Assembly: GCF_009769755.1 (NCBI RefSeq)
Contig: NZ_SDWJ01000002.1
Span: 372,001-436,000 of the forward strand
DNA from: Sphingorhabdus profundilacus
Lineage (GTDB): Bacteria > Pseudomonadota > Alphaproteobacteria > Sphingomonadales > Sphingomonadaceae
Direction: 5' to 3'
DNA: 64,000 nucleotides
The position numbers and the translations under genes are program-made. The notes below the pieces were generated by a model, which was given only the letters and a program-made list of their open reading frames with translations, was not told the origin of the DNA and searched no databases. This document shows, piece by piece, positions 1-64,000 of this stretch (within the stretch, counting starts at the first letter, position 1; every line of letters starts with the position of its first letter).

Positions 1-2
1 AA

Positions 3-788
3 ATCAAAAGCATCGAATTATGGGAACCGGACCCCGATTTCGTCCGTGTCCGCATCACGATCAAAGACGAAGTACCCATTCTGCTCGGCACCGTGGCCAC
101 GATCAATGGCGTCGGCTTCACCGGCGTGTCTGAAATCCAGCTTGATGGCGCCGTCAAGGACGCGCCGCCGCTGCAATGCCCCAAGGATAATCCTAAATCC
201 GCCTGCCCCACTGGCGTTCCGGTCATTCCCACCAAGCCCGGTGCATTGGGCGAATTGCTGAACAATGCGCCCCTGTTGCTCGAACGTCTGTCGACCCTGA
301 CCGAGCGGCTGACCAACATCCTTTCGGACAAGAATCAGCAGTCGATTGAACAGATTCTCGACAATGTCGAAAGCCTGTCGGGATCACTGGCGACGCAAGC
401 CCCCGACCTGCGCGCCGCGGTGCAGGAATCACGCCTGACCCTGCAAAAGGCAGGGCTGGCGGCGGATGAACTGGCCAAGATGGCAGGTTCCGCCAACCAG
501 TTGCTCGACAACGATGGAAAGCCGTTAATGGCAGAGTTACGCAAGACATTGCGCTCCGCCAATGGCAGCCTTGCCGCGCTGGAAACCACGCTTAACAACG
601 CCAATCCCGCGATCGAAACGCTGAACACGCAAACCTTGCCGGAGGTCACGCAACTGGCCCGCGACTTGCGTGAATTGTCGGTGTCGCTGAAATCGGTGAC
701 CGAGCGGGTGGACCAGAATGGCCTTGGCGGTGTCGTCAGCGCGCCTGCGCTACCCGATTACAAGCCCGATGGCCGGAAACGGAATTGA
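3..788 (+). CDS. MlaD/MCE-family lipid transport protein (5' end outside window)
   Basis: The reading frame is open from the first bases, so the N-terminus and the start codon lie upstream. The visible N-terminal part (about residues 10-45) matches the end of an MCE domain, with VPILLGTVATINGVGF followed by a SEIQLDG strand. A long helical region with repeated LxxxAxxL spacing follows, as in MlaD/PqiB-type periplasmic proteins that hexamerise and guide lipids between membranes. The stop is 1 bp before a lipoprotein gene of the ABC-transport-auxiliary family, which is the usual partner, so the two are very probably co-transcribed with an upstream permease and ATPase. Family assignment is firm; the exact substrate is inferred to be phospholipid. 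Confidence 0.85.
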   Translation: MKSIELWEPDPDFVRVRITIKDEVPILLGTVATINGVGFTGVSEIQLDGAVKDAPPLQCPKDNPKSACPTGVPVIPTKPGALGELLNNAPLLLERLSTLTERLTNILSDKNQQSIEQILDNVESLSGSLATQAPDLRAAVQESRLTLQKAGLAADELAKMAGSANQLLDNDGKPLMAELRKTLRSANGSLAALETTLNNANPAIETLNTQTLPEVTQLARDLRELSVSLKSVTERVDQNGLGGVVSAPALPDYKPDGRKRN

Positions 789-789
789 G

Positions 790-1386
790 ATGACCATGAC
801 CAAGATTTTGCGAAACGCCCTGTGTGTCGCCACCGCCGCTCTGGCCCTGTCCGCCTGCGTCAGCTTTGGCGGCAAGGCCCCGCCATCGATGCTGGTGCTG
901 ACATCCGACAGCAGCGTTGCGGGCGGAACCAGCAAAAGCGGTGCGTCGGGTGAGGCCCTGATCGTCCTGCTGCCCGAAACCCCGCGCAAGCTCGACACCA
1001 ACCGCGTGCCGGTGCAGGTCGACGACAGCAACATTGCCTATATCAAGGACGCGGTCTGGGCCGACAAGCCGTCACGCCTGATGCAGATGCTGCTGATGGA
1101 AAATATCGCGGCGAAGAACAACCGGCTGGTGCTCAACGAAACCGATGCCGGCGGCAAGGCGCAGCTGTATCTGTCAGGTAGCCTGCTGGAGTTCGGCCTT
1201 GACGAATCCAAGTCAGAAGCGGTGGTGGTCTATGACGCCGTCAAGATCAACCGTGGCCAGTCTGTCGAAAAGAAACGCTTTGAATCGCGCAAACCTGTCA
1301 GCGCCATTGACGCCCGCGAAGCTGGCCGCGCCCTCAACGCCGCCGCCAATGACGTGGCCAGCCAGATCAGCGCATGGATCGGCTAG
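790..1386 (+). CDS. ABC-type transport auxiliary lipoprotein (PqiC/LptE-like family)
   Basis: This 198-residue protein starts at the ATG 1 bp after the MCE gene stop. A longer in-frame opening upstream overlaps the MCE gene and is less likely. Residues 1-23 are a lipoprotein signal ending in LSAC, so Cys23 should be lipidated. The rest resembles the ABC-transport auxiliary component that works with MCE proteins in lipid traffic: RKLDTNRVPVQVDDSNIAYI and a C-terminal segment with AARALNAAAND-like helix. The protein probably sits in the outer membrane, facing the periplasm. The gene ends 10 bp from a convergent gene. Confidence 0.8.
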   Translation: MTMTKILRNALCVATAALALSACVSFGGKAPPSMLVLTSDSSVAGGTSKSGASGEALIVLLPETPRKLDTNRVPVQVDDSNIAYIKDAVWADKPSRLMQMLLMENIAAKNNRLVLNETDAGGKAQLYLSGSLLEFGLDESKSEAVVVYDAVKINRGQSVEKKRFESRKPVSAIDAREAGRALNAAANDVASQISAWIG

Positions 1387-1399
1387 GGTCCTGACCCTA
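1384..1399. terminator. Short hairpin between convergent genes
   Basis: TAGGGTC-CT-GACCCTA forms a 7-bp stem with a 2-nt loop exactly between the convergent lipoprotein and RlpA genes. There is no T-tract, so a terminator role is inferred from position only. Related TAGGGTCAGGACCTA motifs recur at about 30582 and 44700. Confidence 0.4.
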
Positions 1400-1765
1400 A
1401 TCCAGCAATTCCAGCTTCACCCGGGCAGTGCCGCTGCGGTGCATCCCGATTTCGCGGGCTGCGGCATAGCTGATGTCGATGATCCGCCCTTTGCCCCACG
1501 GCCCGCGGTCATTGACACGGACGATGACTTCCTTGCCATTGGCCAGATTGGTGACCGCAACCCGGCTGTCAAAGGCGAGTGAGCGGTGTGCGGCGGTGAA
1601 TGCGGCGGGGTCAAAACGCTCCCCACTGGCGGTGCGGCTGCCTGCAAATTCATTGCTGTAATAGCTGGCCATGCCGTCGCCGACATGACGCCGTATGTCC
1701 CCCGCCTGCGCCAGAACAGGCAGCAGGGCGAACGCCAGAAGCAGCGTGCGAAATCGAGTTTTCAT
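1397..1765 (-). CDS. RlpA-like septal ring lytic transglycosylase-family protein
   Basis: A 122-residue secreted protein. The chosen start follows a strong GGAGGGG ribosome site; a longer form beginning 17 codons upstream has none. Residues 1-21 are a signal peptide (LLLAFALLPVLAQA). The rest is one double-psi beta-barrel domain with the RlpA marks GMASYYSNEFAGSRTASGE, near FDPAAFTAAH, and VNDRGPWGKGRIIDIS. It lacks the SPOR domain and lipobox of full-length RlpA, so it is the short form common in alphaproteobacteria. Whether it cleaves naked peptidoglycan glycans, as full RlpA does, cannot be told. Confidence 0.85.
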   Translation of the reverse strand: MKTRFRTLLLAFALLPVLAQAGDIRRHVGDGMASYYSNEFAGSRTASGERFDPAAFTAAHRSLAFDSRVAVTNLANGKEVIVRVNDRGPWGKGRIIDISYAAAREIGMHRSGTARVKLELLD

Positions 1766-1866
1766 GGACCCCTCCATCGATTCGCCCAGCTTACGCCTAA
1801 GTCCAAAACCCGCCAATCCGCCTATCGATATGGCGGGCCATTATTGGGGCGAGGCGATGGGACCAA

Positions 1867-4905
<3,039 letters not shown>

Positions 4906-6474
4906 ATGACCCTTGACCCACAGGCCGAACTTGAAAAACCCTTTGGTTCCTATCCCGACTTGATTGCACATTGGGGGCGGGACCGGCCGGGGCGGGTTGC
5001 GCTTGATGACGGGCGGGAGAGTTTAACCTGGGGTCAGGTGGCGGCGCTGGTCGACCGGATGGCGGCGCAGTTGCAGCGGGACGGGTTGCAGAAAGGTCAG
5101 GCCGTCGCAATCCTCGGTGCGACCTCGGTCCGCTATGCGCTCGCCTATCTGGCCGCCGTGCGGGCGGGCGGCTGCGCGGCGCCGCTCACGACCTCCGCCG
5201 CGCCCGCGCAGCTCAACGCGATGCTGCGCGACAGCGGCGCGATGCATCTGTTCATTGACGCATCCAAGCGCGCCGATCTGGCGGGGGAAGATCTGCCGCC
5301 GCTCACAACCATCATGCTGGATGCCCCCCTGCCCGACGCACCGGACATATATGGCTGGATGGCGGAGGAAGGCGCGACGCCCGCGGATATGGGCTGCACC
5401 GCCAGCGACCCGTTCAACATCATCTATTCCAGCGGCACGACCGGTACGCCCAAGGGCATTGTCCATTCGCGCGGGATGCGCTGGAAGCATGCCGCCGTCG
5501 GCACCAATGCGGGCTATGGCGAGCCTGGGCAGAAATCGCTCATCTCTACCCCGCTTTATTCGAACACGACGCTCGCGCTGGTAATGCCGACGCTCGCCTA
5601 TGGCGGTAGCCTTTACATGATGCCCAAATTCGACGCGGCCCGCTATCTGAAGATCGCGGCGGGGGAGCGGATTACGCACACCATGCTGGTGCCGGTGCAG
5701 TATAAGCGCCTGATGGAATATGATGCGTTCGACCGCTTCGACCTGTCGTCTTTCCAGATCAAATATTGCACTAGCGCGCCTTTTTCCGCCGCATTGAAGG
5801 CCGAGGTGGTCCGCCGCTGGCCAGGGGCGCTGATCGAGATTTATTCGATGACCGAGGGCGGCGTCGTCTGCCTTTTGCACGCGCATAAATATCCCGACAA
5901 GCTGCACACCGTCGGCCAGCCGGCACCCGGCAGCGAGGTGTTTACGATCGACGAGGATGGCAACCGCCTGCCGCCGGGCAGTATTGGCGAGCTGGTCGGG
6001 CGGTCGCCGACGATGATGTCGGGATACCAGAACCAGCCCGAAAAGACGCAGGAAGCAAGCTGGTACGACGAAGAGGGCGGCCGGTGGCAGCGGATGGGCG
6101 ATATCGGCCGGGTCGATGAGGACGGCTTTGTCGAACTGGTCGGCCGCGCCAAGGACATGATCATTTCGGGCGGGTTCAACATCTACCCCGTCGATCTGGA
6201 GACGGTGCTGATGCAGCATCCGGATGTCGAGGAAGCCGCCGTGATCGGCATGCCGAGCGAGCAATGGGGCGAAACGCCGGTCGGCTTTGTCACCCCGGCA
6301 AAGGGGGCGACCTTGAACACCGCCGCCGTGCTGGCCGCGACCAACGCGCAGCTTGGCAAGACCCAGCGCCTGTCCGTGCTACATGAAATTGCCGAAATGC
6401 CGCGCAGCCATATCGGCAAGCTGCTGAAAACCGACCTGCGCGATTTGGCGGCCGGGAAATTGCCTTCCCCGTGA
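4906..6474 (+). CDS. Class I adenylate-forming enzyme, acyl-CoA synthetase
   Basis: This 522-residue member of the ANL superfamily activates a carboxylic acid with ATP to an acyl-adenylate and probably transfers it to CoA. The P-loop-like motif YSSGTTGTPKG lies at about residues 173-183 and the adenylate-binding motif YSMTEGG at about 314. The hinge region is RAKDMIISGGFNIYP, and the catalytic lysine falls in SHIGKLLKTDL near residue 504. The acyl substrate cannot be read from sequence; fatty or aromatic acids are both possible. The gene stands alone, facing a convergent methyltransferase gene. Confidence 0.88.
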   Translation: MTLDPQAELEKPFGSYPDLIAHWGRDRPGRVALDDGRESLTWGQVAALVDRMAAQLQRDGLQKGQAVAILGATSVRYALAYLAAVRAGGCAAPLTTSAAPAQLNAMLRDSGAMHLFIDASKRADLAGEDLPPLTTIMLDAPLPDAPDIYGWMAEEGATPADMGCTASDPFNIIYSSGTTGTPKGIVHSRGMRWKHAAVGTNAGYGEPGQKSLISTPLYSNTTLALVMPTLAYGGSLYMMPKFDAARYLKIAAGERITHTMLVPVQYKRLMEYDAFDRFDLSSFQIKYCTSAPFSAALKAEVVRRWPGALIEIYSMTEGGVVCLLHAHKYPDKLHTVGQPAPGSEVFTIDEDGNRLPPGSIGELVGRSPTMMSGYQNQPEKTQEASWYDEEGGRWQRMGDIGRVDEDGFVELVGRAKDMIISGGFNIYPVDLETVLMQHPDVEEAAVIGMPSEQWGETPVGFVTPAKGATLNTAAVLAATNAQLGKTQRLSVLHEIAEMPRSHIGKLLKTDLRDLAAGKLPSP

Positions 6475-6504
6475 ATATGTCCGCGCGGCATGGGTTCGTC
6501 GGGT

Positions 6505-7131
6505 CTATTCCTTCCATCCCCAGAAAAGATGGCAAGGAGGAATGTTTGTGAGCGAAATACCAGTGTCGATTTTACGGAAAAAGGGTGCCATGAAATCGCG
6601 GGCGCGGGCGCGATATTGGTAAACCAGAAAGGCCCCGCCCGGACGCAATGCACGGGCGGTACTTTCCGCAATGACCGGTCCCAGATTGTCGGGAAGCGTT
6701 GAAAACGGTAGACCCGAGAGGATATAATCTGCGTGTTGAAAACCGAATTCCGCGATGATTTCATTCACGCAAGCGGCAGACCCATGCACCGCGATAAAGC
6801 GGCTGTCGCGGATGGTTTTACGCAAATAATCGATAAAATCCGCGTTCAGATCGATGACCAGCAAAGTCGCGTCGGGCCGTAAATGATCAAGCACCGGCTG
6901 GCAAAATGTTCCGACGCCAGGTCCATATTCGACGAACAATTTGGTTTGGGCCCAATCAACAGGCGCCAGCATTTTGACGACGGTGCCGCCAGATGACGGT
7001 AGGATCGCCCCCACCATCACAGGGTGCTTCAAAAAACCCTTGATGAACACCCCCCAAGGCCCCAAAAATCGTCGGGCGCGCGCTTTGATGCGGTCAAGAA
7101 GAGGCGGTTTGGCGAGCGCGGTTGAAGACAT
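6505..7131 (-). CDS. Class I SAM-dependent methyltransferase, phospholipid N-methyltransferase-like
   Basis: A 208-residue Rossmann-fold methyltransferase. Motif I is FVEYGPGVGTF at about residues 66-76, followed by LLVIDLNADFIDYL (acidic end of beta 2). Downstream are DYILSGLPFSTLP, in the motif IV position, and ALRPGGAFLVYQY. The sequence GFLKHPVMVGAILPSSG near the N-terminus is typical of proteins annotated as phospholipid or rRNA-adenine-like methyltransferases. A role in phosphatidylcholine synthesis is possible but not shown. The gene is divergent from the ABM/MFS pair. Confidence 0.75.
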   Translation of the reverse strand: MSSTALAKPPLLDRIKARARRFLGPWGVFIKGFLKHPVMVGAILPSSGGTVVKMLAPVDWAQTKLFVEYGPGVGTFCQPVLDHLRPDATLLVIDLNADFIDYLRKTIRDSRFIAVHGSAACVNEIIAEFGFQHADYILSGLPFSTLPDNLGPVIAESTARALRPGGAFLVYQYRARARDFMAPFFRKIDTGISLTNIPPCHLFWGWKE

Positions 7132-7263
7132 GAACGGGTTTCCGTGACAATTTTATTACAAGCCAGTGACCTTGCAAATCGGCGCGGTGAATGCAACCGC
7201 AATCCGAAAGATTGTACGGCCGACGGGTTGCAACGCCCGATAAAACAGTTCTATGCCTTGCAC

Positions 7264-7587
7264 ATGGGTACGCTTCCTTCCGGCACGATATCGGTGATGT
7301 TCATCGCACAACGTAGCGAGAAAGATGATGACGGTTATGCCCGCGCAGCGGCCGCAATGGGCGATCTGTCGGCATGTCAACCGGGCTATATCGGGATAGA
7401 CTCGGTGCGCGGGCATGACGGGCTGGGCATAACCATAAGTTATTGGGCGAGTGAAGCGGACGCCAAAGCATGGCGCGACCATCCGGAACATATCGCGATA
7501 AGAGAGGCAGGACGCGACCGCTGGTACACAAGCTATAGCCTGCATGTCGCCATGATCACGCGCAGCTATGACTGGCAAAAGACATGA
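7264..7587 (+). CDS. Antibiotic biosynthesis monooxygenase (ABM) domain protein
   Basis: This 107-residue dimeric alpha/beta-barrel protein has ISVMFIAQRS, ACQPGYIGIDSVRG, GLGITISYWASEADAKAWRDHPEH and RDRWYTSYSLHVAMI, a pattern typical of heme-degrading-like or quinol monooxygenase-like ABM proteins. The ATG at 7264 is preferred because similar proteins begin just before this strand. An in-frame GTG at 7144 would add 40 residues without recognisable homology. Its stop overlaps the MFS start by ATGA, so the two are translationally coupled. The substrate is unknown. Confidence 0.75.
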   Translation: MGTLPSGTISVMFIAQRSEKDDDGYARAAAAMGDLSACQPGYIGIDSVRGHDGLGITISYWASEADAKAWRDHPEHIAIREAGRDRWYTSYSLHVAMITRSYDWQKT

Positions 7588-8897
7588 GCGCGGTTCCGGC
7601 CATTCCCAACAGCCGCGTTGTCGTGCTGTTTCTTGTAATGCTGGTCGCTGCTGCCGGCAATACAGCCATGCAATCGGCCCTGCCCGCCATTGCGAGCGAG
7701 TTGGAAATGCCCGATGTCTGGGTCAGCCTGGCATTTAGCTGGTCAGCGCTATTGTGGGTCATTACCGCGCCAAAATGGGCGCGAATGTCCGATCGCCGGG
7801 GCCGCAAGCAGCTGATGAGCGTGGGCATCATCGGCTTTGTCGCTTCCATGGGATTATGCGGAGTGACATTATGGATGGGGCTTGCCGGATGGATAGGCCC
7901 TGTGGCGACGTTCATCTTTTTTGCTATATTCCGCAGCCTTTACGGCGGTTTTGGTTCCGCAGCACCACCCGCAGTCCAAGCCTATGTCGCCGCCCGGACG
8001 GAACGGGAAGAACGGACCAAGGCTTTGTCAATGCTGGCATCTTCCTTCGGCGTTGGCACCGTTATTGGTCCGGCTGTGGCCCATTATCTGTTGTTTCCAC
8101 CCTTTGGGCTTGCCGGTCCGCTCATCATGTTTGCCGCGTTCGGGGTGGCGGTGCTGATCGCATTGCATTTGCAGTTACCCAATGACACACCAAGATTTGC
8201 CGCGCGCGGCGCCGTCGCGGCCTATCCCAATTCGGCCTCGATGAATGCGCCGGAACCTGAACAGGCGGATGGCCAAGCGCTCGATTCCGTGTTGCCTGAT
8301 ACCGAAATTCGCCTGCCATGGCGCGATGAACGATTGTTGCCCTGGTTGATTGCCGGACTGATTGGCGGGCATGCTCAGGCGATTTTGCTCGGCGTTGTGG
8401 GTTTTTTGGTGCGCGACAGGCTTGGCCTTCAGGATCGCCCTTGGGAGGCAGTGCAAGCCAGTGGATCGGTGATGCTGATCGGCGCGATGGCGACATTATT
8501 GGCGCAGTGGGGCTTGATCCCCATATTGTCACTGGCCGCGCGCAGTTCGGTTTTGCTGGGGTCAGCGCTGGCCTTGATCGGCGTGAGCCTGACCGCCGTC
8601 AGTCAGGATTTTTATGGCATCAGCACGGGATTTGCGATTGCGTCACTGGGTTTCGGGCTGTTCCGGCCAGGGTTCACCGCAGGCGCTTCGCTGGCAGTTC
8701 GGCGACATGAACAGGGTGACATTGCGGGAAAAATTGCCTCGATCAACGGTGCCGCCTATATTGTTGCACCTGCGATAGGGGTGGCACTGCTTGATCTTTG
8801 GGAACCGGCAACGTTCATCCTGACCGGGGCAGCATTGCTGTTCCTGATACTGTGGGGCCGACGAGCCCTGGTCGTTCCAACCATTGAAAAAGCCTAA
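7584..8897 (+). CDS. MFS transporter
   Basis: A 437-residue inner-membrane protein with about twelve hydrophobic segments. The loop between helices 2 and 3 carries the MFS motif A form WARMSDRRGRKQLM. GPAVAHYLL and GGHAQAILLGVVGF are further membrane stretches, and a long hydrophilic loop around residues 190-240 divides the two halves. It resembles drug/proton antiporters of the DHA1 type. Coupled by a 4-bp ATGA overlap to the ABM gene, it may export the product or substrate of that enzyme (inference). Confidence 0.85.
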   Translation: MSAVPAIPNSRVVVLFLVMLVAAAGNTAMQSALPAIASELEMPDVWVSLAFSWSALLWVITAPKWARMSDRRGRKQLMSVGIIGFVASMGLCGVTLWMGLAGWIGPVATFIFFAIFRSLYGGFGSAAPPAVQAYVAARTEREERTKALSMLASSFGVGTVIGPAVAHYLLFPPFGLAGPLIMFAAFGVAVLIALHLQLPNDTPRFAARGAVAAYPNSASMNAPEPEQADGQALDSVLPDTEIRLPWRDERLLPWLIAGLIGGHAQAILLGVVGFLVRDRLGLQDRPWEAVQASGSVMLIGAMATLLAQWGLIPILSLAARSSVLLGSALALIGVSLTAVSQDFYGISTGFAIASLGFGLFRPGFTAGASLAVRRHEQGDIAGKIASINGAAYIVAPAIGVALLDLWEPATFILTGAALLFLILWGRRALVVPTIEKA

Positions 8898-8902
8898 AAA
8901 AA

Positions 8903-8938
8903 AGGGTCGACCGAGGCCGACCCTGAATAAGTTTTTAG
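8903..8938 (+). terminator. Possible Rho-independent terminator after the MFS gene
   Basis: AGGGTCG and CGACCCT form a 7-bp stem with an 8-nt loop, followed after a short gap by TTTTT. An A-run precedes the stem. Its position 5 bp after the MFS stop fits a terminator. Confidence 0.6.
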
Positions 8939-9128
8939 GAGAGGATGCCTATAAGGCATGGTCCATATGCCATCATAACACTTATTGTGCAAGTGCGAAC
9001 AATGCAATTTGGGTTGCACAAAGTGCAACTACATATTAGGCATTTCACAATGAAAAATCGTACTGTTTGGGCAGATGCGATGAAAAACCTGTATTTGTTG
9101 CACCGCGACAATTCTCTAGGAGGTAGTG

Positions 9129-10004
9129 ATGCGTCGTTTACCCCCCTTGCGCTCGTTGGAAGCCTTTTTGCGCGTCGCAAAACTCGGTTCGGCCAAAGCC
9201 GCCGCCAGTGAGCTTTCGCTATCCCCGCCCGCGCTAAGCCGGCGCATCAAAGGCCTTGAGGATTTCATCGGAAAACCGTTATTTGACCGGCGGGCGCAAG
9301 CGATGGTCATCAATGCAGATGGCGAAGCGCTGTTGGCAGCGGTTGAGCCTGCGATGGATGCGATGGCCGAAGCGGTCGAGGAACTGGCAGGGCGCGGCGG
9401 CGAATATCGGCTGCGCCTTGGCGTGTTGCCCTTGTTCGGAACACAGCGGCTGGTTCCAAAGCTGCCTGCACTACGCAAGGCGTTTCCGAAACTGCATATC
9501 GATGTCGATACATCCGGCCATGCGGAAAATCTGTTGGGCGATGTCGTCGATGCCGCGATCATCATCGCGGCCGAGGTGGACCCCAAATTATACAGCGTGC
9601 GGCTCGACCGGAATGTCGTTTTCGCCATCGCGTCCGAAGAATGGGCCAGGGAACAAGATATCAAAACCCCGGCAGACCTCGGCAAACATACCGTTATGGT
9701 ACATAGCGATATGCCGATGATCTTTGACGCTTGGCGCGAAGCGGTAGGCCAGCCAAGGTTGAAACCGATGGCCATTGACCATATCGACAGCGGCCCGTTG
9801 ATGCTGGAGGCGGCGGCAAACGGGCTGGGCGTTGCCATCATGCACGGCAGCCATTTTTCCGACGCCCGCGACCCGCGCCTGACGCGGTTGTTCGATATCG
9901 AGGTCGAAAGCCCTTATAGCTATTGGTTTGTGTGCCGTCCGCGCGCGCTCAAGCAACGGGCGGTCAAGATTTTCCACGACTGGCTGTTAAAATCCGGGGT
10001 CTGA
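9129..10004 (+). CDS. LysR-family transcriptional regulator
   Basis: A 291-residue regulator starting 5 nt after a perfect AGGAGG site at 9118-9123. Residues 1-62 form the winged helix (LRSLEAFLRVAKLGSAKAAA, SLSPPALSRRIKGLE, LFDRR). The rest is a periplasmic-binding-protein-like effector domain with GVLPLFGTQRLVPKLP and MLEAAANGLGVAI. It resembles the GcvA/AmpR subgroup. No divergently transcribed target is adjacent: the upstream neighbour is the MFS gene on the same strand, 230 bp away. Confidence 0.88.
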   Translation: MRRLPPLRSLEAFLRVAKLGSAKAAASELSLSPPALSRRIKGLEDFIGKPLFDRRAQAMVINADGEALLAAVEPAMDAMAEAVEELAGRGGEYRLRLGVLPLFGTQRLVPKLPALRKAFPKLHIDVDTSGHAENLLGDVVDAAIIIAAEVDPKLYSVRLDRNVVFAIASEEWAREQDIKTPADLGKHTVMVHSDMPMIFDAWREAVGQPRLKPMAIDHIDSGPLMLEAAANGLGVAIMHGSHFSDARDPRLTRLFDIEVESPYSYWFVCRPRALKQRAVKIFHDWLLKSGV

Positions 10005-10023
10005 CCAAACCTTCGCGCCCATT

Positions 10024-10092
10024 ACTCCCCTCCCGCAGGCGGGGGGGGGATTATGGCTCTCTCTCCCCTCCCGCTTGCGGGAGGGGGATTGG
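10024..10092. repeat. Two copies of a CCCTCCCGC..GCGGGAGGG palindromic repeat
   Basis: Two G/C palindromes lie in tandem, one around 10026-10050 with a run of G and one around 10065-10089. Both lie between a plus-strand and a minus-strand gene end, so they could also act as terminators. The same family recurs at 28457, 28527, 34783 and 34850. Confidence 0.8.
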
Positions 10093-10113
10093 CACTGCCG
10101 CTCCCGTTATTTC

Positions 10114-10653
10114 CTAAATATCGCGGTCGCCAAATTGGATGAAGTCGACCTCGCCATTGGTTGCGCCGCAGGTGAATTCATCATTATTGCCACTTGATAT
10201 GCGTCCTTCCACGCGCCAGCCTGCGCCGTCGCGGGTTACATTGCGGATTTCGTCAACGCGCGCACCGTCCCTTTGCACGGCACCTGTGCAGGCCTCGACC
10301 GCGCTGGCGACATCATTATTGCGTGCGGTGTCGCGGGTGCTTTCGGATTGGTCGTCATAGCGACGGGTGTCGGGATAACGTTCCGCATCACGGTCGTTCT
10401 TACTGCCCTTGCTTGCTGCATCGGCGACAATGGCAATCCCGGCCAATATGGCGATGCCAGCAAGAATGTCACCACCATCGACACGGTCGCGGTGCCGATA
10501 GTGGTGACGTCGGCCCCAGCCATTATATTCGCCGGCCGATTTCAATATGGATTGCCCCCGATCCAGCGAAACCGCCGCCATGGCGGGGGTGAACGATGTT
10601 GCCAATAGTGCAGCCGTACCGATGGTCAGCGCGCTCTTGTGAAAATACCCCAT
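10114..10653 (-). CDS. Secreted protein of unknown function (paralogue of the next gene)
   Basis: A 179-residue protein with a clear signal peptide (about residues 1-26, ending TPAMA) and a strong AGGAGG site. The mature part has a basic Arg/His stretch, a hydrophobic segment ILAGIAILAGIAIVADAAS, a charged low-complexity Asp/Arg region, and a C-terminal domain around VEACTGAVQ, GWRVEGRIS and FTCGATNGEVDFI. Two cysteines in that domain may form a disulphide. The neighbour at 10730-11299 has the same architecture. No function is recognised. Confidence 0.75.
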   Translation of the reverse strand: MGYFHKSALTIGTAALLATSFTPAMAAVSLDRGQSILKSAGEYNGWGRRHHYRHRDRVDGGDILAGIAILAGIAIVADAASKGSKNDRDAERYPDTRRYDDQSESTRDTARNNDVASAVEACTGAVQRDGARVDEIRNVTRDGAGWRVEGRISSGNNDEFTCGATNGEVDFIQFGDRDI

Positions 10654-10729
10654 TTTTGCCTCCTGTTATTTTGATTGAATAAAAAAGGGAACAGCCACTT
10701 TCCGAACCGGAGGTGGCTGTCGCCCCAAA

Positions 10730-11299
10730 TTACCGCCAGCGATCAAGCCCGCTATAGTCGATATCGACAACCCGCCCGCGTTCGACATAGCAGGTAAACC
10801 TGCCCTTGTCATAGCCACGGCCATAGCCGTTCCCATAGCCGTAACGATCATCCCGGTCGTACCGGTCATAACCATAATACCCCCGGTTGTTCCCGCGCCA
10901 GCCATCTTTAACGACAACATTGCCTTTGACGCGATAGCCATAACGGGTGCGTTCTATGTCGCGGATCTGGGTGACATCGGAACGGCTGTACCTATTGGCC
11001 CAGCGTTCAACGCCATTCACGCACAGATTGACCGCAGACCGGCCACCGCCAAAGCGATTGTCATAGCCAAAGCCTGCACGGTTATAATCATAACGGTCGC
11101 CACGGTCATAATCGCGGTCATTATCCGATGCCGCAATAACAGCGGCCAAACCGCCCAAAACAACCGCACCAGCAATGACTTCACCGGCACTGATATGGTC
11201 ACGGTCATGCCGGTCACGGGCAATGGCCGGGGCGGATACACTCACCAAAGCTGCAGCAACAGCTCCGGCGCTTAGCAAGCTTTTGGTTACAAAATTCAT
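10730..11299 (-). CDS. Secreted Gly/Tyr/Asp/Arg-rich protein of unknown function
   Basis: This 189-residue protein starts at the ATG following AGGAGA; a longer frame reaching 11470 has no support. Signal peptide is about residues 1-29 (SVSAPAIARD). Then come GEVIAGAVVLGGLAAVIAAS, a Tyr/Asp/Gly-rich tract, and a C-terminal domain with VNLCVNGVE, GYRVKGNVVV, FTCYVERGRVVDIDY. It shares segment order and both cysteines with the gene downstream, indicating tandem duplication. Probably exported to the periplasm or envelope. Confidence 0.75.
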   Translation of the reverse strand: MNFVTKSLLSAGAVAAALVSVSAPAIARDRHDRDHISAGEVIAGAVVLGGLAAVIAASDNDRDYDRGDRYDYNRAGFGYDNRFGGGRSAVNLCVNGVERWANRYSRSDVTQIRDIERTRYGYRVKGNVVVKDGWRGNNRGYYGYDRYDRDDRYGYGNGYGRGYDKGRFTCYVERGRVVDIDYSGLDRWR

Positions 11300-11489
11300 C
11301 TTCAGTCTCCTGTGCCGCGACGAGTTGTTTCCCGTGCGGACAGGTACTGAATAGGTGATTCGTCTTGACGGTTTCCTGAATTGACTTGTCAGCTTTTGTT
11401 CAGGAAAGTGAGGTTTTTTATGAACGGCCTGCCCGGACCCACTTTCGGTCGTTCTTGCGAACACCGCCAACTGCCGATAGACTATCGCT

Positions 11490-11825
11490 ATGAGAGTTCA
11501 CGGAAGCTGCCATTGCGGCAACATACAAATCGCGGTGCCGCACACGCCAATATGGGTGGCGGATTGTAACTGCTCGCTCTGCCGCCGCACCGCCTGGCGC
11601 ACCGCCTATTACCCACCGGAACAGGTGAGCATTTCGGGCGAGACCAAGGCCTATATCTGGGGCGACAGGATGATCGGCATCCACCATTGCCCGACCTGCG
11701 GCTGCGGGACGCACTGGGCTACGCTGGGCGAGGACTTCGGCAAAATGGGCATCAACGCGCGGTTGCTCGACGATTTCGACGAGGCGACAGTTGAGGTGCG
11801 TAAGCTGGATAATGCGGGGGATTAG
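11490..11825 (+). CDS. GFA/CENP-V family zinc protein
   Basis: A 111-residue protein with the cysteine layout of the GFA (glutathione-dependent formaldehyde-activating enzyme-like) fold: GSCHCGN at residues 6-12, DCNCSLCRR near 25-33 and HHCPTCGCGTHW near 65-76. These residues would bind two structural or catalytic zinc ions. The family's actual reactions are mostly unproven, and a formaldehyde/S-hydroxymethylglutathione role should not be assumed. The gene stands alone and is divergent from the secreted-protein pair. Confidence 0.82.
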   Translation: MRVHGSCHCGNIQIAVPHTPIWVADCNCSLCRRTAWRTAYYPPEQVSISGETKAYIWGDRMIGIHHCPTCGCGTHWATLGEDFGKMGINARLLDDFDEATVEVRKLDNAGD

Positions 11826-11856
11826 GGAGGCGGGATTTTCCGAAGTGTCTCCAGAA

Positions 11857-11945
11857 CCGTCACCCTGATCCCCAACCCCCAACCCCCGTCACCCTGACCC
11901 CCAACCCCCAACCCCCGTCACCCTGAACTTGTTTCAGGGTGACGG
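11857..11945. repeat. Three tandem GTCACCCTGA units ending in a full palindromic repeat
   Basis: CCGTCACCCTGA is followed by runs of CCCCAACCCCCAACCC and repeated about every 28 nt. The last copy (11915-11945) is a palindrome with 13-bp arms centred on the sequence between CCCTGAAC and TTTCAGGG. This looks like partial tandem duplication of the repeat family's left half. Confidence 0.8.
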
Positions 11946-12007
11946 AGGGAAAAGATGTGCTTTTCACGCATTTGGCTCCTGCGTGCCATACTTTCCAGAC
12001 TGCAAAT

Positions 12008-14188
12008 TTACTTCAGCTCCAGCCCCGTCCATTTGGCGAGGAAGGCGTAGATGTCGGAATATTCCTCGATCAGCTTGTCGGTCGGCTTGCCCGAGCCATG
12101 GCCCGCGCGGCTTTCGATGCGGATGATCTTGGGCCGCGATCCGGTCTTTGCCGCCTGCAACGCCGCAGTATATTTGAAGCTGTGCCCCGGCACCACGCGG
12201 TCGTCGGTGTCGGCGGTGGAGACAATCACCGCCGGATAATCGACGCCCGATTTGATGTTGTGATAGGGCGAATAGGTCAGCTGCATCTTCAGATCGGCTT
12301 CTTTCGCCGGGCTGCCATAATCGTCGACCCAATAGCGGCCCGCGGTGAAGCGGTCGAAACGGGTCATGTCCATCACGCCGACGGCGGCATGGCCCGCGGC
12401 GAACAGGTCCGGCCGTTGGTTCAGCGACGCACCGACCAGCAAACCGCCGTTGGAGCGGCCCTCTATGGCGAGCTTGCCCTTGGCGGTGTAGCCCTTGGCC
12501 ACCAGATATTCACCCGCCGCGGCAAAGTCGTCGAACACATTCTGCTTGTTCATCAGGCGGCCCGCATCGTGCCACGGCTTTCCATATTCGCCGCCCCCGC
12601 GCAGATTGGCAAGCGCAAAGACACCACCCGACTGGATCCACGCCATGCGCGTCGCCGAATAGGTCGGCGTCTGCGAAATGTTGAACCCGCCATAGCCATA
12701 GAGCAATGTCGGCGCGCCCTTGCTAAGGTCGAGGCCCTTTTTGTGGACGATGAACATGGGGATCTTCGTTCCGTCCTTTGACGGGTAGAACAGCTGTTCG
12801 ATTTCGAAATCCGCGGGATTGAAGCTCAGCTTCGGCTCGGCAAAGGACGTCGACTGGCCTGTGCGGCTGTCGAAACGATAGACCGCGCCCGGCTGGTTGA
12901 AGCTCGAAAAGCCGTAGAAGGTTTCGGGGTCACCCGGCGTGCCGGAAAAACCGCTCGCCGTGCCGATGGCGTTCAGCGAGATTTCCTTGGCCGGACCGCC
13001 GGCCAAATCGGTCATCATCGCCATAGATTTCGCGTCCTTGATATAGGACAGGATCAGGCGCTCGCCCACAATCTGGGCGCGGGTCAGCGTTTCGGCGCGT
13101 TCAGGCACGATGTCGGTAAAGACCGGCGCCTTGCCAGCAACATCGACCGACACAACCTTCAGGCGCGGCGCGTCCTTGTTGGTCACGAACCAGAGCGTTT
13201 TGCCCATGCCTTCGACCAATTGCCATTCATGCTCCAGCCCCTTGACCAGCGGCTGCGCTTTCCACGACGGTTTTTTGCCGAGCGGCATGATGTGGAGTTC
13301 GTACTTCTCGTCCGTACCCTGCGACGTGGTAATCAGCGCCCATTTGCCGTCATGCGTGACCTGCGCGCTGTGGCCATATTCGGGCTTGTCGGGGGTCGCA
13401 TAAATCGCCTGGTCTTCCGACTGGGGGGTGCCGATCTTGTGGTAATAGACGGTCTGGTTGTAATTGAGCTGCTGGAAAGCGGCGCCTTCCTTCGGTTCGG
13501 CAAAGCGCGAATAGAGGAAGCCATCATTGCCGACCCAACTGATGTTGGTGAACTTCGCCCATTTGATCTCGTCGGTCAGGATCTTGCCGGTCGCGGTGTC
13601 GAGCACCTTGATCGTCCGCCAGTCCGAACCGCCATCCTGGATCGAATAGGCCAGCAGCTTGCCATTTTTCGACGGCACCCAAGCGTCGAGCGCGGTCGCG
13701 CCGTCCTTTGCCCATGTGTTGGGATCGATCAGGATACGGTCCTTGCCGGTCAGCCCCTTGCGGACATACAGCACCGACTGGTTTTGCAGCCCGTCATTCT
13801 TTGTGAAGAAATAATGCCCGCCGGCCTTTTCAGGCAGGCCGAAGCGTTCATAGTCGAACAGCTTCTTCATGCGCGCGGCGAGCACATCCTTGCCGGGCAG
13901 CGTATCGAGATAGGCGTCGGTAACCTTGTTCTGCGCCTTGACCCAATCGGCGACGGCAGGGTTGACGCGGACATCATCCTCCAGCCAGCGATAGGGATCG
14001 GGGATCTTGATGCCAAAGGCGGTGTCGACGACATCGACGGTCTTCGTCTGCGGATAGGTCAGACCGGTCGCCACATCAGCCGCCATATCCGCTGTCGCCG
14101 CATCATCCGCCCCCGCATCATGGGCAAAAGCGCCCTGCGGCCCTGTCATCACCATCAACGCAACCCCCAACCAAAGTGCTTTACGCAT
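12008..14188 (-). CDS. Prolyl oligopeptidase family S9 serine peptidase
   Basis: A 726-residue enzyme cleaving after proline in oligopeptides. The start chosen is MRKALWLGV, giving a signal peptide ending near GAFA, so it is exported, probably to the periplasm; a longer frame has an unlikely N-terminus. A beta-propeller fills roughly residues 80-440. The C-terminal alpha/beta hydrolase domain carries LRGGGEYGKPWHDAG, the nucleophile in EGRSNGGLL (about Ser580), the acid in DTDDRVVPGHSFK and the base in RAGHGSGKP. All triad elements are present, so it should be active. Confidence 0.92.
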   Translation of the reverse strand: MRKALWLGVALMVMTGPQGAFAHDAGADDAATADMAADVATGLTYPQTKTVDVVDTAFGIKIPDPYRWLEDDVRVNPAVADWVKAQNKVTDAYLDTLPGKDVLAARMKKLFDYERFGLPEKAGGHYFFTKNDGLQNQSVLYVRKGLTGKDRILIDPNTWAKDGATALDAWVPSKNGKLLAYSIQDGGSDWRTIKVLDTATGKILTDEIKWAKFTNISWVGNDGFLYSRFAEPKEGAAFQQLNYNQTVYYHKIGTPQSEDQAIYATPDKPEYGHSAQVTHDGKWALITTSQGTDEKYELHIMPLGKKPSWKAQPLVKGLEHEWQLVEGMGKTLWFVTNKDAPRLKVVSVDVAGKAPVFTDIVPERAETLTRAQIVGERLILSYIKDAKSMAMMTDLAGGPAKEISLNAIGTASGFSGTPGDPETFYGFSSFNQPGAVYRFDSRTGQSTSFAEPKLSFNPADFEIEQLFYPSKDGTKIPMFIVHKKGLDLSKGAPTLLYGYGGFNISQTPTYSATRMAWIQSGGVFALANLRGGGEYGKPWHDAGRLMNKQNVFDDFAAAGEYLVAKGYTAKGKLAIEGRSNGGLLVGASLNQRPDLFAAGHAAVGVMDMTRFDRFTAGRYWVDDYGSPAKEADLKMQLTYSPYHNIKSGVDYPAVIVSTADTDDRVVPGHSFKYTAALQAAKTGSRPKIIRIESRAGHGSGKPTDKLIEEYSDIYAFLAKWTGLELK

Positions 14189-14308
14189 TTTTTCAATCCC
14201 TATCTCGCAAGAATCTGTCGCCCAATGCCTAGTGCGTTGCGCGGCGAAGGCCAATAGTTTCCTTGCATGGGCCGCAAAGCCCCGCCCGATCAGCCCAGGG
14301 CACAGGCG

Positions 14309-15379
14309 TTAAACCACTGGTCCACCAAAACCTTCTGGCACAGGCCAGTCAGCGGAATGCGCGGCGAGGACTTTGAAGAGCGTCCCCATTTCACCGGTTT
14401 TGACAAGGCGGTCACGGGCGATGAAGATGTCGTCGCGTTTGTCAGGCGACGCTTCCGCAAGGGCAAGGGCGCGTTGTCCGATGCCGAGCGCGGAGAGCCA
14501 GACACCCTGTGTGGTGGGTCCAGACACCACCAGTTCGCGCATCCGCGCCAGATTGCCTAATTCCAGAAAATTAACATGCGCGGTCAGATCGCAGGTGCCG
14601 GGGTCGAGAAAGGGGTCCGCATAATCATGCGTTTTTACCGCCTGCAACGTGCTTCCCAGCGCGGGTTGAGTGTAGCCATAATCGATGACCAATATCGCGC
14701 CGCCTTGCGTGGCGATCCGGGTGGCCAGTTCATACATGATAGCCGCCGCATCGGGCGAAGATTCAAAGATGCTGCCGACCGGGGAATTCTGGAACGCGGC
14801 GGGGACTGATCCATCCATCGGATAGGAACCGGGCATGGCGGCAAATTTCGTGCCGCGATCCCGCACGACAACACGTTCGCGCCAGCCGGCATGGGTCAGG
14901 ATAAGCTGGCGGATGGGGAGGGCATCGAAAAACTCGTTCGCGACGACAAGCAGAGGCCCGTCGGTCGGTAGACTTTCGATCCGGTCGTGAAAGGCAGCGC
15001 GCGGGACATTCTGGAGCTGCTGTGCGCGCAACGCCTCGCTGGTTTCGACAAAATGTACAGGAGGCGCAAATTCGAATTTCGCCATGGCGCGCAATGCATC
15101 AGCGGCCAAGGTGCCGCGCCCCGGGCCCAGTTCGACATAATGGCAGTTGGCCGGGCTATTCTGGCGCAAATAGAGGTCGGTCAGCCACATGCCGATCAGT
15201 TCGCCGAACATCTGGCTGATTTCCGGCGCAGTTATGAAATCGCCTTCGACCCCGAACGGGTCGCCAGCACCATAATATTCACTGTTCGACGCCCGCATAT
15301 ATTCCGCGACGCTGATCGGGCCGGACCCCTCAATCTGCTTCGCCAGGCGAAGCGCCAGATGGCCGGTGTCAGGCGACAC
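14309..15379 (-). CDS. SAM-dependent methyltransferase of the MidA/NDUFAF7 family
   Basis: About 356 residues from a GTG at 15379, which overlaps the upstream lgt stop by a few bases; an ATG at 15433 would give 374 residues with a larger overlap. Family marks are ISVAEYM, GDFITAPEISQMFGELIG, the SAM site YVELGPGRGTLAADALRA, and VANEFFDALPIRQ. Mitochondrial NDUFAF7 methylates a complex I subunit; the bacterial role is less clear. The gene shares a transcription unit with lgt, an arrangement I recall as common in alphaproteobacteria. Confidence 0.85.
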   Translation of the reverse strand: MSPDTGHLALRLAKQIEGSGPISVAEYMRASNSEYYGAGDPFGVEGDFITAPEISQMFGELIGMWLTDLYLRQNSPANCHYVELGPGRGTLAADALRAMAKFEFAPPVHFVETSEALRAQQLQNVPRAAFHDRIESLPTDGPLLVVANEFFDALPIRQLILTHAGWRERVVVRDRGTKFAAMPGSYPMDGSVPAAFQNSPVGSIFESSPDAAAIMYELATRIATQGGAILVIDYGYTQPALGSTLQAVKTHDYADPFLDPGTCDLTAHVNFLELGNLARMRELVVSGPTTQGVWLSALGIGQRALALAEASPDKRDDIFIARDRLVKTGEMGTLFKVLAAHSADWPVPEGFGGPVV

Positions 15380-16232
15380 TGCCGCTGCCTGATGTCGGTT
15401 CGACCCGCTGCCTGCGGCCTGCAGCGGTCGCAATCAGCCAGATACCCAACACCAAAAACGGGATGGTCAGCCATTGCCCCATGCTGAGCCCGGTCATTTC
15501 GGGAAGCCATTTCAACTGGCTGTCGGGTTCGCGGACGAATTCGACGCTGAAACGCGCCACGCCGTAAATCAACGCAGCCACGCCGGTTAACAGGCCGGGT
15601 TTGTACCGGGCATCCGTTTTCCAGAACAGCGGCCAGATAATCGCGGCCATCAACAGGCCTTCAAGTCCGGCTTCATAAAGCTGGCTCGGGTGGCGGGGAA
15701 ATTCGTCGGCCGCAGGAAAGACCATAGCCCAGGGCACATCGGTCACCTTGCCCCAAAGTTCGCCATTCACAAAATTGGCAAGACGGATCAGGAATGTGCC
15801 AAATGGTACACATACTGCGATATAATCGCACACGCGAAGATAGGATAATTTGTGGGTGCGGGTGAAGAGCCAAAGGGCGAACAGGACGCCCAAAGTGCCG
15901 CCATGCAGCGACATTCCCCCTTCCCAAAGCCTGTAAAATCGGTCGAGCGCGAGCAAATCATGATCGTAAAACAAGATGTAGCCGATTCGGCCGCCCAAAA
16001 TGATTCCCAGCGTCATATAAAGAATTAGGTCGTCGGCATGCGCCCGTGACATTGGTGCACCGGGCCGGTTCAGCAATTTGGTGAGATACCAGTAACCGAG
16101 TAATATCGTGACCAGATAACTCAGGGAATACCAGCGAATCTGGAAAAAACCCAAATCCAGCGCCACCGGCCCAATCCCAAGGTCGGTATATTGGATATAA
16201 TTGGCGGCGGTCGCAATAATTTCAAATGACAC
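15369..16232 (-). CDS. lgt: Prolipoprotein diacylglyceryl transferase
   Basis: A 287-residue polytopic inner-membrane enzyme that transfers diacylglycerol from phosphatidylglycerol to the lipobox cysteine of prolipoproteins. Conserved blocks are GGRIGYILFYD, WEGGMSLHGGTLG, the signature region IRLANFVNGELWG, and HPSQLYEAGLEG. It would modify the lipoproteins seen in this window, such as Pal and the Mla auxiliary lipoprotein. It lies first in the unit with the MidA-like gene. Confidence 0.95.
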   Translation of the reverse strand: MSFEIIATAANYIQYTDLGIGPVALDLGFFQIRWYSLSYLVTILLGYWYLTKLLNRPGAPMSRAHADDLILYMTLGIILGGRIGYILFYDHDLLALDRFYRLWEGGMSLHGGTLGVLFALWLFTRTHKLSYLRVCDYIAVCVPFGTFLIRLANFVNGELWGKVTDVPWAMVFPAADEFPRHPSQLYEAGLEGLLMAAIIWPLFWKTDARYKPGLLTGVAALIYGVARFSVEFVREPDSQLKWLPEMTGLSMGQWLTIPFLVLGIWLIATAAGRRQRVEPTSGSGSVA

Positions 16233-16308
16233 AGGAAATCCTCGGTAAATTTTGACATTCCTATAGAGCGAAATAGAAGGTGCACAAAGAGTTTAGGAGA
16301 GAATCAAA

Positions 16309-18012
16309 ATGCCGACCGATCTGGACCTTGCGATCACTGCGACGATTACGCGCCTGATGGAAAATGATGGTCCCCTTACCATTACCCATGTGGAAAAATA
16401 CGGGGTGCAAATGCCCATGTTGGCAAAAGCCCCGGCAAATCTGTCGGATTATTTCGCCTTTTTCTGTGCGACCCATGCGGACAAGGAATTTCTGGTCGAC
16501 GGCGATTGCCGCCTGTCCTTCCGTGAAACCTATGCCGCGGCACGCGCCCTGGCCGGTGGCTTGGTTGAGGGCCGCGGACTACAAAAAGGTGAGCGCGTCG
16601 GAATTGCGGCACGAAATTCGGCCAACTGGATCGTCGCTTATATGGCGATCATCATGGCAGGTGGTGTTGCAACTTTGCTCAACGGATGGTGGCAGGGCGG
16701 CGAACTGGCTGAAGGTATCCGCATGGTCGGCTGCCGCTATGTGCTCGCCGATGCCCAGCGCGCGGCGCGTTTGGAAGGACAGGACATAGGCGACTGCCAA
16801 TTGCTGATTTTCAGCCATGACTGTTCGCCGCTTGACGGCCTGTCGGTATTGACCTCACAGGGAGGGGGCGCACAAACAGCCCTGCCCGCCATTGATGCGC
16901 TGGATAATGCAACCATTCTGTACACATCGGGATCGACCGGCCAGTCCAAGGGCGCGGTTTCCGACCATCGCGGCGTTGTTCAAGGCGCGATGAGCTATGT
17001 CGGGCAGACACTCGTCTTTTTCGAATTATTGAGCGCAACCGGCCAGAATATGCCCGCGCAACCTTCGGCTTTGGTCAACGTACCCTTATTCCATGTCACC
17101 GCTTCAGTGCCTCTGGTATTGCAAAGCTTCGCCATTGGCCGCAAATTGGTCATGATGCCCAAATGGGATGCCGAAGAGGCGATGCGGATCATCGAAAAGG
17201 AACGGATCAGCTATTTTGTCGGCGTACCGTTGATGAGCATCGAGCTTGCGACCCACCCGAACCGCCACAAATATGACTTGACCAGCTGCACCGCCTTTGC
17301 CGCAGGTGGCGCGCCGCGTCCGGTCGACCATGTGAAGAAAATCCGCAAGGAAATGAGCTGGGGTTACCCGTTGCTCGGCTATGGCCTGACCGAAACAAAT
17401 GGCGTGGGCTGCGGCAATTTCACCGAAAACTATCTGCTCAAGCCCACCAGCACCGGCCCGGCCACCAAGCCCTTGGTCGAGGTCGAAATGCTGGACGACG
17501 ACGGTAACCCGATGCCGCAGGGCGAACGCGGCGAGGTCTGCATCCGGACCATCGCCAATTTCAACGGCTATTGGGATAATGAGCAGGCAACCCGCGACGC
17601 CTTCACCGACGACGGCTTTTTCCGTACCGGCGACATCGGCTATCTGGATGAAGACGGCTATCTGTATATCGTTGACCGCAAAAAGGACATCATCATTCGC
17701 GGCGGCGAAAATATCAGCTGCCCCGAGGTGGAGGCCGCCGCCTATGAGCATGACTCGATCGTCGAACTTTCAGTGTTCGGCATTGCCGATGACAAATATG
17801 GCGAAGTGCCGGGCATCGTCTATCACACCAAAGACGGCGTGCCCCTGCCGGAAGACGATCTGAAAGCCTTTTTGGCCCCCCGCCTTGCACCGTTCAAGAT
17901 TCCGGTGCATTACTGGCAGGCACCCGAACCACTTCCGCGTCTTGGCACGCAGAAGATCGACCGGGTCACGTTGCGCCGCGAATATAATGCAAAGGTCGGT
18001 GCGCCTGTCTAA
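16309..18012 (+). CDS. Class I adenylate-forming enzyme, long-chain acyl-CoA ligase-like
   Basis: A 567-residue ANL enzyme with an AGGAGA site before its ATG. ILYTSGSTGQSKG is the phosphate-binding motif (about residues 203-215), LGYGLTETNG the adenylate site, and VDRKKDIIIRGGENI the hinge. GTQKIDR near residue 549 supplies the catalytic lysine. It is only distantly similar to the synthetase at 4906-6474, so they probably use different acids. It precedes glnD by 60 bp on the same strand, but a functional link is not evident. Confidence 0.87.
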   Translation: MPTDLDLAITATITRLMENDGPLTITHVEKYGVQMPMLAKAPANLSDYFAFFCATHADKEFLVDGDCRLSFRETYAAARALAGGLVEGRGLQKGERVGIAARNSANWIVAYMAIIMAGGVATLLNGWWQGGELAEGIRMVGCRYVLADAQRAARLEGQDIGDCQLLIFSHDCSPLDGLSVLTSQGGGAQTALPAIDALDNATILYTSGSTGQSKGAVSDHRGVVQGAMSYVGQTLVFFELLSATGQNMPAQPSALVNVPLFHVTASVPLVLQSFAIGRKLVMMPKWDAEEAMRIIEKERISYFVGVPLMSIELATHPNRHKYDLTSCTAFAAGGAPRPVDHVKKIRKEMSWGYPLLGYGLTETNGVGCGNFTENYLLKPTSTGPATKPLVEVEMLDDDGNPMPQGERGEVCIRTIANFNGYWDNEQATRDAFTDDGFFRTGDIGYLDEDGYLYIVDRKKDIIIRGGENISCPEVEAAAYEHDSIVELSVFGIADDKYGEVPGIVYHTKDGVPLPEDDLKAFLAPRLAPFKIPVHYWQAPEPLPRLGTQKIDRVTLRREYNAKVGAPV

Positions 18013-18072
18013 CTTTGGGCACCGGCCTGCATTTTGGTTCGACCCCGATGAAATAGGGGTATAGGAGGCCTT

Positions 18073-20832
18073 ATGGCTTCGACGGCGGATCATATTGTAA
18101 AGCAGCGCGATATTATCGACCGGAAATCGCTGGCGGAAACGCTGGACGATATTGCGTCGGAACGCGAAACACTGACCCAGCGCGGTCGCGTGCTGGAGCA
18201 GCTGCAAACCGCATTGGCGCGCGGCCGGGGCGAGATTGACCGACGATTGCAACTCCATCCTTCGCAAGGCTATCGCGCGGCGACCGAACAGGCCTTTCTG
18301 ATCGACCAGATTGTCCGGCTGATCTACGATTATGTGACCGTCCATGTCTATCCTGCCGCCAACCGGTCTGCGTCCGAACGGATCGCGGTTCTGGCCGTCG
18401 GCGGCTATGGACGCGGCGAGATGGCACCGCATAGCGACGTCGATATCGCCTTTGTCACGCCCTATAAGCGCAGCTCCTGGACCGAACAGGTGGTCGAGGC
18501 GATCCTCTATCTGCTGTGGGATTTGGGGCTGAAGGTTGGACAATCCAGCCGGTCGCTGGATGAGACAGTAAAAATGGCGCAAGAGGATCTGACCATCCGC
18601 ACCGCGCTGCTCGAAAGTCGCTTTGTCTGGGGTGACCGCGACATTTATGAGCAGGCAGGCCGCCGGTTCTGGAGCGAGGTCGTCGGCAAGACAGCGTCGG
18701 AATTTGTCCGGCTGAAAATGATCGAACGCGACGAGCGGCACAAGCGCATGGGCGACAGCCGCTATGTGGTGGAGCCCAATATCAAGGACGGCAAAGGCGG
18801 TTTACGCGACCTGCATACGCTCTACTGGATCGGGAAATATATCCACCAGGTTTCGTCCGCATCCGATCTGGTCGGCGTGGGTCTGCTGACCGCGGATGAA
18901 TATCGGCGGTTCCGCAAGGCAGAGAATTTCCTGTGGGCCGTGCGCTGCCACATGCACGCCATCACCAACCGGGCCGAGGACCGGCTGACTTTTGACCTGC
19001 AACGCGAAGTTGCCGAGAGGATGCATTTTGCGGATCGACCGGGACGGTCGACCGTCGAACGGTTCATGCAATATTATTTCCTGAACGCCAAAACCGTCGG
19101 CGATGTGACCGGCCTGTTTCTTGCCCATCTTGATGAAGCCATGGCGAAAAAGGGGCGGCGCTTTTTGCCGTCGTTCAACCGCAATCCCCGGAAATTGAAT
19201 GGGTTTCAACTGGACCGTGGACGACTTGCCCTGCCGCATGACCGATTTTTTGAAGAAGACCCTGTTCGGTTGCTGGAAATATTCCAGCTCGCAGATTTGC
19301 ACCGTCTGGAAATACACCCGCTCGCCATGCGCGCAGCGCAGCGTGATGCAAGGCTGATCGACCGCAATGTGCAGCGCGATAGTCGCGCAAATGCCTTGTT
19401 TCTCGATGTGCTTTCGTCACCCCGGGACCCGGAAACTGTATTGCGCTGGATGAATGAATCGACCGTATTTGGTCGTTTCGTTCCCGATTTCCGGCGGGTC
19501 GTGGCCCAAATGCAATTCGATATGTATCACCATTATACCGTCGATGAACATTCGATCCGCGCCATCGGCCTGTTGGCGGAAATTGAATCGGGCGCTTTGA
19601 AGGACGACCATCCCTTGTCGACCGCAATCATGCGCCAAATTGTCAGCCGCCGTGTCTTGTTTGTCGCAACGCTGTTGCACGATATTGCCAAAGGCCGGGG
19701 CGGTGACCACAGCGTCTTGGGCGCAGAGGTTGCCGAATATCTATGTCCAAGACTTGGGCTTAATCCGGCGGAAACCGAAACTGTGGCATGGCTGGTCCGT
19801 TTCCACCTGCTCATGTCGGCAACCGCGTTCAAACGCGATCTGGCGGACTTCAAAACCATATTGGATTTTGCCCAGGCGGTCCAATCGCCAGAAAGATTGC
19901 GGCTATTACTCGTTCTGACTGTGGTCGATATCCGTGCCGTGGGGCCCGGCGTCTGGAACAGTTGGAAACGGCAATTGCTATCTGACCTTTATGAAGCAAC
20001 CGAGGAAGTGTTGCGGCTGGGCCATAAGCAACGCGGTCGTGAAGAGCGTATTGCCACGAAAAAGGAATTGCTGGAAAATGAGCTGCGCTTACCCGCGCCG
20101 GAATTTGCCAAATTGGCAAAGCGCTTGCCCGATGCCTATTGGATAGCCGAACCTTCGGACATCATCGCACGCAATGCCAAGCATCTGCTTGCGAACAAAG
20201 ATACCGATCTTGCAATTGACGCCTGTTTTTATCCGGAGCGGGGGGCGACATTGGTCACCGTTTTTGCCGCCGACCATCCCGGACTATTTTACCGGATCGC
20301 CGGTGCGATCCATTTGGCGGGCGGAAATATTATCGATGCCCGCATTCACACCAGCAGCGACGGCATGGCAATCGACAATTTCCTGATACAGGATCCGATT
20401 GGGCGGCCATTCAGAGAACAAGGCCAATTGACCCGGCTTTCCCGCAATATTCAGGATGCGCTAACCAACCGCGCCAGGTTGATGGCGCAGCTTGACGCAA
20501 AACCAAAAGCACTTCGCCGTGCAGATGCTTTCAAGATCGCACCTTCGGTATTTATCGAAAATCAGGCATCGAACCGTTTCACTGTAATCGAAGTCAATGC
20601 ACTGGATCGCCCGGCATTGCTGAACAATCTCGCACAGGCATTGTTTGAATCAAAGGTGACCTTGCATAGCGCCCATATTGCAACTTATGGCGAACGGGCG
20701 GTCGATACTTTTTATGTAACCGATTTGTTGGGCGGCAAAATCGAAAGTCGGTCCCGGCTAAAATCACTTGAAGCCCGTCTGATCGACGCGGCTGCCGGTA
20801 AGCTTCCGTCAAAAAGCAAAGCTGCCGCCTGA
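18073..20832 (+). CDS. glnD: Bifunctional [protein-PII] uridylyltransferase/uridylyl-removing enzyme
   Basis: A 919-residue nitrogen sensor that uridylylates PII when glutamine is low and removes UMP when it is high. Domains in order: nucleotidyltransferase with GGYGRGEMAPHSDVDI at residues 110-125, a helical linker, an HD phosphohydrolase domain with LLHDIAKGRGGDHS near 535-548, and two ACT domains (VTVFAADHPGLFYRIAG near 730 and IEVNALDRPALLNNLAQ near 840) that bind glutamine. All expected catalytic motifs are present, and the length is normal for alphaproteobacteria. Confidence 0.95.
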   Translation: MASTADHIVKQRDIIDRKSLAETLDDIASERETLTQRGRVLEQLQTALARGRGEIDRRLQLHPSQGYRAATEQAFLIDQIVRLIYDYVTVHVYPAANRSASERIAVLAVGGYGRGEMAPHSDVDIAFVTPYKRSSWTEQVVEAILYLLWDLGLKVGQSSRSLDETVKMAQEDLTIRTALLESRFVWGDRDIYEQAGRRFWSEVVGKTASEFVRLKMIERDERHKRMGDSRYVVEPNIKDGKGGLRDLHTLYWIGKYIHQVSSASDLVGVGLLTADEYRRFRKAENFLWAVRCHMHAITNRAEDRLTFDLQREVAERMHFADRPGRSTVERFMQYYFLNAKTVGDVTGLFLAHLDEAMAKKGRRFLPSFNRNPRKLNGFQLDRGRLALPHDRFFEEDPVRLLEIFQLADLHRLEIHPLAMRAAQRDARLIDRNVQRDSRANALFLDVLSSPRDPETVLRWMNESTVFGRFVPDFRRVVAQMQFDMYHHYTVDEHSIRAIGLLAEIESGALKDDHPLSTAIMRQIVSRRVLFVATLLHDIAKGRGGDHSVLGAEVAEYLCPRLGLNPAETETVAWLVRFHLLMSATAFKRDLADFKTILDFAQAVQSPERLRLLLVLTVVDIRAVGPGVWNSWKRQLLSDLYEATEEVLRLGHKQRGREERIATKKELLENELRLPAPEFAKLAKRLPDAYWIAEPSDIIARNAKHLLANKDTDLAIDACFYPERGATLVTVFAADHPGLFYRIAGAIHLAGGNIIDARIHTSSDGMAIDNFLIQDPIGRPFREQGQLTRLSRNIQDALTNRARLMAQLDAKPKALRRADAFKIAPSVFIENQASNRFTVIEVNALDRPALLNNLAQALFESKVTLHSAHIATYGERAVDTFYVTDLLGGKIESRSRLKSLEARLIDAAAGKLPSKSKAAA

Positions 20833-20834
20833 TT

Positions 20835-21605
20835 CTAGCGCGATTCCAATGGCGCGGGTGCGATGCCCAATGTTGCCAGCTGCGCCTTTGCACTGGTTGC
20901 CTGACGGCTGTTCGGGGCAAGGGACAGGACCTGTTCCCATTGTTTGCGCGCGGTGCTGTCGTCACCGGCGGCAATGGCGATATTGCCGGCCTCCAGCGCA
21001 ACCGCAGGATCTTTTGGCGCGAGCGCCGCCGATGTCTGGATAAAGGCCAAGGCTTCGGAAAGTTTATCTCCGCGCCGCGCAAGCGTGGCCGATAGCAGCC
21101 ATGCGGCCGCATTTTCAGGGGCCAGCGTGCGCGCCGATGCCAATGCCTTTTCGGCTTCCGCATTCCGGTTGAGCGCGACCAGCGCGCGGGCGCGGTCGAT
21201 TTCACCGTCGGCGCGCTCGCCCTTGTCCAGCATGGGCGTGGCCAGCGCCCTGTCCAGCGATGCCAATGCACTTTCCATTTGGCCCGCGGCGATGGCGGCA
21301 TTTCCCGCCTGTGCCCAGAAACGCGCCGACCGGCTGTCGGCTTTTGCTTCTGCGCCCCTGGCGGCTTCGGCGAATATTGTCGCCGCCAGTTCGAATTCGA
21401 AATCGGTTGCCAATGCAAATCCCTGACAGGCGCGGGCGAGATAGTGCCCGCTTTTCTGCGTCCATTCACCTGCCTGCGCCATGGCCGACGGCGCGTCGGT
21501 TCGCGCCAGTTTCAGGCATTCACTGAACTGGATTTCGTCAAGCGTCGGCAAAGGCTGCGCTGATGCAGGAACCGCCGACTGGAGAAGGAGAGAAAGCAGA
21601 AGCAT
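20835..21605 (-). CDS. Secreted tetratricopeptide-repeat protein
   Basis: A 256-residue protein with a short signal peptide (LLLSLLLQSAVPASA) followed by alpha-helical TPR-like repeats: WAQAGNAAIAAGQMESALASLDRAL, ARALVALNRNAEAEKALASAR, WLLSATLARRGDKLSEALAFI and LEAGNIAIAAGDDSTARKQWEQVLSL (each given here in shortened form). It is probably a periplasmic scaffold. It is convergent with glnD (2-bp gap) and heads a minus-strand series of envelope-related genes. Partner unknown. Confidence 0.8.
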   Translation of the reverse strand: MLLLSLLLQSAVPASAQPLPTLDEIQFSECLKLARTDAPSAMAQAGEWTQKSGHYLARACQGFALATDFEFELAATIFAEAARGAEAKADSRSARFWAQAGNAAIAAGQMESALASLDRALATPMLDKGERADGEIDRARALVALNRNAEAEKALASARTLAPENAAAWLLSATLARRGDKLSEALAFIQTSAALAPKDPAVALEAGNIAIAAGDDSTARKQWEQVLSLAPNSRQATSAKAQLATLGIAPAPLESR

Positions 21606-21641
21606 AAATTATCCAAAATGTGGACGCGGCGGCCATCCGCG

Positions 21642-22382
21642 TCAGAGTTTTGCCACCACATCGATCAATAATGCAATGTCCTGGTCGCGCGAAAGACGGT
21701 GGTCGCCATCTTTTATCAAGATCGTCTGCACCTCTGCTGAACGAAGCTGCGCGGCCAGCTGTACCGAAATGTCCCAAGGAACGTCGGGGTCCTGTTGCCC
21801 ATGGATCAGTCGTACCGGGCAGTTGATGGCGATGGCGCCGGTCAATTGCAGATTGTCCTGCCCCGATTGCCAAAAGGCGTGCGTCACCACCATGGGGTCA
21901 TAGCCATAATCGCTTGGCCGTTCGATCCTGCCCTTTTCCAGCAAGGTGGCCTTATCGGCTGCGTCAAAATCCCAGTCTGTAAAATCAGGCGCTGCCGCGA
22001 TACCGACCAGCGCCCGGACTTGGTCACCAAGCGCTTGCGCCACCAGCAGCATCAACCAACCGCCCATGGACGACCCGATGATAATGATAGGCCCCGTGAC
22101 GACCGCAGCGATGACCGCGCAAACATCGTCGCGCCAGATATCAAGGGTTCCCGATTCAAATTTCCCGTCGCTTTCCCCGCAGCCCGAATAATCGAGCCGC
22201 AACATGGCGCGGTTGTGGCATTCGGCCCATGCGGCGAGCGCCTGTGCTTTGCCCCCTTGCATGTCGGACATATAGCCGGGCAGGAACAGGAGCGTCGGGC
22301 CTTCGCCGTGCAAATGGCGATAGGCAAGACGGGTGCCGTCCCGACGGCGCACATATTGGACAGGCGGTTCGACCAGCGTCAA
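21642..22382 (-). CDS. Alpha/beta hydrolase
   Basis: A 246-residue alpha/beta hydrolase with the nucleophile elbow GSSMGG (Ser105), the acid in HGQQDPDVPW and the catalytic histidine in KDGDHRLS. The LDYSGCGESDGKF segment recalls ABHD10/palmitoyl-protein thioesterase-like hydrolases. The start is a TTG that overlaps the stop of the upstream gene by 4 bp (TTGA), implying translational coupling. Substrate unknown; an ester or thioester is likely. Confidence 0.82.
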   Translation of the reverse strand: MTLVEPPVQYVRRRDGTRLAYRHLHGEGPTLLFLPGYMSDMQGGKAQALAAWAECHNRAMLRLDYSGCGESDGKFESGTLDIWRDDVCAVIAAVVTGPIIIIGSSMGGWLMLLVAQALGDQVRALVGIAAAPDFTDWDFDAADKATLLEKGRIERPSDYGYDPMVVTHAFWQSGQDNLQLTGAIAINCPVRLIHGQQDPDVPWDISVQLAAQLRSAEVQTILIKDGDHRLSRDQDIALLIDVVAKL

Positions 22383-22633
22383 ATGATCCAGTCAACCGTC
22401 AAGGTCTGGGCGACATCCTGCCCTTTGGCCCGGCGCTGTTCGACCATGATTGTGTTGAGCCGCCTGACGGTGTCGCTCCCCGATGTGATGCACAGGCCGG
22501 GAATCAGCGCATGCACCAGCGCCTTCATGCCGCCCCAGATCATCGTCAAACCGAAGCGGCTGGCCACACCGAAATGCTGCAGATAATTTTCGTCAACGCT
22601 TTTGGGGTGATCGATGAACAGGCGGCGGAACAT
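22379..22633 (-). CDS. Small DUF6356-like protein
   Basis: An 84-residue protein, MFRRLFIDHPKSVDENYLQHF at its start, with a central hydrophobic segment (FGLTMIWGGMKALVHALIPGLC). It matches my memory of the DUF6356 family of short alphaproteobacterial proteins that often neighbour the hydrolase above. Membrane association is likely. Function unknown. Confidence 0.65.
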   Translation of the reverse strand: MFRRLFIDHPKSVDENYLQHFGVASRFGLTMIWGGMKALVHALIPGLCITSGSDTVRRLNTIMVEQRRAKGQDVAQTLTVDWII

Positions 22634-22672
22634 ATTGGGGGCGGTCTCCTTTTTGCACGCAATAGCGCGGCA

Positions 22673-23761
22673 TCATTCAAATTCAAAACCAAAGCCTGAT
22701 TTCGCCTTGCGGTCTTGGGTGCACATGGTTTTCAACTCGGTCCATTCGGTCGGGGTTAGCGCGGGCTTGTAATTCCTGCCCTTCACGATGCTCTTTTCAA
22801 ATGCCTGCTTACGCGCGCGGGAAAGCGGGTGGCTCGACATATAGCCTGCAATTCCCTGGCCGTTGTCCCCGTCGCGGGCGCTGCCATCCAATTCGGACAA
22901 TCGGTCAAAGAATGACGCGGTGCCAACGGGCGAAATATTGGCGGTGCCGAGCGCTTTCATCGAATGCGCGTCGGCCTCCGCCTCGGATTCGCGGCTGTAG
23001 CTCATGGCGAGCATATTGTTGACGAGCGCGCCGCTATTTCCGTCCACCCCGCCGAGCACGACGGCAAGACCCATTTGCCGCAGCAGCGCCTGCATCACAT
23101 GCTTTTCGCGCACATGGCCGATTTCGTGGGCGAGGACACCGGCCACTTCGTCGGGCGACCGGGCCTGCTTTACCAGGCCGTCGAACAAAATGACCTTGCC
23201 GCCGGGCAGGGCGACGGCGTTAATCATATCGATCTTGGCGACCTCGACCTGAAGATCTTGCGGGTTGCGATCAAGCGAATTGACCAGCTTTTTCAAGGCG
23301 GCGTCGCCGGCGGGCGTGCTACAGAAACGTCCGCCGAAATCACCGACCAGCGCATCGCCCAGCTGCCTGTCAATGCTGTCGGGAATAAGCGGGGCGAGCC
23401 ATTGGGGGCTGAGCAGGACAATCGCGACAGCGGCGGCGCTGGCCAGCGTGAAGGCGATGGTGGCCTTGCCAAGGCCCAGCCGATCAACCCACCCGCCATA
23501 TTTGCGCTGCACCGGCAGAAGTTCCGACAATTCGTCGGGGACAGGCCCCGACAGCATGAGCCGCCAGCCATCAACATCGGTTAGGCCATATACGTCGACA
23601 TCCTCTTTGCGTGTGACATATTCGACGTCGGAAAACGCAAAGGGGCCGTGCCGCCGTTCATTTTCCAGCAGAAAGAACTGGCGTCCGATGGTCTGGATCT
23701 CGACCTTCCGGCGCACGGCGCTTCGGCCATCATAATGCCAGACGTTGAAAAATGTCTCCAT
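22673..23761 (-). CDS. M48 family zinc metallopeptidase
   Basis: A 362-residue protein with the zinc motif HEIGH at residues 212-216 and the third ligand in the helix SRESEAEADAHSM (about 255-262). A membrane segment lies at about 100-120 (ATIAFTLASAAAVAIVLL), so the catalytic domain probably faces the periplasm in an anchored form. The first 80 residues are an unusual extension. It overlaps functionally with BepA/HtpX-like envelope quality control, but the exact substrate is unknown. It is 3 bp downstream of the DUF898 gene and probably co-transcribed. Confidence 0.88.
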   Translation of the reverse strand: METFFNVWHYDGRSAVRRKVEIQTIGRQFFLLENERRHGPFAFSDVEYVTRKEDVDVYGLTDVDGWRLMLSGPVPDELSELLPVQRKYGGWVDRLGLGKATIAFTLASAAAVAIVLLSPQWLAPLIPDSIDRQLGDALVGDFGGRFCSTPAGDAALKKLVNSLDRNPQDLQVEVAKIDMINAVALPGGKVILFDGLVKQARSPDEVAGVLAHEIGHVREKHVMQALLRQMGLAVVLGGVDGNSGALVNNMLAMSYSRESEAEADAHSMKALGTANISPVGTASFFDRLSELDGSARDGDNGQGIAGYMSSHPLSRARKQAFEKSIVKGRNYKPALTPTEWTELKTMCTQDRKAKSGFGFEFE

Positions 23762-23764
23762 CGA

Positions 23765-24853
23765 TCAGATCGCGCCGACATCAAAGGCGTCAAGCAGGCC
23801 TTCGCCATGTTTCGACACGACCGTTTCGGACTGGGTCAATTCGTCAATGTTGATTTCGCCATAAGCTTCCAGATGGTCGATGAAGAATTTCCAGTTTCGG
23901 TACGGCATGAAGATATAGCCGATTCCGAGCGTGCAGATCACAATGGCCATATTCGCCAGAAAAAAGAGGATCCAGTTCGGCGCGCGCGCGCGGAATTCGA
24001 ATTCGAGATTGTGCAGGCGAAGGCCGCCCACCGCGATACGGAAATATTTGCTGTAATAAGCAAGCGCGGCGAGCGGCAGGATGATGTAAAGGCCCAAGAT
24101 CGCAATGACGACCAATATGCCGCCAACCGCCATCCCTGCACCACCCAGCGCGCCGATGTCGGCGCCAGAGGTTGCCGCGGCGACCGCCAATGTGATCGCG
24201 CCGAAGAACAGTAGAAACGGGACCAGATAGAAAAGCAGATAGCGCTTCATCAATGGCTGCCACCGGGCAGTGGATTCGAAGCTGTGCGGGCCAAAGCTCA
24301 TCGAATTCCAGCGTTCATTCCACAGCGATATCATCGACCATGGCACGAGCAGGAATATCGGCAGCACGCCGACAAAGTTTTTCCACATATAGGAAAGACC
24401 ATAGCCAAAGCCGGGATTGTTGCTACCGCCCCGAATTCCGCGCCAATAGGTGCGGCTAAGCCGATAGCGAAGCGCGCGGAAATAGGCGACGCCGCTGAGG
24501 TAGAATAGCAGGACAAACATCGCGATGGTAACAATGCCCGCGACGGCGGTCTGACCGCGGAAAATAAGGCCCTGAGATATAAATTGGATGACAATGATCG
24601 GCAGGCCGATCAGCAGGAATACCATGATGAAGCCGATGAAAAGTTCGATTCCCCGGCCGGTCCATTCGAGCCGTTCGTCGATGAAATCGGTCTTGCTCCA
24701 CAGATATTCCCGTTCCCGCGTGGTCGCCCAGAAACGGTAAATGCCCAGCGTGACAATGGTCAGCAACAGATTGGGAAAGGCGATTCTGGCAAATTCCTGC
24801 CAGTTTCCGTGAAAACGGAAGGCGCTATGCCGCTGTGCCGGATCGTCGTTCAT
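23765..24853 (-). CDS. YjgN/DUF898 family inner-membrane protein
   Basis: A 362-residue polytopic protein. The N-terminal FRFHGNWQEFARI and NLLLTIVTLGIYRFWATTRERE are hallmarks of DUF898, as is the repeated later form NLVICTLGIGYIF-like near the C-terminus. About six membrane segments are seen. In this genomic arrangement DUF898 and an M48 peptidase sit side by side, and I infer that the membrane protein may recruit or position the peptidase. Function of the family is unknown. Confidence 0.8.
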   Translation of the reverse strand: MNDDPAQRHSAFRFHGNWQEFARIAFPNLLLTIVTLGIYRFWATTREREYLWSKTDFIDERLEWTGRGIELFIGFIMVFLLIGLPIIVIQFISQGLIFRGQTAVAGIVTIAMFVLLFYLSGVAYFRALRYRLSRTYWRGIRGGSNNPGFGYGLSYMWKNFVGVLPIFLLVPWSMISLWNERWNSMSFGPHSFESTARWQPLMKRYLLFYLVPFLLFFGAITLAVAAATSGADIGALGGAGMAVGGILVVIAILGLYIILPLAALAYYSKYFRIAVGGLRLHNLEFEFRARAPNWILFFLANMAIVICTLGIGYIFMPYRNWKFFIDHLEAYGEINIDELTQSETVVSKHGEGLLDAFDVGAI

Positions 24854-24958
24854 CTTCTACCCCCTCATGCTTGGCAAAACATGCGCGGAAGGACTTGGAC
24901 TTGTCAAGAACAGCCACGTCAAAGGGCGACGCGCTTGGACAAAAGCGCGTCGCTCGCT

Positions 24959-25225
24959 TAGGCCGTGAACTCATACATATCGTCGTCGAGGTTTGAGGCC
25001 ATTTTGCACAGGGCAAGGAAGGAAGCCGCAGGGATATAGATATATCTCAAGGCTTTCTGACGCAGCCCTGGGCAAAATGGGTCAAATCCTTCGGACGTCA
25101 AAATGGCTTTGATCTCGAACCAAAATACGCTTGCAGGCAGAATAACTGCCTGACAGCGCGCATTTTGGCCCGATATCTTCGCCATTTTGACGCCTCGACG
25201 ACGATATGTATGAGTTCACGGCCTA
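24959..25225. mobile_element. MITE-like element with 33-bp terminal inverted repeats
   Basis: A 267-bp segment bounded by perfect 33-bp inverted repeats at 24959-24991 and 25193-25225. The outermost bases are TA on both sides followed by GGCCGTGAACTCATACAT, consistent with a TA target duplication as made by IS630/Tc1-type elements. No transposase gene fits inside. The element ends 2 bp before the pal stop codon on the opposite side. A 75-codon open frame across it looks incidental. Confidence 0.7.
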
Positions 25226-25227
25226 GT

Positions 25228-25758
25228 TTATTGAATAGTAACCGTCACCGCGCGGCGGTTTTGTGCCCAGCTTTGTTCGTCCGAACCCAGCGCCTGTGGT
25301 CGTTCCTTGCCATAGCTGACCGTCTGGATACGGCTGGCATCAACGCCGACCGAGATCAGGTAATTTTTGGCAGAATTCGCCCGGCGTTCCCCCAATGCAA
25401 GATTATAGTCGCGCGTGCCGCGTTCATCGGCATGGCCTTCGACGGTGATCCGCGTATTGGGGTAACGGGCGAGCCATTGCGCCTGAACCTGCAGCACGGA
25501 CTGGTCTTCGGTGTCGACGTTAAAGCGGTCCGTGTCGAACAGGATGCGGTCGCCATATTGCCCCACGGTTTGCAGAAAATCTTCCTGGCTTCCTGGCCGG
25601 ATGGCATTGGTGACGGGGGGTGTTTCGGTGGCCGTCTCTCCGTAATTGGTCTGTTCGGCAACAGGCGGCAGCGCCTCGACATCTTTCTTGCCGCATCCTG
25701 CGACCAATGCCGTGCTCGCCAGCAATAATGCCATCCCTTTGACTGTGTTGCTTTTCAT
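25228..25758 (-). CDS. pal: Peptidoglycan-associated lipoprotein
   Basis: A 176-residue outer-membrane lipoprotein. The lipobox is LVAGC, with lipidation expected at Cys22. The C-terminal OmpA-like domain has ILFDTDRFNV, ITVEGHADERGTRDYNLALGERRA and VSYGKERPQ, the peptidoglycan-binding set. It closes the tol-pal cluster and works with TolB to hold the outer membrane to the wall during division. A strong AAAGGAG site precedes the start. A MITE-like repeat abuts its 3' end. Confidence 0.96.
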   Translation of the reverse strand: MKSNTVKGMALLLASTALVAGCGKKDVEALPPVAEQTNYGETATETPPVTNAIRPGSQEDFLQTVGQYGDRILFDTDRFNVDTEDQSVLQVQAQWLARYPNTRITVEGHADERGTRDYNLALGERRANSAKNYLISVGVDASRIQTVSYGKERPQALGSDEQSWAQNRRAVTVTIQ

Positions 25759-25808
25759 CAGCTTACTCCTTTTCTTTCGGCCCCGCTAAAATTCATCTTG
25801 TAAAGCCA

Positions 25809-27167
25809 TTATGGCAAGACCGGACCCCAAGCCGGATCGGATCCATCGACCGGCGTGGGCAGCTTGCGTTCGTTCGAACCGGTCAAGTCTACCTGCCATA
25901 TGCTTGTTTTACCACTCACTTTTGCCGTGCGGAAAAACTGGATGACGCGGCCATTGGGCGCCCATGTGGGCGCCTCATCCTGCCAGCTATCGGTCAGCAG
26001 GCGTTCGCCCGAACCATCGGGGCGCATCGTACCGACGCGGAAATCCCCGGCGATGCGGGTATAGGCAATCAGGTCGGCGCGCGGGCTCCATTCAGGTGTT
26101 GCATAGCGTCCTTGGCCAAAGCTGATCCGGCGCTGGTTCGTACCGTCGGCGTTCATGACGTAGATCTGCTGGCTGCCCGAACGGTCGCTTTCAAACACGA
26201 TCTGGCGGCCGTCGGGCGAAAAGCTGCCGCCGACATCAATGCCCGGTGCTGTGGTCAGCTTGACCGGCGTGCCGGTGCCCGATGCCGAGATTTTATAGAT
26301 ATCGGTGTTGCCCGATACCGCCATCGAATAAAGGATTGTCTGCCCGTCGGGGGACCAACGCGGCGCGAAGGTCGGGTTGCGCGATTGCGTAATCAACCGC
26401 TGCCGTCCGGCGTCGATATCATACACATAGATACGCGGATTGCCGTCGACATAGGACAGATAGAGGATCGATTTGTAATTGGGGGAGAAACGCGGGGTCA
26501 GCGCGGTCGACTGGCCATTGGTGATGAAGCGGTGGTTGGCACCGTCCGAATCCATGATGGCAAGGCGCTTGACCCGTTTGCCCTTGGGACCGGTCTCGGC
26601 AATATAGGCGATGCGGCTGTCGAAAAAGGGCAGCTCGCCGGTCAGTTTCGAATAGATCGCATCGGCGCATTTATGCGCGGCGCGGCGCCATTCACGCGGC
26701 GGCACGTTAAAGCCGAGGCGGGTTGTTTCATTGCCAAAGCCGACATCATAAAGATAGCAGCCCACGGTCAGATTACCATCGCCGCCCACGCGGACAAAGC
26801 CCTGCACCAGCTGTTCGACCGGACGTGCTTTCCAATAATCGAATTGCGGTGCAGTGACTTCGGGCAAGCCGATGGCGCGCAGCCCATTGGGCCCTTGCGT
26901 TTCAAACAACCCGGATGCGCGCAAGTCCGATGAAATTACTTCCGCAATCTGGCGACCCAGCGCGGTGCTGTTGCCCGCAGGCGTGTCGGCAGGCGAGGGC
27001 GCAACGAGGGCAGGGACGGCAATAGTCGATTGCTCACTGCTAAGCGTGCCTTCAACAACTTCTCTTGGTGCTGACTCTTGAGGAGAGGCGAGCGCCTGAG
27101 CTGAAGCAGGACCGGTAATCGATACGGATATCAACCAAACAGTTGCTACGAAAATACTTTTTGTCAT
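25809..27167 (-). CDS. tolB: Tol-Pal system protein TolB
   Basis: A 452-residue periplasmic protein with a signal peptide (about 1-24, ending ASAQA), an N-terminal alpha/beta domain and a six-bladed beta-propeller built from WSPDGQTILYSM, FSPDGRQIVFESDRSG and WSPRADLIAYTR-type repeats. It links TolA in the inner membrane with Pal in the outer membrane. The start overlaps the tolA stop by ATGA. Length is typical. Confidence 0.96.
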   Translation of the reverse strand: MTKSIFVATVWLISVSITGPASAQALASPQESAPREVVEGTLSSEQSTIAVPALVAPSPADTPAGNSTALGRQIAEVISSDLRASGLFETQGPNGLRAIGLPEVTAPQFDYWKARPVEQLVQGFVRVGGDGNLTVGCYLYDVGFGNETTRLGFNVPPREWRRAAHKCADAIYSKLTGELPFFDSRIAYIAETGPKGKRVKRLAIMDSDGANHRFITNGQSTALTPRFSPNYKSILYLSYVDGNPRIYVYDIDAGRQRLITQSRNPTFAPRWSPDGQTILYSMAVSGNTDIYKISASGTGTPVKLTTAPGIDVGGSFSPDGRQIVFESDRSGSQQIYVMNADGTNQRRISFGQGRYATPEWSPRADLIAYTRIAGDFRVGTMRPDGSGERLLTDSWQDEAPTWAPNGRVIQFFRTAKVSGKTSIWQVDLTGSNERKLPTPVDGSDPAWGPVLP

Positions 27168-27985
27168 TTCTTAAACAACTCCAATTCGTAGTCTTTCCAA
27201 AAGTCAAAATTTTCATCTGGAAGATTGAAAGGTGACGCTTGCTTGATCGCAAGCTTTGCACATTCTTGATGCCGACCGACCTGAAATTTATTGCTGTCGT
27301 TCTGACCTGTCGTCGCAACCGATTTATAACCTTTGAGGCTTCCATCTCGGTTCAGCTCGAATTTTACTATTGTAACTAGCAAGTTGGCATCGACGCCAGA
27401 AAACTTACAGGCATTCCAAGGACCTCTGACTTCACTGTTTATACTCACCGAAATAGCACGCCGAACTTCTGCTGAAATTTTTGCTGCTGAGGTTCCGATA
27501 GCCTTGCCCGCGCCCGGGGCTTTGCCAATTGCCTCAATGCTGTCTAAAGAGCTCTTACTAAACCCGCCCGGCTTTGCAGGGGTCGTCGCTTTCCCGCTCT
27601 TCGCCGCGGCAGTGTTGCTTTTGGCAGGTGGCTGCTTGACGGCGACTTTTTTGGTGGCGGTCTTTGCAGGCGGCGGCGTGTCGCGCGCCAATGGTTTGGG
27701 CACAGGCTTGGCCTGCGGCTTTTCAACCGGCCGCTCGATCTGCATCGCCGGACTTGGCGGCGGCTCGGTAGGTTCGATTTCGCCCGGCGCGGGGGGTGCG
27801 GATTCTTCCTGTATGGCGTCCGGCGCGGTCGAGACGTCGGCAATCTCACCGACCAGCGAGACCGAGATGGCTTCGGGCTTGGTAACAGGTTCTGCGGACA
27901 TCATCAGGCCAAGCGCCATCGCTCCCAGCAGCACGACATGGCCACCAACGGCAGTACCCAATCCCAGTTTCTCCGCCCGGTCCAT
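27164..27985 (-). CDS. tolA: Cell envelope protein TolA (TonB-like C-terminus)
   Basis: A 273-residue protein from the ATG at 27985; a GTG one codon earlier is possible. Residues about 8-30 form the single membrane anchor (VVLLGAMALGLMM). A Pro/Ala/Lys-rich periplasmic segment (about 40-150) follows, then a C-terminal globular domain that should contact TolB and Pal, with WNACKFSGVDANLLVTIVKF. Position between tolR and tolB gives the assignment, since TolA sequence is poorly conserved. A/T content rises in the C-terminal third. Confidence 0.9.
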   Translation of the reverse strand: MDRAEKLGLGTAVGGHVVLLGAMALGLMMSAEPVTKPEAISVSLVGEIADVSTAPDAIQEESAPPAPGEIEPTEPPPSPAMQIERPVEKPQAKPVPKPLARDTPPPAKTATKKVAVKQPPAKSNTAAAKSGKATTPAKPGGFSKSSLDSIEAIGKAPGAGKAIGTSAAKISAEVRRAISVSINSEVRGPWNACKFSGVDANLLVTIVKFELNRDGSLKGYKSVATTGQNDSNKFQVGRHQECAKLAIKQASPFNLPDENFDFWKDYELELFKK

Positions 27986-27996
27986 CACGCTATTGC

Positions 27997-28452
27997 CTAA
28001 TTTTCACCAGATGAACCTGTCGTGACCAGGCTGACACTGTTCAGCCCCGCCCGGTTCAACTCGCCCATCACCCGCATCATCTGGCCGTAACTGATCGCCG
28101 TGTCGCCGCGCAGCATGATCTGGCGCGGCGTTTTGGCGTCTTGCGCCGCTGCAATCTCCTCCAGTCGTGTGGGCAGGTCGCCCGGGCCGACTTCGGTGCC
28201 GTCGATGAAGGTCGCGCCATCCTTGTCGATGGCAATTTCAATCGGTTCGTCCTTCTGGTCCAGGGCATTGGCGCGGCTTTCGGGTAGCTCGACCGGTACG
28301 CCGGTGACCAGCAAGGGGGCGGTCACCATGAAGATGATGAGCAGCACCAGCATGACATCGACCAGCGGCGTGACGTTGATCTCCGCCATCGGCGCGCGCC
28401 GTCCGCCCCGACCCCGCCTGCGTCCACCGCCCGAGGATAGATTCATCGCCAT
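27997..28452 (-). CDS. tolR: Tol-Pal system protein TolR (ExbD family)
   Basis: A 151-residue inner-membrane protein with a basic Gly/Arg-rich start, then EINVTPLVDVMLVLLIIFMV, where the membrane aspartate carries protons for the TolQR motor. The periplasmic domain contains LPESRA and MLRGDTAISYGQMMRVM. Its ribosome site GGGAGGGG is formed by the arm of a CCCTCCCGC-type repeat just upstream, an unusual origin for a translation signal. Confidence 0.94.
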   Translation of the reverse strand: MAMNLSSGGGRRRGRGGRRAPMAEINVTPLVDVMLVLLIIFMVTAPLLVTGVPVELPESRANALDQKDEPIEIAIDKDGATFIDGTEVGPGDLPTRLEEIAAAQDAKTPRQIMLRGDTAISYGQMMRVMGELNRAGLNSVSLVTTGSSGEN

Positions 28453-28456
28453 CAGT

Positions 28457-28549
28457 TCCCCTCCCGCTTGCGGGAGGGGTTAGGGGAGGGTGAATCTGAG
28501 CCGGTGATGCCACTGAGCCTCACCCGGCCCCTCCCGCAAGCGGAAGGGG
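28457..28549. repeat. Two CCCTCCCGC..GCGGGAGGG repeats between tolQ and tolR
   Basis: Copies at about 28457-28477 and 28527-28549 face each other inside the tol cluster, separated by 50 nt. They lie in the transcribed tolQ-tolR spacer, and the first supplies the tolR ribosome-binding purines. Confidence 0.8.
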
Positions 28550-28567
28550 AATAAGATCGTAGCGCCG

Positions 28568-29260
28568 TCATCCTTCCCGCTCCAGCTCGCGGCTTAATGT
28601 GCCGTGGAAACTATCGGCAAAGCGGCCCATACGCGCTTCATACTGGTTCAGCCGGTGAGAAAAACGGTTATAGGCGATAACGGCGGGAATGGCGGCAAAC
28701 AGGCCGATTGCGGTGGCAAACAACGCCTCGGCAATGCCCGGTGCAACGACGGCAAGCGAGCTATTCTGTTCGGCGGCAATGGCGGCAAAGCTCCGCATTA
28801 TGCCCCACACCGTGCCGAACAGGCCGACAAAGGGCGCGACCGATCCGGTGGTTGCAAGAAAATTCAGGCGATTGGCCAGCCTGTCGGTTTCGGCGGCAAT
28901 CGTCGCATCCATGGCGGTGGCCAGCCGTTCCCGGGTTCCGGCCCGATCAATGGTGCGGCCATTGGTCGAACGCCGCCATTCAGCGACACCGGCGGCAAAT
29001 ACCTGCGCCATGGGCAATTCGCTTTTGCCATGACCGGTGTAAAAGCCGTCTATATCGGTGTTCGTGCCGAAGTCGCGTTCAAATTTGTCCGTCTGGCTGT
29101 TGATCCGCGCCATCTTCAATGTGAAGCTGATGATGATCGTCCATGCCCAGATGCTCGCCAGCGCCAATCCGATGATCACCGCCTTGACCACCCAGTCGGC
29201 ATCCATGAAGAGTGTAATCGGAGAAAAATTCACCGCTTGTGCTGCTAAAACCAGATTCAT
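28568..29260 (-). CDS. tolQ: Tol-Pal system protein TolQ (MotA/TolQ/ExbB family)
   Basis: A 230-residue inner-membrane proton channel subunit. The start chosen is MNLVLAAQAVNF, preceded by AAGGAA; a longer frame would overlap ybgC. Membrane helices lie at about 15-40, 125-150 (LATTGSVAPFVGLFGTVWGIM) and 165-190 (GIAEALFATAIGLFAAIPAVIAY, shortened). The family motif around VAPFVGLFGTVWGI is complete. It forms the motor with TolR. Confidence 0.95.
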   Translation of the reverse strand: MNLVLAAQAVNFSPITLFMDADWVVKAVIIGLALASIWAWTIIISFTLKMARINSQTDKFERDFGTNTDIDGFYTGHGKSELPMAQVFAAGVAEWRRSTNGRTIDRAGTRERLATAMDATIAAETDRLANRLNFLATTGSVAPFVGLFGTVWGIMRSFAAIAAEQNSSLAVVAPGIAEALFATAIGLFAAIPAVIAYNRFSHRLNQYEARMGRFADSFHGTLSRELEREG

Positions 29261-29268
29261 GGGATTCC

Positions 29269-29721
29269 TTATTCTTCTGTGCGGTTCAAAAAAGGCTGGA
29301 ACGCGGCCACCCAATGGGCGGGTTGGCGACGCGGTTTGCCGTCGGGGGATAGGAACGCAGCCGTCACGGTCGCTGTCACCAATATTTCACTGCCACGCAT
29401 GACTGTTTGATGAATATCGCAACTGGCGCCACGCACGGCTTCTACAGTGCTGATGACATAAAGGGCATCATCAAATTGCGCCGGGCGGCGGTATTTGATC
29501 TGCATTTCAGTGACGGCATAGGCCCCGGTCCCATCTTCATGCACGCGCCGTTGGTCAATACCGACACAGGCCAACATGTCCGACCGCGCCCGTTCCATGA
29601 AATGCAGATACCGGGCATGATAGACAATGCCGGAAAAATCAGTGTCCTCAAAATAAACGCGCACGGCAAAAATATGCCGCATGCCTTCAAAATGGCCGTG
29701 ATAGGGTTGGGGCGGGGACAT
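29269..29721 (-). CDS. ybgC: YbgC-family acyl-CoA thioesterase
   Basis: A 150-residue hotdog-fold thioesterase with VYFEDTDFSGIVYHARYLHF, in which the first Asp of DTD is the catalytic residue. It stands 8 bp before tolQ, its usual place at the head of the tol-pal cluster. YbgC hydrolyses acyl-CoA or acyl-ACP thioesters near the membrane; the connection to Tol-Pal is conserved but unexplained. The chosen start (MSPPQPYHG) could move to GMRHIF 13 codons later. Confidence 0.92.
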   Translation of the reverse strand: MSPPQPYHGHFEGMRHIFAVRVYFEDTDFSGIVYHARYLHFMERARSDMLACVGIDQRRVHEDGTGAYAVTEMQIKYRRPAQFDDALYVISTVEAVRGASCDIHQTVMRGSEILVTATVTAAFLSPDGKPRRQPAHWVAAFQPFLNRTEE

Positions 29722-29842
29722 TGGGCATGTGCTTAATCCCAGAAAACCGATGCGGGAAGGGGGTTTGACAATTGACCGCTCAATTCGTCGCACCGCAGAA
29801 TCACACTGCCCCTTTGGCCAAAACCGAGATCATTGACTTAAG

Positions 29843-29878
29843 GTAACCTTAAGGTTACATATGTCACCCTGGGGTTAC
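29843..29878. promoter_or_regulatory. Perfect palindrome GTAACCTTAAGGTTAC with extra half-site
   Basis: A 16-bp perfect dyad at 29843-29858, followed by a further GGGGTTAC half-site at 29871-29878. It lies 36-51 bp before the chosen start of the membrane-protein/XRE pair. It is a candidate operator for autoregulation by the small XRE protein. Confidence 0.6.
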
Positions 29879-29893
29879 AGAAAGGATATGGAT

Positions 29894-30337
29894 ATGGCGC
29901 TGAATGATATGGCTTTGGCCGAAAAGCTGACGAGGCGACGGGCGAGGGGATCGATCCTATTGGGCATATTTTTTTTGGGCACCTTGGCGACCAGCCTTGA
30001 TGTGGATTTTCCTTCGGACAGACCGCAGGCGTTCAAACTCGCGGCATGGCTGGTTTGGGCGGCGGCCTTGCTTTTCCTATTGGCCGTTGGTGGCGGCTTG
30101 TTTCGCGGCAAATCCGTCCGTGCGCTGATGAATGATGAAACGACGATCGACAATCGGCGACGCGCCATGACCGCGGGGTTTTGGGCGACGGTGGTGTCGG
30201 CATTCGCGCTCTACGCCATCACCTTTTATGAACCGATATCGGGCCGCGAAGCGATACGGCTTTTGCTCTCGGCAGCTGTCGGCGCTTCGATTATCCGCTT
30301 CGGTATATTGGAGCAACGATCTCTCGGTCATGGCTGA
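29894..30337 (+). CDS. Small integral membrane protein paired with an XRE regulator
   Basis: A 147-residue protein with about four hydrophobic segments (GSILLGIFFLGTLATSL, LAAWLVWAAALLFLLAVGGG, AGFWATVVSAFALYAITF, RLLLSAAVGASIIRFG). The ATG at 29894 is preferred because AAGGA sits 7 nt upstream; 29888 is too close. The stop overlaps the start of a 68-residue HTH protein, so the two are coupled. Such pairs are common in bacteria, with the membrane protein often thought to sense a signal or hold the regulator. No catalytic motif is visible. Confidence 0.7.
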   Translation: MALNDMALAEKLTRRRARGSILLGIFFLGTLATSLDVDFPSDRPQAFKLAAWLVWAAALLFLLAVGGGLFRGKSVRALMNDETTIDNRRRAMTAGFWATVVSAFALYAITFYEPISGREAIRLLLSAAVGASIIRFGILEQRSLGHG

Positions 30338-30536
30338 CACATTGAAGAACCGCCTCCGCGAAGCCCGTGTCGCAGTCGGCTGGACACAAGCGGAATTGGC
30401 CGAGCATATCGGTGTAAGTCGCAAGACCATCAATACGGTCGAAAATGGCGTGTTCATACCATCCACAATCCTTGCGCTCAAATTGGCCCGTGCCCTGGCC
30501 GTCCCGGTGGAGGGTCTGTTCAGCCTGGCCGAATAA
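30330..30536 (+). CDS. Small XRE-family HTH regulator
   Basis: A 68-residue protein consisting almost entirely of one Cro/C1-type helix-turn-helix: LREARVAVGWTQAELAEHI, GVSRKTINTVENG, IPSTILALKLARALAVPVE, ending LFSLAE. The start ATG lies inside the 3' end of the membrane protein gene (8-bp overlap). This is the compact repressor type found with DUF2178-like membrane proteins. The palindrome at 29843 is its likely binding site. Confidence 0.85.
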   Translation: MADTLKNRLREARVAVGWTQAELAEHIGVSRKTINTVENGVFIPSTILALKLARALAVPVEGLFSLAE

Positions 30537-30851
30537 CCGTTCCTGCACCGCAAGGCCCCAATAGGGCAGGAGCTATTCATTAGGGTCAGGACCTAAAGAA
30601 TGTATCGACAGAATTTGACTAATAGCCCCTCTCCTGCCTGCGGGAAGAGGTGTGAGGCCTGCGAACTTGGTCGCAAGTCGCAAGGAAGGTGTAAAATACC
30701 CCCTTAAAAATCTGCATGAGCTTCGCATGCACCGGATATCAGACAGAGATTGTCGAGAGGATTAGCGTCAGGACCTAATGCCCCTCAGTATTCGTCATCA
30801 GTTCCAATGGACCAAAAATGTTCGTGGAGGAATTTCGACGGGTCAATTTGC
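30537..30851. other. Gene-free region with degenerate repeats
   Basis: No gene is supported. It contains a degenerate CCCTCTCCTGCCTGCGGGAAGAG repeat at about 30627-30650. Two GTCAGGACCTAA motifs (about 30585 and 30767) relate to the hairpin at 1384. Confidence 0.6.
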
Positions 30852-30884
30852 AAAAAAAAGGGCGCCGGAATGAATCCAGCGCCC
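30852..30884 (-). terminator. Rho-independent terminator of the adhesin gene
   Basis: On the minus strand a GGGCGC/GCGCCC stem (30860-30884), with inner GGA/TCC pairing, is followed by eight T residues (the A-run 30852-30859). It lies 23 bp past the adhesin stop. T-rich sequence on the other side may let it act in both directions. Confidence 0.85.
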
Positions 30885-30906
30885 CATTTTTTAGGCTATG
30901 TGCCGC

Positions 30907-33900
30907 TTAGAATTCAGTTGCAACATGGGCGCGGACGACGGTGTCTTTGCCACCCGAATGCGCGATGCCACCACCGAAGGAGACAGGAGCCTCCAGGTTC
31001 AGACGGTGGTTGAACGACACGCTGAATGCGCCTTCACCACGGTAGAATGCGGTACCGGCAACGACCGAGGTCTTACCGGGTTCCGAAGGCATAGGGGCGG
31101 AAACCAGTGCCGATGCAGCGGCAATACCGCGACGTGCTTCACGACGGTTCAGGTTGGCCAGATCAAACAATTCCTGCTGCCCGGCTTGCAAGGATGCAAT
31201 TGCCGGACGGATGGAGGCGTCACGCCCAACAGTGCCGGTGGCATCGACGGTCATGACATCGGTTGGCCCGACCTGCGCCGCCGTGCTGGCTGCGATGTCG
31301 GCGATGGTGACCGAAGTACCCTTAAACGGTGTTCCGTTTTGCGCCACACCAGCGGCGCGACCCAGGACGAGCTGGTCTGCCCGCGACGTTGTCGCACCAA
31401 TACCGATAGCTGTACTGTTGGTGTCGGAAGCGCGGACCGTAGCGTTGGCACCAATAGCCATGGCACCTTCGGCAAGGGCATTGGCGCGGAAACCGACCGC
31501 AGTCGATCGCACACCGGTCGCATTGGTTTGCCAACCAAAGGCTTGTGCACCAGCGGCACTCGCAATGACTTCACCGCCGACGGCAGTGGCATGGAAACCC
31601 GCTTGCGACTTGTCACCAATAACCGTTGCGTCTTCGTCATTGGCAACGGCCCCATTACCTATGGCAATGGTGGTTTGCGCTGTTGCCTGGGCTTTACGTC
31701 CAATGGCGATATTCGAATCGGCAAATGCTTCCAAAGATCCAGCAGTCTTCTTATCCAGCGCGGCCCGTGCGCCATCACCAATCGCGACCGCCGAAACGCC
31801 AAGCGCGTTGCTTTCCGAACCCAAAGCAACCGCCGCAAGGCCGGTGGCGGTGTTGGTGAAGCCCAATGCAACCGCACCTTGGCCGGTGGCGGTGTTTGGA
31901 TCACCAATGGCAACCGCACCATTGCCAGATGCAGTGTTGCCCAGACCGATGGAAACTGCCGCGCCGTTCTTGGCAATCGCACCGGTGCCAATGGCCACCG
32001 AGTCGTTGCCGGACGCCACCGCTTTGCTACCTGCGGCTATGGAACCGATACCAGTCGCGGCTGATGCAACCGCGGCTGCGTCTACATTTACCGCAAGGAA
32101 ACCACCACCCGCGCCGCCAGCACTGGCAGCATTTTTGAGGAGTGTAATATCACCCTTGATGAGCGCCACGTCATCTTTGACAAGATTTAACTGGCCAACA
32201 TTGACCGCATCGGTGGCGTCAGTGCCCGCAGTGACATTCACCAGCCTGCGTGTGGCAAAGGCGTCGCCCGTCACACCCGAACCGATGGAGACGGTGTTGG
32301 CCGCAGTTGCAATCGAACCCGAACCCAACGCAACGCTGTTATTTGCATTCGCCTCCACTTTCGCACCCGCACCCAACGCGGTAGCGTTGGTTGCCAAAGC
32401 GTTCGAACCTTCACCAATGGCAACCGCGCCCGCCAGCGTTGCGTTGGACGCACCACCAAGAGCAACCGTACCCGCCACCGCCGCATTCGCAGGCGCCGCA
32501 CCGGCAACTTCCTTGACCGCGACAAACAGGCTGGCGGGAACAACCACCCCGCCGCTAGCACCGCCGCCCAGTTTGGCTTCGCCAATCAGAAGCTTCACCT
32601 GCCCCAGTGTCGTGGCATCTGTATCCAAACTGCCGTCTTTAAGATTGATCAAACGACGCTTGATTGTGCTGCTACCAAAAGAAACTATGTCCGCATCGCC
32701 CGAAGCCGTAACCGATCCACTGCCGATGGCGACCGAGCGCAGGCCCGCTGCATTGGTGTTACCCCCCAATGCAACGGCATCAGTTCCGACCAATGCAGCT
32801 GTTCCGAAATTGGATGTGTCGACGCCAATAAATGCGTTCTGGACAGTAGCTGCGAATAGCTGTGCCCCGGTAACGGCATCACTGCTGCCCGCGGCGACCA
32901 AGCCTTGGTCAACATTGGTAATCTTGCGTTTCAAATTCTTCCCGCCAACTGAAACAGTGTTCGCCGCTACGGCATCCGATCCTTCACCAAGTGCAACTGA
33001 GTTGTCTGCGGATGCCTTTGCATTGCCCCCAATGGCGACGCTACGCGTTCCTGATGCTACTGCATCCACAGGCGTGAAGATTACTCCGCCAACCGTGCCA
33101 CCAGCACTCACTTTTACAAATTTGTCGGGTACACCACCACCACCTAATGCAGCCTGCGAAATCAGTGTATTTACCTGACCTAAGTTAACCGCGTCATTGT
33201 CCGCCGTGCCTGCCTTGATGTTCACCAAACGACGAGTTTTTTCGGCTATCCCCAAGGTGTTCGCGCCCGCACCGAACGACACGGTATCAGCAGCATCCGC
33301 CAACGAATCCGATCCAATAGCAACCGAATCGTTGACGCCTAAGCCAAAAACAAACGACCGGATACCAATCGCGATACCCCGCAAGTTTGCCGATCCGACA
33401 CTAGCATCGCCGCCAATCGCCACCGATTCATTCGAACCGGCAAATGCGCCAAAACCGAATGCCGCCGACTGCTCTCCATTGGCGGTCGCAAATGTTCCTA
33501 TGCCGACCGATGATATTCCGACAACATTGGTTCCCGCACCGATAGCAATGGAGTCTTCACCAAAAGTGGCAGAATCCTGAGACACCAGAGTACTGATACC
33601 GACAAAGGGGTTAACGCCGTTAAAGACAGCATTGTTAATCGCGACGTTCAATTGGCCCACATTAGCGGCATCATTTGCATCAATACCAGCCGTAATGTTG
33701 GTCAAACGACGTGTAATTGCATCAATTGGGTTGAGCGGATCGGACAGGTCTGCCTTGCGGCCAAACGAAACGGTTAAGGCATCAACCGCTTCTGAACCGT
33801 TACCAATGGCCACCGAGTCGGAGGCAACTGCCGCCACAAAAGCGCCAGCACCAAGGGCAATGCTGCGATCCGCAATAGCAAATGAACCGGCGCCAACTGC

Positions 33901-34233
33901 AGTTGAAAATGCGCCATCGGCAATGGAAACATTGCCTAAAGCGGTCGCGCCACTGCCCGATGCCGTAGAACCAATGCCACATTGCGTGCTGAAAGGAATT
34001 GGGTCGCCCGCTGCTACAAGAACAGGATCGCCCGTCACCGGATCAAGAATTGGATCGCCGGTAACAGGGTCAAACTGTGTAGCAGCAGGATTGGTACCTG
34101 TAGATTCAACCGCTACAGCACAATCAGCAACGCTATTGGGAGTCGCCTGCGCCCAAGCGGACGTCGGCATGGTAAGCGCGGCAAGGCTCGCGCTGGTGAG
34201 CGCGGCGGCCAGTAAATTCTTACGGTTTAACAT
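30907..34233 (-). CDS. Trimeric autotransporter adhesin (YadA-like)
   Basis: An 1108-residue type Vc secreted protein. A signal peptide ending near SAWAQA is followed by a short unique region with three DPVTGDP-type repeats, then many head repeats of the form AxAIGxGAxA and SVAIGxxS that build the YadA-like left-handed beta-roll. Between them are neck-like RRLxNIxAGxxxxDAVNxxQL stretches. The last 80 residues match the YadA membrane anchor (LNRREARRGIAAASAL, GAFSVSFNHRL) and end with phenylalanine. It would mediate surface attachment or aggregation. It stands alone. Its repeat richness gives large spurious antisense frames. Confidence 0.93.
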   Translation of the reverse strand: MLNRKNLLAAALTSASLAALTMPTSAWAQATPNSVADCAVAVESTGTNPAATQFDPVTGDPILDPVTGDPVLVAAGDPIPFSTQCGIGSTASGSGATALGNVSIADGAFSTAVGAGSFAIADRSIALGAGAFVAAVASDSVAIGNGSEAVDALTVSFGRKADLSDPLNPIDAITRRLTNITAGIDANDAANVGQLNVAINNAVFNGVNPFVGISTLVSQDSATFGEDSIAIGAGTNVVGISSVGIGTFATANGEQSAAFGFGAFAGSNESVAIGGDASVGSANLRGIAIGIRSFVFGLGVNDSVAIGSDSLADAADTVSFGAGANTLGIAEKTRRLVNIKAGTADNDAVNLGQVNTLISQAALGGGGVPDKFVKVSAGGTVGGVIFTPVDAVASGTRSVAIGGNAKASADNSVALGEGSDAVAANTVSVGGKNLKRKITNVDQGLVAAGSSDAVTGAQLFAATVQNAFIGVDTSNFGTAALVGTDAVALGGNTNAAGLRSVAIGSGSVTASGDADIVSFGSSTIKRRLINLKDGSLDTDATTLGQVKLLIGEAKLGGGASGGVVVPASLFVAVKEVAGAAPANAAVAGTVALGGASNATLAGAVAIGEGSNALATNATALGAGAKVEANANNSVALGSGSIATAANTVSIGSGVTGDAFATRRLVNVTAGTDATDAVNVGQLNLVKDDVALIKGDITLLKNAASAGGAGGGFLAVNVDAAAVASAATGIGSIAAGSKAVASGNDSVAIGTGAIAKNGAAVSIGLGNTASGNGAVAIGDPNTATGQGAVALGFTNTATGLAAVALGSESNALGVSAVAIGDGARAALDKKTAGSLEAFADSNIAIGRKAQATAQTTIAIGNGAVANDEDATVIGDKSQAGFHATAVGGEVIASAAGAQAFGWQTNATGVRSTAVGFRANALAEGAMAIGANATVRASDTNSTAIGIGATTSRADQLVLGRAAGVAQNGTPFKGTSVTIADIAASTAAQVGPTDVMTVDATGTVGRDASIRPAIASLQAGQQELFDLANLNRREARRGIAAASALVSAPMPSEPGKTSVVAGTAFYRGEGAFSVSFNHRLNLEAPVSFGGGIAHSGGKDTVVRAHVATEF

Positions 34234-34237
34234 CTGA

Positions 34238-34925
34238 ATACTCCTTTATTTTTCGTACTGATCCGGCGCGCGGCTTTTTGCGTGCTAATGGGAATCGATC
34301 GACCGATACATAGTGTAGCTTTGTATGTAAACATAGTTCTACGTTTTATATGGGTGGCGGGGGTGGGCCGCTTCTTTTTTGGTTCGCGCGAAGACGCGAA
34401 GATTTGGGGAGCGGGCGAGGCCTTTATTCTGCTCCCTCCGCGCCCTCGGCGTACTCTGAGTGGAACCATTAACGCCGTTTTTTTGGTTCACGCAGAGTGC
34501 GCGGAGAGGAATCGCCCTCACCTGCAAGCGAAGGCGGGTGACTGACGATACGCTCTCCGTCACCCTGAACTTGGTTCAGGGTCCATCGTGAAACGGCAAC
34601 TAAAGTGTAATCGAGAGAGCAACGGTGCGGCGAGGCGTGGCTTGTCACTGGGATGGCGGTATGGGCTGTTAAATGGACCCTGAAACGAGTTCAGGGTGAC
34701 GGTGGTTGGGGGTTCAGGGTGGCGGGGGTGGTATTGAGGGCGACGGGTTTGTGTTCATGGAGAGGCCGAGTTAGCCCTCTTTCCCCCCTCCCGCTTGCGG
34801 GAGGGGCTGGGGGAGGGTGTGTCGTTGACGTCGCAAGGCGGACCTTCGGCCCGCCCCCTCCCCTAACCCCTCCCGCTTGCGGGAGGGGGATTGGTCGCCT
34901 GCGCGTGAAATATTCTATTGTTTAG
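34238..34925. other. Repeat-rich intergenic region between the adhesin and metX
   Basis: No gene is supported in about 690 bp. It holds two CCCTGAACTTGGTTCAGGG-type palindromes (34557-34584 and 34675-34702, opposite orientation) and two CCCTCCCGCTTGCGGGAGGG palindromes (34783-34817 and 34850-34893). Two related stretches, GGTTCGCGCGAAGACGCG near 34380 and GGTTCACGCAGAGTGCGCGG near 34485, are similar to one another. The metX and adhesin promoters must lie at its two ends. Confidence 0.75.
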
Positions 34926-34931
34926 CGTCGT

Positions 34932-36089
34932 GTGGCTGATATGGCGAAAAGCATGCAAGGGGATGAGCGTTTCGGGTTGGATAAAAGGGTGCGCCTGCTG
35001 GGGCCGGTCAGGCTTGAAAGCGGGGCGGAGTTTGCGCCGGTTGATTTTGCCTATGAAACCTATGGTTCGTTAAACGCCGATAAAACCAACGCGATCCTGA
35101 TCTGCCACGCGCTGACCGGCGACCAATATGTCGCATCAACGCATCCGGTAACCGGCAAGGATGGCTGGTGGACGCGCATGGTGGGGCCCGGCAAGCCGAT
35201 TGATCCGGCGCGCCATTGCATCATCAGCATCAATGTCATGGGCAGTTGCATGGGATCGTCCGGCCCGGCCAGCCTCGATCCGTCAACAGGCGGTCCTTAT
35301 GGCATGGCCTTTCCCGTGATTACCATTGGTGACATGGTGCGGGCGCAGGCGATATTGCTCGACCATCTGGATATCCCGATATTGTCGGCGGTGGTGGGCG
35401 GGTCGATGGGCGGAATGCAGGCGTTAAGCTGGGCTACGCTGTTCCCAGAACGGGTGCGCTGTGCCGTGGTCATTGCATCTACGGCGCGTCATTCGGCGCA
35501 GAATATCGCCTTTCACGAGGTTGGCCGACAGGCGATCATGGCTGATCCACGCTGGAATAATGGTGCCTATTATGGGCGGGAGGCCCCGGCCTCGGGCTTG
35601 GCGGTGGCGCGGATGGCGGCGCATATCACCTATCTGTCCGAAGCTGGATTGACCGAAAAATTCGGCCGTCGCCTGCAAAACCGCCCAGACGGCAGCATGG
35701 GCGCGAAGAGTTTTGGCTTTGATGCAGATTTTCAGGTGGAAAGCTATTTGCGTTATCAGGGGCTAAGCTTTGTCGACCGCTTCGATGCCAATTCCTATCT
35801 CTATATCACCCGCGCGATGGATTATTTCGATCTGGCTGAACCCCATGACGGGGTACTGGCCAAGGCTTTTGCCGCCACAAAAGCGCGGTTTTGCCTGATC
35901 AGTTTTGACAGCGACTGGTTATATCCGACGTCGGAGTCACGCCGGATTGTCCATGCCTTGAATGCCGCGGGGGCGGCGGCGAGCTTTGTCGAATTATCCA
36001 GCCCCTTTGGCCATGACAGCTTTCTGCTCGATGCACCTGAAATGAACCGGATTGTCGACGGATTCCTGCGCGCCGGGGAAAATCTGTGA
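34932..36089 (+). CDS. metX: Homoserine O-acyltransferase (MetX family)
   Basis: A 385-residue alpha/beta-hydrolase-fold enzyme that acylates homoserine for methionine synthesis. The nucleophile lies in [12 protein letters not shown], the acid in SFDSDWLYP and the histidine in [11 protein letters not shown]. Acetyl versus succinyl use cannot be settled from this read. The GTG start is 9 bp before an alternative ATG (34941). The stop overlaps metW by GTGA, giving the usual metX-metW unit. No SAM riboswitch was recognised upstream. Confidence 0.93.
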
Positions 36090-36679
36090 CGATGCTGCGG
36101 TCAGATCTTGCAATAATCGCCCGCAATGTCCGCAGCGGATCACGCATCCTGGACGTTGGCTGCGGCGACGGCCAGTTGATGGCGGCCCTGCGCGATCACA
36201 AGCAGGTCGATGCCCGCGGGCTGGAAATTGACCCGGTCAATGTGGCGACCGCGGTTGCGCGCGGGCTGTCCGTGGTGCAGGGCGATGCCGATAGCGACCT
36301 GGTCGATTATCCCGACGGCTGTTTTGACTATGTGATCCTGAGCCAGACATTGCAGACAACACGGCGTCCCGATCTGGTGCTGGACCATATGTTGCGGATC
36401 GGGCGGCAGGCCTTTGTATCCTTTCCCAATTTCGCGCAATGGCGCATTCGCATCGCGCATATGTTTGGCGGCCAGATGCCGGTGACCGAACAATTGCCGC
36501 ACAGATGGTATGACACGCCCAATATCCACCATGTCACGATCGACGATTTTCGCAGTTTCCTCAAAGATCGCGGCGTAGTGGTCGAAGGGCAGTGGTTCCT
36601 GTCGGGGAACCGGCCGCGCAAAAAGGCACTGGCCAATTTGATGGCGGAACATGCGGTATTCCTGCTGCGGCAGGGCTAG
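36086..36679 (+). CDS. metW: Methionine biosynthesis protein MetW
   Basis: A 197-residue methyltransferase-fold protein with [15 protein letters not shown] and [17 protein letters not shown] as the SAM site and [16 protein letters not shown] downstream. MetW associates with MetX and stimulates homoserine acylation in several proteobacteria. It starts at a GTG overlapping the metX stop. Sequence and context agree. Confidence 0.93.
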
Positions 36680-36720
36680 GGCTGCTGGCACCGAATTACC
36701 GACCGCTAAAGGTAGCAACA

Positions 36721-36750
36721 CCGTCACCCTGAACTTGGTTCAGGGTAACA
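36721..36750. repeat. CCCTGAACTTGGTTCAGGG-type palindrome
   Basis: A single copy of the family lies 42 bp after metW, between metW and the flagellar promoter. Here it may act as a transcription terminator between two functionally unrelated units (inference). Confidence 0.75.
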
Positions 36751-36837
36751 GGCGGGGCGTCGGGATTTTGACAGTCGGACTTTTGACACCGAAAATGTAT
36801 CCTTTAAACATCTGATAAAACATCATATATTATAATT

Positions 36838-36853
36838 TGGCACGGCAATTGCT
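36838..36853 (+). promoter_or_regulatory. Sigma-54 -24/-12 promoter of the flagellar operon
   Basis: TGGCAC-GGCAA-TTGCT matches the sigma-54 consensus at every key base, with the GG and GC doublets separated by the required 10 nt. It lies 52 bp before the flgB start. A sigma-54 activator gene is present at 46805-47869. Confidence 0.88.
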
Positions 36854-36904
36854 GTATTTCATTCGTAAGCACCTGAACCGGTGCGGTAACGAAAGGAGTC
36901 GGCC

Positions 36905-37246
36905 ATGCCGTCACTGGACAATATGTTCGGCATTCATGCCACCGCGCTCAAGTTGCGGGAACAGCGTATGGGGATGCTTGCGTCCAACATCGCAAACGCC
37001 GCGACGCCCGGCTATAAGGCCCGCGACATTGAATTTTCATCTGCCTTGAAACTGGCAGAGCAGGGCCAATCGCCCGAAACCGCGATCCAATATCGCATTC
37101 CGGTCCAGCCATCATTGGATGGAAATACCGTCGAGCTTGCCACTGAACAGACTGCCTTTGCTGAAAATGCCCTCGCCTACCGGTCGAGCTTGTCGTTTCT
37201 GCAAGGCCGTATCGGCACGCTGACCCGTGCGCTTAAGGGAGAATGA
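36905..37246 (+). CDS. flgB: Flagellar basal-body rod protein FlgB
   Basis: A 113-residue proximal rod subunit. The N-terminus has the rod signature LKLREQRMGMLASNIANAATPGYKARDIEF and the C-terminus FLQGRIGTLTRALKG. A strong AAGGAG site precedes it. It is the first gene after the sigma-54 promoter, so it heads the flagellar operon. Size is slightly short for the family. Confidence 0.95.
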   Translation: MPSLDNMFGIHATALKLREQRMGMLASNIANAATPGYKARDIEFSSALKLAEQGQSPETAIQYRIPVQPSLDGNTVELATEQTAFAENALAYRSSLSFLQGRIGTLTRALKGE

Positions 37247-37653
37247 GGGTGGCCGAAAATCTATCCATATTCGATATAAGCGGGCGGGCTATGGCAGCGC
37301 AGCTTGTGCGGTTGAACACGACTGCATCCAATCTTGCCAATGCCGGAACAGTATCGGGCAGCGAAAGCACGGCCTTCCGTTCGATGAAGCCCGTGTTTCG
37401 CACCATCATGGGCGAAGCTGGCAAGGCCACCGTACAGGTCGACCGTATCGACAATGGCACAACCGCCCCTGTCAAACGCTATCAACCCGACCACCCGCTT
37501 GCCGACAAGGATGGCAATGTCTGGGAAGCCGCCGTCGATAGTGCGGCAGAGATGGTCGAGATGCTCGAAACATCACGCCAATATCAAAACAACGTTCAGG
37601 TGCTTGCAACCGCCAAGGGCCTGATCAGCGAAACCCTGCGGTTAGGACAATAA
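37243..37653 (+). CDS. flgC: Flagellar basal-body rod protein FlgC
   Basis: A 136-residue rod subunit with IFDISGRAMAAQLVRLNTTASNLANAGT at the start and AEMVEMLETSRQYQNNVQVL at the end, the two coiled-coil segments shared by rod and hook proteins. The start overlaps flgB by ATGA; a GTG two codons later is also possible. Normal length. Confidence 0.95.
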   Translation: MRVAENLSIFDISGRAMAAQLVRLNTTASNLANAGTVSGSESTAFRSMKPVFRTIMGEAGKATVQVDRIDNGTTAPVKRYQPDHPLADKDGNVWEAAVDSAAEMVEMLETSRQYQNNVQVLATAKGLISETLRLGQ

Positions 37654-37655
37654 TC

Positions 37656-37967
37656 ATGACTAGCGTATCAGCTGTAAATTCCCGCAACTTGCCGGTCCTA
37701 TCGAAGGACATGGCCGAGAAAAAACTGGGCCAGAATGATTTCCTGCGCCTGATGACGACGCAGTTGAAGGAACAGGATCCGTTCAACCCGGTCGATAACC
37801 AGGCAATGGTCGCGCAAATGGCGCAGTTTTCAAGCGTTGCCGGTATTTCCGAAATGAACACATCGCTGAAATCTATTGCAGAGCAGATTTCGGCGCAAAC
37901 CGCACTTTTGGCGGACATCAAATCGTCAAACGCAACCGCAACCACCGCATCTGCAACAGGAGTATAA
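37656..37967 (+). CDS. flgD: Hook-capping protein FlgD, short form
   Basis: A 103-residue protein with the conserved N-terminal scaffold domain: LGQNDFLRLMTTQLKEQDPFNPVDNQAMVAQMAQFSS. Typical FlgD is about 220 residues and has a C-terminal Ig/tudor-like region that forms the cap body; that part is absent here. No frameshift remnant follows, as flgE begins 3 bp later. The protein is therefore a genuinely reduced cap, or another protein supplies the missing part. Confidence 0.9.
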   Translation: MTSVSAVNSRNLPVLSKDMAEKKLGQNDFLRLMTTQLKEQDPFNPVDNQAMVAQMAQFSSVAGISEMNTSLKSIAEQISAQTALLADIKSSNATATTASATGV

Positions 37968-37970
37968 ACC

Positions 37971-38798
37971 ATGTCCTTTTACACGTCATTGTCGGGCCTG
38001 AAAGGCGCGCAAACCGATCTTTCGGTGATCTCGAACAACCTCGCCAACGTCGGCTCGACAGGCTTCAAAAAAAGCCGCGCGCAATTTGGCGACCTGTTCG
38101 CCAGCGCGCCGACGCAGACCACCAAAATGATCGCCGGACAGGGCACGCGCCTGAATTCGGTCGTGCAGCAATTTACGCAAGGCACGTTGGAAGCATCTGA
38201 CAAAACGCTAGATCTGGCCATTGCCGGTGAAGGCTTTTTCGTGTCGCGCGGTGATCCACCCCGTGCAGCGGTAACCTATACCCGCAATGGCGCGTTTCAG
38301 GTCAATGCGAACCGTCAGGTTGTCGATACTCTGGGTTCCACCTTGCAGCTTTTGCCTGTCGATGCGGCCGGAAATGTGACGTCCGCGACATTGGGTTCTG
38401 CATTTGATTTTGTTTTGCCAGCCAACTCACCCGCTGATCCGACGGTTGCCCTTGTCAACGTGTCTGTTGGCATCGACGGACTGGTGACAGCCACTTATGC
38501 CGATGGCTCTAGTGAATTGCTGGGCAAGGTCGCGATGGCCAGCTTTACCGCGCAAGAAGGTTTGCGTCCGGTGGGTGATGCCCATTGGCAATCAACCGGC
38601 GACAGCGGTCCACCCTCGATTGATGCTGCAACCAATGGACCTTTGGGAACTATCCGCTCAGGTGCACTGGAACGCGCCAATGTGGATGTGACCGAAGAAC
38701 TGGTCGCATTGATTTCGGCCCAGCGCAATTTTCAGGCCAATGCCAAAGCAATCGAAACCGCGTCGAACATGACGCAGACGATTGTCCAGATCAACTGA
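37971..38798 (+). CDS. flgE: Flagellar hook protein FlgE, short form
   Basis: A 275-residue hook subunit with the D0 segment LSGLKGAQTDLSVISNNLANVGSTGFKKS, a D1 core (LDLAIAGEGFFV, YTRNGAFQVNANRQVVD) and the C-terminal NVDVTEELVALISAQRNFQANAKAI. At roughly 65 percent of the common 400-residue length, it lacks most of the surface-exposed middle domain. It could be called FlgF/FlgG by similarity alone, but position after flgD and its own D1 pattern support FlgE. Confidence 0.9.
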   Translation: MSFYTSLSGLKGAQTDLSVISNNLANVGSTGFKKSRAQFGDLFASAPTQTTKMIAGQGTRLNSVVQQFTQGTLEASDKTLDLAIAGEGFFVSRGDPPRAAVTYTRNGAFQVNANRQVVDTLGSTLQLLPVDAAGNVTSATLGSAFDFVLPANSPADPTVALVNVSVGIDGLVTATYADGSSELLGKVAMASFTAQEGLRPVGDAHWQSTGDSGPPSIDAATNGPLGTIRSGALERANVDVTEELVALISAQRNFQANAKAIETASNMTQTIVQIN

Positions 38799-38823
38799 TG
38801 ATCGGCACTAATGCCCTGCCTGT

Positions 38824-38883
38824 CTGCATCCCGACATTCCGACGGGATGCAGGCGGCTGGGTAAAGTTTACCGCCCGCCAAGG
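38824..38883 (+). promoter_or_regulatory. Hairpins in the flgE-flgF spacer
   Basis: CTGCATCCCG and CGGGATGCAG form a perfect 10-bp stem with a 9-nt loop at 38824-38852. A second dyad GGTAAA-G-TTTACC, flanked by imperfect GGCGG..CCGCC, lies around 38858-38880. They sit in the only large gap of the early flg operon, after the gene whose product is needed in the highest amount. Confidence 0.65.
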
Positions 38884-38892
38884 AGGATAAGC

Positions 38893-39636
38893 ATGGACCG
38901 TCTGATCTATACCAGCCTGACAGCGATGCGCGGATCGATGGCACGCCAGACGGCGATTGCCAACAACCTGGCCAATGCCAACACACCGGGTTTCAAGGCT
39001 GATCTGGCGGAGGCCCAATCGCTTTGGCTTGATGGTCAAAGGCTCGACACCCGCGCCTTTGCTTCGGAAGAAGTGCTGGCGGCCGACATGCACGCAGGAA
39101 CGGTCGTGTCCACTGGCCGCGATCTTGATATTGCAATGTCGGGCGATTCCATGCTGGCCGTTCAGGCCGAAAATGGCGAAATTGGCTATACCAAACGCGG
39201 TGACCTTATGTTGTCATCCAGCGGGCTGTTGACGACCGGTGATGGTCGTCCGGTACAAGGTACGCAAGGCCCCCTCACTCTGCCCCCTGCAGATAGTGTC
39301 AATATCGATGAGCAGGGCAATGTCTGGATCGTACCGCAAGGCGGCGATGCCAGCCAGCCGCAACAGGTCGACAAATTGCAAATCGTCAGCCCGACGGGTT
39401 CCAACGTCGTCAAAGGTCTGGATGGCCTGTTCCGCGTCAAAGGCGGCGGCGTATTGCCCGACGACCCCGACGCCCGTGTTACGACGCGCAGCCTGGAAAG
39501 TTCCAACGTCAGCGCGACCGAAGCCTTGGTAAAAATGATCGAGGCGAGCCGGTCTTGGGACACGCAACTCAAATTACTGGGCGACGCGCGCGATATGGAC
39601 GCAGCGACCGCCGATCTTATGTCAATGCCGCAATAA
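38893..39636 (+). CDS. flgF: Flagellar basal-body rod protein FlgF
   Basis: A 247-residue proximal-end distal-rod subunit: MDRLIYTSLTAMRGSMARQTAIANNLANANTPGFK at the start (abridged family pattern), LDIAMSGDSMLAVQ in the core and SLESSNVSATEALVKMIEASRSWDTQLKLL at the C-terminus. AGGAGG precedes the start. Order flgE-flgF-flgG is standard. Confidence 0.94.
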   Translation: MDRLIYTSLTAMRGSMARQTAIANNLANANTPGFKADLAEAQSLWLDGQRLDTRAFASEEVLAADMHAGTVVSTGRDLDIAMSGDSMLAVQAENGEIGYTKRGDLMLSSSGLLTTGDGRPVQGTQGPLTLPPADSVNIDEQGNVWIVPQGGDASQPQQVDKLQIVSPTGSNVVKGLDGLFRVKGGGVLPDDPDARVTTRSLESSNVSATEALVKMIEASRSWDTQLKLLGDARDMDAATADLMSMPQ

Positions 39637-39648
39637 GGAATAGAGACC

Positions 39649-40437
39649 ATGTCAAACGGAGCCCTTCATGTCGCCCGCACCGGGTTAGATGCCCAGAATA
39701 TGCGAATGCAAGTCATCGCCAACAATCTGGCCAACGTAAACACCGTCGGCTTTAAAAAGGATCGGGCGAGTTTTGAAACGCTCGCCTATCAGGCGATGAC
39801 GGTCGCAGGATCAGCATCTTCGGCGGAAAACAAATACGCTATCGGCCTGAACCTGGGCACCGGCGTGCAGGTAAACGGAACCGCCCGTATCGATACCCAA
39901 GGCACGTTGACCACCACCGGCAACGGCATGGATGTCGCCATTGAAGGTGCAGGCTATTTTCAGGTGCAAATGCCTGATGGCCGCATCGGTTACACCCGCG
40001 CTGGCGACTTCAGCCTGTCAGCCGAAGGGACATTGGTGACCCCGGACGGTATGCCGGTTCAGCCGCAGATCCAGATACCCGACGGCACAACCTCTGTGTC
40101 AATTGGTGCGGACGGAACCGTATCCGCGCAGATCGCCGGTCAAGCGGCCGTCACTGAAGTCGGTCGCATCGAAATCGCCCGCTTTGCCAATTCGGCCGGT
40201 CTGCAATCCATCGGCAATAATCTTTTGGTCGAAACCCCGGCATCAGGCGCACCCCAAGTGGGCGCCGCAGGTGAAGAAGGGCGTGGTTCATTGCGTTCCG
40301 GCGCGCTGGAGGCAAGCAATGTCAATGTCGTCGAAGAATTGGTCGATATGATCGAAACCCAACGCGCTTACGAGGTCAACAGCAAGATGATCCAGTCCAC
40401 CGATGAAATGATGCGTAATGCCACACAAAATCTCTAG
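39649..40437 (+). CDS. flgG: Flagellar basal-body distal rod protein FlgG
   Basis: A 262-residue protein, normal length for FlgG. Key segments are ARTGLDAQNMRMQVIANNLANVNTVGFKK, the core MDVAIEGAGYFQVQMPDG and the C-terminal GALEASNVNVVEELVDMIETQRAYEVNSKMI. It builds the distal rod that passes through the wall and P/L rings. Confidence 0.96.
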   Translation: MSNGALHVARTGLDAQNMRMQVIANNLANVNTVGFKKDRASFETLAYQAMTVAGSASSAENKYAIGLNLGTGVQVNGTARIDTQGTLTTTGNGMDVAIEGAGYFQVQMPDGRIGYTRAGDFSLSAEGTLVTPDGMPVQPQIQIPDGTTSVSIGADGTVSAQIAGQAAVTEVGRIEIARFANSAGLQSIGNNLLVETPASGAPQVGAAGEEGRGSLRSGALEASNVNVVEELVDMIETQRAYEVNSKMIQSTDEMMRNATQNL

Positions 40438-41125
40438 GCCCGTGCGAGCCGTGAAATCTAGGGTGGGCCCTATTGGCAGGATCGTTCTTGCGATGTTGGT
40501 GACGGCTATGCCTGCGCCAGCATTTGCCAAAGATGGCAAGATAGCCGAAAATTTCACACCAACGGCACCGACCGTTCCGGTCAACCTGCCGACAAATGGC
40601 GCGATCTTCCTGTCCGATAATTACAGCCCGCTGACATCCGGTGCGCGCGCGAGCCGTATTGGTGACTTGCTGACCATCATTCTCGTCGAGCGGATGAGCG
40701 CCAGCAAAAGCAACAGCGCCACAACCGGCCGCACCGGCAGCGTCGGTCTGACACCGCCCACGACCGGCCCTTTGAACCTGTTTAGTCCAAGTGATGTAAA
40801 CATCAGCGGCGATCAGTCGTTTAAAGGCAAAGGTGAAGCCTCGCAATCCAATGCGCTGTCCGGAGAAGTAAGTGTGACCGTTGCCGCTATCTATCCCAAT
40901 GGAACGATGCTGGTGAAAGGCGAAAAGTTCGTCACATTGAACCGGGGCGATGAAAAAGTTCAGTTTTCCGGCATTGTCCGCTTGGCGGACATCAGCGTCG
41001 ATAATCGCGTTCCGTCTACCCGCGTCGCCGATGCCCGCATCCGGTACACTGGCAAGGGCGAAATCGCACGCGGCAGCTCACAAGGCTGGCTGCAACGTTT
41101 CTTCTCCAGAATAAGTCCATTTTGA
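40418..41125 (+). CDS. flgH: Flagellar L-ring protein FlgH without a lipobox
   Basis: A 235-residue L-ring subunit from the ATG at 40418 (20-bp overlap with flgG); a GTG at 40442 gives 227 residues and a tidier signal peptide. Conserved FlgH blocks are ASRIGDLLTIILVERMSASKS, VAAIYPNGTMLVKGEK and VRLADISVDNRVPSTRVADARI. The N-terminus ends in PAPAFAKDG, a signal peptidase I site. The entire protein lacks cysteine, whereas FlgH is classically an outer-membrane lipoprotein. Anchoring must differ. Confidence 0.93.
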   Translation: MPHKISRPVRAVKSRVGPIGRIVLAMLVTAMPAPAFAKDGKIAENFTPTAPTVPVNLPTNGAIFLSDNYSPLTSGARASRIGDLLTIILVERMSASKSNSATTGRTGSVGLTPPTTGPLNLFSPSDVNISGDQSFKGKGEASQSNALSGEVSVTVAAIYPNGTMLVKGEKFVTLNRGDEKVQFSGIVRLADISVDNRVPSTRVADARIRYTGKGEIARGSSQGWLQRFFSRISPF

Positions 41126-42213
41126 TGCGCGCGCTGCTCCTCTTTATCGCCCTGTTCTTTTCCGCGTCGGCTCATGCCGAACGGATCAAGGATATGGGCC
41201 AGTTCGAAGGTCTTCGGGCCAACCAGCTCACCGGTTACGGTGTGGTCGTTGGCCTTGCCGGAACGGGTGACGACAGCCTCGATTATGCAACCCAAGGCGT
41301 CAAAGGCGCGATCTCGCGTTTTGGCGTCAACCTGCCTGCCGGCATCAATCCTGCACTGAAAAATGCCGCCGCTGTTGTGATTACAGCCGAACTGCCGCCC
41401 TTTGCAAAACCTGGCCAACGTCTTGACGTCACCGTTTCCGCCCTTGGCAAGGCCAAGTCGTTACGTGGCGGCACGCTTGTGATGGCACCGCTTTATGGTG
41501 CAGATGGCCAAATATACGCGATGGCGCAGGGCAACCTGGTCGTCGGCGGTTTGGGCGTAGATGCTGCTGACGGATCCAAATTGTCGGTCAACATACCATC
41601 CGCTGGCCGTATTGGCAGCGGGGCAACCGTCGAACGCAGCGTGGACACAGGATTTGCCCAAAGCCCGCATTTGACGTTCAATCTTGCCCAGCAGGATATC
41701 AGCAACGCGGGCCTTGTTGCAGATGCAATCAACCGCCAATTGGGTAGCGATATCGCGCAGGCCGTCGATGGCGCGTCGATTCGTATCAATGCACCAACCG
41801 GCGGTGAAACCCGCATTCGCATGATGGGCGTCATCGAAAATATCGAGATCAAAAAGGCACAGCCCCCCGCCCGTGTCATCGTCAACGCCCGAACCGGGAC
41901 GGTTGTCATCAACGGCGCGGTTCGTGTCGGGCCTGCGGCGGTAAGCCACGGTAAGCTGACGGTTAAAGTCGATGAAAATCCGACCGTCGTTCAGCCTGCG
42001 CCGTTTAGCAGGGGCCAGACTGCGCTTGAGCCATCCAGCGATATCGCCATTCAGGAAAAAACCAATCCTGCCTATCTTTGGGACAAGGGCGCTTCGCTCT
42101 CCGATATTGTGAAGGCGATAAACAAGCTCAATGTTTCACCCGGCGATCTTGTGGCCATTTTGGAAGCCCTGTCTCAGGCAGGTGCCCTTAGTGCGGAACT
42201 GGTGGTTATATGA
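41125..42213 (+). CDS. flgI: Flagellar P-ring protein FlgI
   Basis: A 362-residue periplasmic ring protein. The signal peptide (FIALFFSASAHA) is followed by ERIKDMGQFEGLRANQLTGYGVVVGLAGTGD and LPPFAKPGQRLDVTVSALG. The start ATG shares one base with the flgH stop (TGATG), so translation is coupled. Normal length, all conserved blocks present. Confidence 0.96.
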   Translation: MRALLLFIALFFSASAHAERIKDMGQFEGLRANQLTGYGVVVGLAGTGDDSLDYATQGVKGAISRFGVNLPAGINPALKNAAAVVITAELPPFAKPGQRLDVTVSALGKAKSLRGGTLVMAPLYGADGQIYAMAQGNLVVGGLGVDAADGSKLSVNIPSAGRIGSGATVERSVDTGFAQSPHLTFNLAQQDISNAGLVADAINRQLGSDIAQAVDGASIRINAPTGGETRIRMMGVIENIEIKKAQPPARVIVNARTGTVVINGAVRVGPAAVSHGKLTVKVDENPTVVQPAPFSRGQTALEPSSDIAIQEKTNPAYLWDKGASLSDIVKAINKLNVSPGDLVAILEALSQAGALSAELVVI

Positions 42214-42527
42214 CTCCTATCGGCGGCCTTTCAAAAACAGGTGCAACCGCGATGAAAACTGACCCGGCGCTTCGCAAGGCGGCCGAGGCTTTCGAAGCGG
42301 TGATGCTGCGCCAGATGATGGCCAGTATGCGGCAGGCAAAACTTGGCAAGGATGTTTTCGGGTCTAGCGCAACCGACAATTTTCGCGAGATGTCAGACGC
42401 AAAGCTAGCCGACAATATGGCTAGCCTTCGCCAGTTCGGCATCGCCGACATGGTGGAGCGGCAATTGACGCAAACCTCTGCAAGCCCTGCCCGCGCGCAG
42501 GCTGAACATAAAGGAAATGGTAGATGA
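42210..42527 (+). CDS. flgJ: FlgJ-type rod-binding protein without muramidase domain
   Basis: A 105-residue protein matching only the N-terminal rod-binding half of enterobacterial FlgJ: LRKAAEAFEAVMLRQMMASMRQAKLG and MSDAKLADNMASLRQFGIADMVERQL. The peptidoglycan-cleaving domain is absent, as in many alphaproteobacteria where a separate lytic enzyme (SltF type) does this job. It overlaps flgI and flgK by 4 bp each. Confidence 0.88.
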   Translation: MTPIGGLSKTGATAMKTDPALRKAAEAFEAVMLRQMMASMRQAKLGKDVFGSSATDNFREMSDAKLADNMASLRQFGIADMVERQLTQTSASPARAQAEHKGNGR

Positions 42528-43858
42528 GCGATCTTCTCGCCATCGGTGCATCAGGCATCAAAGCTTATGGTCAGGCACTGTCGGTTGTGGGTGACAACAT
42601 CGCCAACGCGCAGACCGAAGGCTATGTGCGCCGCAGTGTGCGGCTGGCCGAGGCACCGTCGGGTGGGGACATCGTCCTTTCACGCAATAGCATCCGGCCG
42701 GGCGGCGTTATTGCCGCCGGTGTCACGCGCTCAATCGACCAATGGCTTGTCGACGACGCTCGCGTTGCCGGAGGTGAAGCGTCGCGGCAAAGTGCGAAAC
42801 TCGACTGGGTGACCGCTACCGAAAGCGTTCTTGCCGACGGCGGTGCTGGTATCGGCAAAAGTGTAACCTCCGTTTTCACCGCGGCCGAGCAATTGAGCGG
42901 CAACCCCGGCAGCGACACTTTACGCCGCCAATTTCTCTCATCCGTTGACGAAAGCGCGGCAAATTTTCGGCGCACCGCTGCTGCACTCGGTTCCGCAGCG
43001 AATGGCGTTGCAACCGAAGCGCGAGGCGCGGCAACGCAGTTGAATTCCGACTTATCGGCTTTGTCGCGTATAAATGACGGGTTACGCCGCGCGCGGGCCG
43101 GATCAAGTAACGAAGCGACGTTGCTCGACGAACGTGACCGTCTTGTCGGCAACATATCCAATGCCACCGACATCACGGTTTCTTACGATGCCAGAGGTGC
43201 AGCAATAGTCCGAACACCTTCGGGTGATGCATTGGTAGATGGCCCTACAACAGCGACCATATCGGTAACAGTTGCGGCAAATGGCACGATTGGCTTTGGT
43301 ATCAACCCTGGCGCAACAGGCGTGCTTTCTCCGGGATCAGGCTTATTTGCCGGACTTCGCGATGCCGCCGACCATATCGCAGACCAGCGAAGCGATCTGG
43401 ATACACTCGCCACACAATTTGCAACCGAATTGAACGCAGCGCATCAGGCCGGTACTGACGCCAATGGAAACCCCGGCGCGGCATTGCTGAACCTGAATGG
43501 TGGCGCAGCGGCGATTGCCGCAGTTGCGCTTGCCCCGGACGATGTTGCCGCTGCCAATGGATCGAGCCTGAATGGCAATATGTTGTCATTCAACAATCTG
43601 CGCGGTGCAAGCGGTGTGGAGCAGAATATCTCCGCCATGATAGCGGCGCAGGCCCAAACCACCGCAGCCGCGCGCGCGCAAGAAGCCGCCGCCAGCAGCA
43701 GGCGGGATGGCTCATTTGCCGCGCGCGATGCTATAGGCGCGGTCGATCTTGATCGTGAAGCGGCCGAATTGTTGCGCTTTCAGCAAGCCTATGAGGCCGC
43801 CGCCCGTACCATTCAGGTTGCACGCGAAACCATGCAATCGCTTTTGAACATTTTTTAA
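42524..43858 (+). CDS. flgK: Flagellar hook-associated protein FlgK
   Basis: A 444-residue hook-filament junction protein with LLAIGASGIKAYGQALSVVGDNIANAQTEGYVRR at the N-terminus and DREAAELLRFQQAYEAAARTIQVARETMQSLLN at the C-terminus. It is short relative to enteric FlgK (about 550) through a reduced middle. It is coupled to flgJ by ATGA and followed by flgL. Confidence 0.94.
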   Translation: MSDLLAIGASGIKAYGQALSVVGDNIANAQTEGYVRRSVRLAEAPSGGDIVLSRNSIRPGGVIAAGVTRSIDQWLVDDARVAGGEASRQSAKLDWVTATESVLADGGAGIGKSVTSVFTAAEQLSGNPGSDTLRRQFLSSVDESAANFRRTAAALGSAANGVATEARGAATQLNSDLSALSRINDGLRRARAGSSNEATLLDERDRLVGNISNATDITVSYDARGAAIVRTPSGDALVDGPTTATISVTVAANGTIGFGINPGATGVLSPGSGLFAGLRDAADHIADQRSDLDTLATQFATELNAAHQAGTDANGNPGAALLNLNGGAAAIAAVALAPDDVAAANGSSLNGNMLSFNNLRGASGVEQNISAMIAAQAQTTAAARAQEAAASSRRDGSFAARDAIGAVDLDREAAELLRFQQAYEAAARTIQVARETMQSLLNIF

Positions 43859-43870
43859 GGTGAGGTCGCA

Positions 43871-44701
43871 ATGATTAACGCAACCGGCAACCGGATGACC
43901 CAGGAAATCCAGCGGCAATCGCGCATGGCGCAACAGATTGCTGAAAAACAAACGCAGATTTCGACAGGTAAACGCCTGCAACGCGCCTCGGACAATCCGG
44001 TCGCGACGGCGAGGATTGCCGACCTTGCCCGATCGCAGGCCAATGACGCCGCACGTGCAGCGAATATCAATCTGGGCATCACCATGACCGCGCAGGCAGA
44101 CGGCAGTCTGCGCCAGATGTCCGGATTACTGGCGCGTGCAAAAGAATTGACATTGGCAGGAGCCAGCTCGTCTGCATCGCCTGCCGATCGTGGGTCGATT
44201 GCCATCGAACTGACCACCATCGCCGACGAAATAGATGCGATGGCACTGACAAAATCTGCCACCGGACAGCCCCTTTTCGCTTCAGGCTCTAACATGGCGA
44301 TTCGGTTCGACGACAATGCCATTTTCGCACCCGTCCCCTCCCAAGCCGAGGTTTTCGATATTGCTGGCATCTCGATCGGACAGATAATCCGCGACACAGC
44401 GTCAGCCATCACGGCCGGCAATGCGGCGCAGATAGGGACATCCAACACCGCCGTTGACAGCGCTATCAATCATGTTGCCGATGTCACGGCAGCCGTGGGG
44501 ATTAATGCCGCACGGCTCGAACGGATCGACGATAACAGTGCGCTTCGGTCGATCAGTATCAAAGAAGAACGGTCCGCACTTGAAGATACAGACTTCAGTG
44601 CCGCGATTGCCGAGTTGAATGGCATGACATTGACATTAGAGGCCGCGCAAGCTGCATTTGCACGCATTAACCGCCGTACCTTGATGGATTTTCTGAACTA
44701 G
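43871..44701 (+). CDS. flgL: Flagellar hook-associated protein FlgL
   Basis: A 276-residue flagellin-like junction protein. The N-terminal GNRMTQEIQRQSRMAQQIAEKQTQISTGKRLQRASDNPVATARI is characteristic, and the C-terminus (LNGMTLTLEAAQAAFARINRRTLMDFL) pairs with it in a coiled coil. The length is close to other alphaproteobacterial FlgL. It is the last structural gene of the flg run. Confidence 0.92.
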   Translation: MINATGNRMTQEIQRQSRMAQQIAEKQTQISTGKRLQRASDNPVATARIADLARSQANDAARAANINLGITMTAQADGSLRQMSGLLARAKELTLAGASSSASPADRGSIAIELTTIADEIDAMALTKSATGQPLFASGSNMAIRFDDNAIFAPVPSQAEVFDIAGISIGQIIRDTASAITAGNAAQIGTSNTAVDSAINHVADVTAAVGINAARLERIDDNSALRSISIKEERSALEDTDFSAAIAELNGMTLTLEAAQAAFARINRRTLMDFLN

Positions 44702-44747
44702 GGCCAGGACTTAGGGTCATCCGGCGAACTGAATGATTGTGCTTATT

Positions 44748-44766
44748 TTTCGTCAGGCTGACGAAA
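44748..44766. promoter_or_regulatory. 19-bp palindrome between flgL and motA
   Basis: TTTCGTCAG-G-CTGACGAAA is a perfect odd dyad, 47 bp after flgL and 153 bp before motA. It could be an operator or a termination/processing hairpin; no T-tract follows on the plus strand. Confidence 0.5.
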
Positions 44767-44876
44767 TATGATCACTATCCGGCAACGCCGCGGAACCCTT
44801 GTGACGCCAACACCTCGCTCCGGCCCTTTCTGCTCACCATCCTGAAAAAACTGCTTAATATCTGGTAGCTGCTGCC

Positions 44877-44890
44877 GTTTACCATGATTG
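44877..44890 (+). promoter_or_regulatory. Shared motif GTTTACCATGATTG upstream of motA
   Basis: The identical 14-mer recurs at 46749-46762 before the sigma-54 activator gene. It lies 28 bp before the motA start. Resemblance to the CtrA half-site TTAACCAT is partial. Confidence 0.5.
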
Positions 44891-44918
44891 AAGAACGCGT
44901 ATAGGGGCCAGCCATTTC

Positions 44919-45782
44919 ATGTTTGCAGTTGTCGGTATCATCGTCCTCCTTGTCATGGTGTTTGGCGGTTTCGCCCTCACTGGCGGCAATCTTGGACCTG
45001 TCATGCACGCTTTGCCGCATGAGATGCTGATTATCGGCGGAGCGTGCATTGGCGCGCTCATCATCGGAAACTCTGCCAAAGAATTAAAAGCATTGGGCGG
45101 CGGACTGGCGAAGGTTTTCAAAGGCCCGCAATATGGCAAGCAGGATTATCTTGATTGCATATTCCTTGTTTCAAAGCTGATGAAGATGCTGAAAACCGAA
45201 GGCCCGGTCGCGGTCGAACCGCATATTGAAGACCCGGCCAATTCCACATTGTTCAGCGAATATCCGAAGTTATTGAAAGATCAGGTGCTGGTCCACCTGA
45301 TCTGCGACACGTTGCGGCTGGTGGTGGTTTCTTCTGGAACGCTTGACCCTCACGCCGTCGAAGAAGTCATGGATAACAGCATCAAGAACCATCACCATCA
45401 TGTCGTGAAACCAGCCGAAGGTCTGCAAGGGCTTGCCGACGCACTGCCCGCTCTCGGAATTGTGGCTGCGGTTTTGGGCGTGGTTAAAACCATGGGTTCT
45501 ATTGACAAACCACCGGCCATATTGGGGGGTATGATCGGTTCTGCATTGGTCGGAACCTTTTTGGGCGTGTTGCTGGCTTATGGTCTGGTCGGTCCCTTTG
45601 CCAACCGCGCCAAGCAAGTCATCGAAGCCGACGCCGCCATTTATCATGTCGTCAAGCAGATGATTATCGCATCACTCCATGGCCACCCACAACCATTGGT
45701 CATTGAAGCCGCGCGTTCGGGTATCGAACATAGCAACCAGCCGAGCTTTGCCGAAGTCTTTGACGGTATGCGGGGGCGGTAA
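44919..45782 (+). CDS. motA: Flagellar motor stator protein MotA
   Basis: A 287-residue inner-membrane protein with four hydrophobic helices (FAVVGIIVLLVMVFGGFAL, EMLIIGGACIGALIIG, ADALPALGIVAAVLGVVKTMG and ALVGTFLGVLLAYGLVGPFA). The cytoplasmic charged loop and the proline-containing third helix are as expected. With MotB it forms the proton channel driving rotation. It has its own 217-bp upstream gap, so probably a separate promoter. Confidence 0.95.
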   Translation: MFAVVGIIVLLVMVFGGFALTGGNLGPVMHALPHEMLIIGGACIGALIIGNSAKELKALGGGLAKVFKGPQYGKQDYLDCIFLVSKLMKMLKTEGPVAVEPHIEDPANSTLFSEYPKLLKDQVLVHLICDTLRLVVVSSGTLDPHAVEEVMDNSIKNHHHHVVKPAEGLQGLADALPALGIVAAVLGVVKTMGSIDKPPAILGGMIGSALVGTFLGVLLAYGLVGPFANRAKQVIEADAAIYHVVKQMIIASLHGHPQPLVIEAARSGIEHSNQPSFAEVFDGMRGR

Positions 45783-46636
45783 TGGCCAGAGCTAACGAAC
45801 CCGTTCGCCCGGTAATCGTCAAGAAAATCTACGAGGCACCGCATGGCGGCCATCATGGCGGTGCCTGGAAAGTGGCTTATGCCGACTTTGTGACCGCAAT
45901 GATGGCGTTTTTCCTTTTGATGTGGTTGCTGGGCGCGACCACCGAAAAGCAACGCAAGGCCTTGGCAGACTATTTCTCGCCGACATTGGTATCGAGCAAA
46001 CAGGATAGTGCCGGATCGACCAGCTTCTTTGGCGGGGATTCGATTACCTCAGTGGATAAATATCCACATCGCGCAGGGCAAACCGGCACCCGCAGCATGA
46101 CGATCCCGCGCGATGCAACCGGCGGCCCCAAAGAAGCGTCAGGAATTGGCAAGGACCGCGCAAAATTCCAGGAAGTCCGCAAGGCGCTGATGACCAAGTT
46201 GATCGAGCGCAAGGAAGTCCGAAGGCTCGCCAAAAGCCTGCGCTTTACCGAAACCCGCGACGGTCTGCGGATCGATATGGTCGATGAAGCGAATTTTGCG
46301 ATGTTCATATCAGGCACCGATATTTTGACACCGGATGCCATCCGACTTTTAAGTGATGTTGGCGAAAGCATTTCTGACCTGCCCAACGGCCTGATCATTC
46401 GTGGACATACCGATGCCCAACCGACCTCAAGCCGGTTGGGCGTAAATAACTGGCAATTGTCATCCGCCCGCGCCGAAGCGACACGCGCAACATTGGCGCG
46501 CGCTGGGGTTTCACCCAACCGGTTTGTCCGTATCGAAGGCGTGGCTGATCGCGAAGCCTATATTCGCGATAACCCCTATGACCCTCGTAACCGGCGCATG
46601 TCGATCACGCTTGGATGGCGCACGGTTTCGGATTAG
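45782..46636 (+). CDS. motB: Flagellar motor stator protein MotB
   Basis: A 284-residue stator partner. The basic N-terminus GGHHGGAWKVAYADFVTAMMAFFLLMWLLG contains the proton-carrying aspartate (YADF). The C-terminal OmpA-like domain has GLIIRGHTDAQP and NNWQLSSARAEATRATL, which anchors it to peptidoglycan. The start overlaps the motA stop by one base (TAATG). Confidence 0.95.
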   Translation: MARANEPVRPVIVKKIYEAPHGGHHGGAWKVAYADFVTAMMAFFLLMWLLGATTEKQRKALADYFSPTLVSSKQDSAGSTSFFGGDSITSVDKYPHRAGQTGTRSMTIPRDATGGPKEASGIGKDRAKFQEVRKALMTKLIERKEVRRLAKSLRFTETRDGLRIDMVDEANFAMFISGTDILTPDAIRLLSDVGESISDLPNGLIIRGHTDAQPTSSRLGVNNWQLSSARAEATRATLARAGVSPNRFVRIEGVADREAYIRDNPYDPRNRRMSITLGWRTVSD

Positions 46637-46699
46637 GCTGTAAATGATGTCCAAAATGGATATATCTGTTTACGAAATTTGACAATTTACCCCAACTTT

Positions 46700-46762
46700 A
46701 ATCCGTTTCGGATTGGTTAACGCTTGGGCCCAGTTTTGTTAGTATTTCGTTTACCATGATTG
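46700..46762 (+). promoter_or_regulatory. Promoter region of the sigma-54 activator gene
   Basis: It holds the dyad AATCCG-TTT-CGGATT (46700-46714) and the 14-mer GTTTACCATGATTG (46749-46762) shared with the motA upstream region. No -24/-12 sequence was found here, so the activator is probably not itself sigma-54 dependent. Confidence 0.5.
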
Positions 46763-46804
46763 GCAAAAACCGGTCCCAAGGCAGTCATCCGACAGGAAAC
46801 AAGC

Positions 46805-47869
46805 ATGGTAACGTCAACGGTTCAAGCACCCGCCAAATATGAAAAGCCGGCCTCTATAGAAGAAATGCTGATCGGTAAAAGCCCGATCATGGGGACGTTG
46901 CGCGACATGGTCCGCCGGGTTGCCAATTCGTCCGCTTCAGTGATGATTTGCGGCCCATCTGGTTCAGGTAAGGAAGTCGTCGCCCGCGCCATTCACAACG
47001 CCAGCCCGCGCAGCACAAAGCCCTATGTTGCCCTGAACTGTGGGGCCATCCCTGCCGAGTTGATTGAATCCGAATTGTTCGGACATGAGCGTGGCGCTTT
47101 TACCGGCGCGCAAGCTCGCCGTACCGGCCATTTTGAAAATGCCGACAAGGGCACGCTGTTTCTCGACGAAATTGGCGATATGCGGTTCGACATGCAGGTC
47201 AAGCTTCTGCGTGTTCTGGAAGATGGCCTGATTTCCCGCATCGGCGGCAACAGCAATATTCCTGTCGATGTCCGCATCATTTCGGCAACGCATCAGAAAA
47301 TCGACAAGGCCATTCTTGACGGCCGTTTTCGCGAAGACCTGTTTTTCCGCCTGGGCGTAGTGGTGTTGCAAGTGCCGGATCTCGCTTCGCGGGTTGAAGA
47401 TATTCCCCAGTTGATCGCCCATTTCCAGAAAAATCGCACTGGCCAGCTTTGCCAATTTGATGCCAGCGCAATCCAGCGCCTGTCGATGCATGATTGGCCG
47501 GGCAATGTCCGCGAATTACGCAATGTGATCGAACGCGCGAATATCCTGTTCAATGGCGAAACAATTGACGCCTTTGGGGTCGATCAATTGCTGGGCCGCA
47601 GCCTACCGAAACTGGCCGCTGTGCCTGTCCTTCCTATCGCCACCGATGTGCCGGACTTTGTTCCGCAAGCGACCGAAGCTCGCCCCGTCTCATTCGGCGC
47701 GCCCATTGATCTGAAGGCACAGATTGAACGGATGGAACTGGAGCGTATACAGATGGCCCTGATCCATGCCGAAGGGGTCATTTCCGAGGCAGCACGCCTT
47801 CTCACGTTGAAACGCACGACCCTGATCGAGAAAATGCGGAAATACCGTCTCGAAAAAATCGCCGCCTAA
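46805..47869 (+). CDS. Sigma-54-dependent flagellar transcriptional activator lacking a receiver domain
   Basis: A 354-residue enhancer-binding protein. The ATG at 46805 follows AGGAAA; an upstream TTG is unlikely. The AAA+ domain holds Walker A GPSGSGKE (50-57), the sigma-54 contact loop GAFTGA (97-102) and Walker B TLFLDEIGD (117-125). The C-terminal Fis-type HTH is SEAARLLTLKRTTLIEKMRKY. There are only about 20 residues before the AAA+ core, so there is no receiver or REC-like module, unlike FlbD, FleQ or NtrC. It probably drives the promoter at 36838. Confidence 0.9.
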   Translation: MVTSTVQAPAKYEKPASIEEMLIGKSPIMGTLRDMVRRVANSSASVMICGPSGSGKEVVARAIHNASPRSTKPYVALNCGAIPAELIESELFGHERGAFTGAQARRTGHFENADKGTLFLDEIGDMRFDMQVKLLRVLEDGLISRIGGNSNIPVDVRIISATHQKIDKAILDGRFREDLFFRLGVVVLQVPDLASRVEDIPQLIAHFQKNRTGQLCQFDASAIQRLSMHDWPGNVRELRNVIERANILFNGETIDAFGVDQLLGRSLPKLAAVPVLPIATDVPDFVPQATEARPVSFGAPIDLKAQIERMELERIQMALIHAEGVISEAARLLTLKRTTLIEKMRKYRLEKIAA

Positions 47870-48135
47870 TAAAAATCGACCAGGGTCAATTTTTCTCGTT
47901 GCCGATATTGTCGGTCACGTTGTTTATGATCCTGTTCCGGCGACTTTGGAAAGGCAGATTCTGCCCTGATTATCTGCACCGTCGCCGTTCCACCCCGGCT
48001 GACGCGGGATGGCACCGTCGGTGCGGTCGCTGGCGTCGCGGCCAATAACAAGGGCAAAAGCGCTATCACGGCCAAATGATAACGCCGTTTTAACCATGGT
48101 ACGCAAGCGATATAGGAGGCAAAGATCCACAACAT
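47866..48135 (-). CDS. Possible small secreted protein
   Basis: An 89-residue frame with a hydrophobic segment HLAVIALLPLLLAATPATA that could be a signal peptide, then a basic Arg/Gln-rich tail ending LTLVDFY. No ribosome site is obvious, and the start position is uncertain. The tail resembles short secreted sphingomonad proteins ending in LVEF-like sequences, but I cannot name a family. It converges on the activator gene. Confidence 0.3.
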   Translation of the reverse strand: MLWIFASYIACVPWLKRRYHLAVIALLPLLLAATPATAPTVPSRVSRGGTATVQIIRAESAFPKSPEQDHKQRDRQYRQREKLTLVDFY

Positions 48136-48279
48136 ACACGTCGTCAAACGACCAATTGTCTTCAATATTAAAAACTGTACCGTTATGCGACATCGGCCCC
48201 AATGATCGCGGCATCACAAAGCCTGTTGCGCGCACCGGACCGCTTTGCTAGGGGCGGCGTCCTACCTGTCGAGGCGCGT

Positions 48280-48366
48280 GCGGCCATGGCGGAATTGGTA
48301 GACGCGCAACGTTGAGGTCGTTGTGGGCGAAAGCCCGTGGAAGTTCGAGTCTTCTTGGCCGCACCA
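48280..48366 (+). tRNA. tRNA-Leu(GAG)
   Basis: An 87-nt leucine tRNA including encoded CCA. The acceptor stem is GCGGCCA/TGGCCGC, the anticodon stem CAACG/CGTTG with loop TTGAGGT (anticodon GAG at 48314-48316), and the long variable arm TGGGCGAAAGCCCG and T-arm GTTCGAGTC are present. It reads CUC and CUU. An integrase remnant follows. Confidence 0.95.
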
Positions 48367-48538
48367 GACAGCCGTTTTTGGCTGTTTTCTGTAATTCCCA
48401 AACATCTTGCAAAACCATTGGTTTTCTGCCAGTTATTGTGCCTATCCAGCGTTAGGCATTCCCTTTTGTTCTTCCCTAGCCTGTCTCTTTTGGGGGTATA
48501 TTTGGGGGCATATCGCGAAATCGAACTTTGGGGGATTT

Positions 48539-48853
48539 ATGCCACTAACAGTTTTGCAGATTGCCGCAATCAACCCGCTCGACAAGTCTTACCGCAAGGC
48601 AGACGAAAAGGGGCTTTATCTCGAAGTCTTCCCGAACGGCTCGAAGCTATGGCGCTTCAAATACCGGATAGATGGCAAGGAAAAGCGCTTGGCGCTTGGG
48701 GCCTATCCCGAAACGACTTTGCAGGATGCAAGAGACCAACGCGATGCACGCCGGAAACAAGTTATGGACGGTATAGACCCAGCGCGCGAAAAACGGCTCA
48801 ACCGGCTGGAACGCAAGGTCTGTTCCCCGTCAGCACCACGGTTTGGGACTTAG
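48539..48853 (+). pseudogene. Truncated tyrosine recombinase (P4-type integrase N-terminus)
   Basis: The first 104 codons of a phage P4-like integrase: the arm-type DNA-binding domain with LTVLQIAAINPLDKSYRKADEKGLYLEV, KLWRFKYRIDGKEKRLALGAYPE and LQDARDQRDARRKQV. The frame then ends in unrelated residues, and the core-binding and catalytic domains (R..H..R..Y) are missing. Full proteins are about 400 residues. Its place 170 bp after a tRNA-Leu end marks an old integration site. Confidence 0.88.
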
Positions 48854-49285
48854 CATCAAATAAGTGATGCGCTCCGTGGTTCGGTCGAACCACATTTAGT
48901 CATATTTGATATGACGCGCTCGGTGGTTCATTGGTCAACATTTTCAGCGCACAGACAACAGATTTTGCCTCTCAATTCGTGTGCTGATTGGTCGAGACTA
49001 TCAATCCCTAGTTGCTTAGTATGAAACGGCAATTTTAAGCAGTCGGTGTTACCCACCGTAACTACCAGTCCAGAGCGTCCGCGGCATCTTTCATGAACGC
49101 GGGAGAGTACCTTGCGTAGGTCGTTTCGGTCACAGTAGTCGTGGGGAGTAGCGGGCGCTCACCTGTCGACCCGGCTTAAGACAGCGATAATGCCAGCCAT
49201 TGCGGGCTGCACAAAATGCAATATTATGTAAAATTCCGTGGCATAACAGGCCAATTTGCGCTAATCCGGCGACCGGGGAGCATAG
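48854..49285. other. Gene-free region with several dyads before the SARP-like gene
   Basis: No gene is supported. Visible structure includes a hairpin GTGGTTCG-GT-CGAACCAC (48876-48893), a dyad GTCATAT-TTG-ATATGAC (48899-48915), and a near-direct repeat GATGCGCTCCGTGGTTC / GACGCGCTCGGTGGTTC (48866-48882 and 48913-48929, 47-bp period). These may regulate the next gene. Confidence 0.6.
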
Positions 49286-51391
49286 ATGGCAACGAGTGCG
49301 GGCATTCAGGTGGAAGAGCGGGGGGCGCTGGTTGCGCGCGCTTCGCTTTTTGGCCCATTTGCGCTTACCGATCAGGGCGGAGCACCTATCACCCTTTCCA
49401 ATCGCCGGGCCCGTGCGGTGTTGGCTATGCTGTGCTTGGAGCCCGACCAGCCTGTCGCGCGCGAACAGCTTACCCGGCTGCTATGGCCCGGACGGTTTGA
49501 GGCTCAGGCAAAGGGGAGCTTGCGGCAATGCCTGCTCGAACTGGGCAAAGCGCTTGAGCCTTTAGAGCAGCCGCTGCTTGTCGTAACGCGCGAGCGGGTT
49601 ATGCTTACCAATATGCGTTTGCGGACCGATCTGTCGGATCTTGAAGCGGCGCTGATGGCGGGGCGCGATCAGGAGGCGATCGCGCTCTTTGATATGATCG
49701 GGACAAGGCGTCTGCTCGACGATCTGAATGTCGGCGATGCTTTTGCCGATTGGCTGGAGGCGCGGCGGAAACAAGTTTCGCTGCGGCTGCAGGCTTTGGT
49801 CGAGCGGGCGCTGGATGACATTGGCGATACGGCGCTGCGCAAACGCCTGCTCGGCGCCTGGGCGGTGCAGCAGCCGTCTGTTGCGCCCGCTGCCATGCCG
49901 ATACCGACCGACATAAAGACTCGGATTGCCGTTTTGCCTTTCAAATCTTTGGGCAGTGCCGATGGGCCGGATTATTTCACCGACGGGATGGTCGATGAGT
50001 TGATCACGACGTTGGGTCAGGTACCCCAATTGCTGGTCGCGGGCAGGATATCGTCCTTTCATTTCCGCGATAGCCCCTTCACGCCCACACAGATCGCCGG
50101 GGAATTGGGGGTCACCCATCTGATCGAGGGATCGGTGCAGCGGCAGGGCGAGCAGGTGCGCATCCATGTGCATCTGATTGCGGGTGACACAGGCTTTGAA
50201 CTTTGGGGGCAGCGCTTTGATGGGAGCCTCGATTCGATTTTCCGATTGCAGGAGGATGTCGCGCAAGCCGTGACGCGGGCGCTGGCCGAAGCGCTAGACC
50301 TCGATATGGCTGCACCGCTGGTGCGCACCATGACCGGCAGCAAAAAGGCCTTTGATCTCTATTTGCAGGGTCGGGCCCTCAATGCCCGATTGTTCGGCGA
50401 TGGCGTTCTCGACAATGCCGTCGAGCTGCTGGAGCAGGCCGTCGCGATTGATCCGCAATTTGCCGAAGCTTGGGTCGAACTGGCCGAGGTGCATCACAAT
50501 ATTTCGGTCTGGACCCAATGTCTGGACCGCAATGCAGAGGCGCTCCGCATGGCGGAGTGCGCCCACAAGGCAATCGCCCTTGCTCCCCAGCTTGGCTATC
50601 CGCGGGCGCTTCTTGCCATCTATGAATGGACGCGAAACAACATAGTCGTGGCAATGGATCTGGTGTTCGAAGCCTATCGCCGCGAACCGACCCATCCCGG
50701 GGTCGCCATGCGCGTCGGCTCCTTTCTGCTTTACATCGGGCGCACCCGCGATGCGGCTCCCTATGTTATGGCCGCGATTGAACAAGATCCGGTCGACACG
50801 CGCAAATTTGCCCTGCTGATCGCGGTGCATATGCATCGCGGCGAGTTTAAAGCGGCTGTGCAGGTCGGGCAGCGCTCGGTTGATCTAGGCTGGCCGTCGG
50901 TTCAGTTAGGGCTGGCGATGGCAGCAACGGGCCGACATGACTTGGCGGTAGAACAATATCAGCTGACCAAAAAATTAGTCAACACCATCATCCTACCTCC
51001 GGTCGGCAGCGGCCCAATGACGGACGAAGCGATGGATGCGTATTGGCTGGTTGCGGCAAAGGGCGTGTGCAGCGGGCAGGAAGCCGATCGCCTGATCTAT
51101 CATCAGCTTTTGAATATGATGTTCGCCACGCTGCATGACAAAGCGGATATGGCGATCATCGCACCTGCCATTATGACGGGCCATGTAGAATTGGTGTTCA
51201 ATGGCCTTGGGCTTCGCCTGACACCGGCCAATATGGTGTGGCTGGTTATGCTGTGGATGGACATCGATCCCGTCCGCCAGATCTGGCAGCATCCCGAATT
51301 CATCCCCTTTGCCCAGCGTATCGGCCTGGCAGCCGCATGGGACAAATATGGCTGGCCTGATTTGTTGCCGCAGCCCAGCAACCGCGTTTAG
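49286..51391 (+). CDS. SARP-like winged-helix regulator fused to TolB-like and TPR domains
   Basis: A 701-residue protein. Residues about 13-195 resemble a SARP/BTAD module: a winged helix (ASLFGPFALTDQGG, LSNRRARAVLAMLCLEPDQPVAREQLTRLLW) then a helical bacterial transcriptional activation part. Residues about 208-340 are a TolB-N/FlgO-like domain (RIAVLPFKSLGSADGPDYF, GMVDELITTLGQ, HLIEGSVQRQGEQVRIHVHLI). TPR repeats follow (about 360-560). There is no membrane segment, unlike CadC. It is a one-component cytoplasmic regulator, with three 11-bp-spaced repeats just after its stop. Confidence 0.82.
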   Translation: MATSAGIQVEERGALVARASLFGPFALTDQGGAPITLSNRRARAVLAMLCLEPDQPVAREQLTRLLWPGRFEAQAKGSLRQCLLELGKALEPLEQPLLVVTRERVMLTNMRLRTDLSDLEAALMAGRDQEAIALFDMIGTRRLLDDLNVGDAFADWLEARRKQVSLRLQALVERALDDIGDTALRKRLLGAWAVQQPSVAPAAMPIPTDIKTRIAVLPFKSLGSADGPDYFTDGMVDELITTLGQVPQLLVAGRISSFHFRDSPFTPTQIAGELGVTHLIEGSVQRQGEQVRIHVHLIAGDTGFELWGQRFDGSLDSIFRLQEDVAQAVTRALAEALDLDMAAPLVRTMTGSKKAFDLYLQGRALNARLFGDGVLDNAVELLEQAVAIDPQFAEAWVELAEVHHNISVWTQCLDRNAEALRMAECAHKAIALAPQLGYPRALLAIYEWTRNNIVVAMDLVFEAYRREPTHPGVAMRVGSFLLYIGRTRDAAPYVMAAIEQDPVDTRKFALLIAVHMHRGEFKAAVQVGQRSVDLGWPSVQLGLAMAATGRHDLAVEQYQLTKKLVNTIILPPVGSGPMTDEAMDAYWLVAAKGVCSGQEADRLIYHQLLNMMFATLHDKADMAIIAPAIMTGHVELVFNGLGLRLTPANMVWLVMLWMDIDPVRQIWQHPEFIPFAQRIGLAAAWDKYGWPDLLPQPSNRV

Positions 51392-51398
51392 AGCCGTT

Positions 51399-51430
51399 TT
51401 GACGCTTTATTGACGCTTTATTGACGATCC
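51399..51430 (+). promoter_or_regulatory. Three TTGACG repeats with exact 11-bp period
   Basis: TTGACG begins at 51399, 51410 and 51421; the first two units are identical over 11 bp (TTGACGCTTTA). One-turn spacing is the arrangement bound by SARP/OmpR-type winged-helix regulators. It lies between the SARP-like gene and the first secreted-protein gene. Confidence 0.75.
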
Positions 51431-51441
51431 GGTGGATTGAC

Positions 51442-51460
51442 CGATGACGCTACGTCATCG
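51442..51460. promoter_or_regulatory. Palindrome CGATGACG-CTA-CGTCATCG
   Basis: A perfect 8-bp-arm dyad, 12 bp after the TTGACG array and 164 bp before the next start codon. A second operator or a transcript hairpin. Confidence 0.55.
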
Positions 51461-51503
51461 CAAGATAGCGTTAAGGGATCGCAGACAATTTAATGGATTT
51501 TGG

Positions 51504-51591
51504 GTGAACCGGCACAGTCGGTTTTGCCAAGAGGAGAGCCGTGCCTTTGGCCTCGACCGCGCGGCACTGTGGGTTTGAACGAGCCCCGTCA
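51504..51591 (+). promoter_or_regulatory. Duplicated 88-nt leader, copy A
   Basis: Matches copy B (52195-52282) at 67 of 88 positions without gaps. A GTGCC/GGCAC stem is conserved in both, while the sequence between the arms is the most variable part, as expected of a folded RNA. Ends 32 bp before the first secreted-protein start. Confidence 0.65.
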
Positions 51592-51623
51592 ATGCGGCGG
51601 GACGCAATATGGGGAGTATGAAA

Positions 51624-52076
51624 ATGAAATTGATGAAAAATGTGATGATCGCAACGGCTATGCTGATTTCGGCACCGATGGCATTGCCAACGGCCGCAAT
51701 AGCGCAGGAATTTCCGCTGGTAGCCGGTGACTATTCCGATGTTGGCGGCATCTTTGTCAAAGACGGCGGGACGCTGAAATATGCGATGCATCTGGCGGGC
51801 GACTGGAAGAAGAATCAGGAATTTGCGAAATCGCAGGGCTGGATCACCGACTACAAGATCTACGTCAATGAAAACCCCCGCGATGGTGAGCCCAATGTCT
51901 ATCTGGTAACAACATTCGCCAGCCTACCCGATGCCGCCGAAACCGAACGGCGTGGCAAGGTTTATGAAGCCTGGGTCAAGACGACCAATGCACAACGCGA
52001 CGCGGCATCAGGAAATCGGGCTGAATATCGCACGATAAAGAGTAGCATGCTCTTACGCGAATATAAGGTCCGCTAA
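51624..52076 (+). CDS. Secreted alpha/beta-barrel-like protein, copy 1
   Basis: A 150-residue protein. The ATG at 51624 is chosen because GGGGAG lies 7 nt upstream; two earlier ATGs are too close to or before it. Signal peptide is about 1-27, ending TAAIAQ. The mature part has HLAGDWKKNQEFAKSQGWITDYKIYVN, RDGEPNVYLVTTFASLPDAAE and RTIKSSMLLREYKVR. The spacing of WKK, KSQG, Y and GEP is shared with copy 2, and predicted strand-helix order suggests a dimeric alpha/beta barrel (inference). No family name recognised. Confidence 0.75.
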   Translation: MKLMKNVMIATAMLISAPMALPTAAIAQEFPLVAGDYSDVGGIFVKDGGTLKYAMHLAGDWKKNQEFAKSQGWITDYKIYVNENPRDGEPNVYLVTTFASLPDAAETERRGKVYEAWVKTTNAQRDAASGNRAEYRTIKSSMLLREYKVR

Positions 52077-52086
52077 GGCGCGATCG

Positions 52087-52133
52087 GGTCAATTCGCTCG
52101 GCCTGCAAAAATGCCGTGCCGGGCGAATTGACC
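52087..52133 (+). terminator. Long hairpin after secreted-protein copy 1
   Basis: GGTCAATTCGC and GCGAATTGACC are perfect 11-bp arms, and pairing extends inward (CGGC/GCCG with one wobble). It lies 10 bp after the stop. No T-tract, so possibly an attenuator or mRNA-stabilising hairpin. Confidence 0.55.
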
Positions 52134-52194
52134 ATGGTCGCCATAACTTCGCTGCATGGCGATTGGCGACTTTAGACAGATTTTGAACTTCAGG

Positions 52195-52282
52195 GCGAAC
52201 TGGACAAGCCTGTTTTGCGAAGAGGCGAGCTGTGCCTTCGGCGCACGCGTCGCGGCACCGTGAGTTTGAACGAGCCTCGTCA
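52195..52282 (+). promoter_or_regulatory. Duplicated 88-nt leader, copy B
   Basis: Copy of the leader at 51504-51591. The blocks GTTTTGC, AAGAGG, GTGCCTT, CGCGGCAC and GTTTGAACGAGCC are kept. Ends 30 bp before the second secreted-protein start, almost the same distance as copy A. Confidence 0.65.
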
Positions 52283-52312
52283 TTTTGACCTGGCCAATTT
52301 GGGAGAATGATG

Positions 52313-52759
52313 ATGAAAATGATGAAAAGCCTTTACGTAGGGGCAGCGTTGTTGGTTGCCGCCACCATGGCTGTTCCTGCCGCCGCGCAAGAATCGCCGC
52401 TCAAGCGCGGCAGTGTCTGGGTTGCCAGCCGGATCGACGTTCTGCCCGGACAGAACCCTGCCTATACCGATTATCTGGCGACCCAATGGAAAAAGGAAAT
52501 GGAGTGGGGCAAGTCCCAGGGCCATATCCTCAGCTATCGGATAATGAGCACCAACCACGCACGTACCGGCGAGCCCGATATTATCCTGCTGATCGAATAT
52601 AAGGATTATGCAAGTGCGGCTGAGCGGGACGCCATCAGCAAACGCTTCAATGAAGCCATGAACACCGACAGATTGAAGACTGCTGCCGCAAACCTTGAGC
52701 GGGAAAAAATCCGCACGTCGATGGGCTCGACCGAATATCAGGAATGGATTGTGAGATAA
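52313..52759 (+). CDS. Secreted alpha/beta-barrel-like protein, copy 2
   Basis: A 148-residue paralogue of the previous gene. GGGAGA 6 nt before the ATG at 52313 decides among four closely spaced ATGs. Signal peptide about 1-25, ending VPAAAQ. Mature segments are GSVWVASRIDVLPG, YLATQWKKEMEWGKSQGHILSYRI, RTGEPDIILLIEYKDY and SMGSTEYQEWIVR. Similarity to copy 1 is moderate, but the shared leader and layout show that gene and upstream region were duplicated as one unit. Confidence 0.75.
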   Translation: MKMMKSLYVGAALLVAATMAVPAAAQESPLKRGSVWVASRIDVLPGQNPAYTDYLATQWKKEMEWGKSQGHILSYRIMSTNHARTGEPDIILLIEYKDYASAAERDAISKRFNEAMNTDRLKTAAANLEREKIRTSMGSTEYQEWIVR

Positions 52760-52777
52760 GCGACCCGTTGCACGACC

Positions 52778-53215
52778 ATGGCGGGCGGCATCCTCCCCAG
52801 TGTGCCCCCGCCAATCCCTATTTCCTCAATCGATGCGGAGGCACCTGTGGCTGTCATCGACGATGTTGCCCGTGATTTCACTGCGATGCTCCGGCTCGAC
52901 CAGTTCGAGGCAGCAGGCGAGAAATTCTGGGCAATAGACGTGAAAAGCGCGGAACCTGCGGCCTTGTCCCAAGACATTCCCGCGCTTGTATCCGGCAGGG
53001 AAGCGGCGCTCCGAAAGACCAGAGCACGGTTTGCCGAGGCTGACATCGACGACCTACGCATCGATGGCCCCTTTGTCACCGGCGACCAGTTCGCGCTGTT
53101 CCTCGATATGCTGATCACCGACCCGGCGACGGGCAAGACGCAACCTTTCGCCGAAATCGCCATTTTTACCGTCCGCGACGGGCGCATCATCGAGGAACGA
53201 TTTTTCTATGACTGA
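52778..53215 (+). CDS. SnoaL-like (NTF2 fold) domain protein
   Basis: A 145-residue protein with the SnoaL-type order: helix ARDFTAMLRLDQFEAAGEKFWA, GREAALRKTRARF, a strand pair DLRIDGPFVTGDQFALFLDMLITD and the last strands FAEIAIFTVRDGRIIEERFFYD. Such folds act as small hydrolases, isomerases or binding proteins; no specific active site is identifiable. No signal peptide. It starts 18 bp after the second secreted-protein gene and overlaps the permease fragment by 8 bp, so it is probably co-transcribed. Confidence 0.75.
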   Translation: MAGGILPSVPPPIPISSIDAEAPVAVIDDVARDFTAMLRLDQFEAAGEKFWAIDVKSAEPAALSQDIPALVSGREAALRKTRARFAEADIDDLRIDGPFVTGDQFALFLDMLITDPATGKTQPFAEIAIFTVRDGRIIEERFFYD

Positions 53216-53780
53216 AGCCGCAAGTCCGCCCCGCGTGGTCGGCACGTTTGGCACGGTGATGCTCAGCCTCAACTCGGTGATCGGCGCGGGCATCTTTGCC
53301 CTGCCAGCCGTGCTCTATGCCGCAACTGGCAATTTTTCCCCATGGATGTTCCTGATCTTTGGACTGCTTCAAAGCTTTAATGTGCTCGTGCTCGCGCGCC
53401 TTGCGACGATGTTCGTAGCCTCAGGCGGTGTTCAGCTTTATGCCCAGTCTGCATTCGGGCCAATTGCCGGGTTTCTGGTTGGCTGGTTGATGGTTCTTGC
53501 GGGAGCAGCGGGGCGCGGAGCGGCGCTTTCGGTGCTGGTTGACTATTTTGCGGTGTTCTTGCCGGCGCTGGCCGATCCGTTGGCAAAACAGCTGTCGGTG
53601 CTGCTGCTGATTGCTGCGCTGTGCGGTCTGACGCTGGCGGGAATGCGCTATGCGATGAACAGTCTCGTGGTCGGGACCGTGTTCAAGCTGGCTCCGATTG
53701 CTGTGTTGTGCTTGATTGCCTTCGCGTCAGGGGGCGTTGCGGTAAGTTCTACCTTGCCGAGCATTGGCGAGTTTGATTAG
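53208..53780 (+). pseudogene. Truncated APC-family amino acid permease
   Basis: Only the first 190 residues of a transporter of normally 420-450. The start matches APC proteins (TFGTVMLSLNSVIGAGIFALPAVLYAATG, then GGVQLYAQSAFGPIAGFLVGWLMVLAGAAGRGAA). It breaks off after about five membrane segments at a stop just before the dyad and tRNA-like junction near 53798-53880. Probably inactive; loss of the 3' part likely happened at the element boundary. Confidence 0.82.
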
Positions 53781-53797
53781 TTCGAAATTTGCGAAAA

Positions 53798-53880
53798 TTC
53801 CCGATATTTTCCCGTTAAATCGGGAAATTTCAATGATACGGGTCCGCTCAGGACTGCACCGCGCACCAGACAGTCGTTTT
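53798..53880. other. Dyad and near copy of the tRNA-Leu 3' junction (candidate att remnant)
   Basis: TTCCCGAT and ATCGGGAA form a dyad at 53798-53826. Then 53862-53880 repeats 18 of 19 bases of the tRNA-Leu end plus flank at 48360-48378 (CGCACCAGACAG, one mismatch, CGTTTT). This would fit the right end of an element inserted at the tRNA. The match covers little of the tRNA itself, so it is provisional. Confidence 0.4.
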
Positions 53881-53901
53881 GATCCGCAAAGTCTGAGCCG
53901 A

Positions 53902-54327
53902 TCAAGTTCGCCCCAGCCGCGCGACAATGGTCACGAAGAACGCAGTCGACCATCCCAGCAATAGCAGGCCGTTGATGCCCTCAATTGCGGCGACCAAACG
54001 CCAATCGGGATTTATATAGCGGTCGTCAAAGCCGATGCCGGCATAGCTGATCGTTGAAAAATAGACGGCGGTCTCAATATCGCTAACCGCACCGAGCGCT
54101 TCGAAGAGAAAGGCATAGAGCCAGATTTCCACGCCATGAAGCGTGAAGAGCCCGACAACCAAGGCAAGCGTGAACAGCATCGTTCGGGGGGACATAGCGG
54201 CCAAGTGATGCGCCCGCTCCATCTGTATTTCGTTACGCAGACTTCGTCCCAACAGCGCCAGTCCTACACCATGAATGACCACGGTCAGCAAAACGCTCAG
54301 AGTCGATACCAAGAGTTGAACGAACAT
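53902..54327 (-). CDS. Two-helix ion-channel-like membrane protein
   Basis: A 141-residue protein with hydrophobic segments at about 5-27, 52-78 and 110-138. The pore-loop region reads VYFSTISYAGIGFDD, matching Ion_trans_2 channels in layout, but the potassium filter TVGYG is replaced by SYAGIG. It may therefore conduct differently or be a divergent sensor. It lies 4 bp after the TraR-like gene on the same strand and probably shares its operon. Confidence 0.7.
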   Translation of the reverse strand: MFVQLLVSTLSVLLTVVIHGVGLALLGRSLRNEIQMERAHHLAAMSPRTMLFTLALVVGLFTLHGVEIWLYAFLFEALGAVSDIETAVYFSTISYAGIGFDDRYINPDWRLVAAIEGINGLLLLGWSTAFFVTIVARLGRT

Positions 54328-54331
54328 CTAT

Positions 54332-54646
54332 CTACATACAATCGGCGCACAAGGTGGCCGTAGGCATCGATTCCAGCCGCGCCGCAGAAATAGGCTCCCC
54401 ACAGGAAAAGCATTTGCCATATTGGCCCTGATCCAGACGCCCTAGTGCGGCGCGGATCGCCGCCATTTCCTGCATGACCAGAGCATCTTGTGCAGCGAGC
54501 ATGTCATCATCTTCAATTTCGATGGCTTGCTCTTCTGAATCGGCACTCATCGGTTCGGTCAACTGGGCTTCAATTCGCCCTCCACGCAATTCCAGTTCCG
54601 CCAGACGGGCTATAAGTTTGGATCGAACTTCCGCGTCGACAGTCAT
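54332..54646 (-). CDS. TraR/DksA-type zinc-finger protein
   Basis: A 104-residue protein with an N-terminal acidic coiled coil (LIARLAELELRGGRIEAQL, IEIEDDDMLAAQDALVM) and a C-terminal four-cysteine finger, CFSCGEPISAARLESMPTATLCADC. That is the layout of short DksA-like regulators acting in the RNA polymerase secondary channel. It overlaps the DUF465 gene by 4 bp. The target genes are unknown. Confidence 0.85.
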   Translation of the reverse strand: MTVDAEVRSKLIARLAELELRGGRIEAQLTEPMSADSEEQAIEIEDDDMLAAQDALVMQEMAAIRAALGRLDQGQYGKCFSCGEPISAARLESMPTATLCADCM

Positions 54647-54894
54647 TTCGACACCTCGTCTGCTTTCAGTGCCAGCTGAACGGCGTCCAACAGCGAAAGG
54701 CGTTCTTTTTTAAGCTCCTCGGTCCTGTCTTCCGAGGCCGCTTCGATACCACTGTCGATCCGGTGGATTTCACGGTTGAGCACATGATAACGTTCGGCCA
54801 GCGCGGCAAAGCGCTTATCCTGCGTTTTTAACGCGTGAATGTGTTCGGCCGCATCCGGGAATTCGTCGTGCAGTTCATGTGGCGTGTGGGACAT
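54643..54894 (-). CDS. DUF465 (YdcH-like) small coiled-coil protein
   Basis: An 83-residue protein starting at the second of two adjacent ATGs, 7 nt after AAGGAG. HIHALKTQDKRFAALAERYHVLNREIHRI and ELKKERLSLLDAVQLAL are the family's helical segments. Function unknown. Coupled to the TraR-like gene by ATGA, with the channel-like gene third, making a three-gene unit. Confidence 0.82.
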   Translation of the reverse strand: MSHTPHELHDEFPDAAEHIHALKTQDKRFAALAERYHVLNREIHRIDSGIEAASEDRTEELKKERLSLLDAVQLALKADEVSK

Positions 54895-55133
54895 CATTAT
54901 TCTCCTTGGTAAAAAGGCATATGATGTAAATGGCTGAACGCCGCTTAAGTTGCATTGCGCTAGATCAAGAACCGATGGCATGCCGGAATGAAGCGATCAG
55001 CGGCATGCTGCTGCTATCATCTGCAAACAGCTCATGACCGTCATACAGAAACGACAGTGTTCCTGGCGCGGTTTTGCTACTTGAGCGCCCGCACTAGTGA
55101 CGCTTTGACAATGTCAGTCCCGCCTCACCCCCG

Positions 55134-57134
55134 TCACGCCTTGGCTTTCAAACTGTCTGCCACTGGAACGCCGTGGCGCTCCAAGGCTTCAACGATTTTG
55201 CCAGCGCCTTCCAGATCGCCCCAGAACATCGGGCCGCCGCGATAGATGGGCCAGCCATAGCCGTATATCCACACCACATCGATGTCGGACGCCCGCTGCG
55301 CCTTGCCTTCTTCGAGGATATGATATCCCTCATTGACCATCGGATATAAAGTGCGCTCGACAATTTCCTGATCGGATATGTCGCGTTTGGGAAGATTTGA
55401 CGTCGCCCGGAATTCTTCGATAATGGCCAAGGCTTCGGCGCTGGGTGTGCCGACACGCTTTTCGTCATAATCGTAAAAGCCCTTGCCGTTTTTCTGGCCA
55501 AACCGACCAGCGGCACACAGGCCGTCGCGGATGCTTTCAATCCGGGCCGGATCACGGTGCCAGCCAATATCCAGCCCAGCCAGATCGCTCATCTGGAACG
55601 GGCCCATTGGCATACCGAAATCAGTATGCACCTTGTCAATCTGGGCCGGGGTTGCGCCTTCGAGCAAAAGCTGCATCGCCGGCTGCTGTCTTTTGGAGAG
55701 CATACGGTTGCCGATAAATCCGTCGCATACACCGGCAACGACGGCGACCTTGCCGATTTTCTTGCCGGTTGCCATCGCGGTTGCCAGCACGTCGGGCGCA
55801 GTTTTTTCGCCGCGCACCACTTCAAGCAGCTTCATGACATTGGCGGGGGAGAAAAAGTGCATGCCCACCACATCTTGCGGGCGGCTGGTCGCAGCGGCAA
55901 TTTCATCGACATTCAGATAGGACGTGTTCGACGCCAATATCGCGCCGGGTTTGCAAATCTGGTCGAGCTTGCTGAACACCTCTTTCTTGACGTCCATATT
56001 TTCATACACCGCCTCAATGACCAGATCGCAACCGGCCAGCGCGTCAAGACTGAGCGACGGGGTCAACAGCGCCATCATTCCTTCGACCTGTTCGGTCGTA
56101 AAGCGCCCTTTGGCGGCGCTGGCTTCGTAATTTTTGCGGATGACGGCAACGCCGCGGTCCAGATTTTCCTGCACCATTTCAACGATCGTGACCGGTATGC
56201 CCTTGGCGAGAAAATTCATCGAAATTCCGCCACCCATGGTGCCTGCGCCGATCACGCCGACTGTGTTCACGGGGCGCAGCGGCAAATCCTTGGGCAAGCC
56301 GTCAATTTTGGCCGCCTGACGTTCGGCAAAAAACATATGCCGCTGTGCCGCGGATTGTGACCCGCCCATCAATTTGAGGAATTCGGTGCGCTCAAACTTC
56401 ATGCCGTCTTCAAACGACAGCTTCGTCGCAGCTTCAACGCAGGCAAGATTCGCATAGGGGGCTTCAAAACCCTTCCATTTACGGGCGTTCATTTGCTTCA
56501 ACTGGTCGATCACACCAACATCGCCCTTGACGGGCAAATCGCGCGTCGCCCGTGGTCCGGTTGCAATCACTTCCCGGGCAAAGGCAAGTGCGTCGTCGGC
56601 AAGGTTGTTTTCGTTCGCCAGCCGATCAATCAGACCCATTTGCAAAGCCTTTGACGCTGACACAGGCTCCCCCAGCGCACACATTGTTGCCGCCGATTCA
56701 ACCCCCACGATTCTGGGCAGGCGTTGGGTGCCGCCTGCGCCCGGCAAAAGGCCAAGCTTTACTTCCGGAACGCCCAATTTTGCCGAAGGGACCGCAATCC
56801 GATAATGACAAACAAGCGCAGTTTCGAGACCGCCGCCAAGCGCTGTGCCGTGAATTGCGCCGACCACGGGCTTTGCTGCACCCTCGATCAAGCCTAGCAC
56901 CTTGTTGAAATCCGGCCCTTGGGCAGGCTTGCCGAATTCTGTAATATCTGCGCCTGCAATAAAGGTCGTACCTTCACAGCGCAGCACAATCGCATGCACG
57001 ACAGGGTCTGCCAATCCTTGCTCGATCGCATCTGCTATCCCTTGTCGCACATGCCAGGACAGCGCGTTCACCGGAGGATTGTTGACCAGAACGACCAAAA
57101 TATCATCGATGGCTTGGGTGGTAACAGACGACAT
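55134..57134 (-). CDS. Bifunctional enoyl-CoA hydratase/3-hydroxyacyl-CoA dehydrogenase
   Basis: A 666-residue beta-oxidation enzyme of the peroxisomal type. The start (MSSVTTQ) follows AGGAG; a frame 8 codons longer has no site. The N-terminal crotonase domain has [13 protein letters not shown] and [19 protein letters not shown] with [19 protein letters not shown]. The dehydrogenase starts with [12 protein letters not shown] (about residue 300, NAD site) and includes [16 protein letters not shown] (catalytic His). Hydratase and dehydrogenase residues are all present. No thiolase gene is adjacent. Confidence 0.93.
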
Positions 57135-57271
57135 CTGCGGCTCCTGCAATGTTGGCAAAAATGAATTTTACCGATGTGCTGGATTTATCGGGTCAATGCA
57201 AGCGGACCTGTTCCCGTGGCGCACCGCCCTGCCATTAACCTTGTTCGTCATGTACAAAATTAGAATCTTTG

Positions 57272-57937
57272 ATGGATACAGCCCTTATGGTCGACGCGTC
57301 CTCAGTCCAATATTCAGATCGGAATCCGGCGCCGGAAATGGCACCCGATGCCGCCAATGACAGTGACCGGCGACAGCATGCGCGCGCGGTCAAGGTTATG
57401 CGTGTGGCACGACTGAAAAATGTGGAACTCCATGCAGAATGTCTGGGTCTGGTCCGCGACGTGTCATCGGGCGGCATGAAAATAGATGCCGACTTTCCGC
57501 TCGAAATTGGCCAGTCTGTCGAAATCGCGTTGTTGGACGATCAAGAACTTATAGGCGACGTGGTATGGCTGGACGGGAAAACTGTCGGGATCAGCTTTTC
57601 CCGGCCAATATCTGTTGAACAGATACTGACACGGCCATCGAACAAGCACGGTGCGCGACAGGTCAGATTACCCCGATTCAAGACCGAACGTGAAGTTACC
57701 CTGAAGGTCGACGACCATTTGACCGACGCAAAATTGCTTGATTTGTCGCAACGCGGTGCAAAATTGAGCTGCGATGCCAAAGTCAAATTGCACCAGAATA
57801 TTCTGGTACGCCTGAATATCCTGCATGCCGTTCGAGCCACGGTAAAATGGCGCGCGGCGAATATGCTCGGAGTAGAATTTCATCGGCTGTTGACGGTCGA
57901 AGAATTAAGTGAATGGCTAAGGGTGAGGACCACTTAA
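57272..57937 (+). CDS. Protein with two PilZ domains
   Basis: A 221-residue protein, probably starting at the ATG at 57272. The first PilZ domain (about 30-110) has an Arg-rich start RRQHARAVKVMR and RDVSSGGMKID. The second (about 125-215) has RLPRFKTEREV and LDLSQRGAKLSCD. Both contain the D-x-S-x-x-G part of the c-di-GMP motif; the RxxxR part is clearer in the first. It may tune motility or envelope output to c-di-GMP. The next gene is a NarL-type regulator on the same strand. Confidence 0.85.
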   Translation: MDTALMVDASSVQYSDRNPAPEMAPDAANDSDRRQHARAVKVMRVARLKNVELHAECLGLVRDVSSGGMKIDADFPLEIGQSVEIALLDDQELIGDVVWLDGKTVGISFSRPISVEQILTRPSNKHGARQVRLPRFKTEREVTLKVDDHLTDAKLLDLSQRGAKLSCDAKVKLHQNILVRLNILHAVRATVKWRAANMLGVEFHRLLTVEELSEWLRVRTT

Positions 57938-58036
57938 CAACGCAATGGCCATGCACTCGTCGCAAAAAGTTCCATTTCACTTGAAATCACATCGCGCTAA
58001 AGCAATAAGCATCCGGGGACGGAGGTTGTAGGGGCG

Positions 58037-58687
58037 ATGTATAAAATCCTGTTGATCGTCGACGCTTCATTTTTTGCCCATGGATTCAGCCACTATGTCG
58101 GCGGCCTGGATAGTTTTGAGGTCGACACTATTGGCACGACCGAAACGGCAATTTCGAAGATCGATATGGCATTGGCGGATCTGGTCGTTCTCGACCCGCA
58201 TATGGATGGTGGCGCGGGCAGCGACGTCTTGAAATATCTGCGCCTGCATTCCCCGGATCTGCCGGTTATTCTTCTCACCGCACATATTGACCCCGAACGG
58301 ACAATTGAGGCGATGCAAATGGGGGTAAAGGGAATAGCCTTAAAAGACAGCATTCCCGACACGATTGTTCGGGGTATCAAAACCGTTTTGGCAGGCGGAT
58401 TTTGGTTTGACGAAAATGTAACGAAACCCGCTTTGCAATATTCCGCCGATCGACCAAATCGTGTTACGCGTTCTGACGAACTGCTTACCAAAAGAGAGCA
58501 TCAGATTGTAGATCTCGTCTGCCTTGGCTTGCGAAACCGACAGATTGCCGATCAATGCAGCCTGACCGAAGGCACTGTCAAAATTCACCTTAACAGTATT
58601 TTCCGGAAATTGAGCTTATCTTCACGCGCCGAACTTATCGTCAACCGCGAAGATCTACGTTCGAAAAAGGCCGTTCCGGTAAACTGA
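58037..58687 (+). CDS. NarL/LuxR-type response regulator
   Basis: A 216-residue regulator. The receiver domain has LLIVDASFF (one acidic residue where two are usual), phosphoacceptor Asp53 in VVLDPHMDGG, Thr80 in ILLTAH and Lys102 in GIALKDS. The C-terminal LuxR HTH is LTKREHQIVDLVCLGLRNRQIADQ, SLTEGTVKIHLNSIFRKL. No histidine kinase is adjacent. The missing second acidic-pocket residue (Ala10) could alter phosphorylation. Confidence 0.88.
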   Translation: MYKILLIVDASFFAHGFSHYVGGLDSFEVDTIGTTETAISKIDMALADLVVLDPHMDGGAGSDVLKYLRLHSPDLPVILLTAHIDPERTIEAMQMGVKGIALKDSIPDTIVRGIKTVLAGGFWFDENVTKPALQYSADRPNRVTRSDELLTKREHQIVDLVCLGLRNRQIADQCSLTEGTVKIHLNSIFRKLSLSSRAELIVNREDLRSKKAVPVN

Positions 58688-58912
58688 ATTGTGGCGCGCC
58701 CTCAAGCGCGTGATGGTCGCGCCATATCCGGTGTTCATTGCTGACCCGATACAGGGTCGTGTCGCCCGTCCGGAAAATTGGACGCTTTACTGGATCAAAT
58801 GGGATTGCCCGACACCCCAACCGATGATTTGCGATTAGCCTCAGAAGCACACATCAGCTGTCGTCAAATCTGGGTTAAAGTGCCGGGCTTCCTTGCCCCC
58901 TTGGGTAAGGAA

Positions 58913-61426
58913 CTAAAACTTATATCCGACTTCGACCCCGATCAGGCGGCGCGCACCCGGCGAAATGAACGATCCGCCAAATTCAATAGCAGGGATCGCT
59001 TCGTTGATATATTTGCGATCTAGCATATTGTCGGCAAAAGCGGTGAGGTTCCAGTTTTCACCTTCCAACCCAAAGCGCAGGTTCAGCACGCCGAAAGCAT
59101 CACGCTTTGCGACGCTATAATTGGCATTCCCGACAAAACCCGGAAGCGCCAAAGCTGAAATAGGCAAAAGCTGGCTGAAAATGGTGGCGCGTGTCTGGTC
59201 CTGCACTGTGTGGAACCATGTAGGTCCGGTGATGCGGTAATCAGCGCGCATCACCAAATCGAGGCTGTCATTGAGCGGCGTATCGATCTGGCTACCGAGG
59301 TTTATGGTATAGTCGGCGGTATATGGCGATTTATTTCCGACCGTATAAGGCCGCGAGGCATTGGCCTTGATCTCGCTGTCGGTAAGGTTGACCGAGCCGA
59401 ACATCTTCCAGCCATCGATGATTTTTACGGTCGTGTTAAACTCGACGCCCTTCACATCGACCTTGTCGATATTGGAAACAACGCGCAACAAACCGAAAGA
59501 GCCGACGAAAAATTCAAAAAACTGCATGTCGGTGATGCGCGTATAATAGCCTGCAAGGTCAAAAGTTACGCGATTGTCAAACAACGAGCCCTTGATACCA
59601 GCTTCAAACGCGCTGGACCGTTCTTTGCGGAACTGGTCGTTGATTGTCACGCCAGCTGCGATTTCCGGGATATTGAAGTTGGTGTTCACCAACGCCGAAG
59701 ACCCAGTATTGTTGAAACCACCCGATTTGAACCCGATGCCCCAATTGGCATAGATATTGGTGGAACTATTCGGTGTGAAGCTGAGCGTAAGCTTCGGCTG
59801 AAGCTGCTTGAAACTAGCCGACTTGTCCGCAATGCCACCCGTTGCAGGCAGACCGGGATTGATTTTTGCGCCTGTTATCGGGTCAAAAACATTAGGCACC
59901 AGATTGGATGTGCTACGATCCTCTATATCATATCGTAAAGCCACGCCGGCCTTGAACTTGTCAGACGCAGCATAATCAACCGAGCCGAACGCAGCATAGA
60001 CATCGGTTTTGAATTTGTCCGAAAACAACTGCGACGTAGGGTTATTGCTGCCCGGTGCATTGTAAAGCAAGCGGCTTACACCCAATCCCAGATCGGCACC
60101 CAAGCTGACGCCGACCGAACGGTCAATATGCAGACCATATACACCCAATTGCCAATCCAGCGGTCCATCGCCATTGGAGGCCAGACGGATTTCTCCGCTA
60201 AAATCCTTTTGGTTACGGATTTGCAATTGCGTGCCATCGCAGGTGGTCGGGCTATATGCTCCGAAAGTTGAACCGGTTGTCGGCGCAAAGATGAAAGGCA
60301 CCGGCACTTGCCCTATGAACCCGGGCGCGTTTACCGGAAAACCGGTAAGCGCTGCTGTGGTAGCAAAACATTGGTTCTGCACCGCTAAATTGGTTGCATT
60401 CGCAGGGGCACCCAAAGCGGGCGAGATATACCGCGCAAAGTCCGCAGATGTGCCGTCTGCGGTCAGGCTTTGGTCAACATCCGAAAACAGTGCCCAAGCG
60501 GTTAGCTTTGTCGATCCGAAGTCATGTTCCAGCTTGGCAGAAACATCGATGGATCGCTGGTCATTGGTTGGGCGGATGTTGCCATAATAGCCCAGTTCAT
60601 GGTCGTCGACATCTTCAAAGAAGGCGCCGCCAAAGGCTTCGATATGGAATACCGAGTTGAAGTTGATCGATGCGCCCGAAAGTTTGGAATAGCGCGTCTT
60701 TACATCGATGTTCGTTGAATCGCCAATATCGGCCACAAATCGTGCATCGATTGAATACACCTCCTGATCGTCTACAACTTTGCGGTCGAGAAACGTATTT
60801 CGATAGAAACCATCGGTCGTCCGGTAGTTACCCGAGAGCACAAGGCCGGCATTATCGCCAATCGGAGCTGATATATAGGCAGAGCCTTCGATAGTTTGTT
60901 CATTGGCATAGCTAAATTTCACCGCTCCTTCGAATGTGTCGCCAGGCTTGACCGTCGAAATAACAATCGCGCCCGCGGCAGCATTACGACCGTAGATCGC
61001 GCCTTGCGGCCCCTTCAATATTTCGATCTGGCGCAGCGTTCCTTGTGTCTGGTTCAACTGGGCAGTGTTGGTTTTCAATATGCCGTCGACGACAAGCGCG
61101 ACAGAGCTTTCGGCATCACGTGCACCGTTGATGCCACGAATGTTAATCTGCGTATCACCGGCCTCTGCCGTGCCTGTGACGATTGTCACGCCGGGCGTCA
61201 ATTGTGCGAAACCCTGTGCATTATCCGCCCCGGTCTTGGCGAGTGAATCCGCGTCGATCACCGACACTGATGCCGGCACATCCACGAGCCGTTCATTCTG
61301 CCGGCGGGCGGTGACGATGATTTCTTCCGACTCGGCACCGTCTTCAGCATCTTGCGCGAACGCCATGCTGGGCAACATTGCGGCGGCCGCAATGGACGTG
61401 AGGAGTGCACTTTTGGTGATACGCAT
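58913..61426 (-). CDS. TonB-dependent receptor
   Basis: An 837-residue outer-membrane transporter. Signal peptide about 1-24 (AAAAMLPSMAFAQ), a TonB-box-like EEIIVTARRQ, then a plug domain (VPASVSVIDADSLAKTG, INIRGINGARD, ILKGPQGAIYGRNAAAGAIVI) and a 22-strand barrel ending in VGYKF. It is of the sphingomonad catabolic type, with no siderophore signature. It is divergent from a GntR regulator, whose operator TTGTATACAA lies between them, so uptake is probably tied to the pathway further right. Confidence 0.92.
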   Translation of the reverse strand: MRITKSALLTSIAAAAMLPSMAFAQDAEDGAESEEIIVTARRQNERLVDVPASVSVIDADSLAKTGADNAQGFAQLTPGVTIVTGTAEAGDTQINIRGINGARDAESSVALVVDGILKTNTAQLNQTQGTLRQIEILKGPQGAIYGRNAAAGAIVISTVKPGDTFEGAVKFSYANEQTIEGSAYISAPIGDNAGLVLSGNYRTTDGFYRNTFLDRKVVDDQEVYSIDARFVADIGDSTNIDVKTRYSKLSGASINFNSVFHIEAFGGAFFEDVDDHELGYYGNIRPTNDQRSIDVSAKLEHDFGSTKLTAWALFSDVDQSLTADGTSADFARYISPALGAPANATNLAVQNQCFATTAALTGFPVNAPGFIGQVPVPFIFAPTTGSTFGAYSPTTCDGTQLQIRNQKDFSGEIRLASNGDGPLDWQLGVYGLHIDRSVGVSLGADLGLGVSRLLYNAPGSNNPTSQLFSDKFKTDVYAAFGSVDYAASDKFKAGVALRYDIEDRSTSNLVPNVFDPITGAKINPGLPATGGIADKSASFKQLQPKLTLSFTPNSSTNIYANWGIGFKSGGFNNTGSSALVNTNFNIPEIAAGVTINDQFRKERSSAFEAGIKGSLFDNRVTFDLAGYYTRITDMQFFEFFVGSFGLLRVVSNIDKVDVKGVEFNTTVKIIDGWKMFGSVNLTDSEIKANASRPYTVGNKSPYTADYTINLGSQIDTPLNDSLDLVMRADYRITGPTWFHTVQDQTRATIFSQLLPISALALPGFVGNANYSVAKRDAFGVLNLRFGLEGENWNLTAFADNMLDRKYINEAIPAIEFGGSFISPGARRLIGVEVGYKF

Positions 61427-61474
61427 TTGACAAAACTCCCTAGTTTTCGCTTTTATTGCTTTGGCGACAGCTTA

Positions 61475-61484
61475 TTGTATACAA
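61475..61484. promoter_or_regulatory. GntR operator TTGTATACAA, TonB receptor/GntR intergenic copy
   Basis: A perfect 10-bp palindrome 49 bp from the receptor start and 31 bp before the GntR start. The same sequence occurs at 62202-62211. FadR-subfamily GntR proteins commonly bind TGTATACA-like dyads. Confidence 0.75.
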
Positions 61485-61514
61485 ATACCATTCGTCAAGA
61501 GGAGCATTGCACCT

Positions 61515-62189
61515 ATGTCACGGGCATCGGATCGCGCTTATGATCATATCCGCAACCTGATCCTGTCCGGTGAATTGTCACCGGGGGAACAGATCCGTGA
61601 GGAGGCTTTGGCCGAGTTATGCGGCGTTTCGCGGACGCCGGTGCGCGACGCCCTGCGACGGCTGGAAGCCGAGCTTTTCATTCGCCGGAACGAATCACAG
61701 CGCAGCTTTGTCGCTGACTGGTCGCTCGATGATCTAGAAGAAGCTTTCCAGTTGCGCGCCATGTTGGAAGCTTATGGCGCAAGGCGCGCCGCCAAGCGGA
61801 TTTCCTGGGACCAACTCGCTCGTCTGCGGTCCCACAATGATGCAATTCGCCAGGCAATCACGGCCTCCACACCTGATATCCCGAAATTTCTGGACCATAA
61901 CCGGCAATTCCACGCCATCGTCCTGGAGGCCGCGGGGTCCGAACGACTATCGGGCATGCTGGCACAAGTGATTGAACAGCCTGTCGTTCTGCGGACAGCG
62001 CGGCAATATGACATGGAAAATCTGAAGCGTTCGCACCATGAGCATGACGAACTGCTCATTGCATTCGACAATCGCGATGGAGAATGGGCGGCCGCCGTGA
62101 TGACAGGTCATATCCGCCGCGCCTTCCACGCCTATGCTGCGGCGCATTCGGGCGACACCGAAATCCACCGAACAGATGAGGCCGCATAA
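61515..62189 (+). CDS. GntR-family regulator with FCD domain
   Basis: A 224-residue repressor-type protein. The winged helix is at the N-terminus (AYDHIRNLILSGELSPGEQIREEALAELCGVSRTPVRDALRRLE), followed by an all-helical FCD effector domain with metal-type ligands in DIPKFLDHNRQFHAIVLEAAG and HEHDELLIAF. The start ATG is preferred to an upstream TTG-region opening. It probably represses the divergent receptor and the downstream lyase operon, and senses an organic acid or CoA ester intermediate. Confidence 0.88.
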   Translation: MSRASDRAYDHIRNLILSGELSPGEQIREEALAELCGVSRTPVRDALRRLEAELFIRRNESQRSFVADWSLDDLEEAFQLRAMLEAYGARRAAKRISWDQLARLRSHNDAIRQAITASTPDIPKFLDHNRQFHAIVLEAAGSERLSGMLAQVIEQPVVLRTARQYDMENLKRSHHEHDELLIAFDNRDGEWAAAVMTGHIRRAFHAYAAAHSGDTEIHRTDEAA

Positions 62190-62201
62190 TCCTGTTTGAT
62201 T

Positions 62202-62211
62202 TTGTATACAA
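62202..62211. promoter_or_regulatory. GntR operator TTGTATACAA, lyase operon copy
   Basis: Second perfect copy, 21 bp before the lyase start and 12 bp after the gntR stop. A roadblock or promoter-proximal operator fits this place. Confidence 0.75.
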
Positions 62212-62232
62212 TTATGGCATCATTTATGTGTG

Positions 62233-63144
62233 ATGAGCATTTCCGGTCGTATTGAATTTGTCGAAGTCGGGCCGCGTGATGGCCTGCAAAATGAAAAGCT
62301 GCTTGTGTCCACCCAGGACAAGCTGGCGCTGATCAACCGTGCGATAGACGCAGGAGCGCGGCGGATCGAAGTGACCAGTTTCGTGAACCCGACCCGCGTC
62401 CCGCAAATGGCCGACGCCGAGTCGGTATGCGCGGGATTGCCGGTGCGGGATGATACGACCTTCATCGGTCTGGTTATGAATATGCGCGGCGCGGAACGTG
62501 CGCTGGCCACGGGCCGCATCGACCAGCTTGGGGCCGTCGCCGTGGCAACAGATCGCTTTGCCATGGCGAACCAGGGCCAGACCAGCGACGAATCGGTTCA
62601 GGCGGCCAAAAGCATTATCGCCCTTGCAAATGCCGAAGGCCGCACCGCCCAATGCACGATCGCGGCCTCGTTCGGCTGCCCGTTTGAAGGCGAAGTCGCG
62701 CAGGACCGTGTTGTCGCGATGGCGGCTGCGCTTGCAGAGGCCGGGCCGGTCGAGATTGCCCTTGCCGATACGATCGGCGTCGGCAACCCTGCCCATGTGG
62801 CCGAACTGGTCGCGCGCGTGCGGGATGCCATTGCGCCCCTGCCGGTCCGCGTCCATTTCCACAATACCCGCAACACCGGCCTTGCCAATGTCTGGGCCGC
62901 GGTGACTGCGGGTGCCAGCATCATCGACGCCTCGATCGGCGGCTTGGGCGGATGCCCCTTCGCCCCGGGCGCGGCAGGAAATGTGCCGAGCGAAGATGTC
63001 GTCTACATGCTGGAACGCGCGGGCATTGATACCGGCATGGATCTGGATCGGTTGATCGAAACCAGCCGCTGGCTTTCGGACATAATGGGAAGAAAACTGC
63101 CCGGCATGGTGGCGCAATCGCCCGCCTTTCCTGTGGCAGCTTAA
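62233..63144 (+). CDS. Hydroxymethylglutaryl-CoA lyase family protein
   Basis: A 303-residue TIM-barrel aldolase. Metal and substrate motifs are FVEVGPRDGLQNE, SFVNPTRVPQMAD, CTIAASFGCPFEGEV, HFHNTRNTGLANVWAA and the active-site cysteine loop GGLGGCPFAPGAAGN. HMG-CoA lyase splits HMG-CoA to acetoacetate and acetyl-CoA in leucine breakdown; in this context (GntR control, next to a hydantoinase-like gene) a related acyl-CoA may be the true substrate. The ATG at 62233 follows a GTG in frame. Confidence 0.88.
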   Translation: MSISGRIEFVEVGPRDGLQNEKLLVSTQDKLALINRAIDAGARRIEVTSFVNPTRVPQMADAESVCAGLPVRDDTTFIGLVMNMRGAERALATGRIDQLGAVAVATDRFAMANQGQTSDESVQAAKSIIALANAEGRTAQCTIAASFGCPFEGEVAQDRVVAMAAALAEAGPVEIALADTIGVGNPAHVAELVARVRDAIAPLPVRVHFHNTRNTGLANVWAAVTAGASIIDASIGGLGGCPFAPGAAGNVPSEDVVYMLERAGIDTGMDLDRLIETSRWLSDIMGRKLPGMVAQSPAFPVAA

Positions 63145-63155
63145 GGGAGAAGAAT

Positions 63156-64000
63156 ATGGGTTATCGTTTGGGAGTTGACGTAGGCGGGACATTTACGGAC
63201 CTGTTGCTGTTCAATTCCGACACCGGAGCCTTTTGGCGCCACAAGACCCCTTCGACGCCGCACGACAGCAGCGAAGGCATTTTGACTGGCGTAACCGCAA
63301 TATGCGGGCAGGCCGGGGTCGCGACCGCCGAGATTGACTATTTCCTGCATGGAACAACCGTCGCCACCAATGCGGTCCTGGAAGGTAAAGGTGCACGCGT
63401 CGGCCTGATCGTGACCGAAGGCTATCGCGATATCATGCAAATCGCCCGGTCCTATGTCCCCGGCGGCCTTGCCGCATGGATCATCTGGCCCAAGCCTACG
63501 CCGCTTGCCGCGCTGGAAGATACGGTGACCGTGGGTGGCCGCATGAATGCCCAAGGCGGCGAAGTACGCCCGCTGGACGAGGCAGGTGCCCGCGCCGCGC
63601 TGATGCAGTTGAAAGACAAGGGCGTCGAAGCCATTACCGTCAGCTTCATGAACGCCTACACCAATGGCGCACACGAGGCGCGCGTTGGTGAATTGGCGCG
63701 CGAGATTTTTCCCGATGCGCCGATATCGCTAAGCCACGAAGTGCTGCCCGAAATGCAGGAATATGAGCGGACATTGACCACGGTGGCCAATGCTGCCGTC
63801 CGGCCGGTGGTCAGCAAATATGTCTCCAACCTGCGCGACAAGCTTGCGGTGTCGGGCTTTTCGGGAAAGCTGTCCTTGCTGCGGTCCGATGGCGGCCTGA
63901 TGTCTGCACAAAAGGCGCAGGAGCATCCGGTCAATATCCTGATGTCCGGTCCGGCAGGCGGCGTGACCGGCGCGCTTTGGGTCGGTAAAAATGCAGGTAT
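63156..64000 (+). CDS. Hydantoinase/5-oxoprolinase subunit A (3' end outside window)
   Basis: The first 281 residues of a protein of about 690. The N-terminus YRLGVDVGGTFTDLLLFN is the HyuA-type ATP-binding start. FLHGTTVATNAVLEGKGARVGLIVTEGYRDIMQIARS and SLLRSDGGLMSAQKA with MSGPAGGVTGA follow. HyuA works with HyuB to open hydantoin, oxoproline or, in related enzymes, carboxylate ketones such as acetone or acetophenone using ATP. Purine-rich GGGAGAAG precedes the start. It shares an operon with the lyase gene. Confidence 0.92.
   Translation, partial: MGYRLGVDVGGTFTDLLLFNSDTGAFWRHKTPSTPHDSSEGILTGVTAICGQAGVATAEIDYFLHGTTVATNAVLEGKGARVGLIVTEGYRDIMQIARSYVPGGLAAWIIWPKPTPLAALEDTVTVGGRMNAQGGEVRPLDEAGARAALMQLKDKGVEAITVSFMNAYTNGAHEARVGELAREIFPDAPISLSHEVLPEMQEYERTLTTVANAAVRPVVSKYVSNLRDKLAVSGFSGKLSLLRSDGGLMSAQKAQEHPVNILMSGPAGGVTGALWVGKNAG

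What the first reader, a model, noticed from the sequence alone, without database searches (positions are those of the whole stretch)
49286..53215. Candidate new regulatory/secretion cassette: SARP-TolB-TPR regulator, 11-bp iterons, two secreted paralogues
The sequence shows a cytoplasmic regulator with an unusual order (SARP-like wHTH, TolB/FlgO-like domain, TPR). It is followed by three TTGACG repeats at exact 11-bp spacing, then two secreted paralogues and a SnoaL-like protein. One-turn direct repeats are the known target type of SARP/OmpR-type winged helices. The inference is that this regulator controls the secreted proteins. I know of no described system with this composition.
Basis: partly seen in the sequence, partly recalled or inferred. 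Interest (0 to 1): 0.8.

Follow-up and report, generated by a model that had tools for sequence, protein, structure and literature searches.

The report
Regulator-operator cassette for secreted proteins
A DNA-binding sensor protein sits beside a promoter marked by short repeats one helical turn apart, and comparison of related genomes indicates that the repeats are its landing site for controlling secreted proteins and transporters whose job is still unknown.

Summary
Three TTGACG units at exact 11-bp spacing (51399, 51410, 51421) follow the 701-aa regulator gene. They belong to a conserved promoter: two or three 11-bp units, TTG 15-16 bp after the start of the last unit (40 of 42 operators), then a -10-like CA after a 17-18-bp spacer (38 of those 40). 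In 296 Sphingomonadales genomes the full pattern occurs in 13, all among the 15 with a full-length regulator and none among the other 281. Where regulator and target are unlinked, or an inserted gene separates them, the repeats stay with secreted-protein or transporter genes. The regulator is an OmpR/SARP-like winged helix on a soluble CadC-like sensor with TPRs; the BTA domain of true SARPs was not recognised. The secreted paralogues are predicted alpha+beta-barrel proteins (weak fold matches). MFS transporters and a SnoaL protein often accompany them. Best reading: a one-component activator with a dedicated operator and a small regulon. Binding, direction of control, ligand and role are untested. 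My literature searches (open-licence papers) found no description. New variant of a known kind.

The parts
49286..51391 (+). Regulator, 701 aa: winged helix (about 17-107), helical linker (115-195), CadC-like alpha/beta part (about 212-314), TPR helices; no membrane helix
51399..51431 (+). Operator: three 11-bp direct repeats of TTGACG
51437..51442 (+). -35-like TTGACC, 16 bp after the start of the last repeat
   Evidence: position conserved; promoter activity inferred
51461..51466 (+). -10-like CAAGAT, 18-bp spacer
   Evidence: position conserved; promoter activity inferred
51618..52076 (+). SEC1, secreted protein (ATG at 51609 or 51618)
52307..52759 (+). SEC2, secreted paralogue, predicted dimeric alpha+beta-barrel fold; the SEC member most often found with the regulator in the first set of loci
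52778..53215 (+). SnoaL-like protein, downstream in 19 of 28 close regulator loci
53208..53780 (+). 190-aa N-terminal part of an APC-type permease, overlapping the SnoaL stop; truncated relative to the family
   Evidence: matches profile 2-165 of 427

Best explanation
A one-component transcriptional activator with a dedicated operator. The cytoplasmic regulator senses something, probably a small molecule, with its CadC-like alpha/beta plus TPR half. Its OmpR/SARP-type winged helices bind side by side, one per 11-bp TTGACG unit, just upstream of a weak promoter (TTGACC, 18 bp, CAAGAT), and promote transcription of the secreted barrel-fold proteins and the SnoaL protein; in relatives, of HpaX-like or AmpG/FptX-like MFS transporters and small-molecule enzymes as well. 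Shown by comparison: the promoter architecture, its co-occurrence with the regulator, and that it stays with target genes when these are unlinked. Inferred: physical binding, activation rather than repression, a ligand, and a role in capturing, importing and processing an outside compound (this last at low confidence).
For: 11-bp TGACG pairs: 51 in 28 of 53 loci, no other spacing above 16 pairs except 22 bp, which follows from 11. In an order-wide sample, 12 of 14 full-length regulator loci besides the window have the 11-bp pair within 350 bp of the stop; other spacings at most 4, shuffles at most 1 (10 of 12 without two loci already in the first set). Full pattern in 13 of 296 genomes, all among the 15 with the regulator, 0 of 281 others, reversed control 0. 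L050/L051: repeats lie beyond an inserted divergent gene, before the MFS-SEC operon. Unlinked targets: G142 SEC1 homologue, G164 SEC1 homologue, G192 AmpG-like MFS. SEC1 homologues in regulator-less genomes (L099, L100, L101, L102) have no 11-bp TGACG pair. Fixed spacing to -35 and -10.
Against: No binding or expression data. G186 has a regulator (40% identity) with neither linked repeats nor a SEC1 homologue. One unlinked full site (G142 C2:39421) has no clear target. The full pattern was refined on linked sites, and genomes are not independent. The shorter pattern TTGACGN5TTGACG alone is not specific: 31 hits against 9 in the reversed control over 14 genomes. The ligand and role rest on neighbours only.
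Confidence: 0.8

Rival explanations
1. The regulator binds the repeats but represses the operon; a ligand relieves repression.
For: A site close to a promoter can serve either way; nothing here measures direction.
Against: The repeats lie upstream of the -35, not over the -10 or start, and the promoter looks weak with an 18-bp spacer, as expected for an activator. Described SARPs are activators (PMC10936776, passages).
Confidence: 0.12
2. The repeats are the site of another factor; the regulator is only a genetic neighbour.
For: Tandem 11-bp repeats are used by other OmpR-type regulators too (recalled).
Against: 0 of 281 genomes without the regulator have the full pattern; four SEC1 loci in regulator-less genomes lack the repeats; the repeats are present when regulator and target are on different contigs (G142).
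Confidence: 0.05
3. Same regulator-operator mechanism, but the regulon serves export, defence or cell-cell interaction rather than uptake and processing of a compound.
For: Secreted proteins come first in many loci; MFS proteins can export as well as import; SnoaL and barrel folds also occur in biosynthesis (MupZ, FasU among fold hits).
Against: The MFS genes resemble uptake families (HpaX/galactonate, AmpG, RhtX/FptX), though below curated cut-offs; no biosynthetic core gene was seen among the genes scanned.
Confidence: 0.3
4. Chance or non-regulatory repeats such as iterons or a recombination site.
For: The cassette sits near a truncated integrase and a tRNA gene.
Against: Conservation next to regulators of 38-62% identity, fixed distance to -35 and -10, placement before target genes.
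Confidence: 0.01

Closest known systems
Large SARP activators of Streptomyces (AfsR, PimR)
   Same: OmpR-type winged helix at the N-terminus, TPR at the C-terminus (AfsR), direct repeats at 11 bp; [quoted passage not shown]
   Different: No BTA domain recognised and no NOD hit in Pfam; repeat sequence TTGACG; last tandem repeat lies upstream of the -35, whereas SARP 3' repeats lie 8 bp from the -10; proteobacterial host; targets are secreted and transport genes
CadC / HilA regulators
   Same: Winged helix followed by an alpha/beta plus TPR part; CadC periplasmic domain is among the top Foldseek hits, TM 0.60-0.62 by target length, 14-16% identity
   Different: No membrane helix, unlike CadC (recalled); NCBIfam HilA/EilA model scores 23.6 against a cut-off of 589, CadC 17.6 against 400
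Dimeric alpha+beta-barrel proteins (NIPSNAP, IsdG, ABM, MupZ)
   Same: Predicted fold of SEC2
   Different: Secreted; no Pfam family above cut-off; no PDB sequence match; best Foldseek E 1.1e-3, none at or below 0.001

Membership tests
SARP | N-terminal OmpR-type winged helix | tested here: met
   Trans_reg_C in 13 of 19 N-termini at E 0.05 or better, the window protein at 22.3 bits, below the 26.2 cut-off; EmbR best PDB hit, E 8e-5
SARP | Bacterial transcriptional activation (BTA) domain behind it | tested here: inconclusive
   BTAD in 0 of 19 N-termini; 3 of 29 whole proteins match BTAD, place not shown; the model has helices at 115-195
SARP | Target promoters with 11- or 22-bp direct repeats | tested here: met
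   criterion from PMC10936776
SARP | 3' repeat 8 bp from the -10 element | tested here: not met
   The last tandem unit is followed by the -35 and an 18-bp spacer. An extra TGACG about 16 bp before the -10 occurs in many but not all Sphingomonadales loci
CadC/HilA type | Winged helix plus CadC-like sensor with TPR | tested here: met
CadC/HilA type | Score above the curated HilA/EilA or CadC model cut-off | tested here: not met
   23.6 of 589 and 17.6 of 400 bits
CadC type | Transmembrane helix | tested here: not met
   Highest 19-residue mean hydropathy 1.40
Dimeric alpha+beta-barrel superfamily (SEC2) | Ferredoxin-like barrel fold | tested here: inconclusive
   AlphaFold pLDDT 84; top Foldseek hits all of this fold with probability near 1, but best E 1.1e-3 and TM 0.5-0.6 by target length
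SnoaL-like | Curated profile match | tested here: met
   PF20409, 49.0 bits, cut-off 24.1
Regulator-operator pair | Physical binding | not testable with these tools
   needs gel shift or footprint

The most novel reading that the evidence does not exclude
An undescribed chemical-sensing system of Sphingomonadales that reaches into Gammaproteobacteria: a soluble CadC-like sensor on a SARP-like DNA-binding head commands a small, partly scattered regulon. Secreted barrel proteins capture or convert an outside aromatic or polyketide-like compound, MFS transporters import it, and SnoaL, VOC, SDR or intradiol-dioxygenase-type enzymes process it, an imported product being the inducer.
Probability: 0.25. 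Interest if true: 0.75.

Novelty: new variant of a known kind. Interest (0 to 1): 0.6.

Why it matters
Proteins related to this sensor half are common (27 of 61 genomes searched), and my searches found no described operator for this branch. Here a branch comes with a readable operator, so its regulon can be predicted from sequence and its ligand sought with a reporter. It also gives a handle on a family of secreted barrel-fold proteins without a Pfam assignment, and shows SARP-like operator logic outside actinomycetes with another sensor and another promoter position.

Tried and rejected
Chance repeats: rejected. Wider regulon in this genome: one full site only. The looser TGACGN6TGACG gives 11 hits here (2 are this site) against 1 in the reversed control; the other 9 have unlike spacers and were not followed.

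Plasmid carriage: tblastn of SEC2 gives one distant match (Persicobacter, 28%), SEC1 none.

Structured leader RNA: leaders share sequence with complementary arms (GCAGACA/TGTCTGC) in many loci, and 18 of 19 fold z-scores are negative, 5 of them below -2. But RNAalifold gives only 4 pairs on 20 rows, and pair counts on 10 chosen rows do not exceed shuffles (85 and 79 of 500 reach the observed cells paired and covariation score). Rfam: 3 matches, best E 0.32, all far below gathering. Not claimed.

SARP membership: not filed, because the operator position differs and no BTA domain was recognised.

Rows dropped. From the 50 loci: L071-L073 (another winged helix; sensor half 53-54% identical) and the weak or partial matches L077-L093 and L095-L098. 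L053-L055 are near-identical, as are L056 and L075. L094 holds only 86 residues of the regulator. The 42 operators leave out L054, L055, L056, L075, L146 and L150 as repeats of others; units were counted loosely there (the first unit of L076 is TTGCTG).

Literature: only open-licence PMC papers were searched. Listings seen: 0 papers; 7; 4; 12 of 18; 10 of 54, all with the 10-letter word only; 8 of 27; 1. Passages seen: PMC10936776, PMC5930380, PMC10972967.
Full report
WHAT IS THERE. The window lies in a 2.9-Mb genome; the closest named relatives of the regulator are mostly Sphingomonadales. At 49286-51391 is a 701-aa regulator. Three TTGACG units start at 51399, 51410 and 51421, 7 bases behind its stop codon. 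Then come SEC1 (start 51609 or 51618, to 52076), SEC2 (52307-52759), a SnoaL-like gene (52778-53215) and a 190-aa N-terminal part of an APC permease (53208-53780) that overlaps the SnoaL stop by 8 bp.

THE REGULATOR. The N-terminus is a winged helix: Trans_reg_C matches 13 of 19 N-terminal relatives, the window protein at 22.3 bits, below the cut-off of 26.2. A profile of those 19 finds EmbR best among solved structures (E 8e-5), then ToxR (E 0.03). Residues 115-195 are helical in the AlphaFold model (mean pLDDT 86) but no BTA domain is recognised there (0 of 19). The rest is an alpha/beta part plus TPR helices; Foldseek lists CadC's periplasmic domain among its top hits (3ly7, TM by target 0.62, 16% identity) beside generic TPR proteins. 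There is no membrane helix. So this is the CadC/HilA layout with a SARP-like head, not a new order. Of 61 relatives, 27 have some match, but only 3 (G000, G031, G018) have an orthologue at 62% identity or more.

THE CASSETTE TRAVELS TOGETHER. One search gave 50 loci. I kept 28 regulator loci with the same DNA-binding head or a close fragment: L049-L070, L074-L076, L094, the window and G031 (L104). A SEC-family gene lies downstream in 22 of 28 (L063 and L074 are weak matches) and the SnoaL gene in 19 of 28. Of the six without SEC, L060 and L062 end just behind or inside an MFS gene, and L065, L066, L068 and L094 are records labelled Gammaproteobacteria, Xanthomonas or Wenzhouxiangella. Companions are MFS transporters, HpaX/galactonate-like (a cluster of 13 genes) and AmpG/FptX-like (7), a protocatechuate-dioxygenase-like protein (6), DUF418 proteins, and in some loci VOC, SDR, sulfotransferase and SMP-30 proteins (all NCBIfam transporter and dioxygenase scores are below curated cut-offs). 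Compared with G031, homology starts 85 bp before the regulator and stops 2 bp behind the SnoaL gene; G031 lacks SEC1.

THE REPEATS BEHAVE AS AN OPERATOR. Over 53 loci there are 51 TGACG pairs at 11 bp, in 28 loci; 31 at 22 bp (a consequence), and at most 16 at any other spacing from 6 to 30. All 28 close loci have the array, three of them (L062, L067, L070) with one TTCACG unit. In 18 aligned loci, with one dominant letter at nearly each position, the core reads ATTGACGCTTTATTGACGCTTTATTGACG while the sequence upstream is not conserved. In L050 and L051 a divergent beta-lactamase-like gene lies behind the regulator, and the repeats are beyond it, directly before the MFS-SEC operon.

UNSELECTED SAMPLE. 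Of 296 genomes drawn across the order, 19 have a hit to the N-terminal 200 residues. Fifteen of these, this genome included, have a full-length regulator (38-57% identity for the other 14); four (G115, G267, G293, G303) match in the N-terminus only. Of the 14 besides the window, 12 have a TGACG pair at exactly 11 bp within 350 bp of the stop; other spacings reach at most 4, and 300 first-order Markov shuffles at most 1. Two of the 14 repeat loci of the first set, so 10 of 12 are new. The full pattern TTGACGN5TTGACGN(9,10)TTGAC is in 13 of 296 genomes, all among the 15, none among the other 281; reversed control 0. The hypergeometric figure is 6e-21, but genomes are related and the pattern was refined on linked sites, so it is a guide only; the absence elsewhere is not built in. 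In the 61 relatives the exact 16-mer TGACGCTTTATTGACG is found in exactly the 3 genomes with an orthologue. The shorter TTGACGN5TTGACG is not specific: 31 hits against 9 reversed in 14 genomes.

UNLINKED TARGETS. Of the 15 full sites, 11 are next to the regulator and 4 are not. G142 has its regulator on contig C3 without repeats; its only SEC1 match is on C2 (60% identity) with the repeats 178 bp before the start codon. G164 has, besides a linked site, a SEC1 homologue (65%) on C1 with repeats, followed by a 466-aa APC-type permease. G192 has repeats 341 bp before an AmpG-like MFS, 37% identical to the cassette's. The fourth, G142 C2:39421, has no clear target and no CA at the -10 position. 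A looser site in G164 (C11), without the TTGAC, precedes a third SEC homologue, 47% identical to that of L074. Conversely, SEC1 homologues in genomes without a regulator orthologue (L099, L100, L101, L102) have no 11-bp TGACG pair; L101 shows only 346 bp upstream, and L103 starts inside the gene, so it could not be tested.

PROMOTER GEOMETRY. I lined up 42 operators, 22 with three units and 20 with two (loosely counted). TTG stands 15 or 16 bp after the start of the last unit in 40 of 42; L066 and L198 are the exceptions. Among 32 Sphingomonadales rows 30 read TTGAC; the 8 gammaproteobacterial rows do not. CA follows that hexamer after 18 bp in 33 and 17 bp in 5 of 40; among the 32 rows CA is at 18 in 29, the next best offset having 10. 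I read this as -35 TTGACS, 18 bp, -10 CATTCT-like. In the window these are 51437-51442 and 51461-51466. The array then lies at about -74 to -47, upstream of the -35 (inferred numbering). Described SARP operators have their 3' repeat 8 bp from the -10, and the afs box of AfsR is centred at -29.5 (PMC10936776, passages); PimR's three-repeat operator, like this one, does not overlap the -35 (PMC5930380, passages).

MECHANISM, SHOWN AND INFERRED. Shown by comparison: a conserved promoter with two or three tandem sites, tied to this regulator, in front of secreted-protein and transporter genes. Inferred: one winged helix per unit, activation from just upstream of the -35, and a ligand for the CadC-like half. 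SEC2 is predicted to have the dimeric alpha+beta-barrel fold (pLDDT 84; top Foldseek hits 2od6, 2op5 and IsdG, with NIPSNAP and MupZ further down, best E 1.1e-3, none at 0.001 or below). With SnoaL, permeases and ring-cleavage-type enzymes as companions, uptake and processing of an outside compound is my preferred role, at low confidence.

EXCEPTIONS. G186 has a 40%-identical regulator without linked repeats and without a SEC1 match; its one short-pattern hit lies elsewhere and was not followed. G160 has the repeats before another apparently secreted protein that SEC1 does not detect. In this genome the stretch behind the repeats, with the leader, recurs before SEC2 without the 11-bp array (local score 164, best of 200 shuffles 44), so whether SEC2 depends on the same promoter or on its own is open.

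VERDICT. It is a new variant of a known kind: an OmpR/SARP-like head with 11-bp operators on a soluble CadC-like sensor, with a readable regulon. Binding, direction and ligand remain to be tested.

Noticed in passing
window 48280-48366 and 48407-48853: tRNA-Leu (GAG) followed by a 148-aa tyrosine-integrase fragment with an Arm-DNA-bind_3 domain, just upstream of the cassette: an island scar is likely. No second copy of the tRNA 3' end (15 bases or more) lies in the window.
   Followed up: partly
window 51459-51602 and matching leaders in relatives: Transcript leaders share sequence with complementary arms (GCAGACA/TGTCTGC in many loci). Folding is mildly better than shuffled in most, but covariation is not supported and Rfam has no family above gathering.
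   Followed up: partly
window 51431-51640 and 52122-52328: The promoter-proximal stretch and leader before SEC1 recur before SEC2, a tandem duplication that left out the 11-bp repeats; a long inverted repeat (about 52088-52133, by eye) lies at its left end.
   Followed up: partly
window 53208-53780: APC permease reduced to its N-terminal 190 aa, in the place where relatives such as L059 have an MFS gene overlapping the SnoaL stop.
   Followed up: partly
L071-L073: Regulators with the same sensor half (53-54% identity) but a different winged helix, a natural head swap; no 11-bp TGACG pair behind them. L071 and L073 have a minus-strand pair about 2 kb upstream.
   Followed up: partly
G060 (L006): At least 18 proteins related to the TolB/CadC-TPR half in one 2.2-Mb genome.
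   Followed up: no
L065 10106 and 10684; L094 1306 and 1884: Two operators each: one behind the regulator before a 123-aa apparently secreted protein, one before a sulfotransferase gene, so several promoters per regulon.
   Followed up: partly
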